In this document: piece after piece, positions 1-64,000 of the stretch | Numbering within the stretch: the stretch's first letter is position 1 | Layout: each line of letters begins with the position of its first letter | Assembly: GCA_036383255.1 (NCBI GenBank) | Contig: DASVOS010000004.1 | Location: forward strand, 62,001-126,000 | Reading direction: 5' to 3' | DNA from: Gammaproteobacteria bacterium | Lineage (GTDB): Bacteria > Pseudomonadota > Gammaproteobacteria > Natronospirales > REEB76 | DNA length: 64,000 nucleotides | Made by a program: the position numbers and the translations under genes | The notes under the pieces: model-generated | What the model was told of the DNA's origin: nothing | Seen by the model: only the letters and a program-made list of their open reading frames with translations | Database searches by the model: none

Positions 1-1076
1 GGCGCCACCGCCGGCGGCGGGCCCGCGGACGGCGCGCGCAGGTCGAAGCGCGCGCTGGGCGTGGACTTCGACAGCTCGAGCTCCGCGTCGGTCATGTCGA
101 CGGGGATGTCCTCGAACAGCGGCGTGGAGAGGTAGCGCTCGCCCGTGTCCGGCAGCATGCAGAGGATGTTGGTGCCGGGCGGGGACTCCGCGGCGAGGGC
201 CAGCGCGCCCGCCAGGGTCGCGCCGCCGGTGATGCCGCAGAAGATGCCTTCCTTCCGGGCCAGGTTGCGCGTGCGGCGCAGGGCCTCGTTGCCGTCGATG
301 GGCAGCACGCGGTCGATCAGCCCGCGCGCCTCGTCCGCCAGCTTGGGGATGAAGTCCGGGGACCAGCCCTGCATGAGGTGTGGCCGGAAGTTCGGATGCG
401 AGCGCGCGGCGGAACCGTCGGGCCGGCGCTCCTGGGGTATGCCGCTGCCCAGGGTCTGGGAGTTGTCCGGTTCGCAGACCGCGATCTTCGTCCGCGGGCT
501 GTCCTGCTTGAGCTTGCGCGCGATGCCGTTCAGGGTGCCGCCGGTGCCGAACCCGGTGACGAACCAGTCGAGCCCGCGGCCGGCGAAGTCCTCCAGGATC
601 TCCACCGCCGTGGTGCGCATGTGCATCTCGGCGTTGGCTGGGTTCTCGAACTGGCGGCACAGGAACCAGCCGTGCCGCTCCGAGAGCTCCACGGCCTTCT
701 GCAGCATGCCGCTGCCCTTCTCGGAGGCCGGCGTCAGCACCACCCGCGCGCCGAGGAAGCGCAGCATCTTGCGGCGCTCCACGCTGAAGTTCTCGGCCAT
801 GGTGACCACCAGCGGATAGCCCTTGGCGGCGCAGACCATGGCGAGTCCTATGCCGGTGTTGCCGGAGGTGGCCTCGATGACGGTCTGGCCGGGCTTGAGC
901 GCACCGCGCCGCTCGGCGTCCTCGATGATGCCCAACGCCAGGCGGTCCTTGACCGAGCCCATGGGGTTGAAGGATTCGACCTTCACGAACACGTCCACGC
1001 CCGGCGGCGACAGCGTGTTCAGCCGCACGACCGGTGTGCGGCCGACGGTGGCGAGGATGTCGTCGTATATCGGCAT
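1..1076 (-). CDS. cysK: Cysteine synthase A (O-acetylserine sulfhydrylase), 3' end cut by window edge
   Basis: PLP-dependent enzyme joining O-acetyl-L-serine and sulfide to make cysteine in the cytoplasm. Reading from the ATG at 1076, the protein starts MPIYDDILATVGRTPVVRL. The PLP-binding lysine lies in GSVKDR (K43), the substrate loop TSGNTG at 70-75, and a glycine-rich phosphate-binding GFGTGGT near the middle; all are fold-type II cysteine synthase signatures. The frame stays open to base 1. About 358 codons are visible against a usual 310-320, so there is a C-terminal extension rich in Ala and Pro whose end is not seen. It is divergent from comF. CysK rather than CysM is inferred from overall likeness; the enzyme family is certain. 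Confidence 0.93.
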   Translation of the reverse strand, partial: MPIYDDILATVGRTPVVRLNTLSPPGVDVFVKVESFNPMGSVKDRLALGIIEDAERRGALKPGQTVIEATSGNTGIGLAMVCAAKGYPLVVTMAENFSVERRKMLRFLGARVVLTPASEKGSGMLQKAVELSERHGWFLCRQFENPANAEMHMRTTAVEILEDFAGRGLDWFVTGFGTGGTLNGIARKLKQDSPRTKIAVCEPDNSQTLGSGIPQERRPDGSAARSHPNFRPHLMQGWSPDFIPKLADEARGLIDRVLPIDGNEALRRTRNLARKEGIFCGITGGATLAGALALAAESPPGTNILCMLPDTGERYLSTPLFEDIPVDMTDAELELSKSTPSARFDLRAPSAGPPPAVA

Positions 1077-1183
1077 GGGTGCGGATCCCGGCGGATGTCA
1101 GCGCAGAAAGTGTACAGGGCCCCCGGCGGCGGCGCGGAGATATGCGACGTCTGCACAAACCCCCGCCGGGTTAGCATGGGCTC

Positions 1184-1876
1184 ATGGACCTCCTCGGCCT
1201 CCTCTACCCCGCCCATTGCGCCCTGTGCGGCGGCCGCGGCGGCCGGGGACTGGACCTGTGCCAGGCCTGCTTCGACGAGCTGCCCTGGAACCGCCATGCC
1301 TGCCCGCGCTGCGCGGCGCCGCTGCCGCCGGACGCGGACGCGGCCCTCTGCGGCGCCTGCCTCAAGCAGCTGCCGAGCTGGGACGAGGCGAAGAGTCCCC
1401 TCGCCTATGCCTATCCCGTGGACAAGCTGGTGCAGCGCTTCAAGTTCGAGGGCGACCTCGCGGCGGGGCGCCTCCTGGGTGAACTGCTGGCGGAGTTCCT
1501 GGCGGCGGGCGGCGAGAAACCCGACTGCATCGTGCCGGTGCCGCTACATCCTGAGCGCCTCAAGGAGCGCGGCTTCAACCAGGCGGTGGAACTGGCGCGT
1601 CCGTTGTCGAAGCGCTTGAAGATAGGAGTCAGGCTCGACCTCTGCGAGCGCGTGCGCGCGACGGAGGTGCAGTCGAAGCTCGACTCGGCGGAGCGGCACA
1701 AGAACCTGAAAGGCGCGTTCAGCGTCACCGGCGGGGTGCAAGGGAAGCACGTGGCGCTGCTGGACGATGTCATCACCACCGGCGTCACGGTGGAGACCCT
1801 GGCACGGGAGTTCCGGGATGCCGGCGCCGCGCGGGTGAGCGTGTGGAGCGCGTGCCGCGCCGCCGCGCCGGCCTGA
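1184..1876 (+). CDS. comF: ComF family protein (amidophosphoribosyltransferase-like)
   Basis: 230 aa. The N-terminus holds a double zinc ribbon with CALC, CQAC, CPRC and CGAC pairs within the first 70 residues. The C-terminal half is a type I phosphoribosyltransferase domain whose PRPP loop reads LLDDVITTGVTVET around residues 190-205. This architecture is the ComF/GntX family, linked to DNA uptake in competent bacteria and to use of external DNA in others; the biochemical role is unsettled. The ATG at 1184 gives the typical MDLLGLLYPAHC start. It is transcribed away from cysK, with a 107-base spacer holding both promoters. Confidence 0.9.
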   Translation: MDLLGLLYPAHCALCGGRGGRGLDLCQACFDELPWNRHACPRCAAPLPPDADAALCGACLKQLPSWDEAKSPLAYAYPVDKLVQRFKFEGDLAAGRLLGELLAEFLAAGGEKPDCIVPVPLHPERLKERGFNQAVELARPLSKRLKIGVRLDLCERVRATEVQSKLDSAERHKNLKGAFSVTGGVQGKHVALLDDVITTGVTVETLAREFRDAGAARVSVWSACRAAAPA

Positions 1877-1910
1877 CTTTACCGATGACAGTTGCGGACC
1901 TTCCATATAC

Positions 1911-1929
1911 GCGCCGCCGCGTGCGGCGC
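1911..1929. terminator. GC-rich hairpin after comF
   Basis: GCGCCGC and GCGGCGC form a 7-bp stem around a 5-base loop, 35 bases after the comF stop. No T-run follows, so it is a weak terminator candidate or an mRNA 3'-end stabiliser. Confidence 0.35.
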
Positions 1930-2062
1930 ATCACAGCGTTGCAGCGCCATTGAAGTATCTCGGGCATCGAGCCATCGACGGATTGGGCCTTCGCCCGATT
2001 CAGCGGGTAAATGTCGTACGCGATAGTGCAGCTGTATCCCGCATGGATGCGGACGGTTGCCG

Positions 2063-2611
2063 ATGCATTCTTCGATCAAGTCCCTGTTCCTTTGCCTGAC
2101 ACTCGCGGCCTGTACCCATATGGACCCGCGCTTGAGCCCTCAGGGCGCACTGTTCGCCGGGCAGCTCGAGCGCATGACCGGGGACTACAACCTGGCCCAC
2201 GGCACCGACTACCCGGCACCGCAGCTCAGCCTCGACGCCATGCCGGCACAGCCCTCGGTGATCGGCACCGCGGACTACTCCGCCTGGACCATCCACATCA
2301 ACTCCGCGTGGCTGAAGCGCAACCCCTGCCTCGTGCAGGGCGAGGCCCTGCCCCATGAGCTGGCGCATCTCTTCGTCTACTACGACAAGTACGGCCCGCC
2401 CCAGACTGCGACGCTGAACGGCCGCCATGGCCCGGTACAGGTGGCCATGAACGGTCCGGGCCTGCAGGATCTCTCGGAAGAGCATGGGAAGGAATGGCAG
2501 GCCACGGCGCGCGCCCTGGGCGCGGATCCCTGCCGGGAGGGTTACTGCTACTCGGTGAAGCCCTACAAGAAGTATCCGCCGGACTGCAGCGGCAGCCTTG
2601 CAGCGCGCTAG
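2063..2611 (+). CDS. SprT-like zinc metallopeptidase lipoprotein
   Basis: 182 aa from the ATG at 2063, preceded by GGACGG at 2051-2056; an in-frame TTG six bases upstream is less likely. The first 17 residues form a lipoprotein signal ending LTLAAC (lipid Cys17), so the product should be membrane-anchored. The core contains HELAH (98-102) and, about 39 residues on, EEHGKEW (His141), matching the SprT layout of HExxH followed by a helix bearing the third zinc ligand. SprT/Spartan relatives are usually cytosolic or nuclear; an exported lipidated form is unusual. Substrate unknown. It converges on the ACT gene with a 4-base overlap (CTAG). Confidence 0.72.
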   Translation: MHSSIKSLFLCLTLAACTHMDPRLSPQGALFAGQLERMTGDYNLAHGTDYPAPQLSLDAMPAQPSVIGTADYSAWTIHINSAWLKRNPCLVQGEALPHELAHLFVYYDKYGPPQTATLNGRHGPVQVAMNGPGLQDLSEEHGKEWQATARALGADPCREGYCYSVKPYKKYPPDCSGSLAAR

Positions 2612-2988
2612 CACTGCACCCGCGAGATCTTCTCCAGCGCGCTGATCGCGCCTTCCAGGTCCTTCTCCCGCACCAGCAGGTAATCCGTGTCGAAGGTCGC
2701 CACGGTGAAGACGCTTATCTTCGCCTCGGCGAGCGGAGCCGTGAGGGCCGCGATGATGCCTGTGAGGGAGAAGTCCAAAGGTCCCTGCACCTTGAATGCG
2801 CGCCAGCCGTGCTCGGCCTTCGCATCCTTCGGCACCAGCGCCTCGGGACAGACGACGGAGAGCTCGTCGGCGGTGCGGGTGATGCTCAGAAACTCCTGAG
2901 CGCCCAGCGTCAGCGTGGAAGGGACAGCCGCATCCGGCTCCAGCTTGCAGACGGTGTAGCGCCCGACCAGCAGCTTCAAAGTCAGCAT
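2608..2988 (-). CDS. ACT domain-containing protein
   Basis: 126 aa from the ATG at 2988, reading MLTLKLLVGRYTVCKLEP. Two ACT-like halves are visible: an N-terminal half ending near PEALVP, and a second with GPLDFSLTGIIAALTAPLAEA and FDTDYLLV. Stand-alone tandem ACT proteins of this kind bind amino acids or other small ligands; no catalytic domain is present. The start codon lies 2 bases after the ubiA stop, so it is probably the last gene of a ubiC-ubiA transcript. Ligand and role cannot be told from sequence. An upstream in-frame GTG would add 18 residues that look unlike the family. Confidence 0.75.
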   Translation of the reverse strand: MLTLKLLVGRYTVCKLEPDAAVPSTLTLGAQEFLSITRTADELSVVCPEALVPKDAKAEHGWRAFKVQGPLDFSLTGIIAALTAPLAEAKISVFTVATFDTDYLLVREKDLEGAISALEKISRVQC

Positions 2989-2989
2989 G

Positions 2990-3928
2990 TCAGGCGTGGT
3001 TGAAAGTGTAGTGCAGCATGATGCCCACGAAGACGGCACCACCGAACCAATTATTGTTGAGGAACGCCTGGAAGCATCTCTGGGGATCGCGCCTGCGGAT
3101 CAGGTATTGCTGGTAGGCCGCGAAGCAGGCGGCGGCGGTGAGGCCCGCGTAGTAGGCGCCGCTGAGCTCCAGGCGCGTGCCGATCATCACCAGGTTGACG
3201 AGCAATGCCGCCTGCAGGATCGCGAGGATGGCCCGGTCCATGGAGCCGAACAGGATGGCGGTGGACTTCACGCCGATCCGGAGGTCATCGGCCCGGTCCA
3301 CCATCCCGTACAGGGTGTCGTAGACCGTGGCCCAGAGGACGTTGGCGATGAAGACGAGCCAGGCCTCCGGCGGCACCGCGCCGGTGGCGGCCGCGTAGGC
3401 CATGGGGATGCCCCAGCCGAACGCGAGGCCGAGGTAAGGCTGCGGCAGGTAGGTGTAGCGCTTCATGAACGGGTAGCTCATGGCGAGCGCGAGGCCCACG
3501 AACGCGAGCTCGATGCAGAGCGTGTTGAGCGTGAGCACCAGGGCGAAGGCGATGAGTCCCAGGATCACGAACAGTACCCAGGCCTCCACCACGCTCACCT
3601 CGCCGGTGGCCAGCGGCCGGTCCTTGGTGCGCGCGACGCCCGGGTCGTAGCGCCGGTCGGCATAGTCGTTGATGATGCAGCCGGCGGCACGCATCACGAA
3701 CACGCCCGCCACGAACACCGTGAACAGCTTCGGCGTGGGATGGCCGGCGGTGGCGAGCCACAGGGCCCAGAGCGTGGGCCACAGCAGGAGGAACGCGCCG
3801 ATGGGCTTGTGCAGGCGCATGAGCCGCGCATAGGCCCAGAGGTCCGCGCGCAGCATCGGCCACCATTCTTTAAATGGCCGGCTGTAGCGGAACTTGAGCC
3901 AGTAGGGCTTGAGGCGCGGATCAAGCAT
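2990..3928 (-). CDS. ubiA: 4-hydroxybenzoate octaprenyltransferase
   Basis: 312 aa integral membrane prenyltransferase of ubiquinone biosynthesis; it attaches the polyprenyl chain to 4-hydroxybenzoate at the inner membrane. The first aspartate-rich motif NDYADRRYD and the second, [12 protein letters not shown], are both intact, and several long hydrophobic segments match the usual eight or nine helices. The ATG at 3928 ([10 protein letters not shown]) overlaps the end of ubiC by 8 bases, indicating translational coupling. The open frame extends further upstream but only as a shadow of ubiC. The length is close to the family norm. Confidence 0.95.
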
Positions 3929-4469
3929 GGCTAAGCCCCGGCAGGAAGCATTCATAGATGAGGATGCCGGCGCCGCCCACGGTGATGAGCGAGCGGCGAG
4001 CCCACAGCGGCGTTTCCGGCAGCCGGTCGAGGCCCGCCACCGCCTCCTTATAGAGGTGGTCGTGGACGTCCAGCTCGGCCACCTGGATGGGACCGCGCTT
4101 CGCGTCCGCTTCCGCGAACACCCGCTCGCCCAGCGGCTGCTCCCCCAGGTCCTTGAGCCAGCGCTCGGCGCCGCCCACGGCGAGGGAGCGTGCGTACACC
4201 AGCGGGGCGCGGCCCCAGAGGTATACCTGCCGCACGAAGCCCGCTTCCTCCGGCTTGGCATCCAGGAGCAGCATGTCCTCTTCACTCAAGGCGAAGTGGC
4301 CCTGGTTGATGAGCTGCACGCGGAACGCGGCGCCCGCCTTCGCGCGCAGGCGCTCCGTGAGGGAACCGGCCTCGGCGATGAAGGACCAGAGCGCGGCGGG
4401 GCACCGGGCGGCGGGCCGCTCCGCCACCGGCTTCCAGGTCTGCGCGTCCTGAAGGGCTGTCGTCGTCAT
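3921..4469 (-). CDS. ubiC: Chorismate--pyruvate lyase
   Basis: 182 aa cytosolic enzyme that removes pyruvate from chorismate to give 4-hydroxybenzoate, the first committed step to ubiquinone. UbiC hallmarks are the central stretch with [16 protein letters not shown] (Arg needed for chorismate/product binding) and the C-terminal PLWARRS...YECFLPGL. The ATG at 4469 follows recG by 19 bases on the same strand. It feeds its product straight to UbiA, encoded by the overlapping next gene. Confidence 0.93.
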
Positions 4470-4488
4470 GCAGGGAGATTGTAGCCGC

Positions 4489-6585
4489 TCAGGCGTGGCC
4501 GTAGCGCTCGGTCTCGCCCAGCCATCTCCTCACGATGAGATTCACCCGCTCAGGATACTTCTCGAGCAGCAGCGCCGCCGCCTGCTGCACCTTGGGGATG
4601 AGCGGCGCGTCCCGCAAGAGGTCCGCGATGCGCAGGTTCACCTCGCCCGCCTGGCGCGTGCCGAGCAGCTCGCCGGGACCGCGCAGCTCCAGGTCCTTGC
4701 GCGCGATCTCGAAGCCGTCGTTGGTGGCGCGCATGGTGTCGAGGCGCGCGCGAGCCATGGAGCCGAGCGGCGGCTTGTATAGCAGCACGCAGCTCGACTC
4801 CGCCGCGCCGCGCCCGACCCGGCCGCGCAGCTGGTGTAGCTGGGAGAGGCCGAGACGCTCGGCGTTCTCGATGATCATGAGGCTCGCGTTCGGCACGTCC
4901 ACGCCCACCTCCACCACGGTGGTGGCCACCAGCAGGTGCAGAGTGCCGTCCTTGAAGCGGTCCATGATCGCATCCCGCAGCTTGGGCTTCTGGCGGCCGT
5001 GCAGCAGGCCCACCTTGAGCGCGGGCAGCGCGGCGGCCAGCGCCTTCGCCGTGTCCTCCGCCGCCTGGGCCTGCAGGAGCTCCGATTCCTCGATGAGCGG
5101 GCATACCCAGTACACCTGGCGGCCCTCGCGGCAGACCTGCTCCACCCGCGCCACCACCTCGGCGCGCTTGGACTCCGCGAGCGCCACGGTCTTCACCGGC
5201 TTGCGGTTCGGCGGCAGCTCGTCGATGGCGGAGACATCCAAGTCCGCGTAGGCGGTCATGGCGAGGGTGCGCGGGATCGGCGTCGCGGTCATGATGAGCT
5301 GGTGGGGATGCAGGCCCTCGCCGCCGCCCTTCTCGCGCAGCGCGAGGCGCTGGTGCACGCCGAAGCGGTGCTGCTCGTCGATGATGACGAGCGCGAGATG
5401 CCTGAAGCGCACCTCCTCCTGGAACAGCGCATGGGTGCCGATGGCGAGCTGGGCGCTGCCGTCCTTGAGGCGCGCCATGGCCGCCTCGCGCTCCGCCGGC
5501 TTGCTGCGGCCCGAGAGCCACACCGGCTCGATGCCAAGCGACATCAGCCAGTTCGAGAAGTTACGGAAGTGCTGCTCCGCCAGGAGTTCCGTGGGCGCCA
5601 TCAGCGCCGCCTGCTTGCCTGCCTCGATGCAGGCGAGCGCCGCGAGCGCCGCCACCACGGTCTTGCCGCAGCCCACGTCGCCCTGCACCAGCCGCATCAT
5701 GGGATGGGGTCGGCGCAGGTCCCGCAGGATCTCCGCCGCCACCCGTTCCTGCGCGTGCGTGAGCCTGAACGGCAGCGCGGCGCGGAAGCGCTCAGCGAGA
5801 CGCCCTTCACCCGCGAACGGCACGGCGCGGCTCTCGTCCTCCGCGAGGCGCAGGCGGCGCAGGCTGAGGTGATGGGCCAGCAGCTCCTCGAACGCGAGGC
5901 GCTGCTGCGCCGGATGACTGACCTCCATGAGCTCCGCCAGCGGCGCATCGGTGGGCGGGCGGTGCACGTAGCGCAGCGCCTCCGCCAGGGCCGGCATGTC
6001 CGGGCCCAGCAGTTCGGCGGGCAGGAGCTCGGGCAGCGGCGTGGCGGAATGGTCCAGCAGCCGCAGGGCCTGGTCCGTGAGCGCGCGCAGCTTCATCTGC
6101 TGCACGCCCTCGGTGGCGGGGTAGATGGGCGTGAGCGCAGGCTCGCGTGGCTTCAAGTCCTCCGCGCCGAGCAGCTTGTACTCGGGATGCACCATCTCCA
6201 GCGTGGCCTTGCCGGGACGCACCTCGCCGTAACAGCGCAGCCTGGCGCCGCGCGCCAGCATCGCCATCTGCGCTGCGTTGAAGTGGAAGAAGCGCAGCGT
6301 GAGCGCGCCGGTGCCGTCGGCGATGCGGCTGAGCAGCACGCGCCGGCCGCGGTAGGCGGTCTCGGTGAGTTCCACCGTGCCTTCCACGCTCGCATGCAGG
6401 CCGGGACGCAGGGCGCCGATGGGGGTGATGCGGCTGCGGTCCTCGTAGCGCAGGGGCAGGTGGAACAGCAGGTCGCCGACCTCCCGGATGCCGAGCTTCT
6501 CCAGGCGCTCGGCCACCTGCGGGCCGACGCCGCGCAGGCGCGTGACCGGTGCGCCGGCTCCCACGGCCCCGGGCCGCACGATCAC
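4489..6585 (-). CDS. recG: ATP-dependent DNA helicase RecG
   Basis: 698 aa, close to the usual 690-700. It remodels stalled replication forks and Holliday junctions. The N-terminal wedge/OB domain (about 60-160) is followed by a superfamily 2 helicase core with Walker A GDVGCGKT (about 305), the DEQHRFG Walker B box, TATPIPRT, and motif VI QLRGRVGR. The start is GTG at 6585 (IVRPGAVGAGAPVTRLRGVG); the two ATGs just upstream are out of frame and stop within six codons. It is probably co-transcribed with ubiC-ubiA. Confidence 0.96.
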   Translation of the reverse strand: MIVRPGAVGAGAPVTRLRGVGPQVAERLEKLGIREVGDLLFHLPLRYEDRSRITPIGALRPGLHASVEGTVELTETAYRGRRVLLSRIADGTGALTLRFFHFNAAQMAMLARGARLRCYGEVRPGKATLEMVHPEYKLLGAEDLKPREPALTPIYPATEGVQQMKLRALTDQALRLLDHSATPLPELLPAELLGPDMPALAEALRYVHRPPTDAPLAELMEVSHPAQQRLAFEELLAHHLSLRRLRLAEDESRAVPFAGEGRLAERFRAALPFRLTHAQERVAAEILRDLRRPHPMMRLVQGDVGCGKTVVAALAALACIEAGKQAALMAPTELLAEQHFRNFSNWLMSLGIEPVWLSGRSKPAEREAAMARLKDGSAQLAIGTHALFQEEVRFRHLALVIIDEQHRFGVHQRLALREKGGGEGLHPHQLIMTATPIPRTLAMTAYADLDVSAIDELPPNRKPVKTVALAESKRAEVVARVEQVCREGRQVYWVCPLIEESELLQAQAAEDTAKALAAALPALKVGLLHGRQKPKLRDAIMDRFKDGTLHLLVATTVVEVGVDVPNASLMIIENAERLGLSQLHQLRGRVGRGAAESSCVLLYKPPLGSMARARLDTMRATNDGFEIARKDLELRGPGELLGTRQAGEVNLRIADLLRDAPLIPKVQQAAALLLEKYPERVNLIVRRWLGETERYGHA

Positions 6586-6602
6586 CGGCCCATGCCCATC
6601 AA

Positions 6603-6663
6603 AAATGATTCAGGAATTTTCAAGGCTCGCTCCGGCTTCGGCCGCTGCTGGTGGGCTATACCC
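6603..6663 (+). promoter_or_regulatory. Upstream box of the four-paralogue family, copy A
   Basis: AAATGATTCA at 6603-6612 followed by AT-rich sequence, then GCTATACC at 6655-6662, 52 bases from the start of the box. The same AAATGATTCA occurs before two of the three other paralogues (7744, 8409), there followed by GCTAAACC at an offset of exactly 42. The 10-base difference is about one helical turn. This suggests a regulator site upstream of a -10-like element; it is inferred from conservation only. Confidence 0.55.
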
Positions 6664-6729
6664 AAAGGCAGCCGGCACCATGTTAAACGGCGGTGGCGGC
6701 GTAAAACCACAAAGATGGAGGGGACACCC

Positions 6730-7272
6730 ATGCACCTCGGGAACAGACTGACCGCGTTCTGCCTCATGGCCGTCTTCGCGCTGGCGACCTCCCACGCGGC
6801 CGAACAGGCTCCACCCGCCTCCACCGCCGAGGTGCCCCAGACCTTGGATCTCGGTTCCGTCCACGTGAGCGGGAAGATCCAGGTGGCCCAGGTGCTCGCC
6901 ACCATCAAGCAGGCGCTGAAGGCGCCCGACTCCACCGACGCCAAGCACCGGGACGACCTCGTATGCCGCTTCGTGAAGGAGCTGGCGAATCCACGCACCT
7001 ATCTAGATTGCGCCACCAATGCCACCAACGGCCAGCGGCGCACCAACACCCAGACCTCGCGCTTGGCGGCGGCCTGCAGCTCCCAGACCTGCGACAAACC
7101 ACAGGACTTCAACGTCATCATCCACACGCTGGTGGCGAACCAGCCGGGAGACCGGCTGCACGTGCAGGTGAATCCCCATGACTTCAGGAAGATGCTGGAA
7201 AGCGTGACGGTGGCTCCGCCCGCCTCCACCGTGCCCGCTGCAGCGCCCGCTGCGGCGACCCGCGGTCTTTGA
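6730..7272 (+). CDS. Exported small protein, four-paralogue family, member A
   Basis: 180 aa of unknown function. A Sec signal peptide (residues 1-23, ending SHA/AEQ) is followed by the family core: LDLGSVHVSG at 39-48, an IKQAL segment, then Cys79 and Cys94 (C-x14-C) with YLDCATN, an NQPGDRLHVQV motif and a Pro/Ala-rich tail. It is the most divergent of the four and has an extra cysteine pair, C116 and C121, so a second disulfide is possible. The ATG at 6730 has GGAGG 8 bases upstream. It converges on ridA with a 3-base gap. I recognise no named family. Confidence 0.8.
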   Translation: MHLGNRLTAFCLMAVFALATSHAAEQAPPASTAEVPQTLDLGSVHVSGKIQVAQVLATIKQALKAPDSTDAKHRDDLVCRFVKELANPRTYLDCATNATNGQRRTNTQTSRLAAACSSQTCDKPQDFNVIIHTLVANQPGDRLHVQVNPHDFRKMLESVTVAPPASTVPAAAPAAATRGL

Positions 7273-7275
7273 CGG

Positions 7276-7659
7276 TCAGGCCACCACCATCACCGCGTCG
7301 ATCTCCACCCGCGCGCCGCGCGGCAGCGCTGCGACGCCGATGGTGGCACGGGCCGGATAGGGCTCCTGGAAGTATTCGGCCATGACTTCGTTCACCTGGG
7401 GGAAGTGCCCGAGGTCGGTAAGGAAGATGGTGACACGGACCACGTCCTTGAGCCCGTCGCCCGCGGTCGAGGCGACTGCCTTCAGGTTCTCGAACACCCG
7501 GCGTGTCTCCTGCTTGATGTCGCCGCTCACGAGCTCACCGGTCCTGGGGTCCAGCGGGATCTGCCCCGAGAGGTACACCGTGTTGCCGGCGCGGACCGCC
7601 TGGGAGTACGGGCCGATGGCGCGGGGAGCCTGGTCGGTGAACACGCTGGTGCGGGCCAT
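7276..7659 (-). CDS. ridA: RidA family enamine/imine deaminase
   Basis: 127 aa. Family members hydrolyse reactive 2-aminoacrylate and related enamines, protecting PLP enzymes. Typical features are [24 protein letters not shown], the trimer-forming core and [20 protein letters not shown], which carries the substrate-binding arginine. The ATG at 7659 ([16 protein letters not shown]) has AAGAGGT upstream; longer readings run into the promoter of the next paralogue. It sits between two members of the small exported family on the opposite strand, with no obvious functional link. Confidence 0.93.
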
Positions 7660-7736
7660 GGGACGGACCTCTTGGAAGGTGGATGCGGCAGGCACACATA
7701 TTAGCGCAGGCCGCCCGGCGGGCCGCCCCGGAGGCC

Positions 7737-7793
7737 GGCTAAGAAATGATTCAGAAATCGGCCAGCCCCGGCTCAGGTCTCCGCTGCTAAACC
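7737..7793 (+). promoter_or_regulatory. Upstream box of the four-paralogue family, copy B
   Basis: Over the first 28 bases (7737-7764), 26 match copy C at 8402. Both contain AAATGATTCA and, exactly 42 bases after the start of that box, GCTAAACC. The TGATTCA centre is a TGA-N-TCA dyad. It lies in the divergent spacer between ridA and paralogue B. A regulator-binding site is the most likely reading. Confidence 0.6.
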
Positions 7794-7825
7794 CAGTATG
7801 AGAACAACCACATCCGGGGACGACC

Positions 7826-8407
7826 ATGCACCGCAAGAGCCCGTTCCACCTCAAGGCCGCCGCCACGCTGCTGGCCCTTGCCTGCCAGCTGCCGGCTCAC
7901 GCCGACGAGCCCAACAAGGACGAGGCCACGCTCTACCTCGGCAACATCACCATCGTCGGGCAGCAGAAGATCGTGAACGCGCTGCGCGCCATCAAGCTCG
8001 CACTGCACACGCCCTACTCCGACGACCCGGCCCACGCCGACGACGTGGTCTGCCGCATCAACAAGGGCCTGGGCGAGCAGCATGAGTACCTGGACTGCGC
8101 CACCAACAAGAACTACAGCAGACGCCGTGGGGCGACGCAGGTAGCGGTGCTGGTGGGGACGTACGGCATCCCCGACCACGGAGTCCAGCAGATGTTCGCC
8201 GCCATGATAGCGACCCAGCCGAACCACGCGCTGCACGTGCCGGTGCAGGGCGGCGCACTGCAGGCGCTCCTGGCGCAGGTGCCGGACGACGCCCGCGTGG
8301 TGGAGCCCGGTGAAGACGTCCACACGGTGCCGGCGGCGGGCACCGTGACGGCGCCGTCCGGTGCCACGGGTGGGCCCACCGACCGGTATCGAGCGGGGCG
8401 TGGCTAA
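7826..8407 (+). CDS. Exported small protein, four-paralogue family, member B
   Basis: 193 aa. The signal peptide ends PAHA/DEP (cleavage after residue 26). The core runs [10 protein letters not shown] (36-45), [14 protein letters not shown], Cys76 and Cys91 in VVCRI...YLDCATN, an arginine cluster [14 protein letters not shown], then [12 protein letters not shown] and LLAQVPDD. A Pro/Ala/Thr-rich tail of about 35 residues follows. GGGGA precedes the ATG at 7826. Its stop codon lies inside the next upstream box. Members B and D are the closest pair by eye ([18 protein letters not shown] in both). Function unknown. Confidence 0.82.
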
Positions 8408-8458
8408 GAAATGATTCACAAATCTGCCATGCCTGCCGTGCCCGGGGCCTGCTAAACC
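8402..8458 (+). promoter_or_regulatory. Upstream box of the four-paralogue family, copy C
   Basis: GGCTAAGAAATGATTCA at 8402-8418 is identical to 7737-7753, and GCTAAACC at 8451-8458 keeps the 42-base offset. The TAA inside the box is the stop codon of paralogue B, so promoter element and gene end are fused. This suggests that gene plus upstream element were duplicated as a unit. Confidence 0.6.
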
Positions 8459-8527
8459 GGATATACGGAAAAGCAAAGCCGTACACGCGCTCCACGCCGA
8501 GCGCACCATCAAAACCGGAGGACGACC

Positions 8528-9049
8528 ATGAGTACCAAGATCAAGACCCTGACCCTGCTCGGCAGCGCGCTGCTGGCGCTGTCCTTCACCCTGCCGGCGC
8601 TGGCCGATGAGCCCGCCGACGCCGCCGACGGCGACGTGATGACGCTCTACTTAGGCAAGCTGCCGATCACTGGCAAAGAGAAGATCGTGGCCACCCTGGT
8701 GGCGATCAAGAAGGCGCTGCACGAACCGCTCTCCAACGATCCGGAGAAGGCCGAGACGGTGGTGTGCAGCGTCGTCACCGACACCGACAGCCGCAAGGAG
8801 TACCTGGACTGCGCCACCAACGCGGCCTATGCCGGACGCCGCCAAGCCACCACCGTGGGAATGATCAGCCGCAAGCTCGGCATCCCACAGGGCGGTGGCG
8901 AAGACGGCATGACCCAGGCGGATTTCGACTCGCTGGTGGCCAACCAGCCGAACAACCGCCTCCACGTGCCGGTGAATGGCGCCGCGCTGCAGTCGCTGCT
9001 GGCTTCCATCCCGGACGACGCGACCGTGGTTGAGTCGTCGGGCGGCTGA
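8528..9049 (+). CDS. Exported small protein, four-paralogue family, member C
   Basis: 173 aa. The signal peptide ends PALA/DEP (after residue 26). The core is LYLGKLPITG (40-49), KIVATLVAIKKALHEPLSND, Cys80 and Cys95 with [17 protein letters not shown], then NQPNNRLHVPVNG, ALQSLLASIPDD and a short tail. The segment between the two cysteines (SVVTDTDSRKEYLD) differs from members B and D but keeps the 14-residue spacing. GGAGG lies 6-10 bases before the ATG at 8528. A strong terminator follows at 9064. Function unknown. Confidence 0.82.
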   Translation: MSTKIKTLTLLGSALLALSFTLPALADEPADAADGDVMTLYLGKLPITGKEKIVATLVAIKKALHEPLSNDPEKAETVVCSVVTDTDSRKEYLDCATNAAYAGRRQATTVGMISRKLGIPQGGGEDGMTQADFDSLVANQPNNRLHVPVNGAALQSLLASIPDDATVVESSGG

Positions 9050-9063
9050 CGACGCCGACGACA

Positions 9064-9107
9064 GGCGCATCCCGCCGTCCTACCCCCCGGCGGGATGCGC
9101 CTTCTTT
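9064..9107 (+). terminator. Rho-independent terminator after paralogue C
   Basis: A perfect 13-bp stem (9064-9076 with 9089-9101, GGCGCATCCCGCC) with a 12-base loop, followed by TTCTTT. It separates paralogue C from D, so D needs its own promoter. Confidence 0.9.
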
Positions 9108-9161
9108 ACGCCAGTCCCCACTCCCGGGAATGCAGCCGGGCCGGTGCGGGTTATCCCGATT

Positions 9162-9178
9162 GGGAGCACCCTGCTCCC
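9162..9178 (+). promoter_or_regulatory. Small hairpin in the leader of paralogue D
   Basis: GGGAGCA and TGCTCCC form a 7-bp stem with a 3-base loop, ending 6 bases before the GGAG ribosome-binding site (9185-9188). It could modulate translation of paralogue D; nothing more is visible. The AAATGATTCA box is absent here. Confidence 0.3.
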
Positions 9179-9196
9179 TCACCTTGGAGCAGAGCC

Positions 9197-9745
9197 ATGT
9201 CCCGCACCCTCCTCTTGTTAGCTTCATGCTGCCTGTCCCTCGCTGCCCTGGCGGACGAACCCGCCACGGAGCCCCCGCCGACGCTCCAGCTCGGCACGGT
9301 GTCAGTGACCGGCGAGCGCAAGATCATGGAGACACTGCAGGCCATCAAGGTCGCCCTGCATGCGCCTTTCTCCAGCGACGCCGCCCACGCGAACTACGTG
9401 GTGTGCCGCATCAACAAGTCGCTGGGTGAGGCCCGTGAGTATCTGGACTGCGCCACCAACCGCGATTTCACGCAACGTCGCGAGGCCACCCAGACAACGA
9501 TCATGATCGGGACATATGGCGTGCCGGGCGGAGGCAATCCGCTCGATTACTTCGTCGCGGCCCAGCCGAATCACCAGCTGCACATGCCGGTGCAGGGCGC
9601 CGCGCTGCGTGCGCTGCTGGCGCGGGTCCCGGACGCGCCGACCGACGAAGGTGCAAGGCTGCAAGCCTCGCCGGCCGCGGCAACCCGCGTGCCTCCGGCC
9701 TCTACCAAGGCGCCGGCACCGGGCGCTCAGCCAGTCAGTTGGTGA
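9197..9745 (+). CDS. Exported small protein, four-paralogue family, member D
   Basis: 182 aa. The signal peptide ends AALA/DEP (after residue 19); an LASC at 8-11 is too close to the start to be a convincing lipobox. The core is LQLGTVSVTG (30-39), KIMETLQAIKVALHAPFSSD, Cys70 and Cys85 in VVCRI...YLDCATN, RREATQT, GTYGVPGGG, QPNHQLHMPVQG and LLARVPD, with a Pro/Ala-rich tail. GGAG precedes the ATG at 9197 by 8 bases. It is the last of the four and has a different upstream region. Function unknown. Confidence 0.82.
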   Translation: MSRTLLLLASCCLSLAALADEPATEPPPTLQLGTVSVTGERKIMETLQAIKVALHAPFSSDAAHANYVVCRINKSLGEAREYLDCATNRDFTQRREATQTTIMIGTYGVPGGGNPLDYFVAAQPNHQLHMPVQGAALRALLARVPDAPTDEGARLQASPAAATRVPPASTKAPAPGAQPVSW

Positions 9746-9778
9746 GAGGCTAGGCACATGCGCGCGCCGCATGCGACG

Positions 9779-9987
9779 CGCGGCCCACCATGGACGGCGG
9801 AGCTGGAAACGACGCCAGGGACGGCTCGGTGACCGGCTCTAAGCCTTGCTGCGCGATATGCGCATGACTTGCGGGTGAGCGGCGAAGCCGCGAACGACAT
9901 GCCATGGATGGCATGGCTGGAAGGCACACCAGGGATGGGTAAGAACTAGAGCTAAGCCTTGCTGCGCGATATGCGCATTACTTGCGG
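9779..9987. repeat. Imperfect tandem duplication of the spoT 3' end and its downstream element
   Basis: 9839-9874 and 9952-9987 match over 36 bases with one mismatch, at an offset of 113. The right copy holds the spoT stop and its last 11 codons. The left copy is an orphan tail lying beyond the stop. The flanking parts (9790-9826 and 9905-9941) are also related, with GCTGGAA and CCAGGGA blocks in register. Inside the right unit, TGCCATGGATGGCA forms a small hairpin. Confidence 0.75.
9916..9941 (-). repeat. Dispersed 3'-end repeat, copy after spoT
   Basis: Read on the plus strand: GCTGGAAGGCACACCAGGGA then TGGGTAA. A near-identical copy lies at 48383-48408, 10 bases beyond the stop of another minus-strand gene, and a weaker one at 9801-9826. 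In both good copies the element sits 10 bases after a minus-strand stop codon, so it may act in RNA 3' ends. Confidence 0.55.
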
Positions 9988-12114
9988 TAAACCGCGCAGC
10001 CTGCGCAGGATGCGTGCCAGGTGGGTGCGGTCCCGCACGCCGATGACGAAGGTGAGTACCGAGGTCAGGTCCTCGCGCTGCTGCTGGTTCACATGCTCGA
10101 TGTTGGAACCGAGGTCCGCGATGGCGGCGGCCATGGTGGCGAGCACGCCGCGCTGGTTCGCCACCTCTGCCCGCACCTCCACGGGGAAGTCGCGCTTGAG
10201 CTTCTTCTCCCACTGCACCTCGATCAGCTTCTCCGGCTGGTTCTTGTACTCGGCGAGGTTGCCGCACTGGTCGCGATGCACCACGATGCCGCGGCCGGCG
10301 GTGAGCACGCCGACGATGCGGTCGCCGGGGATGGGATGGCAACAGCGGGCGAACGTCACCACCAGGCCCTCGGTGCCGCGGATCAGGAGCGGCGCGCTGG
10401 CCTTGGCGGCCGGCGCCTCGTCCTCGCCGCGGGCCGGCATCAGGCGACGCGCCACCAGCGGCGCCAGGTGGTGGCCGAGGCCGATGGACTCGTACAGCTC
10501 GTCCGCGTCCTCCAGCTTGAACTCCTTCACCACCGCCGCCAGCTGCTCGTCCGGGATGCGGCCGAGCTTGAGCGAGAGCGCAGCGAGAGCACGCTCCAGC
10601 ATGCGCTTGCCGAGCTCCACCGCTTCGTCACGCTTGAGGTTCTTGAGGTAGTGGCGCACGTTGGCGCGCGCCTTGGCCGTGACCACGAAGTTGAGCCAGG
10701 CCGGGTTGGGGCGGCCGTTCGGTGCGGTGATGACCTCGATCGTCTGGCCGTTCTCGAGCTGGGTGCGCAGGGGCACCAGCCGGCGGTCGATCTTGGCGGC
10801 CACGCAGGCGTTGCCCACGTCGGTATGCACGGCGTAGGCGAAGTCCACGGCGCTGGAGCCGCGCGGCAGGCGGCGGATGTCGCCCTGCGGCGTGAACACG
10901 TAGACCTCGTCCGGGAACAGGTCCACCTTGACGTTCTCGAGGAACTCGAGCGAGTTGCCCGTACCCTGCTGCATCTCCATCACGCCCTTCAGCCATTCGC
11001 GGGCGCGCACCTCGGGGGCGGTGGCGCCGCCCTCGCCGGTCTTGTACTGCCAGTGGGCGGCGATGCCGGACTGGGACACCTTGTGCATGTCCTCTGTACG
11101 GATCTGCACCTCCAGCGGCACGCCGGCCGGGCCGATCAGCACCGTGTGCAGCGACTGGTAGCCGTTGGCCTTGGGGATGGCGATGTAGTCCTTGAACTTG
11201 CCCGGCACCGGCTTGAACAGGTTATGCACCACGCCGAGCACGCGGTAGCAGTCGTCGATGCGCGGCACCACGATGCGGAACGCGTGCACGTCCAGCACCT
11301 CGGTGAGCGGCAGGCGCTTGGCGCGCATCTTGCGGTACACGCTGTAGAGGTGCTTCTCGCGGCCTTCCACGTCGGCGGCGATGCCCTCGCGCTGCAGCGC
11401 CTGGGTCAGGCTCTTGCTGATCTTCGCCACCATCTCCTTCTGGTGGGTGCGCGAACGCTTGAGGTGGCGGGCCAGCACCTTGTAGCGCATCGGGTGCAGT
11501 GCGTGGAAGCCGAGGTCCTCCAGCTCCATGCGCATGTCGCTCATGCCGAGGCGGTGGGCGATGGGGGCGTAGATCTCGAGCGTCTCGGCGGCGATGCGGC
11601 GGCGCTTGGGCGCGGGCATGGCGTCCAGCGTGCGCATGTTGTGCAGCCGGTCGGCGAGCTTGACCATGATGACGCGGATGTCCTCGACCATGGCGAGGAC
11701 CATCTTGCGGAAGTTCTCGGCCTGCGCCTCGGCGCGGCTCTTGAACTTGATCTGGGTGAGCTTCGACACGCCGTCCACGAGCTGGGCCACCTCGGGCCCG
11801 AAGCGGGTGAGCAGCTCCTCCTTGAGGGTGGGCGTGTCCTCGATGACGTCGTGCAGCAGCGCCGCCTCGAGGGTGCGATAGTCCATGCGCAGCTCCGCGA
11901 GGATCTGCGCGACGGCGACAGGATGGGTGATGTAGGCCTCACCGGAGAGACGGCGCTGGCCCTCGTGGGCGTCGGCGCCGAACAGGTAGGCCTGGTTGAC
12001 CTCCTCCACCTGGGACTCGGGGAGGTAGGTGCGGAGCTTGACGAGCAGCTCGTCGATGCCGGTCGCCCGCTTCCCAAGGACCCTTTCGAAGATGGAAGAA
12101 GCGACCTGGCTCAT
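9952..12114 (-). CDS. spoT: Bifunctional (p)ppGpp synthetase/hydrolase SpoT
   Basis: 720 aa, typical for RelA/SpoT proteins. An N-terminal HD hydrolase domain shows HDVIEDT and KLADRLHNMRTLD intact. The synthetase domain follows with DVHAFRIVVPRIDDCYRVLG and YIAIPKANGYQSLHT, then TGS (VYVFTPQGDIRRLPRGS), a helical linker and a C-terminal ACT/RRM (FARCCHPIPGDRIVG...). The intact hydrolase motif argues for SpoT, not RelA. The ATG at 12114 lies 22 bases after rpoZ; the operon gmk-rpoZ-spoT is conserved in gammaproteobacteria. Its extreme 3' end has been partly duplicated downstream. Confidence 0.96.
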   Translation of the reverse strand: MSQVASSIFERVLGKRATGIDELLVKLRTYLPESQVEEVNQAYLFGADAHEGQRRLSGEAYITHPVAVAQILAELRMDYRTLEAALLHDVIEDTPTLKEELLTRFGPEVAQLVDGVSKLTQIKFKSRAEAQAENFRKMVLAMVEDIRVIMVKLADRLHNMRTLDAMPAPKRRRIAAETLEIYAPIAHRLGMSDMRMELEDLGFHALHPMRYKVLARHLKRSRTHQKEMVAKISKSLTQALQREGIAADVEGREKHLYSVYRKMRAKRLPLTEVLDVHAFRIVVPRIDDCYRVLGVVHNLFKPVPGKFKDYIAIPKANGYQSLHTVLIGPAGVPLEVQIRTEDMHKVSQSGIAAHWQYKTGEGGATAPEVRAREWLKGVMEMQQGTGNSLEFLENVKVDLFPDEVYVFTPQGDIRRLPRGSSAVDFAYAVHTDVGNACVAAKIDRRLVPLRTQLENGQTIEVITAPNGRPNPAWLNFVVTAKARANVRHYLKNLKRDEAVELGKRMLERALAALSLKLGRIPDEQLAAVVKEFKLEDADELYESIGLGHHLAPLVARRLMPARGEDEAPAAKASAPLLIRGTEGLVVTFARCCHPIPGDRIVGVLTAGRGIVVHRDQCGNLAEYKNQPEKLIEVQWEKKLKRDFPVEVRAEVANQRGVLATMAAAIADLGSNIEHVNQQQREDLTSVLTFVIGVRDRTHLARILRRLRGLPQVMRISRSKA

Positions 12115-12136
12115 ATGTTGCGGGACACGCTCTTCG

Positions 12137-12406
12137 TTAGAGCGGGTCCTCCGCGTCCATCATCACGACGGGCTGCTGCTCCACCGGCTCTTCCTCGGGG
12201 ATGACCTCGACCTCGTCCAGGATCGCCGGGCCGACGTTGCCGGCCGCGATCTCGCGCAGCGCCACCACGGTGGGCTTGTCGTTCTCCCAGGGCACGGTCG
12301 GCTCCACGCCGCGGGCGAGCTGACGCGAGCGCTTGGTCGCGACCAGCACCAGCTGGAACAGGTTGTCCACGTTGCCCAGGCAATCTTCGACAGTGACACG
12401 CGCCAT
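12137..12406 (-). CDS. rpoZ: RNA polymerase omega subunit
   Basis: 89 aa, starting [20 protein letters not shown] at the ATG at 12406 with GGAGTT upstream. The KRSRQLARG motif and the [13 protein letters not shown] segment define omega, which assists assembly of the RNA polymerase core and ppGpp binding at site 1. It sits directly before spoT, the usual arrangement. The C-terminal tail is acidic and rich in Glu and Pro. Confidence 0.96.
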
Positions 12407-12483
12407 CTGGAACTCCGGCAAAAAGGCTTGGAAAAACAGGGTCTAATAGTCTACCGGAGGGGTAGGGTTATTGGAACCCCGCG

Positions 12484-13107
12484 TCAGCCCAGGAGCGTGT
12501 CCAGGATGGGCTTCAGGCCCGGCCGGTCAGCCCGGGCGGCCTGGCCCCGGCCGCTGGCGATGCCGGAAAGCTCCGCCAGGGCATGGTCGAAATCGTCGTT
12601 CACCACCACGTAGTCGAACTCATGCCAGTGGGACATGTCCCCCACCGCGTCCTTGAGGCGCCGGGCGATGACCGCGTCGTCGTCGGTGCCGCGGGAGCGC
12701 AGGCGCCGCTCCAGCTCGGCCCGGCTGGGGGGCAGGATGAACACCGAGACCGCCTCGGGCATGAGCTTGCGCACCTGGGCCGCCCCCTGCCAGTCGATCT
12801 CCAGCAGCACGTCACGGCCGGCGGCGAGCTCCGCTTCCACCGCCTTGCGGGAGGTGCCGTAGTAGTTGTCGAAGACCCGGGCGTGCTCCAGGAACTCCCC
12901 GGCCGCCGCCATGCGCTCGAACTCGGCCTTGTCCACGAAGTGGTAGTCGTGGCTGTGGGTCTCGGTGGGCCGCCGCGGACGGGTGGTGTAGGAGATGGAG
13001 AACCGGATGTTCGGGTGGTCCTTCAGGAGCGCGCGCACCAGGCTGGTCTTGCCGGCGCCGGAGGGCGCCGTGACCAGGTACAGGTGGCCGCGCTTGGCGG
13101 CGCTCAC
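12484..13107 (-). CDS. gmk: Guanylate kinase
   Basis: 207 aa. It phosphorylates GMP to GDP. The P-loop is [11 protein letters not shown] at 14-24; the GMP-binding segment SYTTRPRR and the [26 protein letters not shown] region follow, with [11 protein letters not shown] later. The start is GTG at 13107, whose bases overlap the stop of the preceding lipoprotein gene (GTGA), implying coupled translation. The length matches the family. Confidence 0.96.
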
Positions 13108-13421
13108 GTGCCCTCTTCCGGTTCGCGGCAGGCCACCATCAGGGTGCGGTAGGTCCGGTTGCCGCCATAGGGCTGTTGGGTGTCGCGGCCCATGCCGTTC
13201 ACCTGCTGGGACGATTGGGATAAGACGTCGTAGCCATGAGCGCAGCTGCGCTGAGCCTTCTTGTAGCAGTCCTCCCAGGCCTGGTCCGCGCCGGAGCAGT
13301 CCACGGAGTAACCCGCCTGCATGCCGGGCTGCATGACGGGAGGCGAAGCGCAGGAACTGGCGGCGGCCAGCAGCACGGCGACCGGCAGGGACAGCGCAGA
13401 CGTGGGGAGACGGCGCATCAT
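13104..13421 (-). CDS. Small exported Cys-containing protein, possible lipoprotein
   Basis: 105 aa. A hydrophobic N-terminus (residues 5-21) ends [10 protein letters not shown], a poor but possible lipobox. The mature part has [24 protein letters not shown] and a C-terminal MVACRE, a pattern I have seen in short gammaproteobacterial lipoproteins of unknown role. The start ATG at 13421 overlaps the yicC stop and its own stop overlaps the gmk start, so it is embedded in the yicC-gmk-rpoZ-spoT operon. Two cysteine pairs may be oxidised in the periplasm. Confidence 0.7.
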
Positions 13422-14284
13422 TCGAGGTTCTGCACCTGTTCCCGCATCTGTTCTATGAGCACCTTGAGATCCACCACCTGCTGGGTGATGGCCGCGTCCT
13501 GGGACTTGGAGCCCAGCGTGTTCGCCTCGCGGTTGAACTCCTGCATCAGGAAGTCCAGGCGCCGGCCCACGGCGTCGCCGCTCTTGAGCGTGTCCGAGAA
13601 CTCCTTGAGGTGGCTGCCGAGCCGGTCCAGCTCCTCGGCCACGTCCAGGCGCTGCGCCACCATCACGAGCTCCTGCTCCAGGCGCTGCGGGTCCACCGTG
13701 CCCTTCAGCTCCTCGACGCGGGCGCGCAGCTTGTCGCGCAGCGCGTCCAGCATGGCGCCCTGCTTCTTCTTGAGCTCGCCCACGATGCGCGCGATCTCGG
13801 CGGCGCGCTCACGCAGCATCGCCGCGGTGCGCTCGCCCTCGCGGCCGCGGGCGGCGAGCAGGTCAGCCAGGGTTTCGTCCAGGAGCTTGAGCGCCGCCTG
13901 GGCCACCGTGTCCACGTCCAGCGGCGGCTCCTGGACCACGCCGGGCCAGCGCAGCACCTCGGCCGGGTTCACCGGCGCCGCGGCGCCGACCAGCCCCGCC
14001 ACCTGGGCCAAGGCGTTGCCCACGGCCCGCGCCCGCGCCTCGTCCACCTGCAGCGACGCGCGGCCGCCGCCGGCCGGCTCGAACCTGAGCTGCCCGTCCA
14101 GCTTGCCCCGCTTGACCCGGGCGGCGATACGCTCGCGGCACTCGCTCTCGAGCGCGCGCAGCTCCTCCGGGAGCTTCAGACCCATGTCCAGGTAGCGGTG
14201 ATTGACGCTGCGCACCTCCCAGATGAGGACGCCGAAGTCGCCGCGCGCCTCGCGGCGCGCAAAACCGGTCATGCTGCGAGCCAT
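13418..14284 (-). CDS. yicC: YicC/YloC family endoribonuclease
   Basis: 288 aa. It begins with the diagnostic [12 protein letters not shown] and later shows [20 protein letters not shown]; the C-terminus carries [21 protein letters not shown], the DUF1732 region. Family members are endoribonucleases implicated in small-RNA turnover. The frame extends far upstream, but the ATG at 14284 matches the conserved start. It is the first gene of the minus-strand operon, divergent from the PP2C gene across 109 bases. Confidence 0.94.
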
Positions 14285-14393
14285 GTCGTTCCTGAGTTCC
14301 GGCCGGGAATGTCCGGGGGTTTGCAATGGTAAGCTAAACGGCAGGCACGCCCAAAGCGCCGGTCGCAGGGGCCGGACATCAGGGGACAGCGCA

Positions 14394-15134
14394 GTGAACG
14401 TCGAGACAGCCCAGGTCAGCCGCCAGGGCAACCGCAACGATAACCAGGACCGGGCGTCCATCGTGGTGACGGACACCCGCATCCTGCTGACCGTGGCGGA
14501 TGGCATGGGCGGCCACATCGGCGGCGACGTGGCGGCGGAGGCCGCCATCGACGCGCTGGTGCGCAGCTTCAAGCGCCTGCGCGGCGGCATCCGCGACGCC
14601 GGCGACTTCCTGCGCGAGAGCATCGTCGAGGCCCACGAGGCGGTGGTGATGCTGGGCGCCTCGCTGGCGCCGGAGCTCAGGCCCCGCACCACCATCACCG
14701 TGTGCGTGGTGGCGGACAACACCGCCACCTGGGCCCACGTGGGCGACAGCCGCATCTACCTCGTGCGCGACCAGAAGGTCCTGATCCGCACCCGCGACCA
14801 CAGCGCGGTGGAACTGCTGGTGCAGCAGGGCCTGCTCAAGGACGCTGACGTGCATACCCACCCCATGCGCAACTTCGTGGAGCAGTGCCTGGGCGGCGAC
14901 CCCGAGATACCCCAGATCACCATCACCGAACCGCGCGCGCTCATGGCCGGTGACGTGATGCTGCTCTGCTCCGACGGCTTCTGGGCGCCGCTCCAGGAGG
15001 ACCACGTCGCGAAGGAACTCAACTCGCACCTGGAACTGCAGGACATACTGGACGTGCTGGCGCGGGAAGCCGAGGAAGCCGCCGCGCCAAGCAGCGACAA
15101 CGTGACCGCGGTCGCCCTGCGCTGGATGGACTGA
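14394..15134 (+). CDS. PP2C-family serine/threonine protein phosphatase
   Basis: 246 aa from GTG at 14394, with AGGGGAC at 14381-14387. Mn/Mg-dependent phosphatase motifs are present in order: GNRNDNQDR (about 12-20), VADGMGGHIGGDVAAE, THVGDSRIYLV-like AHVGDSRIYLV, GDVMLLCSDGFW and SSDNVTAVAL. All metal-binding aspartates are visible. No transmembrane or extra domain is seen, so it is a soluble stand-alone phosphatase. No cognate kinase is encoded in the window. Its place between yicC and rph suggests housekeeping control, but the target is unknown. Confidence 0.92.
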   Translation: MNVETAQVSRQGNRNDNQDRASIVVTDTRILLTVADGMGGHIGGDVAAEAAIDALVRSFKRLRGGIRDAGDFLRESIVEAHEAVVMLGASLAPELRPRTTITVCVVADNTATWAHVGDSRIYLVRDQKVLIRTRDHSAVELLVQQGLLKDADVHTHPMRNFVEQCLGGDPEIPQITITEPRALMAGDVMLLCSDGFWAPLQEDHVAKELNSHLELQDILDVLAREAEEAAAPSSDNVTAVALRWMD

Positions 15135-15207
15135 TTTACGACCTGTCGCGCCGCGTTCGAGGCCACGCCTTTATAATCCCTGACCTGTCCTGACCCTGGT
15201 GATCCCC

Positions 15208-15920
<713 letters not shown>

Positions 15921-15921
<1 letters not shown>

Positions 15922-16517
15922 TGCGCAGGGTCGTCCTCGCCACCAGCAACGCCGGAAAGGCGAAAGAACTCAACGCGATGTTGAGCGGGCTCGACATGGA
16001 GATCGTGCCCCAGAGCGCGCTCGGCGTGCCGGAGGCGGAGGAGACCGGTTTAACCTTCATCGAGAACGCTATCCTCAAGGCGCGCAACGCCGCGGCCCGC
16101 ACCCAGCTCCCGGCCATCGCCGACGACTCGGGGCTGGAGGTGGACGCGCTGGCCGGCGCGCCCGGCATCTACTCGGCGCGCTACGCCGGCGCCGGAGCCG
16201 GCGACCAGGCCAACCTGGAGAAGCTCCTCCATGCGATGCAGGACGTGCCTGACTTCGGCCGCGCCGCGCGCTTCCGCTGCGTGATCGTGTACCTGAAGCA
16301 CGCCGCCGACCCGGCGCCGCTGGTGACCGAAGGCGTATGGGAGGGCTCCATCCTGCGTGCACCCAAGGGCACGAACGGCTTCGGCTACGACCCTGTGTTC
16401 TGGGTGCCGGAGAAGGGTTGTTCCTCGGCTGAGCTGCCGCCGGAAGTGAAGAACCAGCTCAGCCACCGGGGCCAGGCCCTGGCCCGGCTCGCCGCCCATT
16501 TCCGGGCGCGCCACTAG
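15921..16517 (+). CDS. rdgB: XTP/dITP diphosphatase (non-canonical purine NTP pyrophosphatase)
   Basis: 198 aa. It hydrolyses dITP, XTP and ITP, keeping deaminated purines out of DNA and RNA. Conserved elements are [14 protein letters not shown] at the N-terminus, [36 protein letters not shown] and [11 protein letters not shown]. The start codon overlaps the rph stop by one base and hemW follows after 6 bases, so rph-rdgB-hemW form an operon, a common gammaproteobacterial order. Confidence 0.97.
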
Positions 16518-16523
16518 AAACCC

Positions 16524-17693
16524 ATGGCCCTGCCGCCGCTTTCTCTCTACGTGCACCTGCCCTGGTGCGTGAAGAAATGCCCTTACTGTGACTTCAACTC
16601 CCATGGGCTCAAAGGCGCACTGCCGGAGAGCACCTACGTGGATGCGCTGCTGAAGGACCTGGACCAGGACCTGCCGCGCACCGGCGGGCGCGAGGTGCAG
16701 ACCATGTTCTTCGGCGGCGGCACGCCCAGCCTCTTCAGCGCCGAGAACATCGGCCGTTTCCTCGCGGGCGTGCGCGCACGCATGCCGGTGGCGACGGATG
16801 TGGAGGTGACGCTGGAGGCGAACCCGGGCACCGTGGAACATGGGCGCTTCGCCGCTTACCGGGAGGCCGGGGTCACGCGCCTCTCCATCGGCGTGCAGAG
16901 CTTCGACCCGAAGAAGCTGGAAGTGCTGGGGCGCATCCACTCCAGCGAGGAGGCAGGGCGCGCGGTGGAGGAAGCCCACGCCGCGGGCCTGCACAACTTC
17001 AACCTGGACCTCATGTACGGGCTGCCGCGCCAGACCCTGGAGGAGGCGGAGGCGGACATCAGGCAGGCCATGGCGCTCATGCCGGCCCACATATCCCATT
17101 ACCAGCTCACCCTCGAGCCCAACACCCTGTTCCACGCGCATCCCCCGGTGCTGCCGGACGAGGAGACGATCTGGAGCATGCAGCAGCGCTGCCAGGAACT
17201 GCTGGCTGCGCACGGCTACAGCCAGTACGAGGTCTCCGCCTACGCGCAGGCAGGCCGCCAGGCGCGCCACAACCTCAACTACTGGCGCTTCGGTGATTAC
17301 CTCGGCATCGGTGCCGGAGCCCACGGCAAGCTCACGGATGATGCAGGCACTGTGACGCGGTTGTGGAAGCTGAAGCACCCGGATGCCTACCTCGACAGCG
17401 CCGGCACGCCCAAGTCCCTGGGGGGCGTCTCGCAGCTCTCGGAAGGAGACCTCGCCTTCGAGTTCATGCTGAACCGGCTGCGCCTCACCGCGCCCTTCAG
17501 CGCCGCTGAGTTCGAATCCGCCACCGGCCTGCAGCTGGAGCGCATCCAGCCGGGCCTGGACCGCGCCGTGGACCTCGGCCTGCTGGAGGCGGTGCCGGAG
17601 GGCTGGAGGGTGACGTCCCGCGGGCAGAATTACCTCAATGACCTGCAGTCATTATTCCTGCCGGCGGATGCAAGCCGTAAGGTTAGAGCCTAG
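16524..17693 (+). CDS. hemW: Radical SAM heme chaperone HemW
   Basis: 389 aa. The radical SAM cluster motif CVKKCPYC uses C15, C19 and C22, followed by FFGGGTPSLF and, later, SIGVQSFDPKKLEVLGR. HemW proteins, long misannotated as coproporphyrinogen III oxidases, bind heme and deliver it to respiratory enzymes. The C-terminal HemN-like domain is present (EGDLAFEFMLNRLRL...). The ATG at 16524 gives MALPPLSLYVHLPWC, the standard start. Confidence 0.94.
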   Translation: MALPPLSLYVHLPWCVKKCPYCDFNSHGLKGALPESTYVDALLKDLDQDLPRTGGREVQTMFFGGGTPSLFSAENIGRFLAGVRARMPVATDVEVTLEANPGTVEHGRFAAYREAGVTRLSIGVQSFDPKKLEVLGRIHSSEEAGRAVEEAHAAGLHNFNLDLMYGLPRQTLEEAEADIRQAMALMPAHISHYQLTLEPNTLFHAHPPVLPDEETIWSMQQRCQELLAAHGYSQYEVSAYAQAGRQARHNLNYWRFGDYLGIGAGAHGKLTDDAGTVTRLWKLKHPDAYLDSAGTPKSLGGVSQLSEGDLAFEFMLNRLRLTAPFSAAEFESATGLQLERIQPGLDRAVDLGLLEAVPEGWRVTSRGQNYLNDLQSLFLPADASRKVRA

Positions 17694-17727
17694 ACTGAAA
17701 TGAGGTCTTAGCGTCGAGGATCCAAGC

Positions 17728-17982
17728 ATGACGGATTACCAGCCCATCTCCTGCGACCTGCACAGTGAGTACGAGCTGGCCATCATGCACCGCACACCCC
17801 TCACCCTCTGCTGGCGCGGCCAGGATGGGCTCGATCACCTGGAGACCTTGCTGCCCCAGGACCTGGAAACCCGCAACGGCGAGGAATTCCTGGTGGTCCG
17901 CAACGGCGCCGGCGAGCAGTTCAAGGTGCGACTGGACCGCATCAGCGCGGCCCATGTGCGGGCGACTCAGGCAAACACCTGA
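17728..17982 (+). CDS. rof: Rho-binding antiterminator (Rof-like)
   Basis: 84 aa. YQPISCDLHSEYELAIMHRTP at the N-terminus is typical of the Rof/YaeO family, Sm-like-fold proteins that bind Rho hexamers and reduce Rho-dependent termination. The rest, including GEEFLVV and FKVRLDRISA, fits the small beta-barrel. GAGGAT precedes the ATG at 17728. It lies 34 bases after hemW, probably in the same transcript, and is followed by the AT-rich DnaA-box spacer. Confidence 0.82.
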   Translation: MTDYQPISCDLHSEYELAIMHRTPLTLCWRGQDGLDHLETLLPQDLETRNGEEFLVVRNGAGEQFKVRLDRISAAHVRATQANT

Positions 17983-18421
17983 GAAGGTTTTAGGCGCTGC
18001 AACAAGCAGTTATGCACACTTGCTTTCCGTGGAACGCAAGCGTGGAACCTGCATGTAGGTTTTACGACACTTTCCATAATGCGATACATAAGTCATTGTT
18101 TCTTATTGCCTTCCCAATTGGCTAGGTTTTGGCCGAAAAACGAATTTCACGCGATTTTCCGGGGGGCGATACGGGTGGTCGGAATCCATCCACAGAGTTA
18201 TCCACAAGAAATGTGGACAAGCGCAGTTTCAGCATCCACAGCAAGCACTTAAGACCATCTGCTGAGACTCCCGCTTATGTAGCGCGCCTAACTCCAGGCC
18301 TTGCCTGGGACCTGCATGGACCCCATATCCTCAGCCTTGCCCATCAAGACCGCGCGCGCTATGATGCGCGCCCTTTTGAGGGCCCAAAAAGCCCTGACAT
18401 ATCCGTCCCAGAGGTTCCGAA
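17983..18421. other. 439-base AT-rich spacer with DnaA-box-like sites (candidate origin or DnaA-controlled region)
   Basis: No gene is convincing here. Two perfect DnaA boxes of the TTATNCACA type occur at 18010-18018 (TTATGCACA) and 18198-18206 (TTATCCACA). An inverted one-mismatch box lies at 18212-18220, and weaker CCATCCACA/GCATCCACA sites at 18186-18194 and 18232-18240. Between the outer boxes, 18061-18120 has only 21 G/C in 60, far below the surroundings. The combination resembles an origin of replication or a DnaA-titration region. The rpmE promoter occupies the right end. Confidence 0.5.
18337..18365 (+). promoter_or_regulatory. Predicted sigma-70 promoter of rpmE
   Basis: TTGCCC at 18337-18342 and TATGAT at 18360-18365 with a 17-base spacer. 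The start would lie about 50 bases before the rpmE ATG. GAGG at 18412 serves as ribosome-binding site. Confidence 0.6.
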
Positions 18422-18637
18422 ATGAAAGCCGCCACCCATCCTGACTACAAAGACATCACCGTGACCTGCAGCTGCGGCAACACTTTCGTGACCCGCTCCA
18501 CTCTCGGCCACGACCTGGCCGTGGAAGTCTGCTCCAGCTGCCACCCGTTCTTCACGGGCAAGCAGAAGATCGTGGACACCGCCGGCCGTGTGGACAAGTT
18601 CCGCAAGAAGTACGCCCGCGGCGGCAAGACGGCCTAA
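18422..18637 (+). CDS. rpmE: 50S ribosomal protein bL31, zinc-binding form
   Basis: 71 aa. The zinc ligands are present as CSCGNTF near residues 16-18 and [10 protein letters not shown] at about 37-40, so this is the C+ type that the zinc-independent paralogue replaces under zinc starvation. [19 protein letters not shown] closes the protein. It has its own predicted promoter and is monocistronic. A GC hairpin follows. Confidence 0.96.
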
Positions 18638-18647
18638 GCATCCCCTT

Positions 18648-18675
18648 CCGGGCCGCCCCTGTTCGGGTGGCCCGG
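18648..18675 (+). terminator. Hairpin after rpmE
   Basis: CCGGGCC and GGCCCGG pair, continuing inward for 11 bp with one G-T pair around a 6-base loop. No T-run follows, so termination is likely but not certain. Confidence 0.5.
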
Positions 18676-18806
18676 ATTCCCCCACCCCCTCCATTCCAGG
18701 GCCTTCCGGCCCCGGGCTTGTATTGCCTCGGCCGGGGCATATACTTGATTTGACACTTTCTGACCGTGTTTTTGGGAACCTCGATAACCATAAAGGGGTG
18801 AGAGCG

Positions 18807-19085
18807 ATGTCCCAGGGGAACCTGTTCAAGACTGTCCCGCCCCTCTTGCTGGCCACGCTCGTGGCGGTCCTGTTCGTGGCGGCCTGCGTCTCCTCCGGCA
18901 GCGACTACGGCGGCGGCGGCAGTTCCGGTAGCGGCGGCGGCGGCAACGGCTGCCCAGCCGGTGACTGCAACTCCAACGGCTACTGCTGCCCGTCGAACAC
19001 GCCCTACGGCTGCAACGGCTACTGCTATGCCACCTACAACGATGGCGCGGCGGCCGGCTGCACGGACTATAAGACCGTCTGCTGA
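18807..19085 (+). CDS. Eight-cysteine lipoprotein of unknown function
   Basis: 92 aa from the ATG at 18807, with AAGGGG about 9 bases upstream. A hydrophobic signal (11-26) ends FVAAC, giving lipid Cys27. A Gly/Ser-rich linker (about 28-48) leads to a compact C-terminal domain with eight cysteines in about 45 residues: CPAGDC, YCC, GC, YC, GC and a terminal VC. This is a disulfide-rich, knottin-like layout on a membrane anchor. The next gene encodes a DsbA-like protein 19 bases away, an obvious candidate to form these disulfides. I do not recognise the domain. Confidence 0.78.
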   Translation: MSQGNLFKTVPPLLLATLVAVLFVAACVSSGSDYGGGGSSGSGGGGNGCPAGDCNSNGYCCPSNTPYGCNGYCYATYNDGAAAGCTDYKTVC

Positions 19086-19104
19086 TCCCAAAGGCGGCGC
19101 TCCC

Positions 19105-19746
19105 ATGACCCGTCCTCCTGCCGCGCGTGCGACGCGCTGGCTGCTTGCATTGCTGGCGGTGAGCGTCCTCACCAACCTTCTGTTCGCCTACCGCATCTAC
19201 CTGCCGCGCTGGGTGCAGCGCTGGCACGAGGCCATGGCGGTGCTGCCACCGGTGCAGGCCGGCGAGCACCTGCGCGGTCCCGCCGATGCCCGCGTGACCC
19301 TGGTCGAATACTCGGACTTCCAGTGCCCCTACTGCGCCACCCTGCACCAGGAGCTGCGCGAGGGCGCCGGCGGCGTGCGCTGGGTGTACCGCCACGACAC
19401 CCTGAACGCGGGACACCCGGAGGCGAACCCTGCCGCCGAGGCGGCCGAGTGCGCCGGCGAACAGGGACGATTCTGGGACTATGCGGATGCGCTGTTCGTG
19501 AACCAGAAAGAACTCGGCGCCACGCTCTACTCCAGGCTCGCAGGGGAACTCGGCCTCGACGTCCCGCGCTTCGGCGCCTGCCTGAGTTCGGGCAAGTACC
19601 GCACGCTCATCCGGCAGGAAGCCGCCGGGGTGGCGGAGTTGCACCTCATCGGCACCCCCACCTGGTTCGTGAACGGCAAACGCTACATGGGCGCGCGGGA
19701 CGCCAAGGCCCTGGCGGGAATACTGCAGGCAGCGGCCGCGCCATGA
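19105..19746 (+). CDS. Membrane-anchored DsbA-like thiol-disulfide oxidoreductase
   Basis: 213 aa. An uncleaved N-terminal helix (about 12-29) is followed by a thioredoxin-fold domain. The active site is CPYC (C74-C77) in YSDFQCPYC, and the cis-proline loop reads GTPTWFVNGKRY. It resembles the Thioredoxin_4/DsbA-like group, which oxidises or isomerises disulfides outside the cytoplasm. The stop overlaps the start of the GspC-like gene (ATGA). Placed directly after an eight-cysteine lipoprotein, it is plausibly its dedicated folding partner; that link is inference. Confidence 0.85.
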   Translation: MTRPPAARATRWLLALLAVSVLTNLLFAYRIYLPRWVQRWHEAMAVLPPVQAGEHLRGPADARVTLVEYSDFQCPYCATLHQELREGAGGVRWVYRHDTLNAGHPEANPAAEAAECAGEQGRFWDYADALFVNQKELGATLYSRLAGELGLDVPRFGACLSSGKYRTLIRQEAAGVAELHLIGTPTWFVNGKRYMGARDAKALAGILQAAAAP

Positions 19747-20414
19747 AGCACGTGCTCCTGCTCGTGCTGCTCCTGCCGATGGCGGTCTTGGGCGCGCCCG
19801 CGCCGGACCTTACCCTCAGCGGCGTGATCCTGGATGGCGCCGACAGCCTCGCGCTCATCCGCGTGGACGCAGGCCGCGACCGCGGCTTCCGCGTGGGTGA
19901 CCGGGTTGCATCGGGCCTCACGCTCGCAGGCATCGAGGCGAACCAGGTCTGGCTCGAGGGAGACGGAACGCGGCGCGCGCTCATGTTGGCGGGACTCGGC
20001 GAGCACGGCGCCGCGGCCGGGGGCGGTGCCCCGCGCGTGGTTCGGGCGATGCCTGCCCACGCGGACGCGTTCCTCGACCCCATGCCGGGCATCAGCTACG
20101 TCAGCGACACCCACTTCATCGTCTCACGCGGCACGTTGCAGTCGTTCCTGGGCTCACCTAAGGCGCTCAGCGAGGCGCGCTGGCTGCTGCAGAAGGACGG
20201 CGGCCTCTTCATCGCCAGCATCAAGCGCGGCAGCGCTTACGAGAAGGCGGGTCTTCGGGTCGGCGACGTGCTGCAGCAGGTGAACGGCAAGACCCTGAAG
20301 AGCACCGATGATGTATATGCCCTCTACGGCGGACTCGGGAAGCTCGAGCACCTGGACCTCACGGTCCGGCGCATGGGCCGGGAAGAGCACCTGCTCTACG
20401 ATTTCCGGCCCTGA
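19743..20414 (+). CDS. GspC-like periplasmic protein with HR and PDZ domains
   Basis: 223 aa. A cleavable-looking signal (1-18) is followed by a homology region like that of type II secretion protein C (LTLSGVILDGADSLALIRVD, VGDRVASGLTLAGIEANQVWLE, residues about 22-80). A C-terminal PDZ follows (GGLFIASIKRGSAYEKAGLRVGDVLQQVNGKTL, about 150-185). True GspC has an N-terminal membrane anchor and sits in a gsp operon; neither is the case here. It starts inside the stop of the DsbA-like gene. It may scaffold the neighbouring exported proteins. Confidence 0.72.
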   Translation: MKHVLLLVLLLPMAVLGAPAPDLTLSGVILDGADSLALIRVDAGRDRGFRVGDRVASGLTLAGIEANQVWLEGDGTRRALMLAGLGEHGAAAGGGAPRVVRAMPAHADAFLDPMPGISYVSDTHFIVSRGTLQSFLGSPKALSEARWLLQKDGGLFIASIKRGSAYEKAGLRVGDVLQQVNGKTLKSTDDVYALYGGLGKLEHLDLTVRRMGREEHLLYDFRP

Positions 20415-20466
20415 AGGCCCGTCTCCCGCCCCTCACCGTCCCGGAACCGGGCTCCGGGTTCAGGCA

Positions 20467-20472
20467 TATAAT
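20467..20472 (+). promoter_or_regulatory. Predicted -10 of the gltA promoter
   Basis: A perfect TATAAT, 144 bases before the gltA ATG. No good -35 hexamer is seen at the right distance, suggesting activator dependence or a weak promoter. The long leader has no obvious riboswitch. Confidence 0.45.
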
Positions 20473-20615
20473 GGGCCGCCGGCGGGTCCTGAGCCCTGTC
20501 CGACATCCTCAGAAGCCCGGTCCGGGCCTTGGGATATCCGGCTGAACGCCCCTAAGAACAACGCCCCTGCCGCGGCATGGGCCCCGAGAGCGCGCCTTTC
20601 CAGGAGACCACGGTC

Positions 20616-21908
20616 ATGACCAAGACCTACAAGCTGACCAGCCCCGAGGGCAAGAGCACGGACATGCCGCTCAAGGAGGGCACCTTAGGCCCCGGCACAC
20701 TCGACATCAGCGCGCTCTACAAGGACCAGGGAGCCTTCACCTTCGACCCCGGCTTCATGACCACCGCGAGCTGCGAGAGCAAGATCACCTACATCGACGG
20801 CGACCAGGGCGTGCTGCTCTACCGCGGCTACCCCATCGAGCAGCTGGCCGAGAAGAGCAGCTTCCTCGAGATCTGCTACCTCATCCTGTACGGAGAGCTC
20901 CCCACCCAGGCGCAGCTCGACAAGTTCAACCATTCGATCCAGCACCACTCGCTGGTGCACGAGGCGGTGCTGCGCTTCTTCAACGGCTTCCACTACGACG
21001 CGCACCCGATGGCGATGATGACCGGCGTGGTGGGCTCGCTGTCGGCGTTCTATCCGACCTCGACGGACATCCACAACCCGCGCCACCGCGACGTGTTCGC
21101 GCACCGCATCATCGCCAAGATGCCGACGCTGGCGGCGGCGGTGTACAAGCACGGCATCGGCCAGCCGTTCGTGTACCCGAAGAACGACCGGGATTACTGC
21201 TCGAACTTCCTGAACATGCTGTTCTCGGTGCCGGCGGAGCAGTACGAGGTGGACCCGGTGGCCGCCGAGGCGCTGGACCTCTTGTTCATCCTGCACGCCG
21301 ACCACGAGCAGAACGCCAGCACCTCCACGGTGCGCCTGGCGGGCAGCTCCGGCACCAACCCCTACGCGGCCATCGCCGCCGGCATCGCCACCCTGTGGGG
21401 CCCGGCCCACGGCGGCGCCAACGAGGCGGTGCTGGACATGCTCAAGGAGATCAAGGACGTCAAGAACATCGACGCCGCGATCGCCAAGGCCAAGGACAAG
21501 AACTCCGGCTTCCGCCTGATGGGCTTCGGCCACCGCGTCTACAAGAACTACGACCCGCGCGCCAAGATCATCCGCGCCACCTGCCACAAGGTGCTGGAGA
21601 AGCTCGGCCGTGCCGACGACCCGCTGCTGGAGCTCGCCATGCGCCTGGAGGAGGTCGCACTTAAGGACAGCTACTTCATCGAGAAGAAGCTGTACCCGAA
21701 CGTGGACTTCTACTCCGGCATCATCTACAAGGCGCTCGGCATCCCGGTGAACATGTTCACGGTGATGTTCGCCATCGCCCGCACCGTGGGCTGGGTGGCG
21801 CACTGGCAGGAGATGATCGCCGACCCGCACATGAAGATCGGCCGTCCGCGCCAGCTCTACACGGGCCCCACCAAGCGGGAATACGTGGAGCTCGCCAAGC
21901 GCAAGTAA
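20616..21908 (+). CDS. gltA: Citrate synthase (type II)
   Basis: 430 aa. It condenses acetyl-CoA and oxaloacetate in the TCA cycle. The catalytic residues lie in [30 protein letters not shown] and PNVDFYSGI, all intact, and the N-terminal beta domain typical of the NADH-inhibited hexameric type is present. I chose the ATG at 20616 ([12 protein letters not shown]) with AGGAGA upstream; an upstream in-frame ATG adds an untypical stretch. A structured repeat element begins about 10 bases after the stop. Confidence 0.97.
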
Positions 21909-21917
21909 GAATCGAAA

Positions 21918-22063
21918 CCGCCTCAGAAGCGTAGCGAGCGAAGGCAGGACAAGGCGCGAGGCGAGCCGGCGGAGTGGACACCGAGTCCATGAGCAAGGCG
22001 AGCAGAAGCGCAACGCAGTCATACCGAGCGCAGCAGCTTTTGTGGTGTCTGAGGAAGCGGCCA
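21918..22063 (+). repeat. Structured dispersed repeat R1, copy 1
   Basis: Shares GCGAGCGAAGGCAGG, AGGCGCG, GGCGAGC, AAGCGCAAC and CCGAGCGCAGCAGCT blocks, in the same order and spacing, with 57021-57158. Outer arms CCTCAGA (21921-21927) and TCTGAGG (22048-22054) pair, as does an inner TGGAC/GTCCA hairpin (21975-21989). It fills the gap between gltA and the FkbM gene. Confidence 0.7.
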
Positions 22064-22097
22064 ATGTAGCCGTCTCCCGCTTCATGGGGTGGACCAG

Positions 22098-22892
22098 ATG
22101 AAACTGCACAAGGAATCCGCACGCCTGTTCGGCTGGGAGCTCTTGCACATCCGCAAGGACCAGCCGACCCTTGACTCGCACCTCACGCAGCTCTTCGCCA
22201 AGCTCGGTGTGGACTGCGTGCTTGACGTGGGCGCGAACCAGGGCCAGTACGGCGCCATGCTGCGCAAGGCCGGCTACCGGGGTCGCATCGTCTCGTTCGA
22301 ACCGGTGAAGGCCACTTTCGCCCAGCTCAAGGCGCGCGCCGCCGGCGACCCGCACTGGCGCCTCTTCAACTGTGCACTGGGCGCGAGAGCCGGCGAGCAG
22401 GAGATCCACGTCACCCATTCCACGGTGTTCGCCTCGTTCCTGGATCCCAACGAGTTCTCCCGCCGCAAGTATCCGGACGCGATGCCGGTACAACGCAGCG
22501 AGAAGGTGCGCATCCGCACCCTGGACGAGATGCTGCCGGAAGCGGTGGCCGGACTCGATGCGCCGAAGCTCTTCCTCAAGCTCGACACCCAGGGCTTCGA
22601 CCTGCAGGTGTTCGCCGGCGCCAAGACCACGGTACCCAAGGTGCTGGGCATGCAGACGGAGCTCTCCATCCAGGCCATCTACGAGGGCATGCCGGATTAC
22701 CTGGAGGCGCTCGGAACCTACACGAAGGCCGGATTCGTCATGTCCGGCCTCTACCCGGTCAGCCGCGACCGGGACACGCTCGCCCTCATCGAGCTGGATT
22801 GCGTGATGCGACGCGTGCCTGCGCCGCAAAAGAAGGCCGCTGCCAAGAAGTCCGCGGGCAGGAACCCGGTCAGGAAGAAGAAAAGAGCCTAG
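22098..22892 (+). CDS. FkbM family SAM-dependent methyltransferase
   Basis: 264 aa. The SAM-binding motif I is CVLDVGANQGQYGAMLRKAG (about 37-56); IVSFEPV, KLFLKLDTQGFDLQVFAGA and ELSIQAIYEGMP follow the FkbM pattern. FkbM enzymes O-methylate sugars or small molecules, often in surface polysaccharides. The C-terminus is an unusual basic tail of about 25 residues with repeated KK and KKKR. GTG three codons earlier is a possible alternative start. It converges on the next gene, sharing CTAG. Confidence 0.85.
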   Translation: MKLHKESARLFGWELLHIRKDQPTLDSHLTQLFAKLGVDCVLDVGANQGQYGAMLRKAGYRGRIVSFEPVKATFAQLKARAAGDPHWRLFNCALGARAGEQEIHVTHSTVFASFLDPNEFSRRKYPDAMPVQRSEKVRIRTLDEMLPEAVAGLDAPKLFLKLDTQGFDLQVFAGAKTTVPKVLGMQTELSIQAIYEGMPDYLEALGTYTKAGFVMSGLYPVSRDRDTLALIELDCVMRRVPAPQKKAAAKKSAGRNPVRKKKRA

Positions 22893-23506
22893 CCCGGAAC
22901 CGCGAGCAGGAGCTCCACGTCCTTGAGGGAGCCACGCTTCATGGGGCGGCCGTCCACGGGGCTCAAGGGCGCCTCGCGGATGCCATCCACTTCGAACACC
23001 GTCACCTCGATCGGCACCTCGCCGGCGACGAACTTGTACACCGGGTACTCGTACTGCACGCCTGTGCCGGACTTGAGCTTGCGCGCCGAGCTCTCATAGG
23101 GGATGCCCTTCTCCATGAGGAAGATCGCCACGTCCTCGGCCATGTCGCTGAAGACATGCAGGTACACGATGGCGTGCTCACCGGCGGTGCCCGAGAGCAC
23201 CGGCCCCACCAGGCGGGCGTTGAACGGCGCAAACAGCTTGAGCGCGTTGCGCGCGGTCTCGCGCAGGTGGCGCAGGTGGCTGGGTTGGGAATCGGAGTGG
23301 AACAGCCGCTGGTGCTCGGCCAGGGCCTCCTCCACTTCCATGTTGGTGGGCAGGTGCAGGCTGCGCGGGTCGAAGCCGAGACGCTCGGCGGCCTTGCGCT
23401 TGGCGAACAGGAAATCCCGCACGCCCTCTTCGGCCATGATGCGGGCCGCTTCCTGCGTGAGCAGCCGCCGCAGGTCATCCATGTGCGGCGATACGCGTCG
23501 GGTCAT
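22889..23506 (-). CDS. Conserved-looking protein of unknown function
   Basis: 205 aa from the ATG at 23506. Soluble, with no signal or membrane segment. It opens MTRRVSPHMDDLRRLLTQEAAR then GVRDFLFAKRKAAERLGF; the middle reads EHQRLFHSDSQPSHLRHLRETARNAL, and a later part KFVAGEVPIEVTVFEVDGIRE. The compact charged N-terminus followed by a mixed alpha/beta half may be a nucleotide-related fold, but I see no decisive motif. It lies downstream of mrcA on the same strand, beyond four stacked hairpins, so it is probably transcribed separately. Confidence 0.75.
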   Translation of the reverse strand: MTRRVSPHMDDLRRLLTQEAARIMAEEGVRDFLFAKRKAAERLGFDPRSLHLPTNMEVEEALAEHQRLFHSDSQPSHLRHLRETARNALKLFAPFNARLVGPVLSGTAGEHAIVYLHVFSDMAEDVAIFLMEKGIPYESSARKLKSGTGVQYEYPVYKFVAGEVPIEVTVFEVDGIREAPLSPVDGRPMKRGSLKDVELLLAVPG

Positions 23507-23606
23507 GGGCACTGCGCGTAGTGAATATGCTTTGAAGATAGCACAGCCGGATGACTATTCCATGTAGCCGGCTCGACCAATAGACGACGAATCAGCGGAA
23601 GAAACG

Positions 23607-23718
23607 GCCGGGCAGGATGCCCGGCGACAGCGAGTCCGGACCTGTGCCGGACTCGCTGCAATCTGCGCAAGCCTGGATGGCTTGCGCAGAGCAATCAAGA
23701 AGCGCGCGCTTCGCGCGC
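23607..23718 (-). repeat. Four stacked hairpins after mrcA
   Basis: Consecutive inverted repeats: 8 bp at 23607-23625 (loop 3), 12 bp at 23628-23658 (loop 7), 11 bp at 23663-23689 (loop 5) and 7 bp at 23702-23718 (loop 3). The last one abuts the mrcA stop codon. No T-run lies beside them on either strand. They probably protect or end the mrcA transcript. Confidence 0.75.
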
Positions 23719-23719
23719 G

Positions 23720-26095
23720 TCAGAAGATGTCGCTGCCGTCCTGCTTCTTCTTGTCGGCCTGCTTCTGCGGCAGGTGCCCTGTCTCGAAGTACTCGAAGAT
23801 CGAGTCCGGGTCGTCGGCGCTGACCAGGAGGCCCGTGTTGGGATCGATACGCGCCTCCTCGATACCGAAGGGCCGCGGGAATATGTCCTTGGGGATGGGC
23901 ACGCCCGATAGCGCCGGACCCATGAAGCTCATCCAGATGGGCAGCGCCGCCAGCGCGCCCTGCTCGCCGTTGCCCAAGGTCTGGGACGGCTGGTCGTTGC
24001 CCACCCACACCACGGCCACCAGGTGGCTGGTGAAACCGTCGAACCAGGCATCGGTGAAGTCGTTGGTGGTGCCGGTCTTGCCGGCGATGTCGGGGCGGCC
24101 CAGGGACTGGGCCAGCGCGCCGGTGCCGGTCCTGATCACCTCCTGCATCATGTTGGTCATGAGCCAGGCGTTCTGCGGCGTGATGACCTGGGGCGCCGCC
24201 TGGGGCAGCCCCAAGGCAGGATCGCCCTGCTCCGGCAGCTTGCAGCTGTCGCAGGCGATGTCCGGGGTGGCCTGGAACAGCACCTGGCCGGCGCCGTCCA
24301 GCACGGTCTGGATGTAATACGGCGTCACCCGGTAGCCCCGGTTCGCGAACACCGCATAGGCCCGGGCCATCTCCAGGGGCTCCAGGCTCGCACTGCCCAA
24401 GGCCAGGGTGAGGTCGCGGGGCAGCGCCTCGGGTGCGAAGCCGAAGTTGGAGTCGTACTGGATGGTCTTGTCCACGCCGAGCTGCTGCAGGATCCGCACC
24501 GACACCAGGTTCAGGGAATGGGCGAGCGCGCTCCTGAGGCGGGTCGGGCCGCTGAAGTCGCCCTCGTAGTTGCCGGGGCGCCAGACGTTGCCGTTCTTGG
24601 CGTCGTTCACCACCACCGGCGCGTTGGGCACCACGGTGGCGGGCGTGAAGCCGTTCTCCAGCGCCGCCGAGTAGACGAAGGGCTTGAACGAAGAGCCGGG
24701 CTGGCGGTGCGCCTGCACCGCGCGGTTGAACTTGCTGGCGCCGAAGTCGAAGCCCCCCACCAGCGCCACCACGGCACCGTCCACAGGGTCTACGGCCACC
24801 AGGGCGCCCTGGGCGGTGGGGACCTGGGCCAGGGTCCAGGTGGCAGCATCTACCCGCCGCAGGTAGACCACGTCACCGGGCGCCAGGAACTCCGTGGCGG
24901 CCTTGGGCGCGGGACCCATGCCGCTGGCATTCAGGTACTTGCGAGCCCATTTGAGGCCGTCCCAGGCCACATCCACGCTGCCCGCCCCCTCGGCATAGAA
25001 CCGGGCGCTCTGGGTCTCCACCTTCACCACCACGGCCGGATACAGGCCGCCCACGTGGTCCCGGTCCTGGATCAGCTTCTCGAGCTGGGCATCGCTGGCG
25101 TTGGGTGGCAGCTCCACGTGGCCTAATGGGCCGCGCCAGCCGTGTCGCTGGTCGTAGGCGAGCAGGCCGTCACGCACTGCCTTGCCAGCCAGGGGCTGGA
25201 GGCGGCTATCGATGGTGGTCACCACCGAGTAGCCGGCGGTGTAGGCCTCATCGCCGTACTTGTCCACCATGTAGTTGCGGACCATCTCGGCGAGGTAGGG
25301 CGAGTCCACCTCCGCCGTGGGTTCGTGGTAGGAGGCATCGTCCGGCTCCGCCATGGCCTGGTCGTACTGCGGCTTGTCGATATAACCGTCCGAGAGCATG
25401 CGGCCGAGCACATAGCCGCGCCGTGCCAGCGCCCGCTCCGGGTTCACCAACGGGTTGTCGGTAGAGGGGCCCTTGGGCAGCCCCGCGATCATGGCGGTCT
25501 GGGCCAGGGTCAGGTGCGCCACATCGGTGCCGTAATAGGCCTCGGCGGCCGCGCCTACGCCGTAGGCGCGGTTGCCGAGATAGATCTTGTTCAGATACAG
25601 CGCCAGGATGTCCTTCTTCTCCAGCTGGTGCTCGATGCGGAACGCCAGGAAGGCTTCCCGTGCCTTCCGGGTGAAGGTCTTCTCCGGCGTCAGGAAGAAG
25701 TTGCGGGCGAGCTGCATGGTGATGGTGCCGCCACCCTGGGACTTCTCGCCGGTGGTGGCGAAATGCACTCCCGCCCGGAGCACGCCCTGCAGGTCGACCC
25801 CGGGGTGCTGCCAGAAGTTCTCGTCCTCAGCGGCCACGAAGGCGTCCACCATGGTCTTGGGGATCTGGTCATATTCCAGGGGGATACGACGCTTCTCGCC
25901 GAAGACCGCCAAGAGGCGCCCATCCCGGGTGTAGATCCGCAGGGGGACCTGCAGGCGGATGTCCTTGAGGACCTCCACCGAGGGCAGCCCTGGCGCCAGG
26001 GCCAGATAGGCCCCCAATAGCCCTACTAACCCCAACCCAAAGAGGCCCAGGAGGGCCGCAATCACAACATATAGTGCTCGGGGCAGGTGGGGCAT
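23720..26095 (-). CDS. mrcA: Penicillin-binding protein 1A (bifunctional peptidoglycan synthase)
   Basis: 791 aa, class A PBP. An N-terminal membrane helix (about 8-33) is followed by a glycosyltransferase domain with AAEDENFWQHPGVD (catalytic Glu near 88), GGGTITMQLARN and KDILALYLNKIYLGNRAYGV. The transpeptidase domain has RQPGSSFKPFVY (nucleophile serine near 470), AHSLNLVSVR (SxN) and GKTGTTNDFTDAWF (KTG near 672). It is divergent from pilM, the classical gammaproteobacterial neighbourhood. The ATG at 26095 is followed by a normal anchor. Confidence 0.95.
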   Translation of the reverse strand: MPHLPRALYVVIAALLGLFGLGLVGLLGAYLALAPGLPSVEVLKDIRLQVPLRIYTRDGRLLAVFGEKRRIPLEYDQIPKTMVDAFVAAEDENFWQHPGVDLQGVLRAGVHFATTGEKSQGGGTITMQLARNFFLTPEKTFTRKAREAFLAFRIEHQLEKKDILALYLNKIYLGNRAYGVGAAAEAYYGTDVAHLTLAQTAMIAGLPKGPSTDNPLVNPERALARRGYVLGRMLSDGYIDKPQYDQAMAEPDDASYHEPTAEVDSPYLAEMVRNYMVDKYGDEAYTAGYSVVTTIDSRLQPLAGKAVRDGLLAYDQRHGWRGPLGHVELPPNASDAQLEKLIQDRDHVGGLYPAVVVKVETQSARFYAEGAGSVDVAWDGLKWARKYLNASGMGPAPKAATEFLAPGDVVYLRRVDAATWTLAQVPTAQGALVAVDPVDGAVVALVGGFDFGASKFNRAVQAHRQPGSSFKPFVYSAALENGFTPATVVPNAPVVVNDAKNGNVWRPGNYEGDFSGPTRLRSALAHSLNLVSVRILQQLGVDKTIQYDSNFGFAPEALPRDLTLALGSASLEPLEMARAYAVFANRGYRVTPYYIQTVLDGAGQVLFQATPDIACDSCKLPEQGDPALGLPQAAPQVITPQNAWLMTNMMQEVIRTGTGALAQSLGRPDIAGKTGTTNDFTDAWFDGFTSHLVAVVWVGNDQPSQTLGNGEQGALAALPIWMSFMGPALSGVPIPKDIFPRPFGIEEARIDPNTGLLVSADDPDSIFEYFETGHLPQKQADKKKQDGSDIF

Positions 26096-26283
26096 GAAAA
26101 CCTCAGTTCAGACCCCCGGAAAAGGGGCGTTCTAGGCCCATTTCCAGAGGGGGGGAAATGGCAAAAATTTTATTTGATTTAATCATTTGTTGATATATAT
26201 TGAAGCTGTGACTTAAGACATTGGGACCGGTTCTTCGAGCCGGATTTGGGCGTCCGCGGCTTAATAATTGAGGAACTCAAGAC
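26096..26283. promoter_or_regulatory. Divergent mrcA/pilM promoter region
   Basis: 188 bases; 26161-26220 has only 14 G/C in 60. A candidate pilM promoter is TTGATT at 26174-26179 and TATATT at 26196-26201 (spacer 16). A TGATT-T-AATCA dyad overlaps the -35. Hairpins flank the AT-rich core: CCATTTCC/GGAAATGG at 26138-26161 on the mrcA side, and CCGGTTC/GAGCCGG at 26227-26243 in the pilM leader. Confidence 0.55.
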
Positions 26284-27342
26284 GTGCTGTTCAGGCCTTC
26301 GTCACCCCCCCTCTTGGGCATCGACATCAGCACCTCATCGGTGAAGCTCATCGAGCTCGCCAAGCAGGGCGGGTCCTATAGGGTGGAGAGTTTCGCGGCG
26401 GAACCGATGCCGTCCAATGCTATCACCGACAAGGTGATCATGGACGTGGACGCCGCCGGCGACGCCGTGCGCAAGGCCGTAAAACACGCCAGCCCCAAGT
26501 CCAAGTACGCCGCCGTGGCCCTCTCCGGCCAGGTCATGACCAAGACCATCCAGATGCCCGCCAAGCTCTCCGACAAGGACCTGGGCGAGCAGATCGAGCT
26601 GCAGGCCGATCAATACATATCGCAGCCCATCGAGGAAGTGGCCTTCGACTACGAGATCGTGGGCCCCTCACAAAGCGACCCGGATCTCGTGGACGTGCTG
26701 CTGGTGGCCGCCCGCCGCGAGAGCGTGGACAAGCTCGTGAGCGTGCTGGACATCGCCGGCCTCACGGCGAAGCTGGTGGACGTGGAGGCCTTCGCCCTCG
26801 AGAACGCCTGCAAGCTGCTCACCTACCAGATGATGGACGAGGGCCTGGACCGCACCATCGCGCTGGTCGACTTCGGCGCCGCCACCACGTCCTTCAGCGT
26901 GCTGCACGACCGCAAGATCATCTACACCTACAACAGCGACTTCGGCGGCAAGCAGCTGACCGAGGAGATCATGCGCCACTACGGCCTCACCTTCGAGGAG
27001 GCCGGCAAGGCGAAGAAAGAAGGCGGCCTGCCCGGCAACTACAAGGTCGAGATCCTCGATCCCTTCACCGACGACATGGCGCAGACCGTGAACCGCTCGC
27101 TGCAGTTCTTCCTCTCCTCCACCAGCGAGTACACCCACCTCGACCAGATCATCGTGTGCGGTGGCTGCGCGGGCATCCCCGGCGCGGCCGAACGCATCAG
27201 CGAGAAGATGGGCACGCCGGCCGTGATCGGCAACCCGTTCGGGCAGATGAAGGTGTCCTCGCGCGCCAAGACCCAGCTGGTCCAGAGCGAGGCCTCGGCA
27301 CTGTTGGTAGCCTGCGGGCTCGCGCTGCGGAGCTTCGACTGA
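26284..27342 (+). CDS. pilM: Type IV pilus assembly protein PilM
   Basis: 352 aa from GTG at 26284, with GAGGA 10 bases upstream. An actin/FtsA-like ATPase that forms a cytoplasmic ring and binds the N-terminus of PilN. Actin-fold signatures are LLGIDISTSSVKLIEL (phosphate 1), ALVDFGAATTSFSVL (phosphate 2) and IIVCGGCAGIPG (adenosine). It is first of pilMNOPQ, all on the plus strand with minimal spacing. Confidence 0.96.
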   Translation: MLFRPSSPPLLGIDISTSSVKLIELAKQGGSYRVESFAAEPMPSNAITDKVIMDVDAAGDAVRKAVKHASPKSKYAAVALSGQVMTKTIQMPAKLSDKDLGEQIELQADQYISQPIEEVAFDYEIVGPSQSDPDLVDVLLVAARRESVDKLVSVLDIAGLTAKLVDVEAFALENACKLLTYQMMDEGLDRTIALVDFGAATTSFSVLHDRKIIYTYNSDFGGKQLTEEIMRHYGLTFEEAGKAKKEGGLPGNYKVEILDPFTDDMAQTVNRSLQFFLSSTSEYTHLDQIIVCGGCAGIPGAAERISEKMGTPAVIGNPFGQMKVSSRAKTQLVQSEASALLVACGLALRSFD

Positions 27343-27343
27343 C

Positions 27344-27934
27344 ATGGCGCGCATAAACCTACTTCCCTGGCGCGAAGAGCGGCGCAAGGCCCGCCAGACG
27401 CAGTTCAACATCCTGGCCGGCGTGGTCGCCGCCGCCGGCGCGTTCAGCGTGTTCCTCATGTACCTCTGGATGAACGAGGCGATCTCGATCCAGAACGAGC
27501 GCAACGCGTACATGACCGACCAGATCAAGCTCATGGACAGCAAGCTGGATGAGATCAAGGACCTGCAGGACACCAAGCAGAACCTGCTGGCCCGCATGCA
27601 GATCATCCAGCAGCTGCAGCAGAGCCGTCCGGTGGTGGTGCACCTGTTCGACCAGCTGGTGAAGACCCTGCCGCCGGGCGTGTACCTGAGCAGCGTCACC
27701 GAGAGCGGCGCCAACCTCACCATCGAGGGCAGCGCCGAATCCAGCGCGCGCATCTCCACCTACCTGCGCAACATCGACTCCTCCCCGTTCATGGGTGAGC
27801 CCAACCTCACGGTGGTGCAGAAGGATCCCGTCAAGAGTGGCGCGCAGAAGTTCACCATCACCGCCAAGGTCATCGACAAGGCGGCTCTGGCGCAGAAGGC
27901 GGCCGAGGCCGCAGCCGGCAAGGGAGGTGCGTGA
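27344..27934 (+). CDS. pilN: Type IV pilus assembly protein PilN
   Basis: 196 aa. It begins with the PilM-binding motif MARINLLPWREERR, then one transmembrane helix (about 24-43), a coiled coil and a periplasmic ferredoxin-like domain. It forms the inner-membrane alignment complex with PilO. It starts one base after the pilM stop and its own stop overlaps pilO. The C-terminus is Ala-rich. Confidence 0.95.
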   Translation: MARINLLPWREERRKARQTQFNILAGVVAAAGAFSVFLMYLWMNEAISIQNERNAYMTDQIKLMDSKLDEIKDLQDTKQNLLARMQIIQQLQQSRPVVVHLFDQLVKTLPPGVYLSSVTESGANLTIEGSAESSARISTYLRNIDSSPFMGEPNLTVVQKDPVKSGAQKFTITAKVIDKAALAQKAAEAAAGKGGA

Positions 27935-28626
27935 TGGCCCTCGACCTGAACGCCCTCAAGAACTTCGACATCAACCAGCTGCGCTCGCTGGACCCCAAGA
28001 ACATGGGCAGCTGGCCGCTGCCCATCCGCATCCTGGTGCTCATCGGCATCTACGGCGGCGTGCTGATCGCCGGCTACTACTTCCTGATCTCCGACCAGGT
28101 CACCAACCGCGCCAAGCTGGTGGCCAGCGAAGCCTCGCTCAAGGCCCAGTTCGAGTCCAAGGCGCTGCAGGCCGCCAACCTCGACACCTACAAACAGCAG
28201 CTGGACGACATGCAGAAGTCCTTCGGCACCATGCTGCGCCAGTTGCCCGGCAAGACCGAGCTGCCCAGCATCCTGCAGGACATCTCGCAGGCCGCACAGG
28301 TGGACGGCCTCAAGCAGGACCTGTTCCGGCCCGGCAACGAGGCGACCCGCGATTTCTATGCCGAGAAACCCATCGACCTGCAGGTCGACGGCGGCTTCCA
28401 CGACTTCGGCAAGTTCGTGAGCGACGTGGCGGCGCTGCCGCGCATCGTCACGCTGCACAACATCGTGATCAAGCCCGCCGCCGGAGCTGGCGGCAGCGAC
28501 AACCTGACCATGACGCTCACCGCCAAGACCTACCGCTACATGGAAGACGACGAGCAGCAGGCAGCCAAGCCCAAGGCCAAGGCCGCCAAGAAGCCCGCCG
28601 GCAAGGACAAGGGGGGTGAAGGGTGA
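27934..28626 (+). CDS. pilO: Type IV pilus assembly protein PilO
   Basis: 230 aa from the ATG at 27934, which overlaps the pilN stop (TGATG). A single membrane helix (about 29-50: ILVLIGIYGGVLIAGYYFLI) is followed by a coiled coil (KQQLDDMQKSFGTMLRQLP) and a periplasmic domain; it heterodimerises with PilN. The C-terminal 20 residues are Lys-rich. It overlaps pilP by four bases. Confidence 0.94.
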   Translation: MALDLNALKNFDINQLRSLDPKNMGSWPLPIRILVLIGIYGGVLIAGYYFLISDQVTNRAKLVASEASLKAQFESKALQAANLDTYKQQLDDMQKSFGTMLRQLPGKTELPSILQDISQAAQVDGLKQDLFRPGNEATRDFYAEKPIDLQVDGGFHDFGKFVSDVAALPRIVTLHNIVIKPAAGAGGSDNLTMTLTAKTYRYMEDDEQQAAKPKAKAAKKPAGKDKGGEG

Positions 28627-29156
28627 CGCGCCGCTCCGCCAAGCTCGCCGCCGGCATCGCCGCGCTCGCGCTGCTCGCCGCCTGCGGCGACCGCATGGGC
28701 GACCTGCGCCAGTACACCAACGACGTGAAAGCCAAGAAGGGCGGCCGCATCGAGCCGATCCCGCAGATCAAGCCGTTCGAGGTGTTCACCTACGCGGACC
28801 AGGACGAGCGCTCGCCGTTCGTGCCGCAGGCCCAGGGCACCAACAAGTCGAACGTGAACAGCGGCACTTCGACCGCCGGACTGCACCCGGACTTCAACCG
28901 CAACCACGAGTACCTGGAGCAGTTCCCGCTGGACGGCCTGAAGATGGTGGGCACGCTCACCCTGAGCGGCAACCTGTACGCCCTGGTCAAGGACAGCGAC
29001 AACATCCTGCACCGCGTCGGCCTCGGCAACTACATGGGCCAGAACTACGGCAAGGTCATCAGCATCACCGATTCCGGCATCAAGCTGCGGGAGATCGTCC
29101 CGGACGGCCAGGGCGGCTGGTCGGAACGCGTCACCGACGTGACGCTCAGCGACTGA
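28623..29156 (+). CDS. pilP: Type IV pilus lipoprotein PilP
   Basis: 177 aa from GTG at 28623 overlapping the pilO stop. The signal peptide ends LLAAC (lipid Cys21). Typical PilP features are RIEPIPQIKPFEVFTY and the beta domain with KMVGTLTLSGNLYALVKDSDNILHRVGLGNYMGQNYGKV, which bridges PilNO to the secretin PilQ. The spacing to pilQ is 17 bases. Confidence 0.95.
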   Translation: MTRRSAKLAAGIAALALLAACGDRMGDLRQYTNDVKAKKGGRIEPIPQIKPFEVFTYADQDERSPFVPQAQGTNKSNVNSGTSTAGLHPDFNRNHEYLEQFPLDGLKMVGTLTLSGNLYALVKDSDNILHRVGLGNYMGQNYGKVISITDSGIKLREIVPDGQGGWSERVTDVTLSD

Positions 29157-29173
29157 GAGCGAGGTACACAGCC

Positions 29174-31498
29174 ATGAACACCAAGACATATACCCTGCAC
29201 ACCGCGCTCCTGGCGGCCGCGCTGCTCGTCGCCGGCCCCGCCGTCGCGGCCGATGCCGGCCACAACCAGCTGCAGAGCATCAACGCCGCCAAGCTCGGAG
29301 GCGACCGCGTGCAGATCGCGCTGACGCTCTCCGGCGCGCCGGCTCAGGCGCCGCTCTCCTTCACCGTGAACCAGCCGGCGCGCATCGCGCTCGACCTGCC
29401 GGACACGCGCCTGTCCCTCAAGGACCGCAAGACCGACGTGCAGGCGGGCATGGTCAACAGCATCGTGACCGCCGAGGCCGGCGGCCGCTCGCGGGTGGTG
29501 ATCAACCTCACCACCCTGGTGCCCTACACCGTCAAGACCGACGGCAACACGGTCTACGTGATCGTCGGTGCCAACGCCGCCGACACCGCCGTCGCCAGCG
29601 CCAACATCTCGAGCTTCGGCCCGCAGGCCACCGGCATGCCGGCCGCCGCGGCGCCCGAGAGCAAGCCGGCCGCGGTGGCAGCGGCTCCGGTCCCGGTCCC
29701 CACTCCGGCTGTCGCACCGAGTCAGGTTGCGCAGGCGCCTGCCAGCGCGCCCCAGCAGACGGTCGCCCCGGCCCGTGCCGCGGCGCCTTCGGGCGGCAAC
29801 GTGATCGCCAACCTCGACTTCCGCCGCGGCAAGGACGGCAGTGGCGAGATCCTGGTGACGCTGCCCAACCCCGGCATCATCGGCAACGTGCACGACCAGA
29901 ACGGCAACGTGGCGGTGGATTTCGCCGGCGCCAAGCTGCCCGAGGAACTGGTGCGGCGCATGGACGTGACCGACTTCGCGACGCCCGTACAGTTCGTGGA
30001 TGCGCAGAACACGCCCACCGGCGCCCAGCTCGTGATCCACTCCACCGGCCGCTTCGAGAAGCTGGCCTACCAGAGCGACGATACCTTCTCGGTCGAGCTC
30101 AAGCCCCTGACCCAGGTGGCCCAGGCCCAGTTCGAGGCCAAGAAGCAGTACGGCGGCCAGAAGATCAGCCTTAACTTCCAGAGCATCGACGTGCGCGCGG
30201 TGCTGCAGATCCTGGCGGACGCCAGTGGCAAGAACATCGTGGTGTCTGACGCGGTGAACGGCAACATCACCCTGCGCCTGCAGGACGTGCCGTGGGACCA
30301 GGCGCTCGACATCATCATGCACACCAAGGGCCTCGCCACCCGCGAGTACGGCAACGTGCTCATGGTCGGCACGGCCAGCGAGATCTCGGCGCAGGAGCAG
30401 GCTGAAGCCAGCGCCCAGCAGAGCCTGGCCCAGGTGGAACCGCTGCAGTCGGCATTCATCCAGGTGAACTACGCCAAGGCCATCGACCTGCAGGCCTTGG
30501 TGAAGGGCAGCGGCGAGACCGGCATGCTCTCCAAGCGCGGCAGCGTCTCGGTGGACGCCCGTACCAACACCCTGCTGGTGCAGGACACGGCCGACAACAT
30601 CAGCAACATCCGCGCGATGGTGGCCCGCCTCGACGTGGCCGTGAAGCAGGTGCTGATCGAGTCGCGCGTGGTCATCGCCAACAACGACTTCACCCGCGAC
30701 CTGGGCGCGCGCCTGGGCTACAGCGGCTCGCGCACCACCAGCGGCAGCTTCATGACCACGTCCGGCAGCCTGACGGGTACCGACAGCCAGGTGGGCGCGT
30801 TCATCGACAGCAACAATGCGATCGCGAACGCCATCAACAACGGCACCAACCCGCCGGTGCCTGTGGGCTTCACGGTGCCGGGCATCGGTGACCGGCTCAA
30901 CGTGAACCTGCCGAGCGCGCCGGCCGCCGGCTCCATCGCCTTCTCGGTGCTGCGCGGCGACTCGATCATCGACCTCGAGCTCTCGGCCCTGCAGGCCGAG
31001 GGCCAGGGCGAGGTGGTGTCCGCGCCGCGTGTGCTCACCGCCGACCAGAAGCTGGCCCACATCGAACAGGGCGTGCAGATCCCCTACCAGCAGGCTTCCG
31101 CGAGCGGTGCCACCACCACCTCGTTCAAGAACGCGGTGCTGAGCCTGGACGTGACGCCGCAGATCACGCCTGACTCGCGCATCAACATGGATCTCGAGGT
31201 CCACAAGGACAGCGTGGGCCAGAACGTGCAGAGCGCCACAGGCGGCAGCGTGCCCTCCATCGATACCCGCGACGTCAAGACCACGGTGCTGGTCAACAAC
31301 GGCGACACCGTGGTGCTGGGCGGCATCTACGAGACCACCCAGAGCATCGCGGTCACCAAGGTGCCGCTCCTGGGCGACCTGCCGCTGCTCGGCTGGCTGT
31401 TCCGCAATACCCAGACCAAGAACGACAAGGACGAGCTGCTGATCTTCGTGACACCCAAGATACTGGACCAGTCGGCCACGGCCGCCATCGGTCAGTGA
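29174..31498 (+). CDS. pilQ: Type IV pilus secretin PilQ
   Basis: 774 aa. The signal peptide (1-25, ending AVAA) precedes two AMIN-like peptidoglycan-binding regions (about 35-135 and 210-310) split by an Ala/Pro/Val-rich linker. A secretin-TonB N-terminal domain follows (KISLNFQSIDVRAVLQILAD), then N-domains and the outer-membrane secretin domain (GQGEVVSAPRVLTADQKLAHIEQG, VVLGGIYE, PLLGDLPLLGWLFR). The ATG at 29174 follows GAGCGAGG. It forms the outer-membrane pore for the pilus. Confidence 0.96.
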   Translation: MNTKTYTLHTALLAAALLVAGPAVAADAGHNQLQSINAAKLGGDRVQIALTLSGAPAQAPLSFTVNQPARIALDLPDTRLSLKDRKTDVQAGMVNSIVTAEAGGRSRVVINLTTLVPYTVKTDGNTVYVIVGANAADTAVASANISSFGPQATGMPAAAAPESKPAAVAAAPVPVPTPAVAPSQVAQAPASAPQQTVAPARAAAPSGGNVIANLDFRRGKDGSGEILVTLPNPGIIGNVHDQNGNVAVDFAGAKLPEELVRRMDVTDFATPVQFVDAQNTPTGAQLVIHSTGRFEKLAYQSDDTFSVELKPLTQVAQAQFEAKKQYGGQKISLNFQSIDVRAVLQILADASGKNIVVSDAVNGNITLRLQDVPWDQALDIIMHTKGLATREYGNVLMVGTASEISAQEQAEASAQQSLAQVEPLQSAFIQVNYAKAIDLQALVKGSGETGMLSKRGSVSVDARTNTLLVQDTADNISNIRAMVARLDVAVKQVLIESRVVIANNDFTRDLGARLGYSGSRTTSGSFMTTSGSLTGTDSQVGAFIDSNNAIANAINNGTNPPVPVGFTVPGIGDRLNVNLPSAPAAGSIAFSVLRGDSIIDLELSALQAEGQGEVVSAPRVLTADQKLAHIEQGVQIPYQQASASGATTTSFKNAVLSLDVTPQITPDSRINMDLEVHKDSVGQNVQSATGGSVPSIDTRDVKTTVLVNNGDTVVLGGIYETTQSIAVTKVPLLGDLPLLGWLFRNTQTKNDKDELLIFVTPKILDQSATAAIGQ

Positions 31499-31531
31499 AA
31501 ACGCGCCTGACCTGCGCGAGGGGATGAAGCC

Positions 31532-33283
31532 ATGAGAACCGAAATGCACAAGACCATCATCAAGGGATTCGCCGGAGCGCTGCTCGCGGCGTCGCTCGCC
31601 TCCTGCGGCAGCGGGCTCGGCACCGTGAGCACTGGCGGCGGTACGACCAACAGCAGCGTCCAGCTGGGCAATGGCACCGGCTCTTCCTTCGTCTCGGGCA
31701 CCCTGGCCCTGGGTTCCAGCAGCCTCTCCGCGGGCGGCGCCACCAGCGTCACCGCGACGCTGGTGGATTCCACTGGAACACTCTATAGCCAGCCCGTGGA
31801 CGTGAGCTTCAACTCCCCCTGCGTAAGTTCAGGACTGGCGACCATCACGGATTCCACTGGTGCCGGTAGCGGTACCGTGACCGCCAGCGCTGGCACAGCC
31901 ATCGCCACCTATACCGCCAAGGGTTGCAGCGGTTCCGATACCATCACCGCCACCGCCACGGTAAATAACATCAAGCTCACCGCCACCGCCACGGTCACCG
32001 TGGCCGCCGCAGCGTTAGGTTCTATTCAATTCGTTTCTGCCACCCCCACCGTGATCACTCTCAAGGGCATGGGCGGCGCCGGACTGCAGGAGACATCCAC
32101 CGTCATCTTCGCAGTGAAGGATTCGGTAGGCGGCGCGGTATCGGGAGCTACGGTCGACTTCTCGCTTAACACCAATGTGGGTGGCGTGGCGCTCTCCGCC
32201 AGCAGCGCAGTCAGCGACGCCAACGGCAACGTGCAGACCATCGTGCAGGCTGGTACCTTCGCCGGCCCCGTGATCGTGACCGCTACCACAGTGAAGTCAG
32301 GCACCACCATCTCCACTCAGTCGTCCCAACTCACCATCAACAGCGGCATCCCCTCGCAGGACCATTTCTCCCTGTCGGTGCCGCATTTCAATGTGGATGG
32401 CGGTGATTTCGATGGGACTGAGAACAAGATAACGGTGCGGCTCGCCGACCGATTCGGCAATCCCGTCCCGGATGGCACACCCATCAGCTTCATCAGTAAC
32501 GGACCCGCCGGAGGCGGCTCCGTGCAGGGCTCTTGCATTACCGCCAGTGGCACCTGCAACGTAACATGGACAAGCCAGAATCCTCGTCCTGCAACTACCG
32601 CCGTTTCACATGTAGGCTTCGCCTATATATTGGCCTATGCCATCGGTGAGGAAAGCTTCACCGACAATAACGCAAACGGCGTCTACGACAGCGGTGATGC
32701 ACTCAGTGACATCGGCGAAATCTTCGCTAACTCCAGCGAGACAATCTCCGGCGACACCGTCCACGATTCAGGTGAGATGTTTTTCGATTACGACAGCGAT
32801 AACACTTATTCGATCAAAGATGGAAAATGGGAAGGCGTGAACTGCCAAGGTGGTTCCTCGCTGTGTGGCACTGCAAAATCCCTTGCTGTCGGCACGTATG
32901 TCTGCTTCGTGATGTCCACCTCGGAACCCTCCCCCCCCGTGCTCCCCGCGAGCATTCCTGCCACAGGTGGTTTCGTCACCATCGATATCACTGACCTCAA
33001 TGGCAATGTGATGGCCGCGGGGACCACCATAGAGTTGGTCGAGAATAACGTCACCGATGCGACTCTGACCATGACACCGACCACTGATGGCACGACCTAT
33101 ACGGTTCCTAATACGTCTTGCGCTGCCTCTGCTCTAAGCCCGATTACTACTTTTACCATCACTTTGACCCCGACTGGTCCGGCTCCTTCTGGCAGCTTCC
33201 AGCTCAAGATCACCAGTCCAGGCAATGGAAACGCTGAAGGCTCGGGTACAGTAACCACAACGTCTGCGATACCGATCACGTAA
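31532..33283 (+). CDS. Ig-like (Big_1-type) repeat lipoprotein
   Basis: 583 aa. The lipoprotein signal ends SLASC (Cys25). At least three Ig-like repeats follow: about 50-155, 160-270 (with GAVSGATVDFSLN) and 280-370 (FGNPVPDGTPISF), in the style of invasin/Big_1 domains. A calcium-loop-like, Asp/Asn/Gly-rich insert (FTDNNANGVYDSGD, then FDYDSDNTYS, about 375-430) is also typical of such proteins. GC falls to about 52-55 percent in the second half (64 of 120 bases at 32581-32700), lower than its neighbours. It sits between pilQ and aroK, where most relatives have nothing. Possible adhesin; partner unknown. Confidence 0.82.
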   Translation: MRTEMHKTIIKGFAGALLAASLASCGSGLGTVSTGGGTTNSSVQLGNGTGSSFVSGTLALGSSSLSAGGATSVTATLVDSTGTLYSQPVDVSFNSPCVSSGLATITDSTGAGSGTVTASAGTAIATYTAKGCSGSDTITATATVNNIKLTATATVTVAAAALGSIQFVSATPTVITLKGMGGAGLQETSTVIFAVKDSVGGAVSGATVDFSLNTNVGGVALSASSAVSDANGNVQTIVQAGTFAGPVIVTATTVKSGTTISTQSSQLTINSGIPSQDHFSLSVPHFNVDGGDFDGTENKITVRLADRFGNPVPDGTPISFISNGPAGGGSVQGSCITASGTCNVTWTSQNPRPATTAVSHVGFAYILAYAIGEESFTDNNANGVYDSGDALSDIGEIFANSSETISGDTVHDSGEMFFDYDSDNTYSIKDGKWEGVNCQGGSSLCGTAKSLAVGTYVCFVMSTSEPSPPVLPASIPATGGFVTIDITDLNGNVMAAGTTIELVENNVTDATLTMTPTTDGTTYTVPNTSCAASALSPITTFTITLTPTGPAPSGSFQLKITSPGNGNAEGSGTVTTTSAIPIT

Positions 33284-33299
33284 TCTTTCGCTTACGGCA

Positions 33300-33830
33300 T
33301 TGACGTCTAGGAAGGTATTCCTCATCGGCCCCATGGGGGCCGGCAAGACGGCGGTCGGCCGGGAGCTGGCACGGCTCCTCGGCCTCGAGTTCCTGGACGC
33401 GGACCATGAGATCGAGCGCCGCACCGGCGCGGATATCGCGCTGATCTTCGAGAAGGAAGGCGAAGCGGGCTTCCGCCGCCGCGAGCGCGAGATAATCGAA
33501 GAACTCACCCAGCGGGACAAGGTGGTGCTCGCCACCGGCGGTGGCGCGGTGCTGGATCCGGCCAACCGGGAGGTCCTGAAGACCCGCGGCTTCGTCATCT
33601 ACCTGAAAGCTTCCGTGGACGCCCAGGCGGCCCGCACCGGCCAGAGCCGCAACCGGCCGCTGCTCGAGACCCAGGACCGCGAAGCCCGCCTGAAAGCACT
33701 CTTCGAGATACGGGCGCCCCTCTACGAAAGCCTCGCGGAATTCACCGTCGAGACCGACAGCGGCCAGGTGAAGCAGATAAGCCAGCGTATAATCACCGAG
33801 CTGGAACGGCGTGGGGTCGCTTCCGGCTGA
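33300..33830 (+). CDS. aroK: Shikimate kinase
   Basis: 176 aa. Phosphorylates shikimate using ATP. The P-loop GPMGAGKTAVG, the shikimate-binding DADHEIERRTG, the ATGGGAVL loop and the QSRNRPLL lid are all present. No ATG is available near the conserved start; TTG at 33300 gives the expected TSRKVFLIG and is the best choice, with no clear ribosome-binding site. It precedes aroB by 14 bases. Confidence 0.94.
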   Translation: MTSRKVFLIGPMGAGKTAVGRELARLLGLEFLDADHEIERRTGADIALIFEKEGEAGFRRREREIIEELTQRDKVVLATGGGAVLDPANREVLKTRGFVIYLKASVDAQAARTGQSRNRPLLETQDREARLKALFEIRAPLYESLAEFTVETDSGQVKQISQRIITELERRGVASG

Positions 33831-33844
33831 GAACACCGGTTCCA

Positions 33845-34924
33845 ATGAAAACCCTCTTAGTTCAACTAGCCAAGCGCAGCTACCCGATCCACATCGGCGG
33901 CGGCCTCCTCGCCCAAGGCATGCTCATCCGCGAGCGCTTGCAGAAGGAACGCCTGTGCATCGTCACCGACGATCGGGTGGCGCCGCTGTACCTGGAAAAA
34001 CTCAAGGCCGCCCTGAAGCCCCTGGTTGTCGAAAGCGTGACGCTGCCCCACGGCGAGGAGAACAAGGACTGGGAGACCCTGGACCTCGTCTTCACCGCCC
34101 TGCTCAAGAGCGGCTATGGGCGCGACAGCGCGCTCATCGCCCTGGGCGGCGGCGTGGTGGGAGACCTAACGGGCTTCGCCGCCGCCTGCTACCAGCGCGG
34201 CATCCCTTACGTGCAGGTCCCTACCAGCCTCCTGGCCCAGGTGGATTCCTCCGTGGGCGGCAAGACCGCCATCAACCATCGCTACGGCAAGAACATGGTC
34301 GGCGCCTTCCACCAGCCGCTGGTGGTAGTGGCGGATACACGCACGCTGGAGACGCTGGAGCCGAGGCAGCTCAGTGCGGGCCTGGCGGAAGTGATCAAGT
34401 ACGGCCTCATCAAGGACAGCCGCTTCTTCGAGTGGCTGGAAGCGAACATCCAGGCGCTGATGGCGCGGGACGAGGAAGCGCTGGACCACGCGGTGGTGCG
34501 CTCCTGCGAGATCAAGTCCGCCATCGTGGCGGCGGACGAGCGCGAGCAAGGCGAACGTGCGTTGCTCAACCTGGGCCACACCTTCGGCCACGCCATCGAG
34601 ACGGCGCTGGGCCACGGCGAGTGGCTGCATGGCGAGGCAGTGGCGGTGGGCCTCACCATGGCCGCCGCCCTCTCGGTGCGCCAGGGCCACTTCAAGCAGA
34701 CCGAATACCGGCGCCTCTGCCGCCTGCTGGAGCGGGCCGGCCTGCCCATCGTGCCGCCGGACAACCTCTCCCCCGATGAGATGCGCAAGCACATGAGCCG
34801 GGACAAGAAGGTGGTGGCCGGCCAGCTGCGCCTGGTGCTGCCCAAGAGCATCGGCCAGGCGGTGGTGACCACCGAGTTCGACGACGCCGCACTCGAAGCC
34901 ACGCTCGAGAACGAGCCCGTTTAA
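33845..34924 (+). CDS. aroB: 3-dehydroquinate synthase
   Basis: 359 aa NAD- and metal-dependent enzyme of the shikimate pathway. Recognisable parts: ALGGGVVGDLTGFAAACYQRG, QVPTSLLAQVDSSVGGKTAINH, GLAEVIKYGLI and the zinc-ligand region NLGHTFGHAIE, with GEAVAVGLTMAA after it. The length is normal. It follows aroK directly and precedes dgt by 3 bases, so all are likely one operon. Confidence 0.97.
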   Translation: MKTLLVQLAKRSYPIHIGGGLLAQGMLIRERLQKERLCIVTDDRVAPLYLEKLKAALKPLVVESVTLPHGEENKDWETLDLVFTALLKSGYGRDSALIALGGGVVGDLTGFAAACYQRGIPYVQVPTSLLAQVDSSVGGKTAINHRYGKNMVGAFHQPLVVVADTRTLETLEPRQLSAGLAEVIKYGLIKDSRFFEWLEANIQALMARDEEALDHAVVRSCEIKSAIVAADEREQGERALLNLGHTFGHAIETALGHGEWLHGEAVAVGLTMAAALSVRQGHFKQTEYRRLCRLLERAGLPIVPPDNLSPDEMRKHMSRDKKVVAGQLRLVLPKSIGQAVVTTEFDDAALEATLENEPV

Positions 34925-34927
34925 TCT

Positions 34928-36082
34928 ATGGGCGGCACGGCTAGATTAGCTGCCTACGCCGCCCATTCAGAACAGTCCCGCGGCCGCCGCTACCCCGAAC
35001 CCTCCCCCACCTACCGCAACGAGTTCGACCGGGACCGGGACCGGATCATCCACTCCACCGCCTTCCGGCGGCTCATGTACAAGACCCAGGTGTTCGTCTA
35101 CGACGAGGGCGACCACTACCGCACCCGTCTCACCCATTCCCTTGAAGTGGCCCAGGTGGCCCGCAGCGTGGCCCGGGTGCTGTCTTTAAGCGAACCCCTC
35201 ACGGAGGCCATCGCCCTCGCCCATGACCTGGGCCACACACCCTTCGGCCACGCGGGCCAAGAAGCCCTGAACGCTGTCATGGCGCCCTTTGGGGGCTTCG
35301 AGCACAACCTCCAGTCCCTGCGGGTGGTGGACCTCCTGGAGGAGCGCTACGCGGATTTTCCGGGCCTGAACCTTACCTTCGAAGCGCGGGAAGGCATCCT
35401 CAAGCACTGCTCCCTCAAGAACGCCCGGGAACTGGGGGATGTAGGACAACGATTCATCGAGCGCACCCAACCCTCCCTGGAAGCCCAGCTCGTAGACGTG
35501 GCTGATCTCATCGCCTACAACAACCACGACGTAGACGACGGCTTGCGCTCCGGGCTCATCACCCTGGATGAGCTGCGGGGCATCTCCCTGTTCCATGAGC
35601 ACTCGGGCACGGTGCTCAAGGCTCACCCGGACTTGCCCTTGCGCCGCCTCATCCACGAGACCGTGCGGCGGATGATGAACGCGCTCATCACGGACCTGAT
35701 CGCCGAGAGCCGGCGGCGCATCGCCGACGCCGCACCGGGCAGCATCGATGACGTGCGGACCGCGGGGAAGGTGCTCATCGGCTTCAGCCCGGACATGGAG
35801 CAGCGCAGCACCGAGCTGCACCGCTTCCTGCGCAAGTGCCTCTACGAGCATGCGCGGGTTAAGGAGATGACAGACAGTGCTGCCCGCATGGTGCAGGGGC
35901 TGTTCAAAGCTTACTTCGAGGACATCTCCTGCATGCCGGCGGAGTTCACGGCGCGAGCGGAGCAGGAAGAGAAAGGGAAAGGCCCCTCAGGGCGGGCCCG
36001 GATCGTGGCGGACTATATTGCGGGGATGACGGATAGATTCGCGACTAGGGAGTACCAGCGGCACCTGGCTGCCCAGGATTAG
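34928..36082 (+). CDS. dgt: dGTP triphosphohydrolase-like HD protein
   Basis: 384 aa. HD-superfamily motifs HSTAFRRLMYKTQVF, RTRLTHSLEVAQVAR and AHDLGHTPFGHAGQEALN are complete. Later ADLIAYNNHDVDDGL supplies the last metal ligand. This is the type 2 dGTPase-like group, which hydrolyses dNTPs to nucleoside and triphosphate. It starts 3 bases after aroB, an arrangement seen in several proteobacteria. Confidence 0.92.
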   Translation: MGGTARLAAYAAHSEQSRGRRYPEPSPTYRNEFDRDRDRIIHSTAFRRLMYKTQVFVYDEGDHYRTRLTHSLEVAQVARSVARVLSLSEPLTEAIALAHDLGHTPFGHAGQEALNAVMAPFGGFEHNLQSLRVVDLLEERYADFPGLNLTFEAREGILKHCSLKNARELGDVGQRFIERTQPSLEAQLVDVADLIAYNNHDVDDGLRSGLITLDELRGISLFHEHSGTVLKAHPDLPLRRLIHETVRRMMNALITDLIAESRRRIADAAPGSIDDVRTAGKVLIGFSPDMEQRSTELHRFLRKCLYEHARVKEMTDSAARMVQGLFKAYFEDISCMPAEFTARAEQEEKGKGPSGRARIVADYIAGMTDRFATREYQRHLAAQD

Positions 36083-36130
36083 CCCCGAAGCGTGCGTGAT
36101 AAAATCATGCACCCAAAACAAGGTCTTTCC

Positions 36131-36853
36131 ATGCCCTCCACCAACCCTGTCCCCCGCCGCGAGCGGCTGATCGTCGCCCTGGACGTGCCGGACGCGAAGA
36201 GCGCCCGCGAGTTCGTGACCCAGCTCGGCGATTCCGCGGTGTTCTACAAGATCGGCCTCGAGCTCTTCATGGCCGGCGGCTACTTCGAGCTCTTGGACTG
36301 GCTCATCAAGCAGGACAAGCGGGTGTTCGTGGATCTCAAGTTCTTCGACATCCCGGCCACGGTGCAGGCGGCGGTGAAGCAGCTCTCCGGCATGGGCGCC
36401 ACCTTCTGCACGGTGCACGGCAACCAGTCCATCATGGAGGCCGCCGCCGAGGTGAAGGGCAAGCTCAAGGTGCTGGCGGTGACGGTGCTGACGAGCCTGG
36501 ACCGGGGCGACCTGGACGACCTGGGCTTCCAGTGCGACGTGGAGAAGCTGGTGCTCTCCCGCGCCAAGCGCGCGCTGGAGGCGGGCTGCGACGGCGTGGT
36601 GTCCTCGGGCCTGGAGGCCTCGAGGCTGCGGGAGTTCATCGACCATCGCCTCCTGGTGGTGACACCGGGCATCCGCCCGGTGGAGAACCGGCCGGACGAC
36701 GACCAGAAGCGCGCGGTGACGGTGGAGATGGCGTTCCAGAACGGCGCCGACTACATCGTGGTGGGCCGGCCCATCCGCAAGGCGGCGGATCCGCGCGCCG
36801 CGGCGGAAGCGATCCAGGAAAGCATCGCGAAGATATTCCCGGCTTCCAAGTGA
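36131..36853 (+). CDS. pyrF: Orotidine 5'-phosphate decarboxylase
   Basis: 240 aa. It makes UMP, the last step of de novo pyrimidine synthesis. Key motifs are [13 protein letters not shown], the catalytic [11 protein letters not shown] (Lys-Asp network), [10 protein letters not shown] and VVTPGIRPV, with VVGRPI at the phosphate site. The ATG at 36131 is preferred (AAGGTC upstream); a GTG/ATG further up lies in the promoter, where TAAAAT at 36100-36105 may be a -10. Its stop overlaps hemE. Confidence 0.96.
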
Positions 36854-37920
36854 CGGCGCCCGTCCTCAAGAACGACCTTCTCCTTCGCGCGCTGCTGCGC
36901 GAGAAGACCCCGCGCACGCCGCTCTGGATCATGCGCCAGGCGGGGCGTTACCTGCCGGAATACCGCGAGACGCGCGCCCGGGCCGGCAGCTTCATCAAGC
37001 TCATGAGCACGCCGGAACTGGCCTGCGAGGTCACGCTGCAGCCCTTGAACCGCTTCCCGCTGGACGCGGCCATCCTGTTCTCGGACATCCTGACCATCCC
37101 CGCGGCCATGGGCCTGGGGCTGCACTTCGTGGAGGGCGAGGGCCCTGCTTTCGAGCATCCGGTGCGGGACGCGGCGGCAGTGGCCAAGCTCGGCGTGCCG
37201 GACCCGGAGACGGAGCTGCGCTACGTGATGGATGCGGTGCGCCTCATCCGCAAGGACCTGGGCGGCCGCGTGCCGCTCATCGGGTTCGCCGGCAGCCCCT
37301 GGACGCTCGCCACCTACATGGTGGAAGGCGGCTCCAGCAAGGACTTTAGCCGCATCAAGCAGATGATGTACCGGGACCCGCGCACGCTGCAGAAGCTCTT
37401 GGAGTTGCTCACTCGCGCAGTGACCCAATATCTGAATGCCCAGGTGGCCGCCGGTGCCCAGGCGCTGATGATCTTCGACACCTGGGGCGGCACGCTCACG
37501 CCTCCCGCCTATCGCGAGTTTTCGCTGCAGTACATGAGCGCGATCGTGCAGGGCCTCAAGCGTGAGAACGAGGGCCGGCGCGTGCCGGTGACGCTCTTCA
37601 CCAAGGGCGGCGGACCCTGGCTCGAACACATGGCCGAGAGCGGCTGCGATGCCTTAGGTATCGACTGGACGCAGGATCTCGCCGACGCGCGCCGCCGCGT
37701 GGGAGACAAGGTGGCGCTGCAGGGCAACCTGGAGCCTTCAGCCCTCTACGCGCAGCCCGAGACGGTGCGGGACCTGGTGTGGAAGACCCTGGCGGCCTTC
37801 GGCCACCATGAAGGGCATGTCTTCAACCTGGGGCATGGGATACATGCGGACACGCCGCCGGAGAGCGTGGCGGCACTGGTTAAAGCGGTACATGACCTGA
37901 GTCCTGCTTATCATAAATAA
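36850..37920 (+). CDS. hemE: Uroporphyrinogen decarboxylase
   Basis: 356 aa from GTG at 36850, which overlaps the pyrF stop (GTGA). It decarboxylates the four acetate side chains of uroporphyrinogen III. Both family signatures are intact: [17 protein letters not shown] near the N-terminus and [17 protein letters not shown], plus [10 protein letters not shown] and [12 protein letters not shown]. The length matches the 354-residue norm. A bidirectional terminator lies about 155 bases downstream. Confidence 0.97.
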
Positions 37921-37992
37921 ATGCAGCGCAGTCCCCCGCTGCCAGTTCAACCATCCCTGTGCGCCTCCCAGCCCCGCCTTCCCTGGCGGGTC

Positions 37993-38012
37993 GCTCGTCG
38001 CATGCGACGAGC
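37993..38012. repeat. Perfect 20-bp palindrome between hemE and the M48 gene
   Basis: GCTCGTCGCA joined directly to its reverse complement, with no loop. A CCCGCC/GGCGGG hairpin lies just to its left. It may be a protein-binding dyad or part of an RNA 3' structure; nothing in the sequence decides. Confidence 0.5.
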
Positions 38013-38074
38013 CCTGCCCATCACAAGTAAAAGCGGCTGCGCCTGCCACAACAGCGTCGGGTCGCGAAAGAAAG

Positions 38075-38098
38075 AAAGGGCGCCTCAAGGCGCCCTTT
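38075..38098. terminator. Bidirectional Rho-independent terminator between hemE and the M48 gene
   Basis: AAAGGGCGCC and GGCGCCCTTT form a 10-bp stem with loop TCAA; T-rich sequence follows on the plus strand and A-rich sequence precedes it, so it can serve both converging genes. Confidence 0.88.
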
Positions 38099-38119
38099 CG
38101 ATTTCCAGAGGCGTATTCC

Positions 38120-39649
38120 CTATTTTGCGGGAGCCGCTTCCGGCTGGGGTTCCGGCGGCATCGCGATGACCGGATGCGCCGCATCGTAAGCCTTGATGTC
38201 CGGCGTATCGATGTTCTCGGCCTTCCACACCATGGCCCGGTGGATGCGGTTGTAGCCGCTCGGGTGGTCATAGAACAGGATCTCTTCCCACTTGCCCGGC
38301 TCCATCTTGCGGTACTCCGAGAGATGGATGGCCGCCTGGGCGAAGCCGTCAGGCTGCCGCGCCGCGTTCAGGCCGAAGGCATCCGCCTCCGCCTCCTGGG
38401 TGCGCGTGAGGGTGTTATTGATCGGCGTCAGCACGAACATGAAGACCGTGAACAGCGCGCCAAGCAGCGGCAGGCCGGCCACGTCACCCACGTCGCGGAT
38501 GCCCCAGTTGGCGCCCCAGCGCGCGCGCACCTTGTCGAAGGCCCACTTCACGAAGGCGAAGCCGATGACGATCAATATGCTGAACTCGAAGATGCCGTGG
38601 AACACATGGTGCAGCACGTAGTGGCCCATCTCGTGGCCCAGCACCGCCTTGATCTCCCCTGGTGAGGCGCGGTTCATGAGGTTGTCGTTCATGCTGATCT
38701 GGGTGGTGCCGCCGATGCCGCTGACATGGGCGCTCATGCGCTTGGTCTGCTTGGAGGCGTCGAACTCGTACACATCCTTGGCCGGGATGCCGTTGGCGCG
38801 GGCCAGGGAGAGGATGTCCTGCTTGAGGGGGCTGTCCGCGAGCGGGTAGAACTTGTTGAAGGCAGGCTCGAGGTAAGTCGGGCCGATGGCCACGCTGAAC
38901 ACGATGAACACCACGCCCACCACGGCACCCCAGATCCACCAGGTACGGGTGAACTTGCGGATCACCGCATACACGATGGGGATGGCGATGATGCCGAAGA
39001 TGAGCCCGATGACGAGCCCGGTGAGCTCGTCGCCGAGGAAGCCGCCCAGGGCCTGGTTGGACATGCCGTACTGATGCTCGCGGAACCAGCCCTCGTAGAT
39101 GACCCAGGGCAGGGTGAAGAGGGAACTCAGTACGATGTAGAACGCGGCGTACCAGAACGTGACCGGCCACTTGAAGCCGGCGGCGGAGCCCGGCAGGCGG
39201 AACATGGCAGCGCGGATGTTGCTGAAGCAGAGCATGACCAGGGCGGCCGGCAAGATGCAAAGCAGGAACACGCCCTGCATGAAGGCATAGATGTACTGGA
39301 GCCAACCGGCGTCAGAGAGGTACTGACCCAGGTCGCGCATCCTGGCCGAGAGCCGGGTGCCCAGGAACAGCCAGGCCACCGCGATGCCCACCACGAAGTC
39401 CCACAGGATCAGCCAGTAGCCGCCCTCGAAGTAGGCGTCGGATTTCTTGCGCGCCTCGGGGGACAGGGTGTCCAGCCACTCGCGGGTGGCCTTGTCGGCG
39501 TCGAACTGCTTCGCCTGCGGCACGGCAGCAGGAGCCGCTGCGGCCGTTGCAGCCATCGCGGGCTTGGCCGGAGCTTGCGGCGCTGCGGATGCGTTAGCGA
39601 AATAGAGCGCCGCGATGGCGGCCAGTAACAAGGACGTCAGGCGTTTCAT
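38120..39649 (-). CDS. M48 family (Ste24/CAAX-type) membrane zinc protease
   Basis: 509 aa from the ATG at 39649 (MKRLTSLLLAAIAALYF); in-frame ATGs at 39658 and 39664 are alternatives. A signal-like helix is followed by an Ala/Pro-rich stretch, then several membrane helices. The zinc motif HEMGH lies in KAVLGHEMGHYVLHH, and the third ligand in RTQEAEADAFGLN, as in Ste24-type M48 peptidases. The C-terminal DHPSGYNRIHRAMVWK is also characteristic. It probably degrades or processes membrane proteins; substrates are unknown. Confidence 0.88.
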   Translation of the reverse strand: MKRLTSLLLAAIAALYFANASAAPQAPAKPAMAATAAAAPAAVPQAKQFDADKATREWLDTLSPEARKKSDAYFEGGYWLILWDFVVGIAVAWLFLGTRLSARMRDLGQYLSDAGWLQYIYAFMQGVFLLCILPAALVMLCFSNIRAAMFRLPGSAAGFKWPVTFWYAAFYIVLSSLFTLPWVIYEGWFREHQYGMSNQALGGFLGDELTGLVIGLIFGIIAIPIVYAVIRKFTRTWWIWGAVVGVVFIVFSVAIGPTYLEPAFNKFYPLADSPLKQDILSLARANGIPAKDVYEFDASKQTKRMSAHVSGIGGTTQISMNDNLMNRASPGEIKAVLGHEMGHYVLHHVFHGIFEFSILIVIGFAFVKWAFDKVRARWGANWGIRDVGDVAGLPLLGALFTVFMFVLTPINNTLTRTQEAEADAFGLNAARQPDGFAQAAIHLSEYRKMEPGKWEEILFYDHPSGYNRIHRAMVWKAENIDTPDIKAYDAAHPVIAMPPEPQPEAAPAK

Positions 39650-39782
39650 GCTTCCCATCCCCATGGTGTTGCGTCCGACGAGTATATAAGACCGGGTGAC
39701 CCGGACAGCCCAAGTGTCGGATAATCTTGGACTCGCATCCGGCGTCTAAGGTTCCTGATCCTGAAGGGGGATGAGAAGGACC

Positions 39783-40511
39783 ATGCCATCCAAGCCTCGC
39801 CTCTTGCTGCTCAGCAGTTCCCGCACCCCAGGCGCGGGTTTCCTGGAGCACGCCCGCCCGCACATCCGCGCCTTCCTCGGCGAAGGCGTGCGCTCGGTGC
39901 TGTTCATCCCCTATGCCGCCGTGAGCAGGAGCCACGACGAGATGGCAGCAGTGGTGGCACCGGTGTTCGCGGAGCTCGGTTACAGCGTCACCAGCCTGCA
40001 CAGCGCGGCGAACCCGGTGGCGGCGGTGCGCGCGGCCGAGGCGGTGGCAGTGTCCGGCGGCAACACCTTCCGCCTGCTGCAGCTCATCCAGTCCCAGGGG
40101 CTGCTGCAGCCGCTGCGGGAACGGGCCCAGGAAGGCATGCCTTATATAGGCTGGAGCGCCGGCAGCAACCTCGCCTGCCCCACCATCCGCACGACCAACG
40201 ACATGCCCATCGTCTGGCCCTCCTCCTACGAGGCGCTGGGGCTCATCCCCTTCCAGATCAACCCGCACTACACCGAGCACCTGCCGCCCGAGCACCAGGG
40301 CGAGACGCGGGACGACCGGCTGCGGGAGTTCATGCGGCTCAACCCCGGCGTGCCGGTCTTGGGCCTGCGGGACGGTAGCGTCCTCAAGTTGGAGGCGGAC
40401 CGGCTGGAGCTCCTGGGCACGCAGAGCACCAAGCTGTTCCTGGACGGCCAGAGCCGCGAGCTCGACCCGCAGGAATCGCTGCAGTTCCTGCTCTACGGCA
40501 ACCCCGCCTGA
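39783..40511 (+). CDS. pepE: Peptidase E (alpha-aspartyl dipeptidase, S51)
   Basis: 242 aa. It hydrolyses dipeptides with an N-terminal aspartate. The S51 pattern is visible: LLLLSSSRTPGAGFLEHA, AVSGGNTFRLLQLI, the catalytic serine in GWSAGSNLAC, and FQINPHYTEHL. The start is between 39771 and 39783; the latter (MPSKPRLLLLSSS) fits the family better. GATAAT at 39719-39724 is a candidate -10. Confidence 0.88.
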   Translation: MPSKPRLLLLSSSRTPGAGFLEHARPHIRAFLGEGVRSVLFIPYAAVSRSHDEMAAVVAPVFAELGYSVTSLHSAANPVAAVRAAEAVAVSGGNTFRLLQLIQSQGLLQPLRERAQEGMPYIGWSAGSNLACPTIRTTNDMPIVWPSSYEALGLIPFQINPHYTEHLPPEHQGETRDDRLREFMRLNPGVPVLGLRDGSVLKLEADRLELLGTQSTKLFLDGQSRELDPQESLQFLLYGNPA

Positions 40512-40523
40512 GGGACGCTTATA

Positions 40524-40529
40524 TATAAT
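40524..40529 (+). promoter_or_regulatory. Predicted -10 upstream of the THX gene
   Basis: TATAAT within an ATATATAAT stretch, 53 bases before the THX start and just after the pepE stop. No clear -35 is seen. Confidence 0.45.
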
Positions 40530-40581
40530 GGCCATGGTCGCAGCTGCGGCCGAAACCACTCAAAATTCAGGAGCCTCTTCC

Positions 40582-40707
40582 ATGGGTCAAGGTGACAAGA
40601 AGACGCGCAAGGGCAAGATCTGGCGCGGCAGCTACGGCAACACCCGCAAGCACAAGCCGGTGAAGAAGAAGCCCGCCCCGGGGCTCGCCAAGGGCAAGAA
40701 GAAGTAA
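40582..40707 (+). CDS. 30S ribosomal protein bTHX family
   Basis: 41 aa, very basic: MGQGDKKTRKGKIWRGSYG then NTRKHKPVKKKPAPGLAKGKKK. The GxGDKKTRxGKIxxGxYGxxR signature defines the THX family of small 30S-associated proteins that fill a cavity in the head of the subunit. The C-terminal Lys/Pro/Ala extension is longer than in the Thermus protein. CAGGAG lies about 8 bases upstream of the ATG at 40582. It is followed by an FKBP-type lipoprotein gene 17 bases on. Confidence 0.9.
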   Translation: MGQGDKKTRKGKIWRGSYGNTRKHKPVKKKPAPGLAKGKKK

Positions 40708-40724
40708 CGCCGAGGAGCCGCACC

Positions 40725-41204
40725 ATGCAGCCGCGCCACATCGTGATTGTCCTGGGACTCGCCGGCCTCGCCGCCTGCAGCACCGCCCCCATCGCGCCGG
40801 GACAGACCATGCCCCAGCGTGCGGCGGATGCCACGGTGCTGCCGGATGGGCTGGCCTACAAGGTACTGCGCAAAGGCGAAGGCACGGTGCATCCGAAGCT
40901 CAGCGACACGGTGACCGCCAACTACAGCCTGTGGTATCCGGACGGCAGGATGATCGAGAGCAGCTGCAAGCCGGACAAGACCTGCGAGCCCGCCACCTTC
41001 CCCTTGGACAAGCTCATCCCGGGCTGGCAGGAGGCGATTCCGCTCATGACTACCGGCGAGACCATGGACCTGTGGCTGACGGCTGACCTGGCCTACGGCG
41101 ATCCGCCGCGCAAGCCGAATCGTCCCGTGGGCCCGCTGGTGTTCCAGATCCAGCTCATCGACATCGGCCGTCCGCTGCCACCGCCGGAACCGGAGACGAA
41201 GTGA
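40725..41204 (+). CDS. FKBP-type peptidyl-prolyl isomerase lipoprotein
   Basis: 159 aa. The signal ends GLAAC (lipid Cys18). The FKBP domain (about 40-155) reads LPDGLAYKVLRKGEG, DTVTANYSLWYPDGRMIESS, FPLDKLIPGWQEAIPLMTTGE and GPLVFQIQLIDI. It contains an insertion with two cysteines (CKPDKTC) that could form a disulfide. A periplasmic folding helper anchored to a membrane is the expected role. The stop overlaps the following lipoprotein gene. Confidence 0.9.
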   Translation: MQPRHIVIVLGLAGLAACSTAPIAPGQTMPQRAADATVLPDGLAYKVLRKGEGTVHPKLSDTVTANYSLWYPDGRMIESSCKPDKTCEPATFPLDKLIPGWQEAIPLMTTGETMDLWLTADLAYGDPPRKPNRPVGPLVFQIQLIDIGRPLPPPEPETK

Positions 41205-41602
41205 TGATGAAGCGTGCCGCCCTGCCGCTGCTGCTCGCCACCCTCGCCGGCTGCACCTGGGTCACGCCCTCGCCCGAGGCGATGCAGGCGGACATCAAGG
41301 TGCTGGACAAGACGGGCGTCGAGCGCTGCCAGAAGCTCGCCATGAACCAGCTAACGGTGGCCCACAAGCTCGGCACGCTCGAGCGCATGCCGGGGGACGT
41401 GGAGCATGACCTGCGCGTGATGGCGATGAACCAGGCAGCCGTGGTGGGTGCCGACGCGGTGGCACCGCTCTCCGAGATCATCGACGGCAGCCAGCTCTGG
41501 GGGATATTCCGCTGCGAGGGCACGGCGCCCGCCGCGGCCACGGCCGCCGCTCCGGCCGCTGCCAGCGGCATCAAGACGCTTCCCTATACTCCGCCTCGTT
41601 AA
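41204..41602 (+). CDS. DUF4156-like lipoprotein
   Basis: 132 aa from the ATG at 41204 (a second ATG follows at once). The signal ends TLAGC (lipid Cys17). The mature part contains RCQKLAMNQLTVAHKLG, the NQAAVVGADAVAPLSEIIDGSQLWGIFRC core and an Ala-rich tail. The two cysteines flanking this core and the overall plan match DUF4156 lipoproteins, whose function is unknown. It converges on the first TPR-sulfotransferase, sharing TTAA. Confidence 0.72.
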   Translation: MMKRAALPLLLATLAGCTWVTPSPEAMQADIKVLDKTGVERCQKLAMNQLTVAHKLGTLERMPGDVEHDLRVMAMNQAAVVGADAVAPLSEIIDGSQLWGIFRCEGTAPAAATAAAPAAASGIKTLPYTPPR

Positions 41603-43368
41603 GAACCCATGAGCGCCGCCTTCAGCGGCGCCAGTTCTTTCTCGTATAGCTTCCAGCGTCCCACCGAGTTCGCGTAGATAGGCTTGCGCACCTGCGCGAG
41701 GCTAGCGGTGCGCACTGCACGCGAGGACTCATGGAAGCGCAGGCAGGCTTCGTCCCAAGGCAGGCCGAGGTGCGCCACCAGGCGCCGCGCCTGCCCTTCC
41801 ACATCCGCCACCAGTTCCTCGTACCTGAGTTCCAGCATCCGGCCTGGCAGCGCCGTCTGCCAGTGATGCATCAGTTCCTGATACATGCGGTGGAAGCGGC
41901 CGAGCTCCATCTGCTCGTAGGCGAAGGGATGGCCGGTGGTGAAGAGCTTGGTGTAGCAGGAGAGGCAGGTGTCCAGCGGCTCGCGGGAGCAGTGGACGAT
42001 GCGCGCCTCGGGGTATAGCAGGCTCACCAAGCCCACGAACACCATGTTGCCCGGCAGCTTGTTGGTGACCCGCGCCGCTCCCGGCGCCACCGCATCGAGA
42101 TAACGGCCGTAGCGGGCCGCCGCCCGCGCGAATGCCGCCGCGTCCTGGCCCGCGAGCGCCTCCGGCAGGCCGTAATCCCCGGCGTCCGGCGGCAACTCCT
42201 CTCGCAGCGAATTGCGCAGCGCATGGGTCTCGCCGGCGCCCCGCACCTCGGAGTGGCTCGCCAGGATCTGCTCCACCAAGGTGGTGCCGGAGCGCGGCAT
42301 GCCGACGATGAACACCGGCCGCGTGTCCGCGGTGGCTAGCCGGTGGCTGGCGATGAAATCCGCGTCGAACACCCGGGCGAAGTCCTTGAAGAAGCGCGCC
42401 TGGCGCGCCTCGTCGTAGTTGAGGGTGGCACGTTTCAGCCGGTTGCCCTGCTGGAAGTGGCCGAAGGCCCGCGCGTAGTCCTTCTGTCCTTCGAAAGCCC
42501 GGCCCAGGGCGAACTGCAGGGCGATCTCGTCCGCCGGGGGCAGCGTGCCGGACCGATCCGCGAGCCGCATCAGGCTTGCCCAAGTGGCGTCGTCCGGTGC
42601 GATCCGCGCCACGTCCAGGAGGTTGTGGTACGCGCCGGCGTAGTCGGGCTTGAGCTCCAGCGCGCGCCGGTAGTGGCGCTCGGCGCCGGCCAGGTCTCCC
42701 ACCATGCCGAGCAGGTTGCCCAGACTGTTCTCAGCAGGCGGATAGCCGGGTGCGAGCTCCAGCGCCCGCTCGTGGCAGCGGCGCGCCGCTTCCACCTCGC
42801 CCGCCTCCCGAAGCGCCGAGGCCACGCCCAGCAGGCGGTCGACGTCATTGCCGGCTGCTCCTGCAGCCTCGCCATACGCCTCGCGCGCTTCGGGCAGGCG
42901 CGCGAGTTGGATGAGCGAGTGCGCGCGGTTGAACCAGGCATCGAAGTTCGCGGGATCCAGAGCCAGGGCTGCGTCGAACTCCGCTAGCGCTCGCGGGTGG
43001 TCACCCTGTCCCGCGTACAGGAGACCGAGGCTGATATGCCCGCCGAGATAGCCCGGATTGAGCGCCAGCGCCTCGCGGTAAAGCCGCTCCGCGGCGGCTG
43101 AATCGCCGAGTCGCTGCAGCACGCCCGCGAGGTTGCCGCGGTAGAGGTGGCTTCCCGGCGCGAGCGTGAGCGCCGCGCGCAGCAGTGGCAGCGCGTCTTC
43201 GCTGCGGCCGCGCTGGTGCAGCAGCAGACCCAGGAAATGAGTGGCATCCGGGTGCTGCGGCATCTCCGCCAGCAGCGCGCGGTATTCCTGTTCCGCCGCA
43301 TCCAGGTCGCCGCGCTGGTGGGCCGCCACGCCGCGCTGCAGGCGCGGGTCCGGCACTTCAGGCCTCAT
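41599..43368 (-). CDS. TPR-repeat sulfotransferase, paralogue 1
   Basis: 589 aa. About eight tetratricopeptide repeats (residues 5-300) precede a sulfotransferase domain. The PAPS 5'-phosphosulfate loop is FIVGMPRSGTTLVEQIL near 350-366, the 3'-phosphate motif HCSREPLDTCLSCY near 454-467, and LRYEELVADVEGQARRL near 525. No signal or membrane segment is seen, so it should be cytoplasmic. It overlaps paralogue 2 by 11 bases. The substrate is unknown; TPRs suggest a protein or peptide acceptor. Confidence 0.9.
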   Translation of the reverse strand: MRPEVPDPRLQRGVAAHQRGDLDAAEQEYRALLAEMPQHPDATHFLGLLLHQRGRSEDALPLLRAALTLAPGSHLYRGNLAGVLQRLGDSAAAERLYREALALNPGYLGGHISLGLLYAGQGDHPRALAEFDAALALDPANFDAWFNRAHSLIQLARLPEAREAYGEAAGAAGNDVDRLLGVASALREAGEVEAARRCHERALELAPGYPPAENSLGNLLGMVGDLAGAERHYRRALELKPDYAGAYHNLLDVARIAPDDATWASLMRLADRSGTLPPADEIALQFALGRAFEGQKDYARAFGHFQQGNRLKRATLNYDEARQARFFKDFARVFDADFIASHRLATADTRPVFIVGMPRSGTTLVEQILASHSEVRGAGETHALRNSLREELPPDAGDYGLPEALAGQDAAAFARAAARYGRYLDAVAPGAARVTNKLPGNMVFVGLVSLLYPEARIVHCSREPLDTCLSCYTKLFTTGHPFAYEQMELGRFHRMYQELMHHWQTALPGRMLELRYEELVADVEGQARRLVAHLGLPWDEACLRFHESSRAVRTASLAQVRKPIYANSVGRWKLYEKELAPLKAALMGS

Positions 43369-45076
43369 AGCCGAAGGCCTCGATGTGGGGCCTGAGCTTC
43401 TCCAGGTGCGGGGCGAGCCAGGGCGTATAGCGGCGCCAACGGTCGCGTGCTTCCTGGTAGACCGGCCGGCTCACCTGGTTGTAGCTGGGCGTCGGGATGC
43501 GGCCGCGCTTGAGCGCATGCTCGGTGTGCTCCAGCACCTTGGACGACCAGGGCACCATCAGGAACTCCAGCAGCCGCTGCAGCTGCGCCTTCGGGTCGGC
43601 GATGAGGTCCTCGTAGCGCAGCACCCGGTACTGCATCGGCAGCTTGCGCAGGTAGAGCTGCCAGAGCTCCATCACGCCGCAGTAGAGCGCCACCGCGTCC
43701 GCGAGCGCGGTGAAGTGCACGGTGCCGCTGTTGATCTCGAAGTGGTTCATGAAGCAGGACAGCACCACGTCGCAGGGGTGGCGCGCCACGAACACCACCG
43801 GCGCACCGGGGTACACCTGCTGGATGAGGCCGAGGTGCGCGGTGGCGAACGGCGACTTGTCGATGAGGCCGCGGATGCCGTCCCAGCCGGCGCCGCGGCA
43901 GACCCGCTGGTGCACCGCGCGCAGCTCGGCGCAGCGCTCCGGCGTGAGCCGTCCCAGGTCCTCGGCGTAGGCGAGGCCGAAGCCGAGGTAGGCATCCAGC
44001 ATGGCCTGTACGCCGGGCTGCTCCTCCAGCACCGTGAGTTCGGGATGGGCCCCCAGCATGGTGTCCAGGAGCGTGGTGCCGGAGCGCGGGAAACCCAGGA
44101 GGAACGCCGGCATCGGCTTCTGCGGCGCGCCCGAGGGCAGCAGCCGGTCGCCGTTGTAGAAATGGGTGAGGGATTCGAGCTGGCGCGGGTAGACCTGCGC
44201 CAGGGCCGGCGGAGGCGCCGCCAGCGCCAGGGCCTGCGCGTTGGCGGACTCGAAGTGGCGCATCGCGGCTTCCGGCTCGTCCAGCGCGTCGGCGCACCAG
44301 CCGAGCTCGAACTCCACGTCACGCCGGAACTCCGGGATCAGCGCGGGCTCCGCCTGCAGGGCCTTCAGCGTCTCGCGCGCCGGAGCGGCGTCGCCATCAC
44401 GGCGCCGCACCCGCGCCGAGACAAGGCGCAGCTGGGCGTTGGCGGGCCAGCGTGCGAGCCCGGTCTCGAGGGTGCGTCGCGTGTCCTCGATCCGGTTGCT
44501 CTGCTCGTAGACCAGTGCCAGGTTCGCGTAGGTCTCCACCTCATGGTCGTCCGCCTCCAGCGCGCGTTCCAGCTCCCGCGCCGCCTCGGCGTAGCGTCCC
44601 TGCTGCATGTACACCGCGCCGGAGGCACCCCGCAACGCCGGGTCGCCCGGCATCGCCGTCAGGGCCGCGTCCAGGAACTCGCGCGCCTCGCGGGCGCGCT
44701 TGAGGGTCATGAGCGCCTTGCCGAGCAACGCCGCCACCTGCGGCTGGTTGCCGTCGAGGCGGAGGCTGGCGCGCAGGGGCGCCACCGCCTCGCGGCTGCG
44801 GCCCAGGCGCAGCAACAGGCTGCCATGGGCGAGGTGGATGGCCGGGTGCTGCACCCCGGTGGCGAGAGCCTGCTGCACCAGGCCTAAGGCCTCCTCCAGG
44901 GCGCCAGCCTCGGCCCGGATCAGGGCCAGCATGTGCAGGGCATGGGGGTGCTGCGGCATCGCCGCGAGCACCTCGCGGCAGCGTTCTTCCGCCGCGCTGA
45001 GATGCCCCCCCGTGAACAGGCCGATGGCCTGCTCGAAGAGCGCTTCGCTGGGCGCCGGCGAGGGGGGCTGTTGCAT
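43358..45076 (-). CDS. TPR-repeat sulfotransferase, paralogue 2
   Basis: 572 aa with the same plan: TPRs over about 10-290, then LLGFPRSGTTLLDTML near 322-337 (PAPS loop), VARHPCDVVLSCFM near 428, and LRYEDLIADPKAQLQRLL. The domain ends SRPVYQEARDRWRRYTPWLAP, like paralogue 3. It is the upstream gene of the 1-2 pair and divergent from the TonB-dependent receptor. Paralogues 2 and 3 share more by eye (GFPRSGTTLLD, DVVLSCFM/DAVLSCFM) than either does with 1. Confidence 0.9.
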   Translation of the reverse strand: MQQPPSPAPSEALFEQAIGLFTGGHLSAAEERCREVLAAMPQHPHALHMLALIRAEAGALEEALGLVQQALATGVQHPAIHLAHGSLLLRLGRSREAVAPLRASLRLDGNQPQVAALLGKALMTLKRAREAREFLDAALTAMPGDPALRGASGAVYMQQGRYAEAARELERALEADDHEVETYANLALVYEQSNRIEDTRRTLETGLARWPANAQLRLVSARVRRRDGDAAPARETLKALQAEPALIPEFRRDVEFELGWCADALDEPEAAMRHFESANAQALALAAPPPALAQVYPRQLESLTHFYNGDRLLPSGAPQKPMPAFLLGFPRSGTTLLDTMLGAHPELTVLEEQPGVQAMLDAYLGFGLAYAEDLGRLTPERCAELRAVHQRVCRGAGWDGIRGLIDKSPFATAHLGLIQQVYPGAPVVFVARHPCDVVLSCFMNHFEINSGTVHFTALADAVALYCGVMELWQLYLRKLPMQYRVLRYEDLIADPKAQLQRLLEFLMVPWSSKVLEHTEHALKRGRIPTPSYNQVSRPVYQEARDRWRRYTPWLAPHLEKLRPHIEAFGYEA

Positions 45077-45362
45077 CGGGCCGACTCAGACGGGATTTCG
45101 TGGCAAGCGGTGCGTCACATTATTACCCAGTTAAATCAAAGGGTTATTCTACAACCGGTGAATCACCGCGTTCGCCGCAAAGTGCAGATTTGTCCCCAAG
45201 CAACAATGTATATGCAGCCGTTTGGTCTAGTATAAGGGCCAGCAGCTGTGACCAATTTTGTTACATGGGGTTCTTATCGCTGCGTCCTGGCGTCACCTCC
45301 GGCCTTGCGGCCGCCAGTTGAGGCCCGGCATCCACAAATCTGCGTCCGTGAGGAGAATCATA
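45077..45362. promoter_or_regulatory. Divergent promoter region of sulfotransferase 2 and the receptor
   Basis: 286 bases without a gene. Candidate -10 TATAAG at 45231-45236 and AT-rich stretches at 45118-45150 and 45250-45265. A GGCC-TTGC-GGCC hairpin precedes the receptor's ribosome-binding site (GAGGAG at 45351). No known operator was recognised. Confidence 0.4.
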
Positions 45363-48236
45363 ATGTCGAAGCAGAATCTCGTCAGCAAAGCAGTCCGATT
45401 CGCACTGGTCTGCGGCGCCGCCTCCGGCTTCGCCGGCAAGGCCTTCGCCGCCGACGATACCGCCGCCACCACCACTGCCGCCACCGATACCAGCACGGCG
45501 CAGCTCGGCAAGATCGAGGTGACCGGCACCAAGATCAAGCGCACTGACGTCGAGCAGGCGCAGCCGGTGAACATCATCACCCAGCAGCAGATCAAGGCCA
45601 CCGGCATCACCACCATCGGCCAGCTGATCCAGAAGCTGCCCTCGAGCGGCGCCGCGCTGAACACCCTGGCGAACTTCGGCGGCAACTTCCAGTTCACGGG
45701 CGGCGGCGAGAGCAACGTCGACCTGCGCAACCTCGGCGCCAGCCGCGTGCTGGTGCTGGTCAACGGCAAGCGCTGGGCCACTTCCCTGGTGGGTACCGTG
45801 GACCTCAACACCGTGCCGACCTCGATCATCGACCACGTGGAAGTGCTGCAGGACGGCGCCTCCGCGATCTACGGCTCCGACGCCATCGCCGGCGTGGTCA
45901 ACATCGTGACCGTCAAGGACTACAACTCCCGCGAGGCCAACGCCTACCTCGGCATCTACAACGGCGATGGCCACTACGATGGCCGCACCCAGTCCTACGA
46001 CTTCACCATGGGCGGCAGCAACGACAAGAGCGGCCTGGTGTTCAACGTGTCCTACACGAACCAGGAAGCGATCCCCTCCGCGCACCGCAACATCTCCAAG
46101 GAGCCGGTGATCGGCGCGGGCGCCGCGTCCGGCAGCTCCGCCATCCCGAACGGCCGCTTCGTGATCGTCGCGCCGGGCACCAGCACCGGCAGCGATCCGG
46201 GCAACGTGGTGGACCCGACCACCGGCCTCACCCAGGCGCAGTGCCCGACCACCAACCTCAATGCCCCCAGCCAAGCGCCGAACTACCAGCCGCTCTGCGA
46301 CCTGACGCTGATCCACGGCGTCTCGGGCAAGCCTTCCGTGAGCGACTTCCGCCCGTTCATCAGCGGCGGCCCGAACAGCGACCGCTTCAACTACGCGCCC
46401 TACAACTTCGTGCTGACGCCGGAAGAGCGCTACAGCACCTACTTCCAGGGCTACACCGACCTCGCGGACAACCTGACCTTCAAGGCTGACATGATGTACA
46501 GCCACCGCGACTCGCGCCAGCAAGCCGCGCCGGAGCCGCTGTTCTTCGCCTCGAGCTCGATCAACATCGACATCCCGGCGAACCAAGCCTACAACCCGTT
46601 CGGCTTCGACCTGGACACCAGCAGCAACCTGGGCCTGCTGGGCCGCCGCATGCTGGAGACGGGCAACCGCCTCTACCACGAGAAGGGCGACATGTTCCGC
46701 TTCAGCGGCGGGTTCAACGGCTACTTCAACATGATTGGCGGCGAATGGGACTGGGACGCCGGCTACATCTTCTCGAAGGAATCGGAGATCGACACCAACG
46801 CCGGCCACTTCGACGTGAGCCACCTGCGCGTGGCGCTGGGTGACCCGGCGACCTGCGCCTCCACCATCGGCTGCGTGCCCCTGAACCTGTTCGGCGGCGC
46901 CGCGGGCATCACCCAGTCCATGCTGGACTACGTGAGCTACACCACGCAGAACCAGTTCGAGAACAATGAGCGCATCTACAACGCGGACATCAGCAACGGC
47001 AGCCTGTTCGAGATGCCGGGCGGTTCCGCGGGCCTGGCGATCGGCGCGGAGAGCCTCGAGCATGACGGCTTCTTCAATCCGGACTCGGTGGCGCAGAACG
47101 GCTACGACAGCTTCAACCCCGGCCGGCCGGTGGCGGCCACCGCGGGCCGCACCAGCGAGCGCTCGCTGTACGCGGAGCTGGACCTGCCGCTGGTGGGCGA
47201 CGTGAGCGGCATCAAGCTGCTGGACCTGGACCTGGCCGGCCGTCACACCAACTACGACACCTTCGGCAGCAACAACACCTACCGCTGGGGCCTCAAGTAC
47301 CAGCCGAACGGTGACTGGCTGATCCGCACCAGCTGGTCGCAGGGCTTCCGCGCGCCGAGCATCAACGACCTGTTCTCCGGCAACACCAACCTGTCGGCCA
47401 ACATCACCGACCCCTGCAGCGGGCCGGTGTCGGGCCGTCCGGCGAGCTGTGCCGGCGTGCCGGCCAGCTACGTGCAGCCGAACGCGCAGATCAACACCCT
47501 GGAAGGCGGCAACCCGAACCTGCAGCCGGAGACCTCGGTCTCCCGCACCCTCGGGTTCGTGTACAGCCCCGAGGGCCTGACCGGGTTCAACCTGTCGATG
47601 GACTACTACAAGATCGACGTGAACGACACCATCAACCCGATCAGCGGCCAGGCGATCTTCGACGGCTGCTACTTCGGCGGCGACCCGTCGCTCTGCAGCC
47701 GCATCACCCGCACGCCCTTCGGCACGGTGAAGACGGTGCAGGACTCGGTCACCAACGTGGGCACCACCTCCACCTCGGGCATCGACGTGGCGGTGAACTA
47801 CGCGTTCCCGAGCACCGGCATCGGCGACTTCAAGCTGAGCGTCGACGAGACCCACATCAAGTCCTACGACCTGAATGGTCTCGAGCTGGCGGGCTTCGAG
47901 CGCGGCGGCACGGTGTTCCCCTTCGGCATCCCGAAGGACAAGCTGCGTGCCAGCCTGGACTGGAGCGCCGGTGCCTGGAGTGCCCAGTACGGCCTGCGGG
48001 TGATCGGCCACATGACCGAGGTCCCGACCAACAACCACATCGGCACCACCGTGTACCACGACGTGCAGGTGGCCTATGGGGTGGACTCGATCGGCACCAC
48101 CTTCACCTTCGGCGTGCGCAACCTGTGGGCGAAGGAGCCGCCGCTGTCGACGGTGCAGGAACTCAACAGCTTCGACCCGACGCTGTACGACGTGCCGGGC
48201 CGCTTCCTGTACGCTCGCGTGGGCGTGAAGTTCTAA
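45363..48236 (+). CDS. TonB-dependent receptor
   Basis: 957 aa. The signal peptide (1-29, ending AFA/ADD) is followed by the pre-plug motif QLGKIEVTGTKIKR (a TonB-box-like region), then a plug with QPVNIITQQQIKATG, RVLVLVNGKRW, VEVLQDGASAIYGSDAIAGVVNIV. The long beta-barrel ends YDVPGRFLYARVGVKF with the terminal aromatic. It resembles the oligopeptide/polymer-uptake group common in Xanthomonadales and Sphingomonadales, not classical siderophore receptors. It lies between sulfotransferases, suggesting a shared substrate; that is inference. Confidence 0.95.
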   Translation: MSKQNLVSKAVRFALVCGAASGFAGKAFAADDTAATTTAATDTSTAQLGKIEVTGTKIKRTDVEQAQPVNIITQQQIKATGITTIGQLIQKLPSSGAALNTLANFGGNFQFTGGGESNVDLRNLGASRVLVLVNGKRWATSLVGTVDLNTVPTSIIDHVEVLQDGASAIYGSDAIAGVVNIVTVKDYNSREANAYLGIYNGDGHYDGRTQSYDFTMGGSNDKSGLVFNVSYTNQEAIPSAHRNISKEPVIGAGAASGSSAIPNGRFVIVAPGTSTGSDPGNVVDPTTGLTQAQCPTTNLNAPSQAPNYQPLCDLTLIHGVSGKPSVSDFRPFISGGPNSDRFNYAPYNFVLTPEERYSTYFQGYTDLADNLTFKADMMYSHRDSRQQAAPEPLFFASSSINIDIPANQAYNPFGFDLDTSSNLGLLGRRMLETGNRLYHEKGDMFRFSGGFNGYFNMIGGEWDWDAGYIFSKESEIDTNAGHFDVSHLRVALGDPATCASTIGCVPLNLFGGAAGITQSMLDYVSYTTQNQFENNERIYNADISNGSLFEMPGGSAGLAIGAESLEHDGFFNPDSVAQNGYDSFNPGRPVAATAGRTSERSLYAELDLPLVGDVSGIKLLDLDLAGRHTNYDTFGSNNTYRWGLKYQPNGDWLIRTSWSQGFRAPSINDLFSGNTNLSANITDPCSGPVSGRPASCAGVPASYVQPNAQINTLEGGNPNLQPETSVSRTLGFVYSPEGLTGFNLSMDYYKIDVNDTINPISGQAIFDGCYFGGDPSLCSRITRTPFGTVKTVQDSVTNVGTTSTSGIDVAVNYAFPSTGIGDFKLSVDETHIKSYDLNGLELAGFERGGTVFPFGIPKDKLRASLDWSAGAWSAQYGLRVIGHMTEVPTNNHIGTTVYHDVQVAYGVDSIGTTFTFGVRNLWAKEPPLSTVQELNSFDPTLYDVPGRFLYARVGVKF

Positions 48237-48271
48237 GCTTCGGACAACAAAGAGTAGTGGGGTAGCTTGAA

Positions 48272-48306
48272 CCCCGCGGTCCGCAAGGGCCGCGGGGCTT
48301 TTCTTA
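48272..48306 (+). terminator. Rho-independent terminator after the receptor
   Basis: CCCCGCGG (48272-48279) pairs with CCGCGGGG (48290-48297) around a 10-base loop, followed by CTTTTCTT. Confidence 0.88.
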
Positions 48307-48382
48307 ACGACAGGATGTTGTTATGCCGCGGAGGCCAGGGAGGGCCGAGAGTGGCGAACAACAGGGCGCGCCGCTGTAGCGC

Positions 48383-48408
48383 GCTGGAAAGCACACCAGG
48401 GATGGTTA
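48383..48408 (-). repeat. Dispersed 3'-end repeat, copy after sulfotransferase 3
   Basis: GCTGGAAAGCACACCAGGGA then TGGTTA; differs from 9916-9941 at few positions. Both copies lie 10 bases beyond a minus-strand stop codon, in the same orientation. Confidence 0.55.
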
Positions 48409-48418
48409 GAAGACGGCT

Positions 48419-50026
48419 TTAGCGATACCCGAACTTATCCACGAACGGCTCCAACACCGGCAATACCGGCGCGAGCTGCGTCTCATATTTTCTCCATCTC
48501 TCCCTGGCGCGCGTATAGATGGGCTGCGTCACCTGGGAGTAGCTCGGCGTATTGATGCGCTTGTTCTTCGCGCTCTCCTGGAAGTCCAGCACCTTCGGCT
48601 CCCAGGCGAGTCCCAGGAACGCCAGCAGCCGGCGCGCTTCGCCTTCCGTGTCGGCCACCACATCCTCGTAGCGGATGCGGTGCGCCGCCTCCGGCAACCG
48701 CTCCAGCGCCGCGTGCCCCACGCCCATCACCGCGGCGTAGTAGCGCGCCGTCTCCTCCAGCGAGAGGAAGTGGCGCATGGCCTCGTTGAGGCCGAAGGTC
48801 TGCATGAAGCAGGACAGCACCGCGTCGCGCGGGTCGCGCAGCGCGAAGATGAAGCGCGCCGAGGGGAACAGCCGCCGGATCAGCGGCATGAACACGCTGT
48901 TGAGCGGCAGTTTGTCCACGAACAGCGCGCCGGCCGGCCGCTGCGGCATGAGTTCAGCCACCCGCTGCCAGTAAGCGCGGCGGCGCGCGGCGAGGCCGGG
49001 GGCATCCAGCTTGAGGAAGGCCTGCAGGCCCTCATCGCTGAGCGCGTGCTCGTGCAGCACGTCCTGCAACGTGTCCTGCTCCTCCAGCACCGCGATGCCG
49101 GGATGGCCCGAGAGGATCTGGTCCAGCAGCGTGGTGCCGGAACGCGGGAAACCCACCAGGAACACCGGAGTCGCGCCCTCGGCTACGGGACCGGGAGCGA
49201 GCAGCGCCCCGGCATGGCGCGCCATGCGCGCCGCGGCGGCGAAGCCGTAAGCACCCTCCGGCTGGGGTGGCAGGGTCGCCTGCAAGGCCTGCTTCGCCGC
49301 CAGGAACTGGGGCCATGCCTCTGCCGGCCGGTCCAGGCGGTCGTATACCGCACCCAGGCGTCCGGCCGCGAGCGCGCGGTTGCGTGGCGTGAGCTTGGTG
49401 TTCGTGAGCAGTCGCTCCAGGCGCGCAGCGGCTTCCGCCTCGCGACCGGCCCGGAAGTCCAGTTGCGCCTGGGTGAGGTTGGCCACCGGCTCAGCAGGAT
49501 CCGCCGCCAGTGCCTCGCCGCTCCAGCGCGCGGCTTCCTCCAGCACGTTGCGCTGCTCCAGCAGCGCAGCCAGGGCTCCCGCCGCCGCGGCGTACCGTGG
49601 CATGCGGCGCAGGGTCTCGCGGTAGGCGTGCTCCGCGCCGCTGAGGTCGCCCAGGTTCTCGCTCAGCACCGCCAGGTTGAACTGCGCCTCCGCATCAGCG
49701 GGATCGAGCAGCGTCAGGCGCGTGAACGCAGTGAGCGCGCCGCCCGCGTCGCCCGCCTCGGCCGCCACCACGCCAAGGTTGCGCAACAGCTGCGGATCGC
49801 CGGGCTTCAGGCCCGCGGCATGCCGGATGAGCCGCAGTGCATTGCCGGCGTCGCCGCTCTGGAACAGGCACAGCGCCAGGAGGTGCAGTGCATCCGGCAT
49901 CTCCGGCGCGGCCTGCAGTACCTGCTGGCAGGCGGCGGCCGCACGCTGCAGCTCGCCTCTCGCGAAAGCGGCGGCGGCTTCACCCAGCAGGCGGTGGATC
50001 TCCGCCGTCGGCAGGTGCTCGGCCAT
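48419..50026 (-). CDS. TPR-repeat sulfotransferase, paralogue 3
   Basis: 535 aa. TPRs cover about 5-270; the sulfotransferase domain has FLVGFPRSGTTLLDQIL near 286-302, FALRDPRDAVLSCFM near 392-406 and IRYEDVVADTEGEARRLL. It ends SQVTQPIYTRARERWRKYETQLAP, closely echoing paralogue 2. It converges on the receptor gene and is divergent from rlmM. Three such genes within 9 kb around one receptor indicate local duplication and a common pathway. Confidence 0.9.
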   Translation of the reverse strand: MAEHLPTAEIHRLLGEAAAAFARGELQRAAAACQQVLQAAPEMPDALHLLALCLFQSGDAGNALRLIRHAAGLKPGDPQLLRNLGVVAAEAGDAGGALTAFTRLTLLDPADAEAQFNLAVLSENLGDLSGAEHAYRETLRRMPRYAAAAGALAALLEQRNVLEEAARWSGEALAADPAEPVANLTQAQLDFRAGREAEAAARLERLLTNTKLTPRNRALAAGRLGAVYDRLDRPAEAWPQFLAAKQALQATLPPQPEGAYGFAAAARMARHAGALLAPGPVAEGATPVFLVGFPRSGTTLLDQILSGHPGIAVLEEQDTLQDVLHEHALSDEGLQAFLKLDAPGLAARRRAYWQRVAELMPQRPAGALFVDKLPLNSVFMPLIRRLFPSARFIFALRDPRDAVLSCFMQTFGLNEAMRHFLSLEETARYYAAVMGVGHAALERLPEAAHRIRYEDVVADTEGEARRLLAFLGLAWEPKVLDFQESAKNKRINTPSYSQVTQPIYTRARERWRKYETQLAPVLPVLEPFVDKFGYR

Positions 50027-50088
50027 CTGTGCGTTCCGTGGATGAGTTCGGGCGCGCTATCTTACCCCGCGCCCAGGTGCGTGCTTAA

Positions 50089-51090
50089 ATGCACGCCATG
50101 GCTGAGACCTGGATATTGCAATGCCGTCCCGGCTTCGAGGCCGAGTGTGCCCTCGAGGCTGCGGGAATGCCGGTGGGCGAAGGCATCATCAGCTCGACAG
50201 TTGCGCATCCACTCATCGAGCGGGTGTTCGCGCGCCAGGCCTTCCGGCAGGTGGCGCACGTCACGGACCTGCCTGCCGGCGACCGCATCAACCCCATCCT
50301 CGTGGCGCTCGCCGCCCACCCGGGCCCGGTCAGCGCCATCCTGCTGGAGAATCCGGACACCAACGCCGGCAAGGAACTCGCGGGCTTCATCAAGCGTTTC
50401 GCACCGCCCCTCGCCTCGGCCCTGGCGAAACGCGGCCTGCCGGTGTTCAAGAAAGCGGAGCGGCGCCTGCATCTGCTGTTCACCGACTCGAAAGAGGTGC
50501 GCGTGGGCTTCTCCAGCGGCGGCGAAGGCAGCGCCCACGCCAACGGCATCCTGCGCCTGAAGCTGCCGCGGGAAGCGCCGAGCCGCTCCACGCTGAAGCT
50601 GGAGGAAGCCCTGCTCACCTTCCTGGACGAGCAGGAGCGTGAGGAGTCGCTGAGACCCGGGCTCAAGGCGGTGGACCTCGGCGCCGCCCCGGGCGGCTGG
50701 ACCTGGCAGATGGTGAAGCACCACATCCGCGTGATGGCGGTGGACAACGGCCCCATGCAGCAGGAACTCATGGACTCGGGGCTGGTGGAGCACCGGCGCG
50801 AGGACGGCTTCCGCTTCCGTCCGGCGCAGCCCGTGGACTGGCTGCTCTGTGACATGGTGGAGCAGCCGCAGCGCATCGCCGCGCTGATGGGCGACTGGCT
50901 TACGCGCGGCGACTGCCGGCGCGCACTGTTCAACCTCAAGCTCCCCATGAAACGGCGCTACGAATCCCTCGTTGCCTGCCTGGACGGGCTACGGGAGCGG
51001 CTGGATGGAGCAGGGTCCGGATACCGGCTCTTCTGCAAGCAGCTCTATCACGACCGCGAAGAAGTGACGGCCTATATAGACCTGGCCTAG
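50089..51090 (+). CDS. rlmM: 23S rRNA 2'-O-ribose C2498 methyltransferase
   Basis: 333 aa. The opening TWILQCRPGFEAECALEAAG is the RlmM/YgdE signature; a THUMP-like part is followed by a Rossmann methyltransferase with VDLGAAPGGWTWQMVKHHIRVMAVDNGPM and WLLCDMVEQPQRIA. The K-D-K-E type catalytic set is consistent with NLKLPMKRRYE. The ATG at 50089 has AGGTG at a good distance; the ATG at 50098 is an alternative. Methylates C2498 of 23S rRNA. Confidence 0.93.
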   Translation: MHAMAETWILQCRPGFEAECALEAAGMPVGEGIISSTVAHPLIERVFARQAFRQVAHVTDLPAGDRINPILVALAAHPGPVSAILLENPDTNAGKELAGFIKRFAPPLASALAKRGLPVFKKAERRLHLLFTDSKEVRVGFSSGGEGSAHANGILRLKLPREAPSRSTLKLEEALLTFLDEQEREESLRPGLKAVDLGAAPGGWTWQMVKHHIRVMAVDNGPMQQELMDSGLVEHRREDGFRFRPAQPVDWLLCDMVEQPQRIAALMGDWLTRGDCRRALFNLKLPMKRRYESLVACLDGLRERLDGAGSGYRLFCKQLYHDREEVTAYIDLA

Positions 51091-51133
51091 GCCGGGCTAC
51101 AATGGCCGCCTCTTCACACCGGCGGATGGCACC

Positions 51134-52459
51134 ATGAGCGACGTCCTGGCACGCGACTACCCGGCTCACCTCGCGGCGGTGCGCAAGCACTTCGACGCGG
51201 CCCTGCAGGCCTCGGGCTTCGAGCAGGCGGTGGTGTACGCGGGCGCGCTGCACATGCAGTTCCTGGACGACTCGCCTTATCCCTTCAAGGTCAACCCGCA
51301 GTTCAAGTGGTGGCTGCCGCTCACGGAGGCCCACGACTCCTTCGTGGTGTACACGCCGGGCAAGAAGCCCGTGCTGCTGTACTACCAGCCGGATGATTAC
51401 TGGCACGTCCCGCCGGCTCCGCCGTCCGGTTACTGGGTGGAGCACTTCGACATCCGCATCCTCAAGCACGCGGAGGATGCGCGCCGCGAGCTGCCGGCGT
51501 CCGCCCGCCGTGCCTTCATCGGCGAGTGGCGCGAGGAGTTCGCGGCCTGGGGTTTCCAGGGCGTGAACCCGGAGCCGCTGCTGAACCCGCTGCACTACGT
51601 GCGCGCCGCCAAGAGCCACTACGAACTCGAATGCATGCGCCGCGCCAGCGCCTCGGCGGTGCGCGGACACCTCGCGGCCGAACGTGCGTTCCGCGCGGGC
51701 GCCTCGGAGTTCGAGATCCACGAGGCCTTCGTGGCCGGCTCCGGCCAGTCCGACGACGCCCAGGCTTACCATGCGATCGTCGCGCTGAACAAGCACGCCG
51801 CCACGCTGCACTACCAGCACTGGCAGCACGTCAAGCCGCCGCACCACTATTCCTTCCTCATCGACGCCGGCACCCAGTGCCACGGCTATGCCTCGGACAT
51901 CACGCGCACCTACTCTGCGCACCAGGACGAGTTCCAGGCGCTCATCGATGCCATGGAACGTGAACAGCAGGCGCTGTGCGCGAAGGTGAAGCCGGGGCTC
52001 GATTTCCGCGCGCTGCACCTGGAGTGCCACCACGCCGTGGGCCGCATCCTGGAGCAGACCGCGCTGGTGAAGCTGCCGGCGGAGGCGATCGTGGAATCCG
52101 GCATCAGCCGCAGCTTCCTGCCCCACGGCCTCGGCCACCTGCTCGGCCTGCAGGTCCACGACGTGGGCGGCTTCATGGCGGGGCCCGCGGGCGGCACGCT
52201 GCCCAAGCCCGAGGGCCATGCCTACCTGCGCACCACCCGCACCCTGGAAGAGGGCTTCGTGGTCACCATCGAGCCCGGCCTCTACTTCATCGACTCTTTG
52301 CTCGCCCAGCTAAAGGCCGGCGACCAGGGCCGCTTCGTGGACTGGGACAAGCTGGAGCCCTTCCGCAAGTTCGGCGGCATCCGCATCGAGGACAACGTGG
52401 TGGCCAAGGCTGCCGGCCCTGAAAACCTCACACGGGACGCCTTTAAAGCGGCAGCCTAA
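51134..52459 (+). CDS. pepQ: Xaa-Pro dipeptidase PepQ
   Basis: 441 aa. M24B metallopeptidase cleaving Xaa-Pro dipeptides. The dinuclear metal site is visible as LIDAGTQCHGYASDITRTY (two Asp), SFLPHGLGHLLGLQVHDVGG (His) and VVTIEPGLYFI / RIEDNVVA (two Glu). The N-terminal creatinase-like domain includes YPFKVNPQFKWWLPLT. The length fits the gammaproteobacterial enzyme (about 443 aa). Confidence 0.96.
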   Translation: MSDVLARDYPAHLAAVRKHFDAALQASGFEQAVVYAGALHMQFLDDSPYPFKVNPQFKWWLPLTEAHDSFVVYTPGKKPVLLYYQPDDYWHVPPAPPSGYWVEHFDIRILKHAEDARRELPASARRAFIGEWREEFAAWGFQGVNPEPLLNPLHYVRAAKSHYELECMRRASASAVRGHLAAERAFRAGASEFEIHEAFVAGSGQSDDAQAYHAIVALNKHAATLHYQHWQHVKPPHHYSFLIDAGTQCHGYASDITRTYSAHQDEFQALIDAMEREQQALCAKVKPGLDFRALHLECHHAVGRILEQTALVKLPAEAIVESGISRSFLPHGLGHLLGLQVHDVGGFMAGPAGGTLPKPEGHAYLRTTRTLEEGFVVTIEPGLYFIDSLLAQLKAGDQGRFVDWDKLEPFRKFGGIRIEDNVVAKAAGPENLTRDAFKAAA

Positions 52460-52463
52460 AAAA

Positions 52464-52498
52464 CCCGCGGCCACCCGGAACACGGGCCCGGCCGCGGG
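52464..52498. terminator. Hairpin after pepQ
   Basis: CCCGCGGCC and GGCCGCGGG form a 9-bp stem, with a smaller CCCG/CGGG stem inside. Six A's precede it and no T-run follows, so it would terminate minus-strand transcription better than pepQ. Confidence 0.5.
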
Positions 52499-52569
52499 GT
52501 CTCAACAGGTCTGGATATACCCAGACCGGGCAAGGTACCCTCCCGGTTCCTTCGAACCAGGAGTGCTCC

Positions 52570-54102
52570 ATGCCCCGCCTGTCCGTCCTGATCTGCCTGA
52601 CGCTGGTCCTAGGCCTCGGCACCGCGGCCCGCGCCGACGACGCCAAGAAGACCGATGCCCCTGCGGCGGCCTCCCAGGACAAGCCCAAGGAAGAGAGCGC
52701 GGTCACCCGCCACAGCCTGAGCGTCGGCGGCCAGACCCTCAAGTACACCGCCACCGCCGGCACCCTGCTCATCCGCGACGACAAGGACGAGCCGACCGCC
52801 AGCGTGTTCTACGTGGCCTATACCCGGGACGGCGCGGACTTGGAGCACCGCCCGGTGACCTTCCTCTACAACGGCGGCCCCGGCTCAGCGAGCATCTGGC
52901 TGCACATGGGCTCGGTGGGCCCCAAGCGCGTCGTGACGAGCGACGGGCAGCCCACCCCGGCCGCGCCCTACGCGCTGCAGGACAACCCCGACTCGCTGCT
53001 GGACAAGACTGACCTCGTGTTCGTGGACGCCATCGGCACCGGCTACAGCCATGCGGTGGGCAAGGCCGAGGACAAGGACTTCTGGGGCGTGGACGCCGAC
53101 GGCCGCGCCTTCTCCAAGTTCATCCAGCGCTACCTCGCGAAGAACGGGCGCTGGAACTCCCCGAAATACCTCATGGGCGAGAGCTACGGCACCACCCGCT
53201 CGGCGCTGGTCGCGAACCTGCTCACCAACGACGGCGTGGCGCTGAACGGCGTGGTGCTGGTGTCCTCGATCCTGGATTTCGCCACCGAGAGCTTCAACGT
53301 CGGCAACGACCTGCCGTTCGTCACCAACCTGCCCACCTACGCGGCGGTGGCCTGGTACCACAAGAAGCTCGATCCGATGCCGGCGGACCTGCCGAAGTTC
53401 CTGGACGAGGTGCGCGGCTTCGCCTTCGGCGAGTACGCCGACGCGCTGCTCAAGGGCGACAAGCTCTCCGCCGCCGCACGCGCGGACGTGCTGAAGAAGC
53501 TCGCGCGCTACACGGGTCTCGACGAGGAGACCTACGCCCGGTCCAACCTCCGCCTCGGCTGCTTCCGTTTCATGAAGGACCTGACCCGCGATGAGGGCCA
53601 CACCGTGGGGCGCCTGGACGGGCGCTTCACCGGCATCGACCACGACGGCGCGGGCGAGTACCCGGAGTTCGACCCGGCGGACGCCTACATCATGGGTGCA
53701 TTCAGCGCCGCCTTCCACAGCTACATGCACGACGACCTCGACTACACGCCGGACCGGGAGTACAGGCTCGGCAGCGACCAGGCCGGCCGCAACTGGGAAT
53801 GGAAGCACCGCAACGGCTTCAACCCCTGGTGGCCGGGCTCGCTGAACGTGGCCGAGGACCTGCGCCAGGCCATGAGCCAGAACCCCAAGCTCAAGGTGTT
53901 CGTGGTGAACGGCTACTACGACCTCGCCACGCCCTTCGCCGGCAGCGAGTACACCTTCGACCACCTGGGGCTAGACCCCTCGCTGCGCGGCAACGTGCAG
54001 TTCGGCTACTACGAATCCGGCCACATGATCTACCTGCACACCCCGGCGCTGAAGGCCATGAAGGCCGACCTCGCCCGGTTCTACGACGCCACCGCGCGCT
54101 GA
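52570..54102 (+). CDS. S10 family serine carboxypeptidase-like protein, paralogue 1
   Basis: 510 aa. The signal peptide ends AARA/DDA (after about residue 22). S10 features: FLYNGGPGSASIWLHMGS (oxyanion region), the nucleophile in GESYGTTRS (Ser205), the aspartate in VVNGYYDLATPFAGSEYT and the histidine in YESGHMIYLH near the end. S10 enzymes remove C-terminal residues from peptides at acidic pH; here in the periplasm or outside. An identically organised gene follows after 22 bases. Confidence 0.9.
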   Translation: MPRLSVLICLTLVLGLGTAARADDAKKTDAPAAASQDKPKEESAVTRHSLSVGGQTLKYTATAGTLLIRDDKDEPTASVFYVAYTRDGADLEHRPVTFLYNGGPGSASIWLHMGSVGPKRVVTSDGQPTPAAPYALQDNPDSLLDKTDLVFVDAIGTGYSHAVGKAEDKDFWGVDADGRAFSKFIQRYLAKNGRWNSPKYLMGESYGTTRSALVANLLTNDGVALNGVVLVSSILDFATESFNVGNDLPFVTNLPTYAAVAWYHKKLDPMPADLPKFLDEVRGFAFGEYADALLKGDKLSAAARADVLKKLARYTGLDEETYARSNLRLGCFRFMKDLTRDEGHTVGRLDGRFTGIDHDGAGEYPEFDPADAYIMGAFSAAFHSYMHDDLDYTPDREYRLGSDQAGRNWEWKHRNGFNPWWPGSLNVAEDLRQAMSQNPKLKVFVVNGYYDLATPFAGSEYTFDHLGLDPSLRGNVQFGYYESGHMIYLHTPALKAMKADLARFYDATAR

Positions 54103-54124
54103 TGCACGCGGCAAGGAGAAGACC

Positions 54125-55639
54125 ATGAAGAAGCTTGCCCTGTTCCTGCTGCTCGGCCTCGCGGCCGCCCTGCCCGCCTTCGCCGACGAAGGCGGCGCCA
54201 AGAAGGACGACGCGAAAGAGGCCCCGGTGCCGAAGGAGGACAAGTCCGTCACCCACCACAGCGTGAGCGTGGGCGGCAAGAGCATCGCCTACGACGCCAC
54301 CGCCGGCACCCTGCTCATAAAGAATGAGAAGGACGAGGCGGTCGCCAGCATGTTCTACGTGGCCTACACCGCCGGCGACGGGAAGCGCCCCGTCACCTTC
54401 GTGTTCAACGGCGGCCCCGGCTCCTCCAGCATGTGGCTGCACATGGGCTCGTTCGCGCCGGTGCGCATCGTCACGCCGGATGCCGCGTTCACCGCGCCCG
54501 CGCCCTACCAGCTCGCGCCCAACGCCTACTCGCTGCTGGACAAGACCGACCTCGTGTTCGTGGACGCGATCGGCACCGGCTTCAGCCGCATCGCGGGCAA
54601 GGGTGAGGGCAAGGACTTCTACGGCGTGGACCAGGACGTATCCGCCTTCGGCCGCTTCATCCAGCGCTACATCGGCGTGAACGGCCGCTGGAACTCGCCC
54701 AAGTTCCTGCTGGGCGAGAGCTACGGCACCACCCGTGCCGCCGGCCTGTCGCTGTGGCTGGAGAACAAGGGCATCGCGCTGAACGGCGTGGTGCTGGTCT
54801 CCTCCTGGCTCGACCCCTACGTGGACTTCTTCGGCCCGGTGTACGCGGTGGACGAGCCCTACGAGCTCTACCTGCCCACCATGGCCGCCACCGCCTGGTA
54901 CCACAAGAAGGTGCCGGGCGCGCCCAAAGACCTGGCCGCGTTCGTGCAGCAAGCCCGCGACTTCGCGCTGGGCGAGTACGCGACCGCCCTCTCCAAGGGA
55001 GATCGCCTGAGCCCGGCCGAGCGCCAAGCCGTGGCGCAGAAGCTGGCCGGCTTCACCGGCCTGTCCGCCGACTTCATCATGAAGGCGCGCCTGCGCGTCA
55101 CTCCGGACCGCTTCCAGAAGGAGCTGCTGCGGGACGAGGCGCGGGTCACCGGCCGGCTCGACGCCCGTTTCCTGGGCATCGACCATGACTCCGCCGGCGA
55201 ATCGCCGGAGAACGACGCCGCCTCCAGCGCGTTCGGCCCGGCCATCGTGGCGGCGTTCAACAACTACGTGCGCACCCAGCTCAACTATGGCCAGGACCTG
55301 ACCTACCGCCCCACCAGCTACGAGGTGGGCAACGACTGGGACTGGGGCCACAGCGTGGACGGCAACAAGGCCCCGCTGTTCGACGTGGCCGAGGACCTGC
55401 GCGCCGCCATGAGCCAGGACCCGCACCTCTTGGTGTTCTCGGCCAACGGCTACTACGACTTCGCCACGCCGTTCTTCGAGACCGAGTACACCCTGGACCA
55501 CATGGGACTGGACGACTCTCTGCGCAAGAACCTGCGCTACGGCTACTATGAGGCCGGCCACATGATGTACATGCACGAGCCGGCGCTGAAGCAAATGAAG
55601 TCCGATCTGGCCAAGTTCTATGATGACGCGACGCATTGA
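54125..55639 (+). CDS. S10 family serine carboxypeptidase-like protein, paralogue 2
   Basis: 504 aa with a signal peptide ending PAFA/DEG. The same motifs recur: FVFNGGPGSSSMWLHMGS, GESYGTTRA (Ser199), SANGYYDFATPFFETEYT and YEAGHMMYMH. The two copies align throughout, so this is a tandem duplication, with divergence mainly in the central lid region (residues about 230-370) that usually sets specificity. Likely co-transcribed with paralogue 1; a strong terminator follows. Confidence 0.9.
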   Translation: MKKLALFLLLGLAAALPAFADEGGAKKDDAKEAPVPKEDKSVTHHSVSVGGKSIAYDATAGTLLIKNEKDEAVASMFYVAYTAGDGKRPVTFVFNGGPGSSSMWLHMGSFAPVRIVTPDAAFTAPAPYQLAPNAYSLLDKTDLVFVDAIGTGFSRIAGKGEGKDFYGVDQDVSAFGRFIQRYIGVNGRWNSPKFLLGESYGTTRAAGLSLWLENKGIALNGVVLVSSWLDPYVDFFGPVYAVDEPYELYLPTMAATAWYHKKVPGAPKDLAAFVQQARDFALGEYATALSKGDRLSPAERQAVAQKLAGFTGLSADFIMKARLRVTPDRFQKELLRDEARVTGRLDARFLGIDHDSAGESPENDAASSAFGPAIVAAFNNYVRTQLNYGQDLTYRPTSYEVGNDWDWGHSVDGNKAPLFDVAEDLRAAMSQDPHLLVFSANGYYDFATPFFETEYTLDHMGLDDSLRKNLRYGYYEAGHMMYMHEPALKQMKSDLAKFYDDATH

Positions 55640-55665
55640 GCATCGCGAGTGACGAGTGGAGACAG

Positions 55666-55696
55666 GAAGCCCGCCGCAAGGCGGGCTTCTTCTTTT
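55666..55696. terminator. Rho-independent terminator after the S10 pair
   Basis: GAAGCCCGCC and GGCGGGCTTC form a 10-bp stem with a GCAA tetraloop, followed by TTCTTTT. It ends exactly at the stop codon of the converging MFS gene. Confidence 0.92.
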
Positions 55697-56985
55697 CAGG
55701 GCCGGGGAAGGCGCGCCTGATCCGGATGGTGGAACAACAGCACCACCAGCACCGATGACAGCGCCAGGCATGCCAGCAGCCAGAACGGCGCCGCGAAGCT
55801 GCCGGTGCGCTCCACCAGCCAGCCCGTGAGCGCGGGCGCCGCGAAACCTGCCAGCGCCAGCAGCGTGTCCATCACGCCCAGGGCGGTGCCGGAGCGGTGC
55901 TGGGCCACATCCACGTTGATGGCATAGAACGCGGCGTTCGCGCTCAGGCTCAAGCCCACCGCCAGCGACACGAAGATGAGCGCCACCCACAGCTCATGGG
56001 TGAAGACCAGCGGCACGATGCATGCCGCCGTCAGCAGCTGCGAGACCCAGATGGGATAGGAACGGGCCAGGCGCAGCTTGCCGGTGCGGCGCAGCACGAA
56101 GTCCGAAAGATAGCCGCAGCCCCACAGCAGGACCGCCGCCAGCAGCCAGGGCAGCACCGTGAACAAGCCCACGGCCTTGAGGTCCAGGCCGTAGACCTGC
56201 TGGAAATAGCTCGGCAGCCAGGTGAAGAAGAAGAACAGGAAGTAGCCGAACACGAAGAAAGACCAGTTGTTGGCGAGCATGGTCGGGTTGGTGAGCAGGA
56301 ACCGCCACAGGCCCGGACTGTGGCGCCGTGCCGCGTGCATCGCGCGGGCGTCGCCGTCGCGCCTGGTCTCGGCCCCGTCCCGGATGTGCTTCAGCTCCGC
56401 CGTGTCCACCCGCGGGCTGTGCTCGGGGAAGTCCCGGAACAGGAACCACCACAGCGGCAACCACAGGAGCCCCAGGCCCATCAACACCAGGAACATGGTG
56501 CGCCAGCCGGTCGCGGCCATGAGCTGGGTCACCAAGGGACCGCCCACCACGCCCGCCAGCGGCACCGCCACCAGGGAGTTGGACAGCGCGATGGCCCGCT
56601 CGCGGCTGGAGAGCCAATCCGCCACGGTGCGGTTCACGGCGGGGAAGTTAGGTCCTTCCGCCAGCCCCAGGCCCACCCGTGCCGCGCACAGCATGGCGAA
56701 GCCGGTGGCGAGGCCGGTCATGCCGATGGCCAGGGACCAGACCAGGCACGCGCCGGCGAGGGTCCGGTGCGCCCCGTAATGGTCTGCCCAGATGCCGCCG
56801 AGGAACACCGTCACCATGTAGCCGGCACCGAAGGCGGCCAGGATCAAGCCCTTGTCGGACGCGGTGAAGCCGAACTCATGGGAGATATCGCCGATGGCGA
56901 ATGAGATCGCGTTGCGATCCACATAGTTCACCACCGTGATGAAGAAGATGAGGGCGATCACTGCCCAGCGGAATCGGGTGGCCAT
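55696..56985 (-). CDS. MFS transporter, anion:cation symporter (ACS) type
   Basis: 429 aa with about 12 hydrophobic segments. The N-terminus RWAVIALIFFITVVNYVDRNAIS, the GGIWADHYGAHRT loop and GLAEGPNFPAVNRTVADWLSSRERA are typical of the ACS family (glucarate, hexuronate and related organic anions). A charged central loop (about 200-225) separates the halves. The substrate cannot be assigned. It is monocistronic and preceded by the R1 repeat. Confidence 0.88.
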   Translation of the reverse strand: MATRFRWAVIALIFFITVVNYVDRNAISFAIGDISHEFGFTASDKGLILAAFGAGYMVTVFLGGIWADHYGAHRTLAGACLVWSLAIGMTGLATGFAMLCAARVGLGLAEGPNFPAVNRTVADWLSSRERAIALSNSLVAVPLAGVVGGPLVTQLMAATGWRTMFLVLMGLGLLWLPLWWFLFRDFPEHSPRVDTAELKHIRDGAETRRDGDARAMHAARRHSPGLWRFLLTNPTMLANNWSFFVFGYFLFFFFTWLPSYFQQVYGLDLKAVGLFTVLPWLLAAVLLWGCGYLSDFVLRRTGKLRLARSYPIWVSQLLTAACIVPLVFTHELWVALIFVSLAVGLSLSANAAFYAINVDVAQHRSGTALGVMDTLLALAGFAAPALTGWLVERTGSFAAPFWLLACLALSSVLVVLLFHHPDQARLPRP

Positions 56986-57020
56986 GCATCAGCTCCGGCG
57001 AGGGAGGCCCATAGTACCTA

Positions 57021-57158
57021 CCCGTGGGGAGCGTCGCGAGCGAAGGCAGGGCTAGGCGCGCGAGGCGAGCAGGAGGGAGTGCACTCTGATGTGCATGACC
57101 GACTGCGAGCCGAAGCGCAACAACGCCCTGCCGAGCGCAGCAGCTCCCTACCGGCGGG
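57021..57158. repeat. Structured dispersed repeat R1, copy 2
   Basis: Same block order as 21918-22063. Outer arms are GGGAGC (57027-57032) and GCTCCC (57143-57148), inner hairpin TGCAC/GTGCA. Arms differ in sequence from copy 1 but still pair, which supports selection on structure. The right arm overlaps the stop of the DUF6502-like gene. Confidence 0.7.
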
Positions 57159-57768
57159 TGTCCGCGTGCAGATGCTTTTCGATGTTGGCCAGCATGCCCT
57201 CAAGCCCGTCGCCGGCCTTCTGCAGCGCCTCATGGGAGCCGCGCGGGTAGAGGCGGCCCTTGGACTTGAGCCGCACGCCCTTGCCCTCGACCCGCTCCGC
57301 CACTCCGCAGTCCAGGAGCTCGTCCAGGATCGCCCGGTAGGGCACGTCGCCGCCGCAGCTGCGCACCAGCTGCAGGAAGGAATCGCCGCCGCCCTTGATC
57401 ACGAGCACCTTGGGCGCGCCACGGCCGTCCACGTAGGGCGGCAACATCCAGCCCGCCACCACGCGCGCCGCCCGATTGCGCGAGGCCAGCGCGCCATCCT
57501 CGCCCGGCACGGCACGGCGCGACAGGCGCATGACCTCCTTGCGCGAGAGCCCGGTGAGTATGGCGGCACGGGACTTGAACTGCTTGCCGCGCGCGCCGAG
57601 CGAGAGCAGGGGGTCGTTGAGCGCCACATCCACGAACACCCAGCGCGCGATGTCCTCGAACTCGAGGCAGGACATGCAATGGCGCAATGCGATGCGCGCG
57701 ATCGGGCGCAGCGTGCGCACCATCAGCGAGACCAACGTCTTCTGCAGTACCGGCTGTCTTGACGCCAT
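57148..57768 (-). CDS. DUF6502-like protein
   Basis: 206 aa from the ATG at 57768. The pattern MVRTLRPIARIALRHCMSCLEFEDIARWVFVDVA followed by SRAAILTGLSRKEVMRL fits the DUF6502 family as I remember it; the second segment resembles a helix-turn-helix. No signal or membrane segment. Possibly a DNA-binding regulator, unproven. Its leader (57769-57943) is AT-rich at one end and carries direct repeats, suggesting control of its own expression. Confidence 0.7.
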   Translation of the reverse strand: MASRQPVLQKTLVSLMVRTLRPIARIALRHCMSCLEFEDIARWVFVDVALNDPLLSLGARGKQFKSRAAILTGLSRKEVMRLSRRAVPGEDGALASRNRAARVVAGWMLPPYVDGRGAPKVLVIKGGGDSFLQLVRSCGGDVPYRAILDELLDCGVAERVEGKGVRLKSKGRLYPRGSHEALQKAGDGLEGMLANIEKHLHADTRR

Positions 57769-57811
57769 GCCGGATTCTCCCTTTCCGTGCCGCGGACCCC
57801 TCCGCGGCCTC

Positions 57812-57905
57812 CACGTGAGGCCGATCATTCTTGTTGTTCAGCAGGGGGGATATACACCACCCCGCTGGATTCGGAAAGTGCACGTGAGGCGGGATTTTCA
57901 GCAGG
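57812..57905. repeat. Paired direct repeats upstream of the DUF6502-like gene
   Basis: CACGTGAGGC occurs at 57812-57821 and 57881-57890, each followed by TTCAGCAGG (57837-57845 and 57897-57905) with 15 and 6 bases between. Spacing differs, so it is a repeated two-part motif and not a simple duplication. It may be an operator pair. CCGCGGA/TCCGCGG at 57790-57807 forms a hairpin nearby. Confidence 0.5.
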
Positions 57906-57913
57906 TTATTTCG

Positions 57914-57932
57914 TCCCAAAAATTTTTTGGGA
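57914..57932. terminator. AT-centred perfect palindrome after the first GST gene
   Basis: TCCCAAAAA and TTTTTGGGA around a single T: nine-base perfect arms in otherwise GC-rich DNA, 12 bases beyond the GST stop. It could be an unusual terminator or a regulator site for the downstream DUF6502-like gene. Confidence 0.5.
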
Positions 57933-57943
57933 TTAAAAGGCCA

Positions 57944-58540
57944 TCACCACTGTTGCGGCAGGTGCCGGGGCTCCGCGGCGACGCGCGCGAGCCAGGCTTG
58001 CACGGCGGGGAAAGCTGAGAGATCGAAACCACCCTGCTCCGCAGCATGGGTGTAGGCGTAGAGCGCGATATCCGCGATGGTATACGTTTCGCACACAAAA
58101 AATTTATGTCGTATGAAGTGGGTTTCCATCAACGCGAGCGCCTTGTAACCGCGCTCGGTCTTCTGCGGCAACGTAGGCTCGTCCGGCTGCTTGAGGAAGT
58201 GACGGATGAAGCGCGCAGTGGCGATGTAAGGCTCGTGGCTGTACTGCTCCCAGAACAGCCACTGCATCACCTCGGCGCGGGCCCAGCGGTCCGCCGGCAG
58301 GAAGCGCGTGCCTTCCGCGAGGTAGCACAGGATCGCGTTGGACTCCGGGAGCAGCTTCCCGTCCTGGGTCTTGAGCAGCGGGATCTTGCCGTTGGGATTC
58401 AGCGCCAGGAACTCCGGCGTGCGCGTCTCCTGCCGGAGCGTGTTCACCTCCACCCACTCGAAGGGCTCACCGAGCTGGGTGAGCAGGAGGCGCACCTTGT
58501 AGCAGTTTCCGGAGCTCGCCATGCCGTAGACGGTGTACAC
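57944..58540 (-). CDS. Glutathione S-transferase family protein
   Basis: 198 aa from GTG at 58540 (YTVYGMASSGNCYKVRLLL). The N-terminal thioredoxin-like domain shows the SSGNCYK active-site loop, NPNGKIPLL (cis-Pro) and the glutathione gamma-Glu contact motif PESNAILCYLA. The helical C-terminal domain carries FVCETYTIADIALYAY, the conserved capping box. Detoxification or a thiol-transfer role is likely; the substrate is unknown. It is 3 bases downstream of the TonB_C-like lipoprotein gene. Confidence 0.9.
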   Translation of the reverse strand: MYTVYGMASSGNCYKVRLLLTQLGEPFEWVEVNTLRQETRTPEFLALNPNGKIPLLKTQDGKLLPESNAILCYLAEGTRFLPADRWARAEVMQWLFWEQYSHEPYIATARFIRHFLKQPDEPTLPQKTERGYKALALMETHFIRHKFFVCETYTIADIALYAYTHAAEQGGFDLSAFPAVQAWLARVAAEPRHLPQQW

Positions 58541-58543
58541 GCT

Positions 58544-59308
58544 TCAGTAGCCCCCGCTCGGCGGCTTGAAGTCCACGGTGACGCTCGCGTGCTGCAGGCC
58601 GGCCGGCGCGGCGCCGTCCAATGGCTCGAAGTACCACTGCTGCAGCGCCACCATCGCGGCGGTGTCGAACGCACCGGGCGGCGTGGACTTCAGCACCTTC
58701 ACGTTGCTGGGCACGCCGCTGCTGTCCAGGTCGAAGCCCAGGGTCACCGCGCCCGCCACCGGCGTGGAGAGCATGGCGTCGGGATAGGCCGGCGTGATGC
58801 GGTACACGCGCCACGCACCCTGCACCACGATGTCGCAGCGGTCGCGCGGCCGGTACACCTCGCTGGCGTGCCGGCAGAAGAAGCGCGTGCGGTCCTGCAC
58901 CGCGCCGGGCCCGAAGAACAGCGGGTAGACGAACTCGTGGCTCGCGGGCTTGCCGTCCTTGAGGTATGGCAGGAAACGCAGCGCCGAGAACGCCGCCAGC
59001 ACCGCCGTCTCGCTGTCCTCCGGCAGGCGGCTCGTGAGCACGCTCGCCTCCTGCACGCGCCCGTCGGGCTGCAGCGTGAAGCGCAGCAGCACCTGGCTGT
59101 CCTCCTTGGGGGAGAGGCGCGCCTCGATGGAAGCAGGCCCCGCCTCGTCCACCGGTGTCGCGATCATGAGCCGCACCGTGGGCAGGCTGCCCGGTGTGCC
59201 TGTGGGAGGCGCCACGGACTGCCGGGGTGTCGCGGCGCAGGCGGCCAGGAGCGCGCAGAGCACCGTGAGCAGGTGTCGCGGCTTGGGGTGCAGGGACGGC
59301 GGGATCAT
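58544..59308 (-). CDS. Lipoprotein with two TonB C-terminal-like domains
   Basis: 254 aa. The lipoprotein signal ends LLAAC (Cys24). Two segments resemble TonB_C: about 72-115 (VLLRFTLQPDGRVQEASVLTSRLP, AVLAAFSALRFLPYLKDGKP) and about 175-250 (PAYPDAMLSTPVAGAVTLGFDLDSSGVPSNVKVLKSTPP, AMVALQQWYFEP). Between them lies RFFCRHASEVYRPRDRC with two cysteines. There is no proline-rich spacer or N-terminal membrane anchor as in an energy transducer, so it probably does not transmit proton-motive force. Role unknown. Confidence 0.75.
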   Translation of the reverse strand: MIPPSLHPKPRHLLTVLCALLAACAATPRQSVAPPTGTPGSLPTVRLMIATPVDEAGPASIEARLSPKEDSQVLLRFTLQPDGRVQEASVLTSRLPEDSETAVLAAFSALRFLPYLKDGKPASHEFVYPLFFGPGAVQDRTRFFCRHASEVYRPRDRCDIVVQGAWRVYRITPAYPDAMLSTPVAGAVTLGFDLDSSGVPSNVKVLKSTPPGAFDTAAMVALQQWYFEPLDGAAPAGLQHASVTVDFKPPSGGY

Positions 59309-59370
59309 GGGGCGGTCACCTTAGCACGGGGGTATGTCATGGCCGAAGCGCCCATTTCACGGTACTGCTA

Positions 59371-59390
59371 TACTGTATATATATACAGTT
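59371..59390 (+). promoter_or_regulatory. LexA (SOS) box
   Basis: CTGTATATATATACAG at 59373-59388 matches the CTGT-N8-ACAG consensus perfectly, and the 20-base site agrees with the E. coli consensus at 19 positions. A likely -10 (TATACT, 59369-59374) overlaps it. It lies 22 bases before the radical-SAM gene start, a position suited to repression. Confidence 0.9.
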
Positions 59391-59412
59391 ATCTTTGAAG
59401 AGAGCAAGGACC

Positions 59413-60501
59413 ATGGGCATCTCCAATCCACAGAAGGGCCGCGGCGCCCTCTCCAACCCGGAGGGCCGCTTCGAGGGCGTGAAGAAGGAACGTGCCGAGG
59501 ACGGCTGGGAGCGCGCGCGCAATCCAGATGAGGAAGAAGAGACGCTGCCGGTGCTGGAGACCATCCTCAAGCCGGACCCTAGCCGCAGCATCATCAGCCG
59601 CAACGACTCGCCGGACATCCCCTTCAGCCAGTCCATCAACCCCTACAAGGGCTGCGAGCACGGCTGCATCTACTGCTACGCGCGGCCGAGCCACGAGTAC
59701 CTGAACCTCTCGCCGGGCTTGGATTTCGAGACCAAGATCTTCTACAAGGACCGCGGGCCGGAGCTCTTGGAGCAGGAACTGCGGCGGCCCAGCTATCGTC
59801 CCCAGGCGATCACGCTCGGCGCAAACACCGACCCCTACCAGCCGGCGGAACGCAAGCTCGAGGTCACCCGCGGCATCCTGGAGGTGCTGAACCGCTTCAA
59901 CCACCCCGCCTCGATCATCACCAAGAGCACGCTGGTGACGCGCGACATCGACATCCTGGCGGAGATGGCACGCAAGAACCTCATCGCCGTGATGGTGACC
60001 ATCACCACCTTGGACAACGGCCTCAAGCGCACGCTGGAGCCGCGTGCACCCGCGGGCTCACAGCGCCTGAAGGCCATCGAGGCGCTGGCCAAGGCCGGCG
60101 TGCCGGTGGGCGTGATGACCGCACCCATCATCCCGGTGGTGAACGACGCGGAGATGGAGACCATCCTGGAGAAAGCTCACGGCGCCGGTGCCCAGGGCGC
60201 GGGCTACGTGCTCTTGCGCCTGCCCTACCAGCTCAAGGACCTGTTCCGGGAGTGGCTCGCCGAGCACTACCCGCTCAAGGCCGAACACGTGATGAGCATC
60301 ATCAACCAGTCGCGCGGCGGCAAGGACTACGACTCCGCCTTCGGCACCCGCATGCGCGGCACCGGCCGCTTCGCCGACCTGATTGCCCAAAGGTTCGCGC
60401 TCGCCACGAAACGCCTGGACATGCAGTTCAACCGGCGCTTCCGCCTGGAGACCGCCCACTTCAAGCCGCCGCCGGAGGGCGGCCAACTGGAACTGCTCTA
60501 A
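59413..60501 (+). CDS. Radical SAM protein, SplB/PA0069-like, predicted SOS-controlled
   Basis: 362 aa. The cluster motif CEHGCIYC uses C81, C85 and C88 in NPYKGCEHGCIYCYARPSHEY, the SplB-like (COG1533) form. Later motifs include ITLGANTDPYQPAERK, ITKSTLVTRDIDIL and the C-terminal MRGTGRFADLIAQRF. Spore photoproduct lyase belongs to the same broad group, so a DNA-lesion substrate is conceivable. AAGGA precedes the ATG at 59413. The near-perfect LexA box directly upstream places it in the SOS regulon by inference. Confidence 0.92.
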   Translation: MGISNPQKGRGALSNPEGRFEGVKKERAEDGWERARNPDEEEETLPVLETILKPDPSRSIISRNDSPDIPFSQSINPYKGCEHGCIYCYARPSHEYLNLSPGLDFETKIFYKDRGPELLEQELRRPSYRPQAITLGANTDPYQPAERKLEVTRGILEVLNRFNHPASIITKSTLVTRDIDILAEMARKNLIAVMVTITTLDNGLKRTLEPRAPAGSQRLKAIEALAKAGVPVGVMTAPIIPVVNDAEMETILEKAHGAGAQGAGYVLLRLPYQLKDLFREWLAEHYPLKAEHVMSIINQSRGGKDYDSAFGTRMRGTGRFADLIAQRFALATKRLDMQFNRRFRLETAHFKPPPEGGQLELL

Positions 60502-60959
60502 GCCTTCGCCGCCGGGTAAGGCTCCTGCATCGCGGTGGCGCCCGTCTCCAGCAGGGATTTGAGGTTGGAGAGCACCTTAGGCCAGCCGCCGGACACCGCC
60601 TCGATGAGCTTCGAGGGGTCCTTCTCCACGCTGTGGGTGATGGTGAGCTTCACCGCGCCCGCAGAGGGCTCCAGATCCATGGTGCAGAGCGAGGGGCCCT
60701 CCGCCTTGAGCTCGGGCTTGAGTTGGTGCTGCCAGCGGATCACCAGGCGCTTGGGCGGGTCCGCCTCCACGATCTCACCCGAGTCGTAGACCTCGCCGCT
60801 CTCGGAGACCAGCTTCCAGGGGGAGCCCGCGTGCCACCGGCTCTCGCAGTGCATGCCGAACCAGTATTGCTTCATGAACCCGGCTTCCGTGAGCGCCGAC
60901 CACAGCTTCTCCGGCGTGGTACGGATGTAGATCACATAGACGTAGGTCGACTTAGCCAT
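60498..60959 (-). CDS. SRPBCC/AHSA1 domain protein
   Basis: 153 aa. The START-like fold of the AHSA1 type is shown by YVIYIRTTPEKLWSALTEAGFMKQYWFG, SPWKLVSESGEVYDSGEIVEADPPKRLVIRWQH and GGWPKVLSNLKSLLE. Such proteins bind hydrophobic ligands and are very often encoded with an ArsR-type regulator, as here: the ArsR gene overlaps its start by 8 bases. The ligand is unknown. It converges on the radical-SAM gene, sharing CTAA. Confidence 0.9.
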   Translation of the reverse strand: MAKSTYVYVIYIRTTPEKLWSALTEAGFMKQYWFGMHCESRWHAGSPWKLVSESGEVYDSGEIVEADPPKRLVIRWQHQLKPELKAEGPSLCTMDLEPSAGAVKLTITHSVEKDPSKLIEAVSGGWPKVLSNLKSLLETGATAMQEPYPAAKA

Positions 60960-61284
60960 GGGCTTTCTCCAATTTCCGCTTAAGGTCGCCGAGCGCCTTG
61001 AGGCGCGGCTTCTCGAACTTCGCGAGCCAGCGCTCGTAGATCGCCTGCAGCGGCACCGGATTCAGGAAATGCAGCTTCTCGCGGCCGACGCGCGCGGTGG
61101 CGATGAGGTTCGCCGCTTCCAGGACGCCGAGGTGCTGCGTCACCCCCTGGCGTGTCATGTCCAGATGCTCGCAGAGCTCGTTCAGGGTGCGGCCGTCGTG
61201 GGCGTGCAGGAGGTCCAGGAGCCGGCGCCGGCTGGGGTCCGCCAGCGCCTTGAACAGGAGGTCGGTGTCGTGGCGTTCAGTCAT
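60952..61284 (-). CDS. ArsR-family transcriptional regulator
   Basis: 110 aa from the ATG at 61284. A winged helix: DLLFKALADPSRRRLLDLLHAHDGRTLNELCEHLDMTRQGVTQHLGVLEAANLIATARVGREKLHFLN. No metal-binding cysteine motif (ELCVC) is present, so it belongs to the ArsR-SRPBCC group and not the metal sensors. It should repress its own operon through the large dyad at 61295-61345. Confidence 0.92.
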   Translation of the reverse strand: MTERHDTDLLFKALADPSRRRLLDLLHAHDGRTLNELCEHLDMTRQGVTQHLGVLEAANLIATARVGREKLHFLNPVPLQAIYERWLAKFEKPRLKALGDLKRKLEKAHG

Positions 61285-61294
61285 GGATCTCTCT

Positions 61295-61348
61295 ACATGC
61301 AAGCTATTACTTGCCTTTAGTATAGGCAAGTAATTTATTGCATGTCAA
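61295..61348 (-). promoter_or_regulatory. ArsR operon promoter and operator dyad
   Basis: On the minus strand, -35 TTGACA (61348-61343) and -10 TATACT (61324-61319) are 18 bases apart. Overlapping them is a long inverted repeat: ACATGCAA (61295-61302) with TTGCATGT (61338-61345), and inside it ATTACTTGCC (61306-61315) with GGCAAGTAAT (61325-61334). The four half-sites lie over the promoter, ideal for repression by a dimeric ArsR protein. Confidence 0.85.
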
Positions 61349-61377
61349 GCGTGGGGGGACCGCGTATTACCCCGCAA

Positions 61378-62070
61378 TCAGCTCTTGCGGCCCTGGCCGA
61401 ACAGGATCTCCCGCTCCCGGTCCGTGAAGCTACGCTTGCCGGTGTAGGGCTCCTTCACGCCCACGTAGGCACGCTGCACCGCGGGCCGCGCCTGGATGCC
61501 CTCGAACCAGCGCTTGAGATAGGGGAAATCCGCCATGTCCTGGTGCAGGCCCTTCCAGGGCACCACCCAGGGATAACAGGCCATGTCGGCGATGGAGTAT
61601 TCGCCCGCCACGTATTCACGGTCCGCGAGCCGCCTGTCGAGGACGCCGAACAGCCGGTGGGTCTCGCGGGTGTAGCGGTCGATGGCGTAGGGGATCTCCT
61701 CCGGCGCGTAGTAACTGAAGTGACCGTTCTGCCCGGCCATGGGACCCAGGCCCGAGTTCTGCCAGAACAGCCACTGCAGCACCTCGGCGCGGCCGCGCGC
61801 ATCCCTGGGCAGGAACCGGCCGCACTTGTCCGCGAGGTAGAACATGATCGCGCCGGACTCGAACAGCGGTAGTGGCGCGCCCCCGCCTTCCGGCTCGTGG
61901 TCCACGATCGCGGGTATGCGGTTGTTGCGCCCGATGGCGAGGTACTTGGGGTCGAACTGCTCGCCCTTGCCGATGTCCACGCGGATCACGCGGTGCGGCA
62001 GGCCCGTCTCCTCCAGGAACACCCGTACCTTCTGTCCGTTGGGCGTGGTCCAGTAATAGAAATCCAGCAT
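61378..62070 (-). CDS. Glutathione S-transferase, YfcG/YghU (Ure2-like) group
   Basis: 230 aa from the ATG at 62070 with GAGGC upstream. It begins MLDFYYWTTPNGQKVRVFLEE, the TPNGxKV motif of disulfide-bond oxidoreductase-type GSTs. GRNNRIPAIVDHEP supplies the cis-Pro and LFESGAIMFYLADK the glutathione site. The C-terminal EYSIADMACYPWV is the helical capping box. These enzymes have glutathione-disulfide reductase activity. It is transcribed towards, but separately from, the ArsR pair. Confidence 0.92.
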   Translation of the reverse strand: MLDFYYWTTPNGQKVRVFLEETGLPHRVIRVDIGKGEQFDPKYLAIGRNNRIPAIVDHEPEGGGAPLPLFESGAIMFYLADKCGRFLPRDARGRAEVLQWLFWQNSGLGPMAGQNGHFSYYAPEEIPYAIDRYTRETHRLFGVLDRRLADREYVAGEYSIADMACYPWVVPWKGLHQDMADFPYLKRWFEGIQARPAVQRAYVGVKEPYTGKRSFTDREREILFGQGRKS

Positions 62071-62159
62071 GAGACTGCCTCGTGGAATGAGTCCAGGACC
62101 CTGCGGCATGGCCGAGGGATCGGCGGTGCCCGCGGTCATGTCGCTAGCCAACCCTATAT

Positions 62160-62180
62160 CAGGGAAACCAAGCTTCCCTG
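62160..62180. promoter_or_regulatory. Small dyad in the GST/POT divergent spacer
   Basis: CAGGGAA and TTCCCTG with a 7-base centre, in the 201-base spacer between the GST and peptide transporter genes. Its position suits a shared operator; no regulator is suggested. Confidence 0.35.
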
Positions 62181-62271
62181 TCCGGTCATATTCTGGTACT
62201 AAAGGCGTTGGCCATTATGTTGCATCCGCATGACGGGTGCCGGCCTAAACCCAAAGACACCGGAAGATCCC

Positions 62272-63753
62272 ATGAGCACCCAGACCGCCACTGCATCCCG
62301 GAGCGCGTCTCCCTCCAAGACGCTCGGTTTCAGCACCCTCTTCCTGATGGAGATGTGGGAGCGCTTCGGTTACTACGGCATGACCGCGGTGATCGTGCTC
62401 TACATGGTCCACCAGCTGGGCTACACCGACGACCGCGCCAACCTCACCTTCGGCGCGTTCACCGCCATGGCCTACGCCGTCCCGGCAGTGGGCGGCTGGA
62501 TCGGCGACAAGATACTCGGCAGCAAGCGGACCACGGTGCTCGGCGCCTCTTTCCTGACCCTCGGCTACATCCTGCTGTCGCTGCCGGTGCCGGCGCTGCT
62601 GTTCCCGGCGCTCGCGATCGTCGCGGTGGGCGGCGGCATCTTCAAGGCCAACCCTGCCAACGTCATCTCCAAGCTCTATCAGGGGGAGTCCGCCAAGCTC
62701 GACAGCGCCTTCACCATGTACTACATGGCGGTGAACGTGGGCGCCTTCCTCTCCCAGTCCTTCACCCCGCTGTTCGCGGTCTGGTGGGGCTGGCACGTGG
62801 CTTTCGCGCTCTGCGCAGCCGGCCTGGCTTTGGGCCAGATCAACTTCTTCTTCATGCGGCGCCATCTTGCACACGTGGGCTCCGAACCGGATTTCAAGCC
62901 GCTCGATACCCGCAAGTTCGGCCTGGTGCTTGCCGGCATCGTGTTGGGCATCGTGGCAGTGACCTTCATCATCCAGAACCTGGACCTGGCGCGCGGCATC
63001 GTCTGGGCCGCCGGCATCGCAGGGCTCGCCATCTTCGTCTGGATGTGGGCCATCGGCAACGTGCGCGAGAGGAAAGGAGTGCTGGCGGTATTCATCCTTA
63101 CGTTGCAGACCGTGGCCTTCTTCATCTATTACGGGCAGATGTCCACCTCCCTGACCCTGTTCGCTGACCGCAACGTGGATCTCGACTTCTACGGCTACGT
63201 GGCCCCGGCGGGCCAGGTGCAGGTGCTGAACCCGTTCTGGATCTTCGTGCTGAGCCCGCTGTTGGCCCTGCTCTACAACCATTGGGGCAAGAGCAAGGGC
63301 GGCGACTTCCATATCTCCACCAAGTTCGCCATGGGCTTCGTGATCCTGGCGGCGGGCTTCTTCATCTACGGTTTCAGCGGCCACTTCGCCGTGGCCGGCA
63401 AGATCTCGCTGTGGTGGATGATCTGGGGCTACTGCCTGCAGTCGCTGGGCGAGCTCTTGATCAGCGGCCTCGGCCTCGCCATGGTGGCGCGTTACGTGGG
63501 CCCACGCATGCGCGGCTTCGTCATGGGCCTGTGGTTCCTGGCCACCGGAATCTCCCAGTACCTGGGCGGCATCGTGGCCACCTACGCCAGCGTGCCGGAC
63601 AACATCACCGACCCGGTGCAATCGCTGCCGCTCTACACCAACCTCTGCATGAACCTGGGTTACTGGGCGCTGGCGGGCACTGCCTTCGCACTGGCCATGA
63701 TCCCAGTGATGAAGTGGATCTCCGCTACCGGCGGCGAGGCGCTCGACCACTAG
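62272..63753 (+). CDS. POT/PTR2 family proton-coupled peptide transporter
   Basis: 493 aa. FLMEMWERFGYYGMTAVIVLYMVHQLGY contains the ExxERFxYYG proton-coupling motif, and the second POT signature is near FTMYYMAVNVGAFLSQ. About 12-14 hydrophobic helices. Imports di- and tripeptides with protons. The ATG at 62272 has GGAAGA upstream. With pepQ, pepE and the S10 pair in the same window, it fits a lifestyle based on peptides. Confidence 0.95.
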   Translation: MSTQTATASRSASPSKTLGFSTLFLMEMWERFGYYGMTAVIVLYMVHQLGYTDDRANLTFGAFTAMAYAVPAVGGWIGDKILGSKRTTVLGASFLTLGYILLSLPVPALLFPALAIVAVGGGIFKANPANVISKLYQGESAKLDSAFTMYYMAVNVGAFLSQSFTPLFAVWWGWHVAFALCAAGLALGQINFFFMRRHLAHVGSEPDFKPLDTRKFGLVLAGIVLGIVAVTFIIQNLDLARGIVWAAGIAGLAIFVWMWAIGNVRERKGVLAVFILTLQTVAFFIYYGQMSTSLTLFADRNVDLDFYGYVAPAGQVQVLNPFWIFVLSPLLALLYNHWGKSKGGDFHISTKFAMGFVILAAGFFIYGFSGHFAVAGKISLWWMIWGYCLQSLGELLISGLGLAMVARYVGPRMRGFVMGLWFLATGISQYLGGIVATYASVPDNITDPVQSLPLYTNLCMNLGYWALAGTAFALAMIPVMKWISATGGEALDH

Positions 63754-64000
63754 TGCCTGGCATGGCTTGAGGGCTGCGCGCTCTCCGGGCGCGCAACCCG
63801 TGCCTCCCCGGCTTGCACCTGCAGCCGGCGCGTCCAGCCTTCCAGGTTCGCCAGCAGCCCGCCGATCAGCTTGCGGGTGGTCTCGTCGGTGAGCCGGCCC
63901 GAGGCGTCGAACGCCTTGGGTGCATCGGCGATCATGACCTCCGGCCGGTTCAGCGGGTACATGTTCACGAACACGCAGACCTGGCGCAGGTGGTACTGGG
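63750..64000 (-). CDS. NADPH-dependent FMN reductase family protein, 5' end cut by window edge
   Basis: Only the C-terminal 83 codons or so are visible; the frame is open to base 64000. QYHLRQVCVFVNMYPLNRPEV followed by AFDASGRLTDETTRKLIGGLLANLEGW matches the end of flavodoxin-like NAD(P)H:FMN/chromate reductases. It ends with a non-conserved tail of about 20 residues and shares CTAG with the converging transporter gene. Confidence 0.8.
   Translation of the reverse strand, partial: QYHLRQVCVFVNMYPLNRPEVMIADAPKAFDASGRLTDETTRKLIGGLLANLEGWTRRLQVQAGEARVARPESAQPSSHARH

Follow-up and report, generated by a model that had tools for sequence, protein, structure and literature searches.

Within the window, by which we mean the whole 64,000-nucleotide stretch of DNA that was analysed, three open reading frames encoding a lipoprotein, a DsbA-like protein and a GspC-like protein with a GspC homology region (HR) and a PDZ domain lie on the plus strand as one apparent operon, flanked by rpmE and gltA. 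The lipoprotein gene (18807-19085) is followed on the same strand, after 19 nt, by the gene for the DsbA-like protein (19105-19746), which in turn overlaps the gene for the HR-PDZ protein (19743-20414) by a 4-nt ATGA. GC3 was 0.86-0.91 across all three genes and matched that of the neighbouring genes. A ribosome-binding-like sequence (AAGGGGTGA) was found upstream of the lipoprotein gene; the promoter scan gave neither a sigma-70-like site just upstream of this gene nor a promoter-like site between it and the DsbA-like gene. The interval between rpmE and the lipoprotein gene contains a very stable RNA hairpin on the plus strand, with a 12-bp stem and a 6-nt loop (18647-18676; fold z-score -2.43), which has no T-run and was not called by the terminator scan; it is possibly the rpmE terminator or an attenuator.

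The lipoprotein (92 residues) gave no family match in profile searches. Its organisation was as had been described in the original prediction, with a Gly/Ser linker and a dense eight-cysteine domain. A signal peptide (18807-18887, hydrophobic window at residues 12-28) extends to the lipobox cysteine, Cys27 (VAAC); the lipobox FVAAC occupies residues 23-27, within the signal peptide, and the +2 residue is Val, the arrangement of a bacterial lipoprotein. The linker covers residues 32-48 (18900-18950) and the cysteine-rich domain residues 49-92 (18951-19082), all on the plus strand, with cysteines at positions 49, 54, 60, 61, 69, 73, 85 and 92. With Cys making up 0.92% of residues in the window, at least 8 cysteines among these 44 residues would be expected with a binomial probability of only about 7e-9, so the count is not explained by composition. 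No relatives of the domain were found in 56 relatives, 369 class genomes, 72,556 plasmids, the PDB or a GTDB contig scan. Four apparent matches from the class search were discarded as weak or due to chance, as they lacked the Cys pattern once read, as were matches in G052 and G027 that involved only the signal/linker region of the lipoprotein and a DNA match at C7:42381 that spanned only query nucleotides 87-144, the Gly/Ser-linker region. Because the lipoprotein has no relatives, what ties it to the other two genes is its position in the operon, from which we infer that it belongs with them.

The DsbA-like protein (P0002; 213 residues) has a single hydrophobic segment towards its N-terminus (about residues 12-29), relatives in the PDB, and Pfam matches above cut-off to Thioredoxin_4 (1.8e-22) and DSBA (2.1e-15). 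With CPYC at residues 74-77 (19324-19335, plus strand) and a GTP cis-Pro loop it has the hallmarks of a thioredoxin-fold oxidoreductase, and it agrees with the membrane-anchored CPYC enzyme that had been noted 19 bases behind the lipoprotein gene.

The observation that the overlapping gene encodes a GspC-like protein with HR and PDZ domains and without a membrane anchor was also confirmed. This protein (P0003; 223 residues) has a plausible signal-peptide cleavage site after Ala18, and its HR begins at residue 20, directly after the short signal peptide, so that the anchor and linker that precede the HR in GspC are absent. The HR (residues 20-82; 19800-19988, plus strand), aligned to positions 77-141 of T2SSC (PF11356), scored 32.7 bits against a cut-off of 27 bits (E 8e-8), as expected of a GspC HR, and the C-terminal PDZ domain (about residues 150-216; 20190-20390, plus strand) was above cut-off for both PDZ_6 (1.1e-8) and PDZ (1.8e-7), as in a PDZ-type GspC. 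The protein fell below the curated whole-protein GspC cut-offs, with 92.2 of the 150 bits required for NF041515 (GspC_delta; E 4.8e-26) and 39.8 of 101.6 for TIGR01713, and its gene lies between rpmE and gltA and not in a gsp locus. In a tree of HR-PDZ sequences it was placed, on a long branch, with distant gammaproteobacterial GspCs of family f85. Single-sequence AF2 gave poor models for P0003 (pLDDT 34) and for the eight-Cys domain of the lipoprotein (pLDDT 50).

It had been noted that the locus has no type II secretion (T2SS) neighbours, and this is correct locally, in that no gsp genes are present in the window's neighbourhood. It does not apply to the host genome (2.59 Mb, window included), in which gspC and then gspD lie at the end of contig C9, the GspC being a 335-residue frame with anchor, linker, HR and PDZ, and gspE lies at the end of contig C14 (713 bits, cut-off 630). 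Because gspC, gspD and gspE are neighbours in relatives, the ends of C9 and C14 probably join. No gsp operon complete except for gspC turned up, as the gsp locus carries a gspC of its own, and with gspC-gspD intact on C9 the idea that P0003 is the displaced gspC of the host could be ruled out; it is instead an additional GspC-like protein. A recent duplication of the host gspC was likewise ruled out, as the host's own GspC fell within the clade of its family (SH-aLRT 99) and P0003 outside it.

A type IV pilus operon, apparently in the order pilMNOPQ, was seen at 26284-31498 of the window, with a secretin domain above cut-off at about 30986-31465; the host genome thus has a second secretin besides GspD. 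HR domains are also found in type IV pilus proteins (PilP). Directly behind the pilus secretin gene lies a 583-residue lipoprotein-like open reading frame (31532-33283) with weak Big_1 matches and an unusually low GC3 (0.70).

The three genes had been proposed to form one envelope module, and we searched for the same arrangement in other genomes. The triad was not found in any other genome and no Cys-rich relative was present in the collections searched, so that the three-gene module is a single case and not widespread. The 11 sister-genus genomes contained no close counterparts of the enzyme or of the HR-PDZ protein, none of the 80 nearest GTDB relatives of the enzyme (0/80) had an HR-PDZ gene beside it, and no Cys-rich lipoprotein was seen beside 21 DsbA relatives or at the 80 nearest GTDB DsbA loci. 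As two adjacent genes, the enzyme and the HR-PDZ protein were found only at the window locus.

A class search with the HR-PDZ protein did, however, recover a single polypeptide in which a DsbA-like domain is joined to a GspC-type HR and a PDZ domain (G101:C6), and a phylum search with this fusion recovered another from an unrelated gammaproteobacterial family (G489:C44). The G101 fusion (P0006; 511 residues) has Thioredoxin_4 in the middle and HR and PDZ at the C-terminus; that of G489 has 517 residues, and the two are 37% identical over residues 47-509 (E 9e-82). The HR of the G489 fusion was above the T2SSC cut-off and that of G101 below it (19.9 of 27 bits). The window enzyme is 39% identical to the thioredoxin part of the G101 fusion, and the window HR-PDZ protein 31% identical to its HR-PDZ part. 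Where the window enzyme has CPYC, the fusions have SRHC and SPHC, so that the first catalytic Cys is lost and the thioredoxin domain kept; what is conserved is thus not catalysis. Trees with the window sequences and the fusions as one clade were not rejected, either for the thioredoxin domain (34.8 lnL above the free quick search, AU 0.889) or for HR-PDZ (4.3 lnL above it, AU 0.589). The trees are therefore compatible with a common origin of the window pair and the fusions, although with such long branches they do not amount to proof. Plasmids searched for the fusion contained the thioredoxin part only, and the literature searched, which gave partial coverage, held no description of a thioredoxin-GspC fusion. 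Judged by domain content, the DsbA-like/HR/PDZ unit recurs, in fused form, in unrelated genomes. The module proposed at the outset is thus upheld in part: natural fusions in two other families show that the enzyme and the HR-PDZ protein belong together, whereas the complete triad has no second example.

The surroundings of the fusions were also informative. In G101:C6 the fusion gene is the third on one strand in the order gspA-gspB-fusion (L138:8041-12525), the GspA having AAA, PG_binding and GspA_C39-like domains and the GspB a T2SSB domain; no gspAB was found beside the G489 fusion. This gene order is not among the gspB arrangements named in the passages of PMC9239104 consulted. Both fusion genes lie tail-to-tail with genes for homologous secreted GDSL hydrolases (59% identical, E 9e-121), which contain 12 (G101) and 8 (G489) cysteines; none of the neighbours seen at the fusions is a Cys-rich lipoprotein, the hydrolase standing in its place. 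In three families, then, the thioredoxin/HR/PDZ set lies beside a secreted Cys-containing protein, which is the lipoprotein at the window locus and the hydrolase in G101 and G489.

A GspC-like protein of another kind was seen on the same contig outside the window (G000:C4:36000-44187), where a 213-residue anchored protein has an HR (T2SSC, 2e-7) and no PDZ domain. Its gene (L040:7547-8188, plus strand) is head-to-head with that of a giant secreted RHS/SpvB-domain protein (L040:1-7407, minus strand), and the same divergent pair is present in G005:C70 (L135:1-6573, minus strand, and 6862-7413, plus strand).

In the T2SS the GspC HR binds the N0 domain of the secretin (PMC3169554); GspB has a second HR, which also binds N0 and could replace that of GspC (PMC9239104); and the PDZ domain of EpsC/OutC is required for a subset of cargo only and can bind cargo directly (PMC12369372). 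Given an HR that binds N0 and a PDZ that handles part of the cargo, the combination of an anchored oxidoreductase and a soluble HR-PDZ protein is best understood as an accessory for folding and delivery. We therefore tentatively propose that the operon is a T2SS accessory dedicated to the folding of disulfide-rich cargo and its delivery to the secretin, a reading that may well be right. In the periplasm, the anchored DsbA-like protein would oxidise the Cys-rich cargo, hold it, or both. The soluble HR-PDZ protein would act as a stripped-down GspC: the HR would dock at the N0 entrance of the secretin encoded by gspC-gspD elsewhere in the genome, and the PDZ domain would take up the cargo once folded. 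The co-encoded lipoprotein would be the likeliest cargo, ending on the cell surface. What the sequences show directly is the genes with their domains and order, the T2SS genes elsewhere in the genome and the fusions; secretin docking, the identity of the cargo, its surface display and the formation of disulfides are inferred from these. In favour of the proposal we counted the fusions, the gspA-gspB genes beside one of them, the GDSL neighbours, the match of the window pair to both halves of the G101 fusion, the clade trees and the host's gspC-gspD and gspE, and also, as a further lead of this sort, the HR-only/RHS pair. Against it we counted the lack of a two-gene pair or triad elsewhere, the loss of the first Cys in the fusions, the G489 fusion without gspAB, the link of the lipoprotein by position only, and the fact that an HR also occurs in PilP and the host has a PilQ secretin.

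Surface placing of the lipoprotein does not strictly require a T2SS, and it is conceivable, if in our view unlikely, that the operon is an envelope module independent of this system, in which the DsbA-like protein folds the lipoprotein, the HR-PDZ protein serves as a periplasmic scaffold or holdase and any surface exposure is by another route. The lack of gsp genes around the locus and of gspAB near the G489 fusion would fit such a module, as would an HR-PDZ protein that has lost the parts attaching GspC to the platform, the membrane anchor and the linker. However, neither the window protein nor either fusion has lost the HR, the G101 fusion adjoins gspA-gspB, and an HR binds the secretin in every studied case cited (PMC3169554, PMC9239104). 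The claim that the GspC-like protein had been separated from the T2SS machinery was not sustained, with gspC-gspD and gspE in the genome and a fusion directly behind gspA-gspB; the earlier interpretation, supported in part, should be turned towards type II secretion and not away from it.

The unit might instead consist of the DsbA-like and HR-PDZ genes only, with the lipoprotein as an unrelated upstream orphan and the pair serving other T2SS cargo. That the lipoprotein has no relatives, and that DsbA relatives and fusions have no Cys-rich lipoprotein beside them, the fusions having a GDSL hydrolase in its place, would be explained by this; but the 19-nt spacing on one strand, the dense and even-numbered cysteines next to an oxidoreductase and the lack of another promoter-like site between the two genes speak against it, and we consider it rather unlikely. 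Finally, an anchorless soluble HR could take the place of GspC at N0, and competition between the HRs of GspB and GspC has been considered (PMC9239104), but it is most improbable that the HR-PDZ protein acts by competition, to block or regulate the secretin and not to deliver cargo, as neither a PDZ domain nor a disulfide enzyme would then be needed and the fusion partners point to cargo handling.

The question of how the T2SS selects its folded cargo has long stood open. In a protein type where a disulfide enzyme is physically joined to the secretin- and cargo-gripping parts of GspC, folding would be linked to export, and the folding-and-delivery reading makes the three small genes a testable, minimal set of cargo, enzyme and adaptor. 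A broader and rather doubtful extension is that the T2SS works with GspC-like adaptors that can be exchanged, each specific for a cargo and encoded next to it: a DsbA-linked HR-PDZ type for disulfide-rich proteins (window, G101 and G489) and an anchored HR-only type beside giant RHS proteins (G000 and G005). If this were true, the choice of cargo would be modular, with the entrance of the secretin serving as a shared docking site.

Several known systems resemble parts of the proposed accessory. T2SS-exported surface lipoproteins such as the pullulanase PulA and SslE, in which disulfides are formed ahead of export, provide a parallel for the window lipoprotein as a proposed T2SS cargo; those proteins are, however, large enzymes, and their operons encode no enzyme/adaptor pair dedicated to them. 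The window enzyme shares with DsbA/Thioredoxin_4 oxidoreductases the thioredoxin domain, CPYC, the Thr-Pro loop and an N-terminal membrane segment, and differs in being co-encoded with a GspC-type HR-PDZ protein, to which its domain is elsewhere fused, in that case without the first active-site Cys. GspB/OutB is, in addition to GspC, another protein with an HR domain that binds N0 of the secretin (PMC9239104), and gspAB adjoins the G101 fusion; GspB has a membrane anchor and neither a PDZ nor a thioredoxin partner, and P0003 scored only 13.6 bits to T2SSB. With GspC/OutC/EpsC, P0003 shares the order HR then PDZ and, for GspCs of other gammaproteobacteria, full-length similarity of up to 35% (E 3e-28). 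Unlike these it has a signal peptide in place of the membrane anchor and no linker before the HR, falls below the NCBIfam GspC cut-offs, and is encoded outside the gsp operon in a host that already has a gspC.
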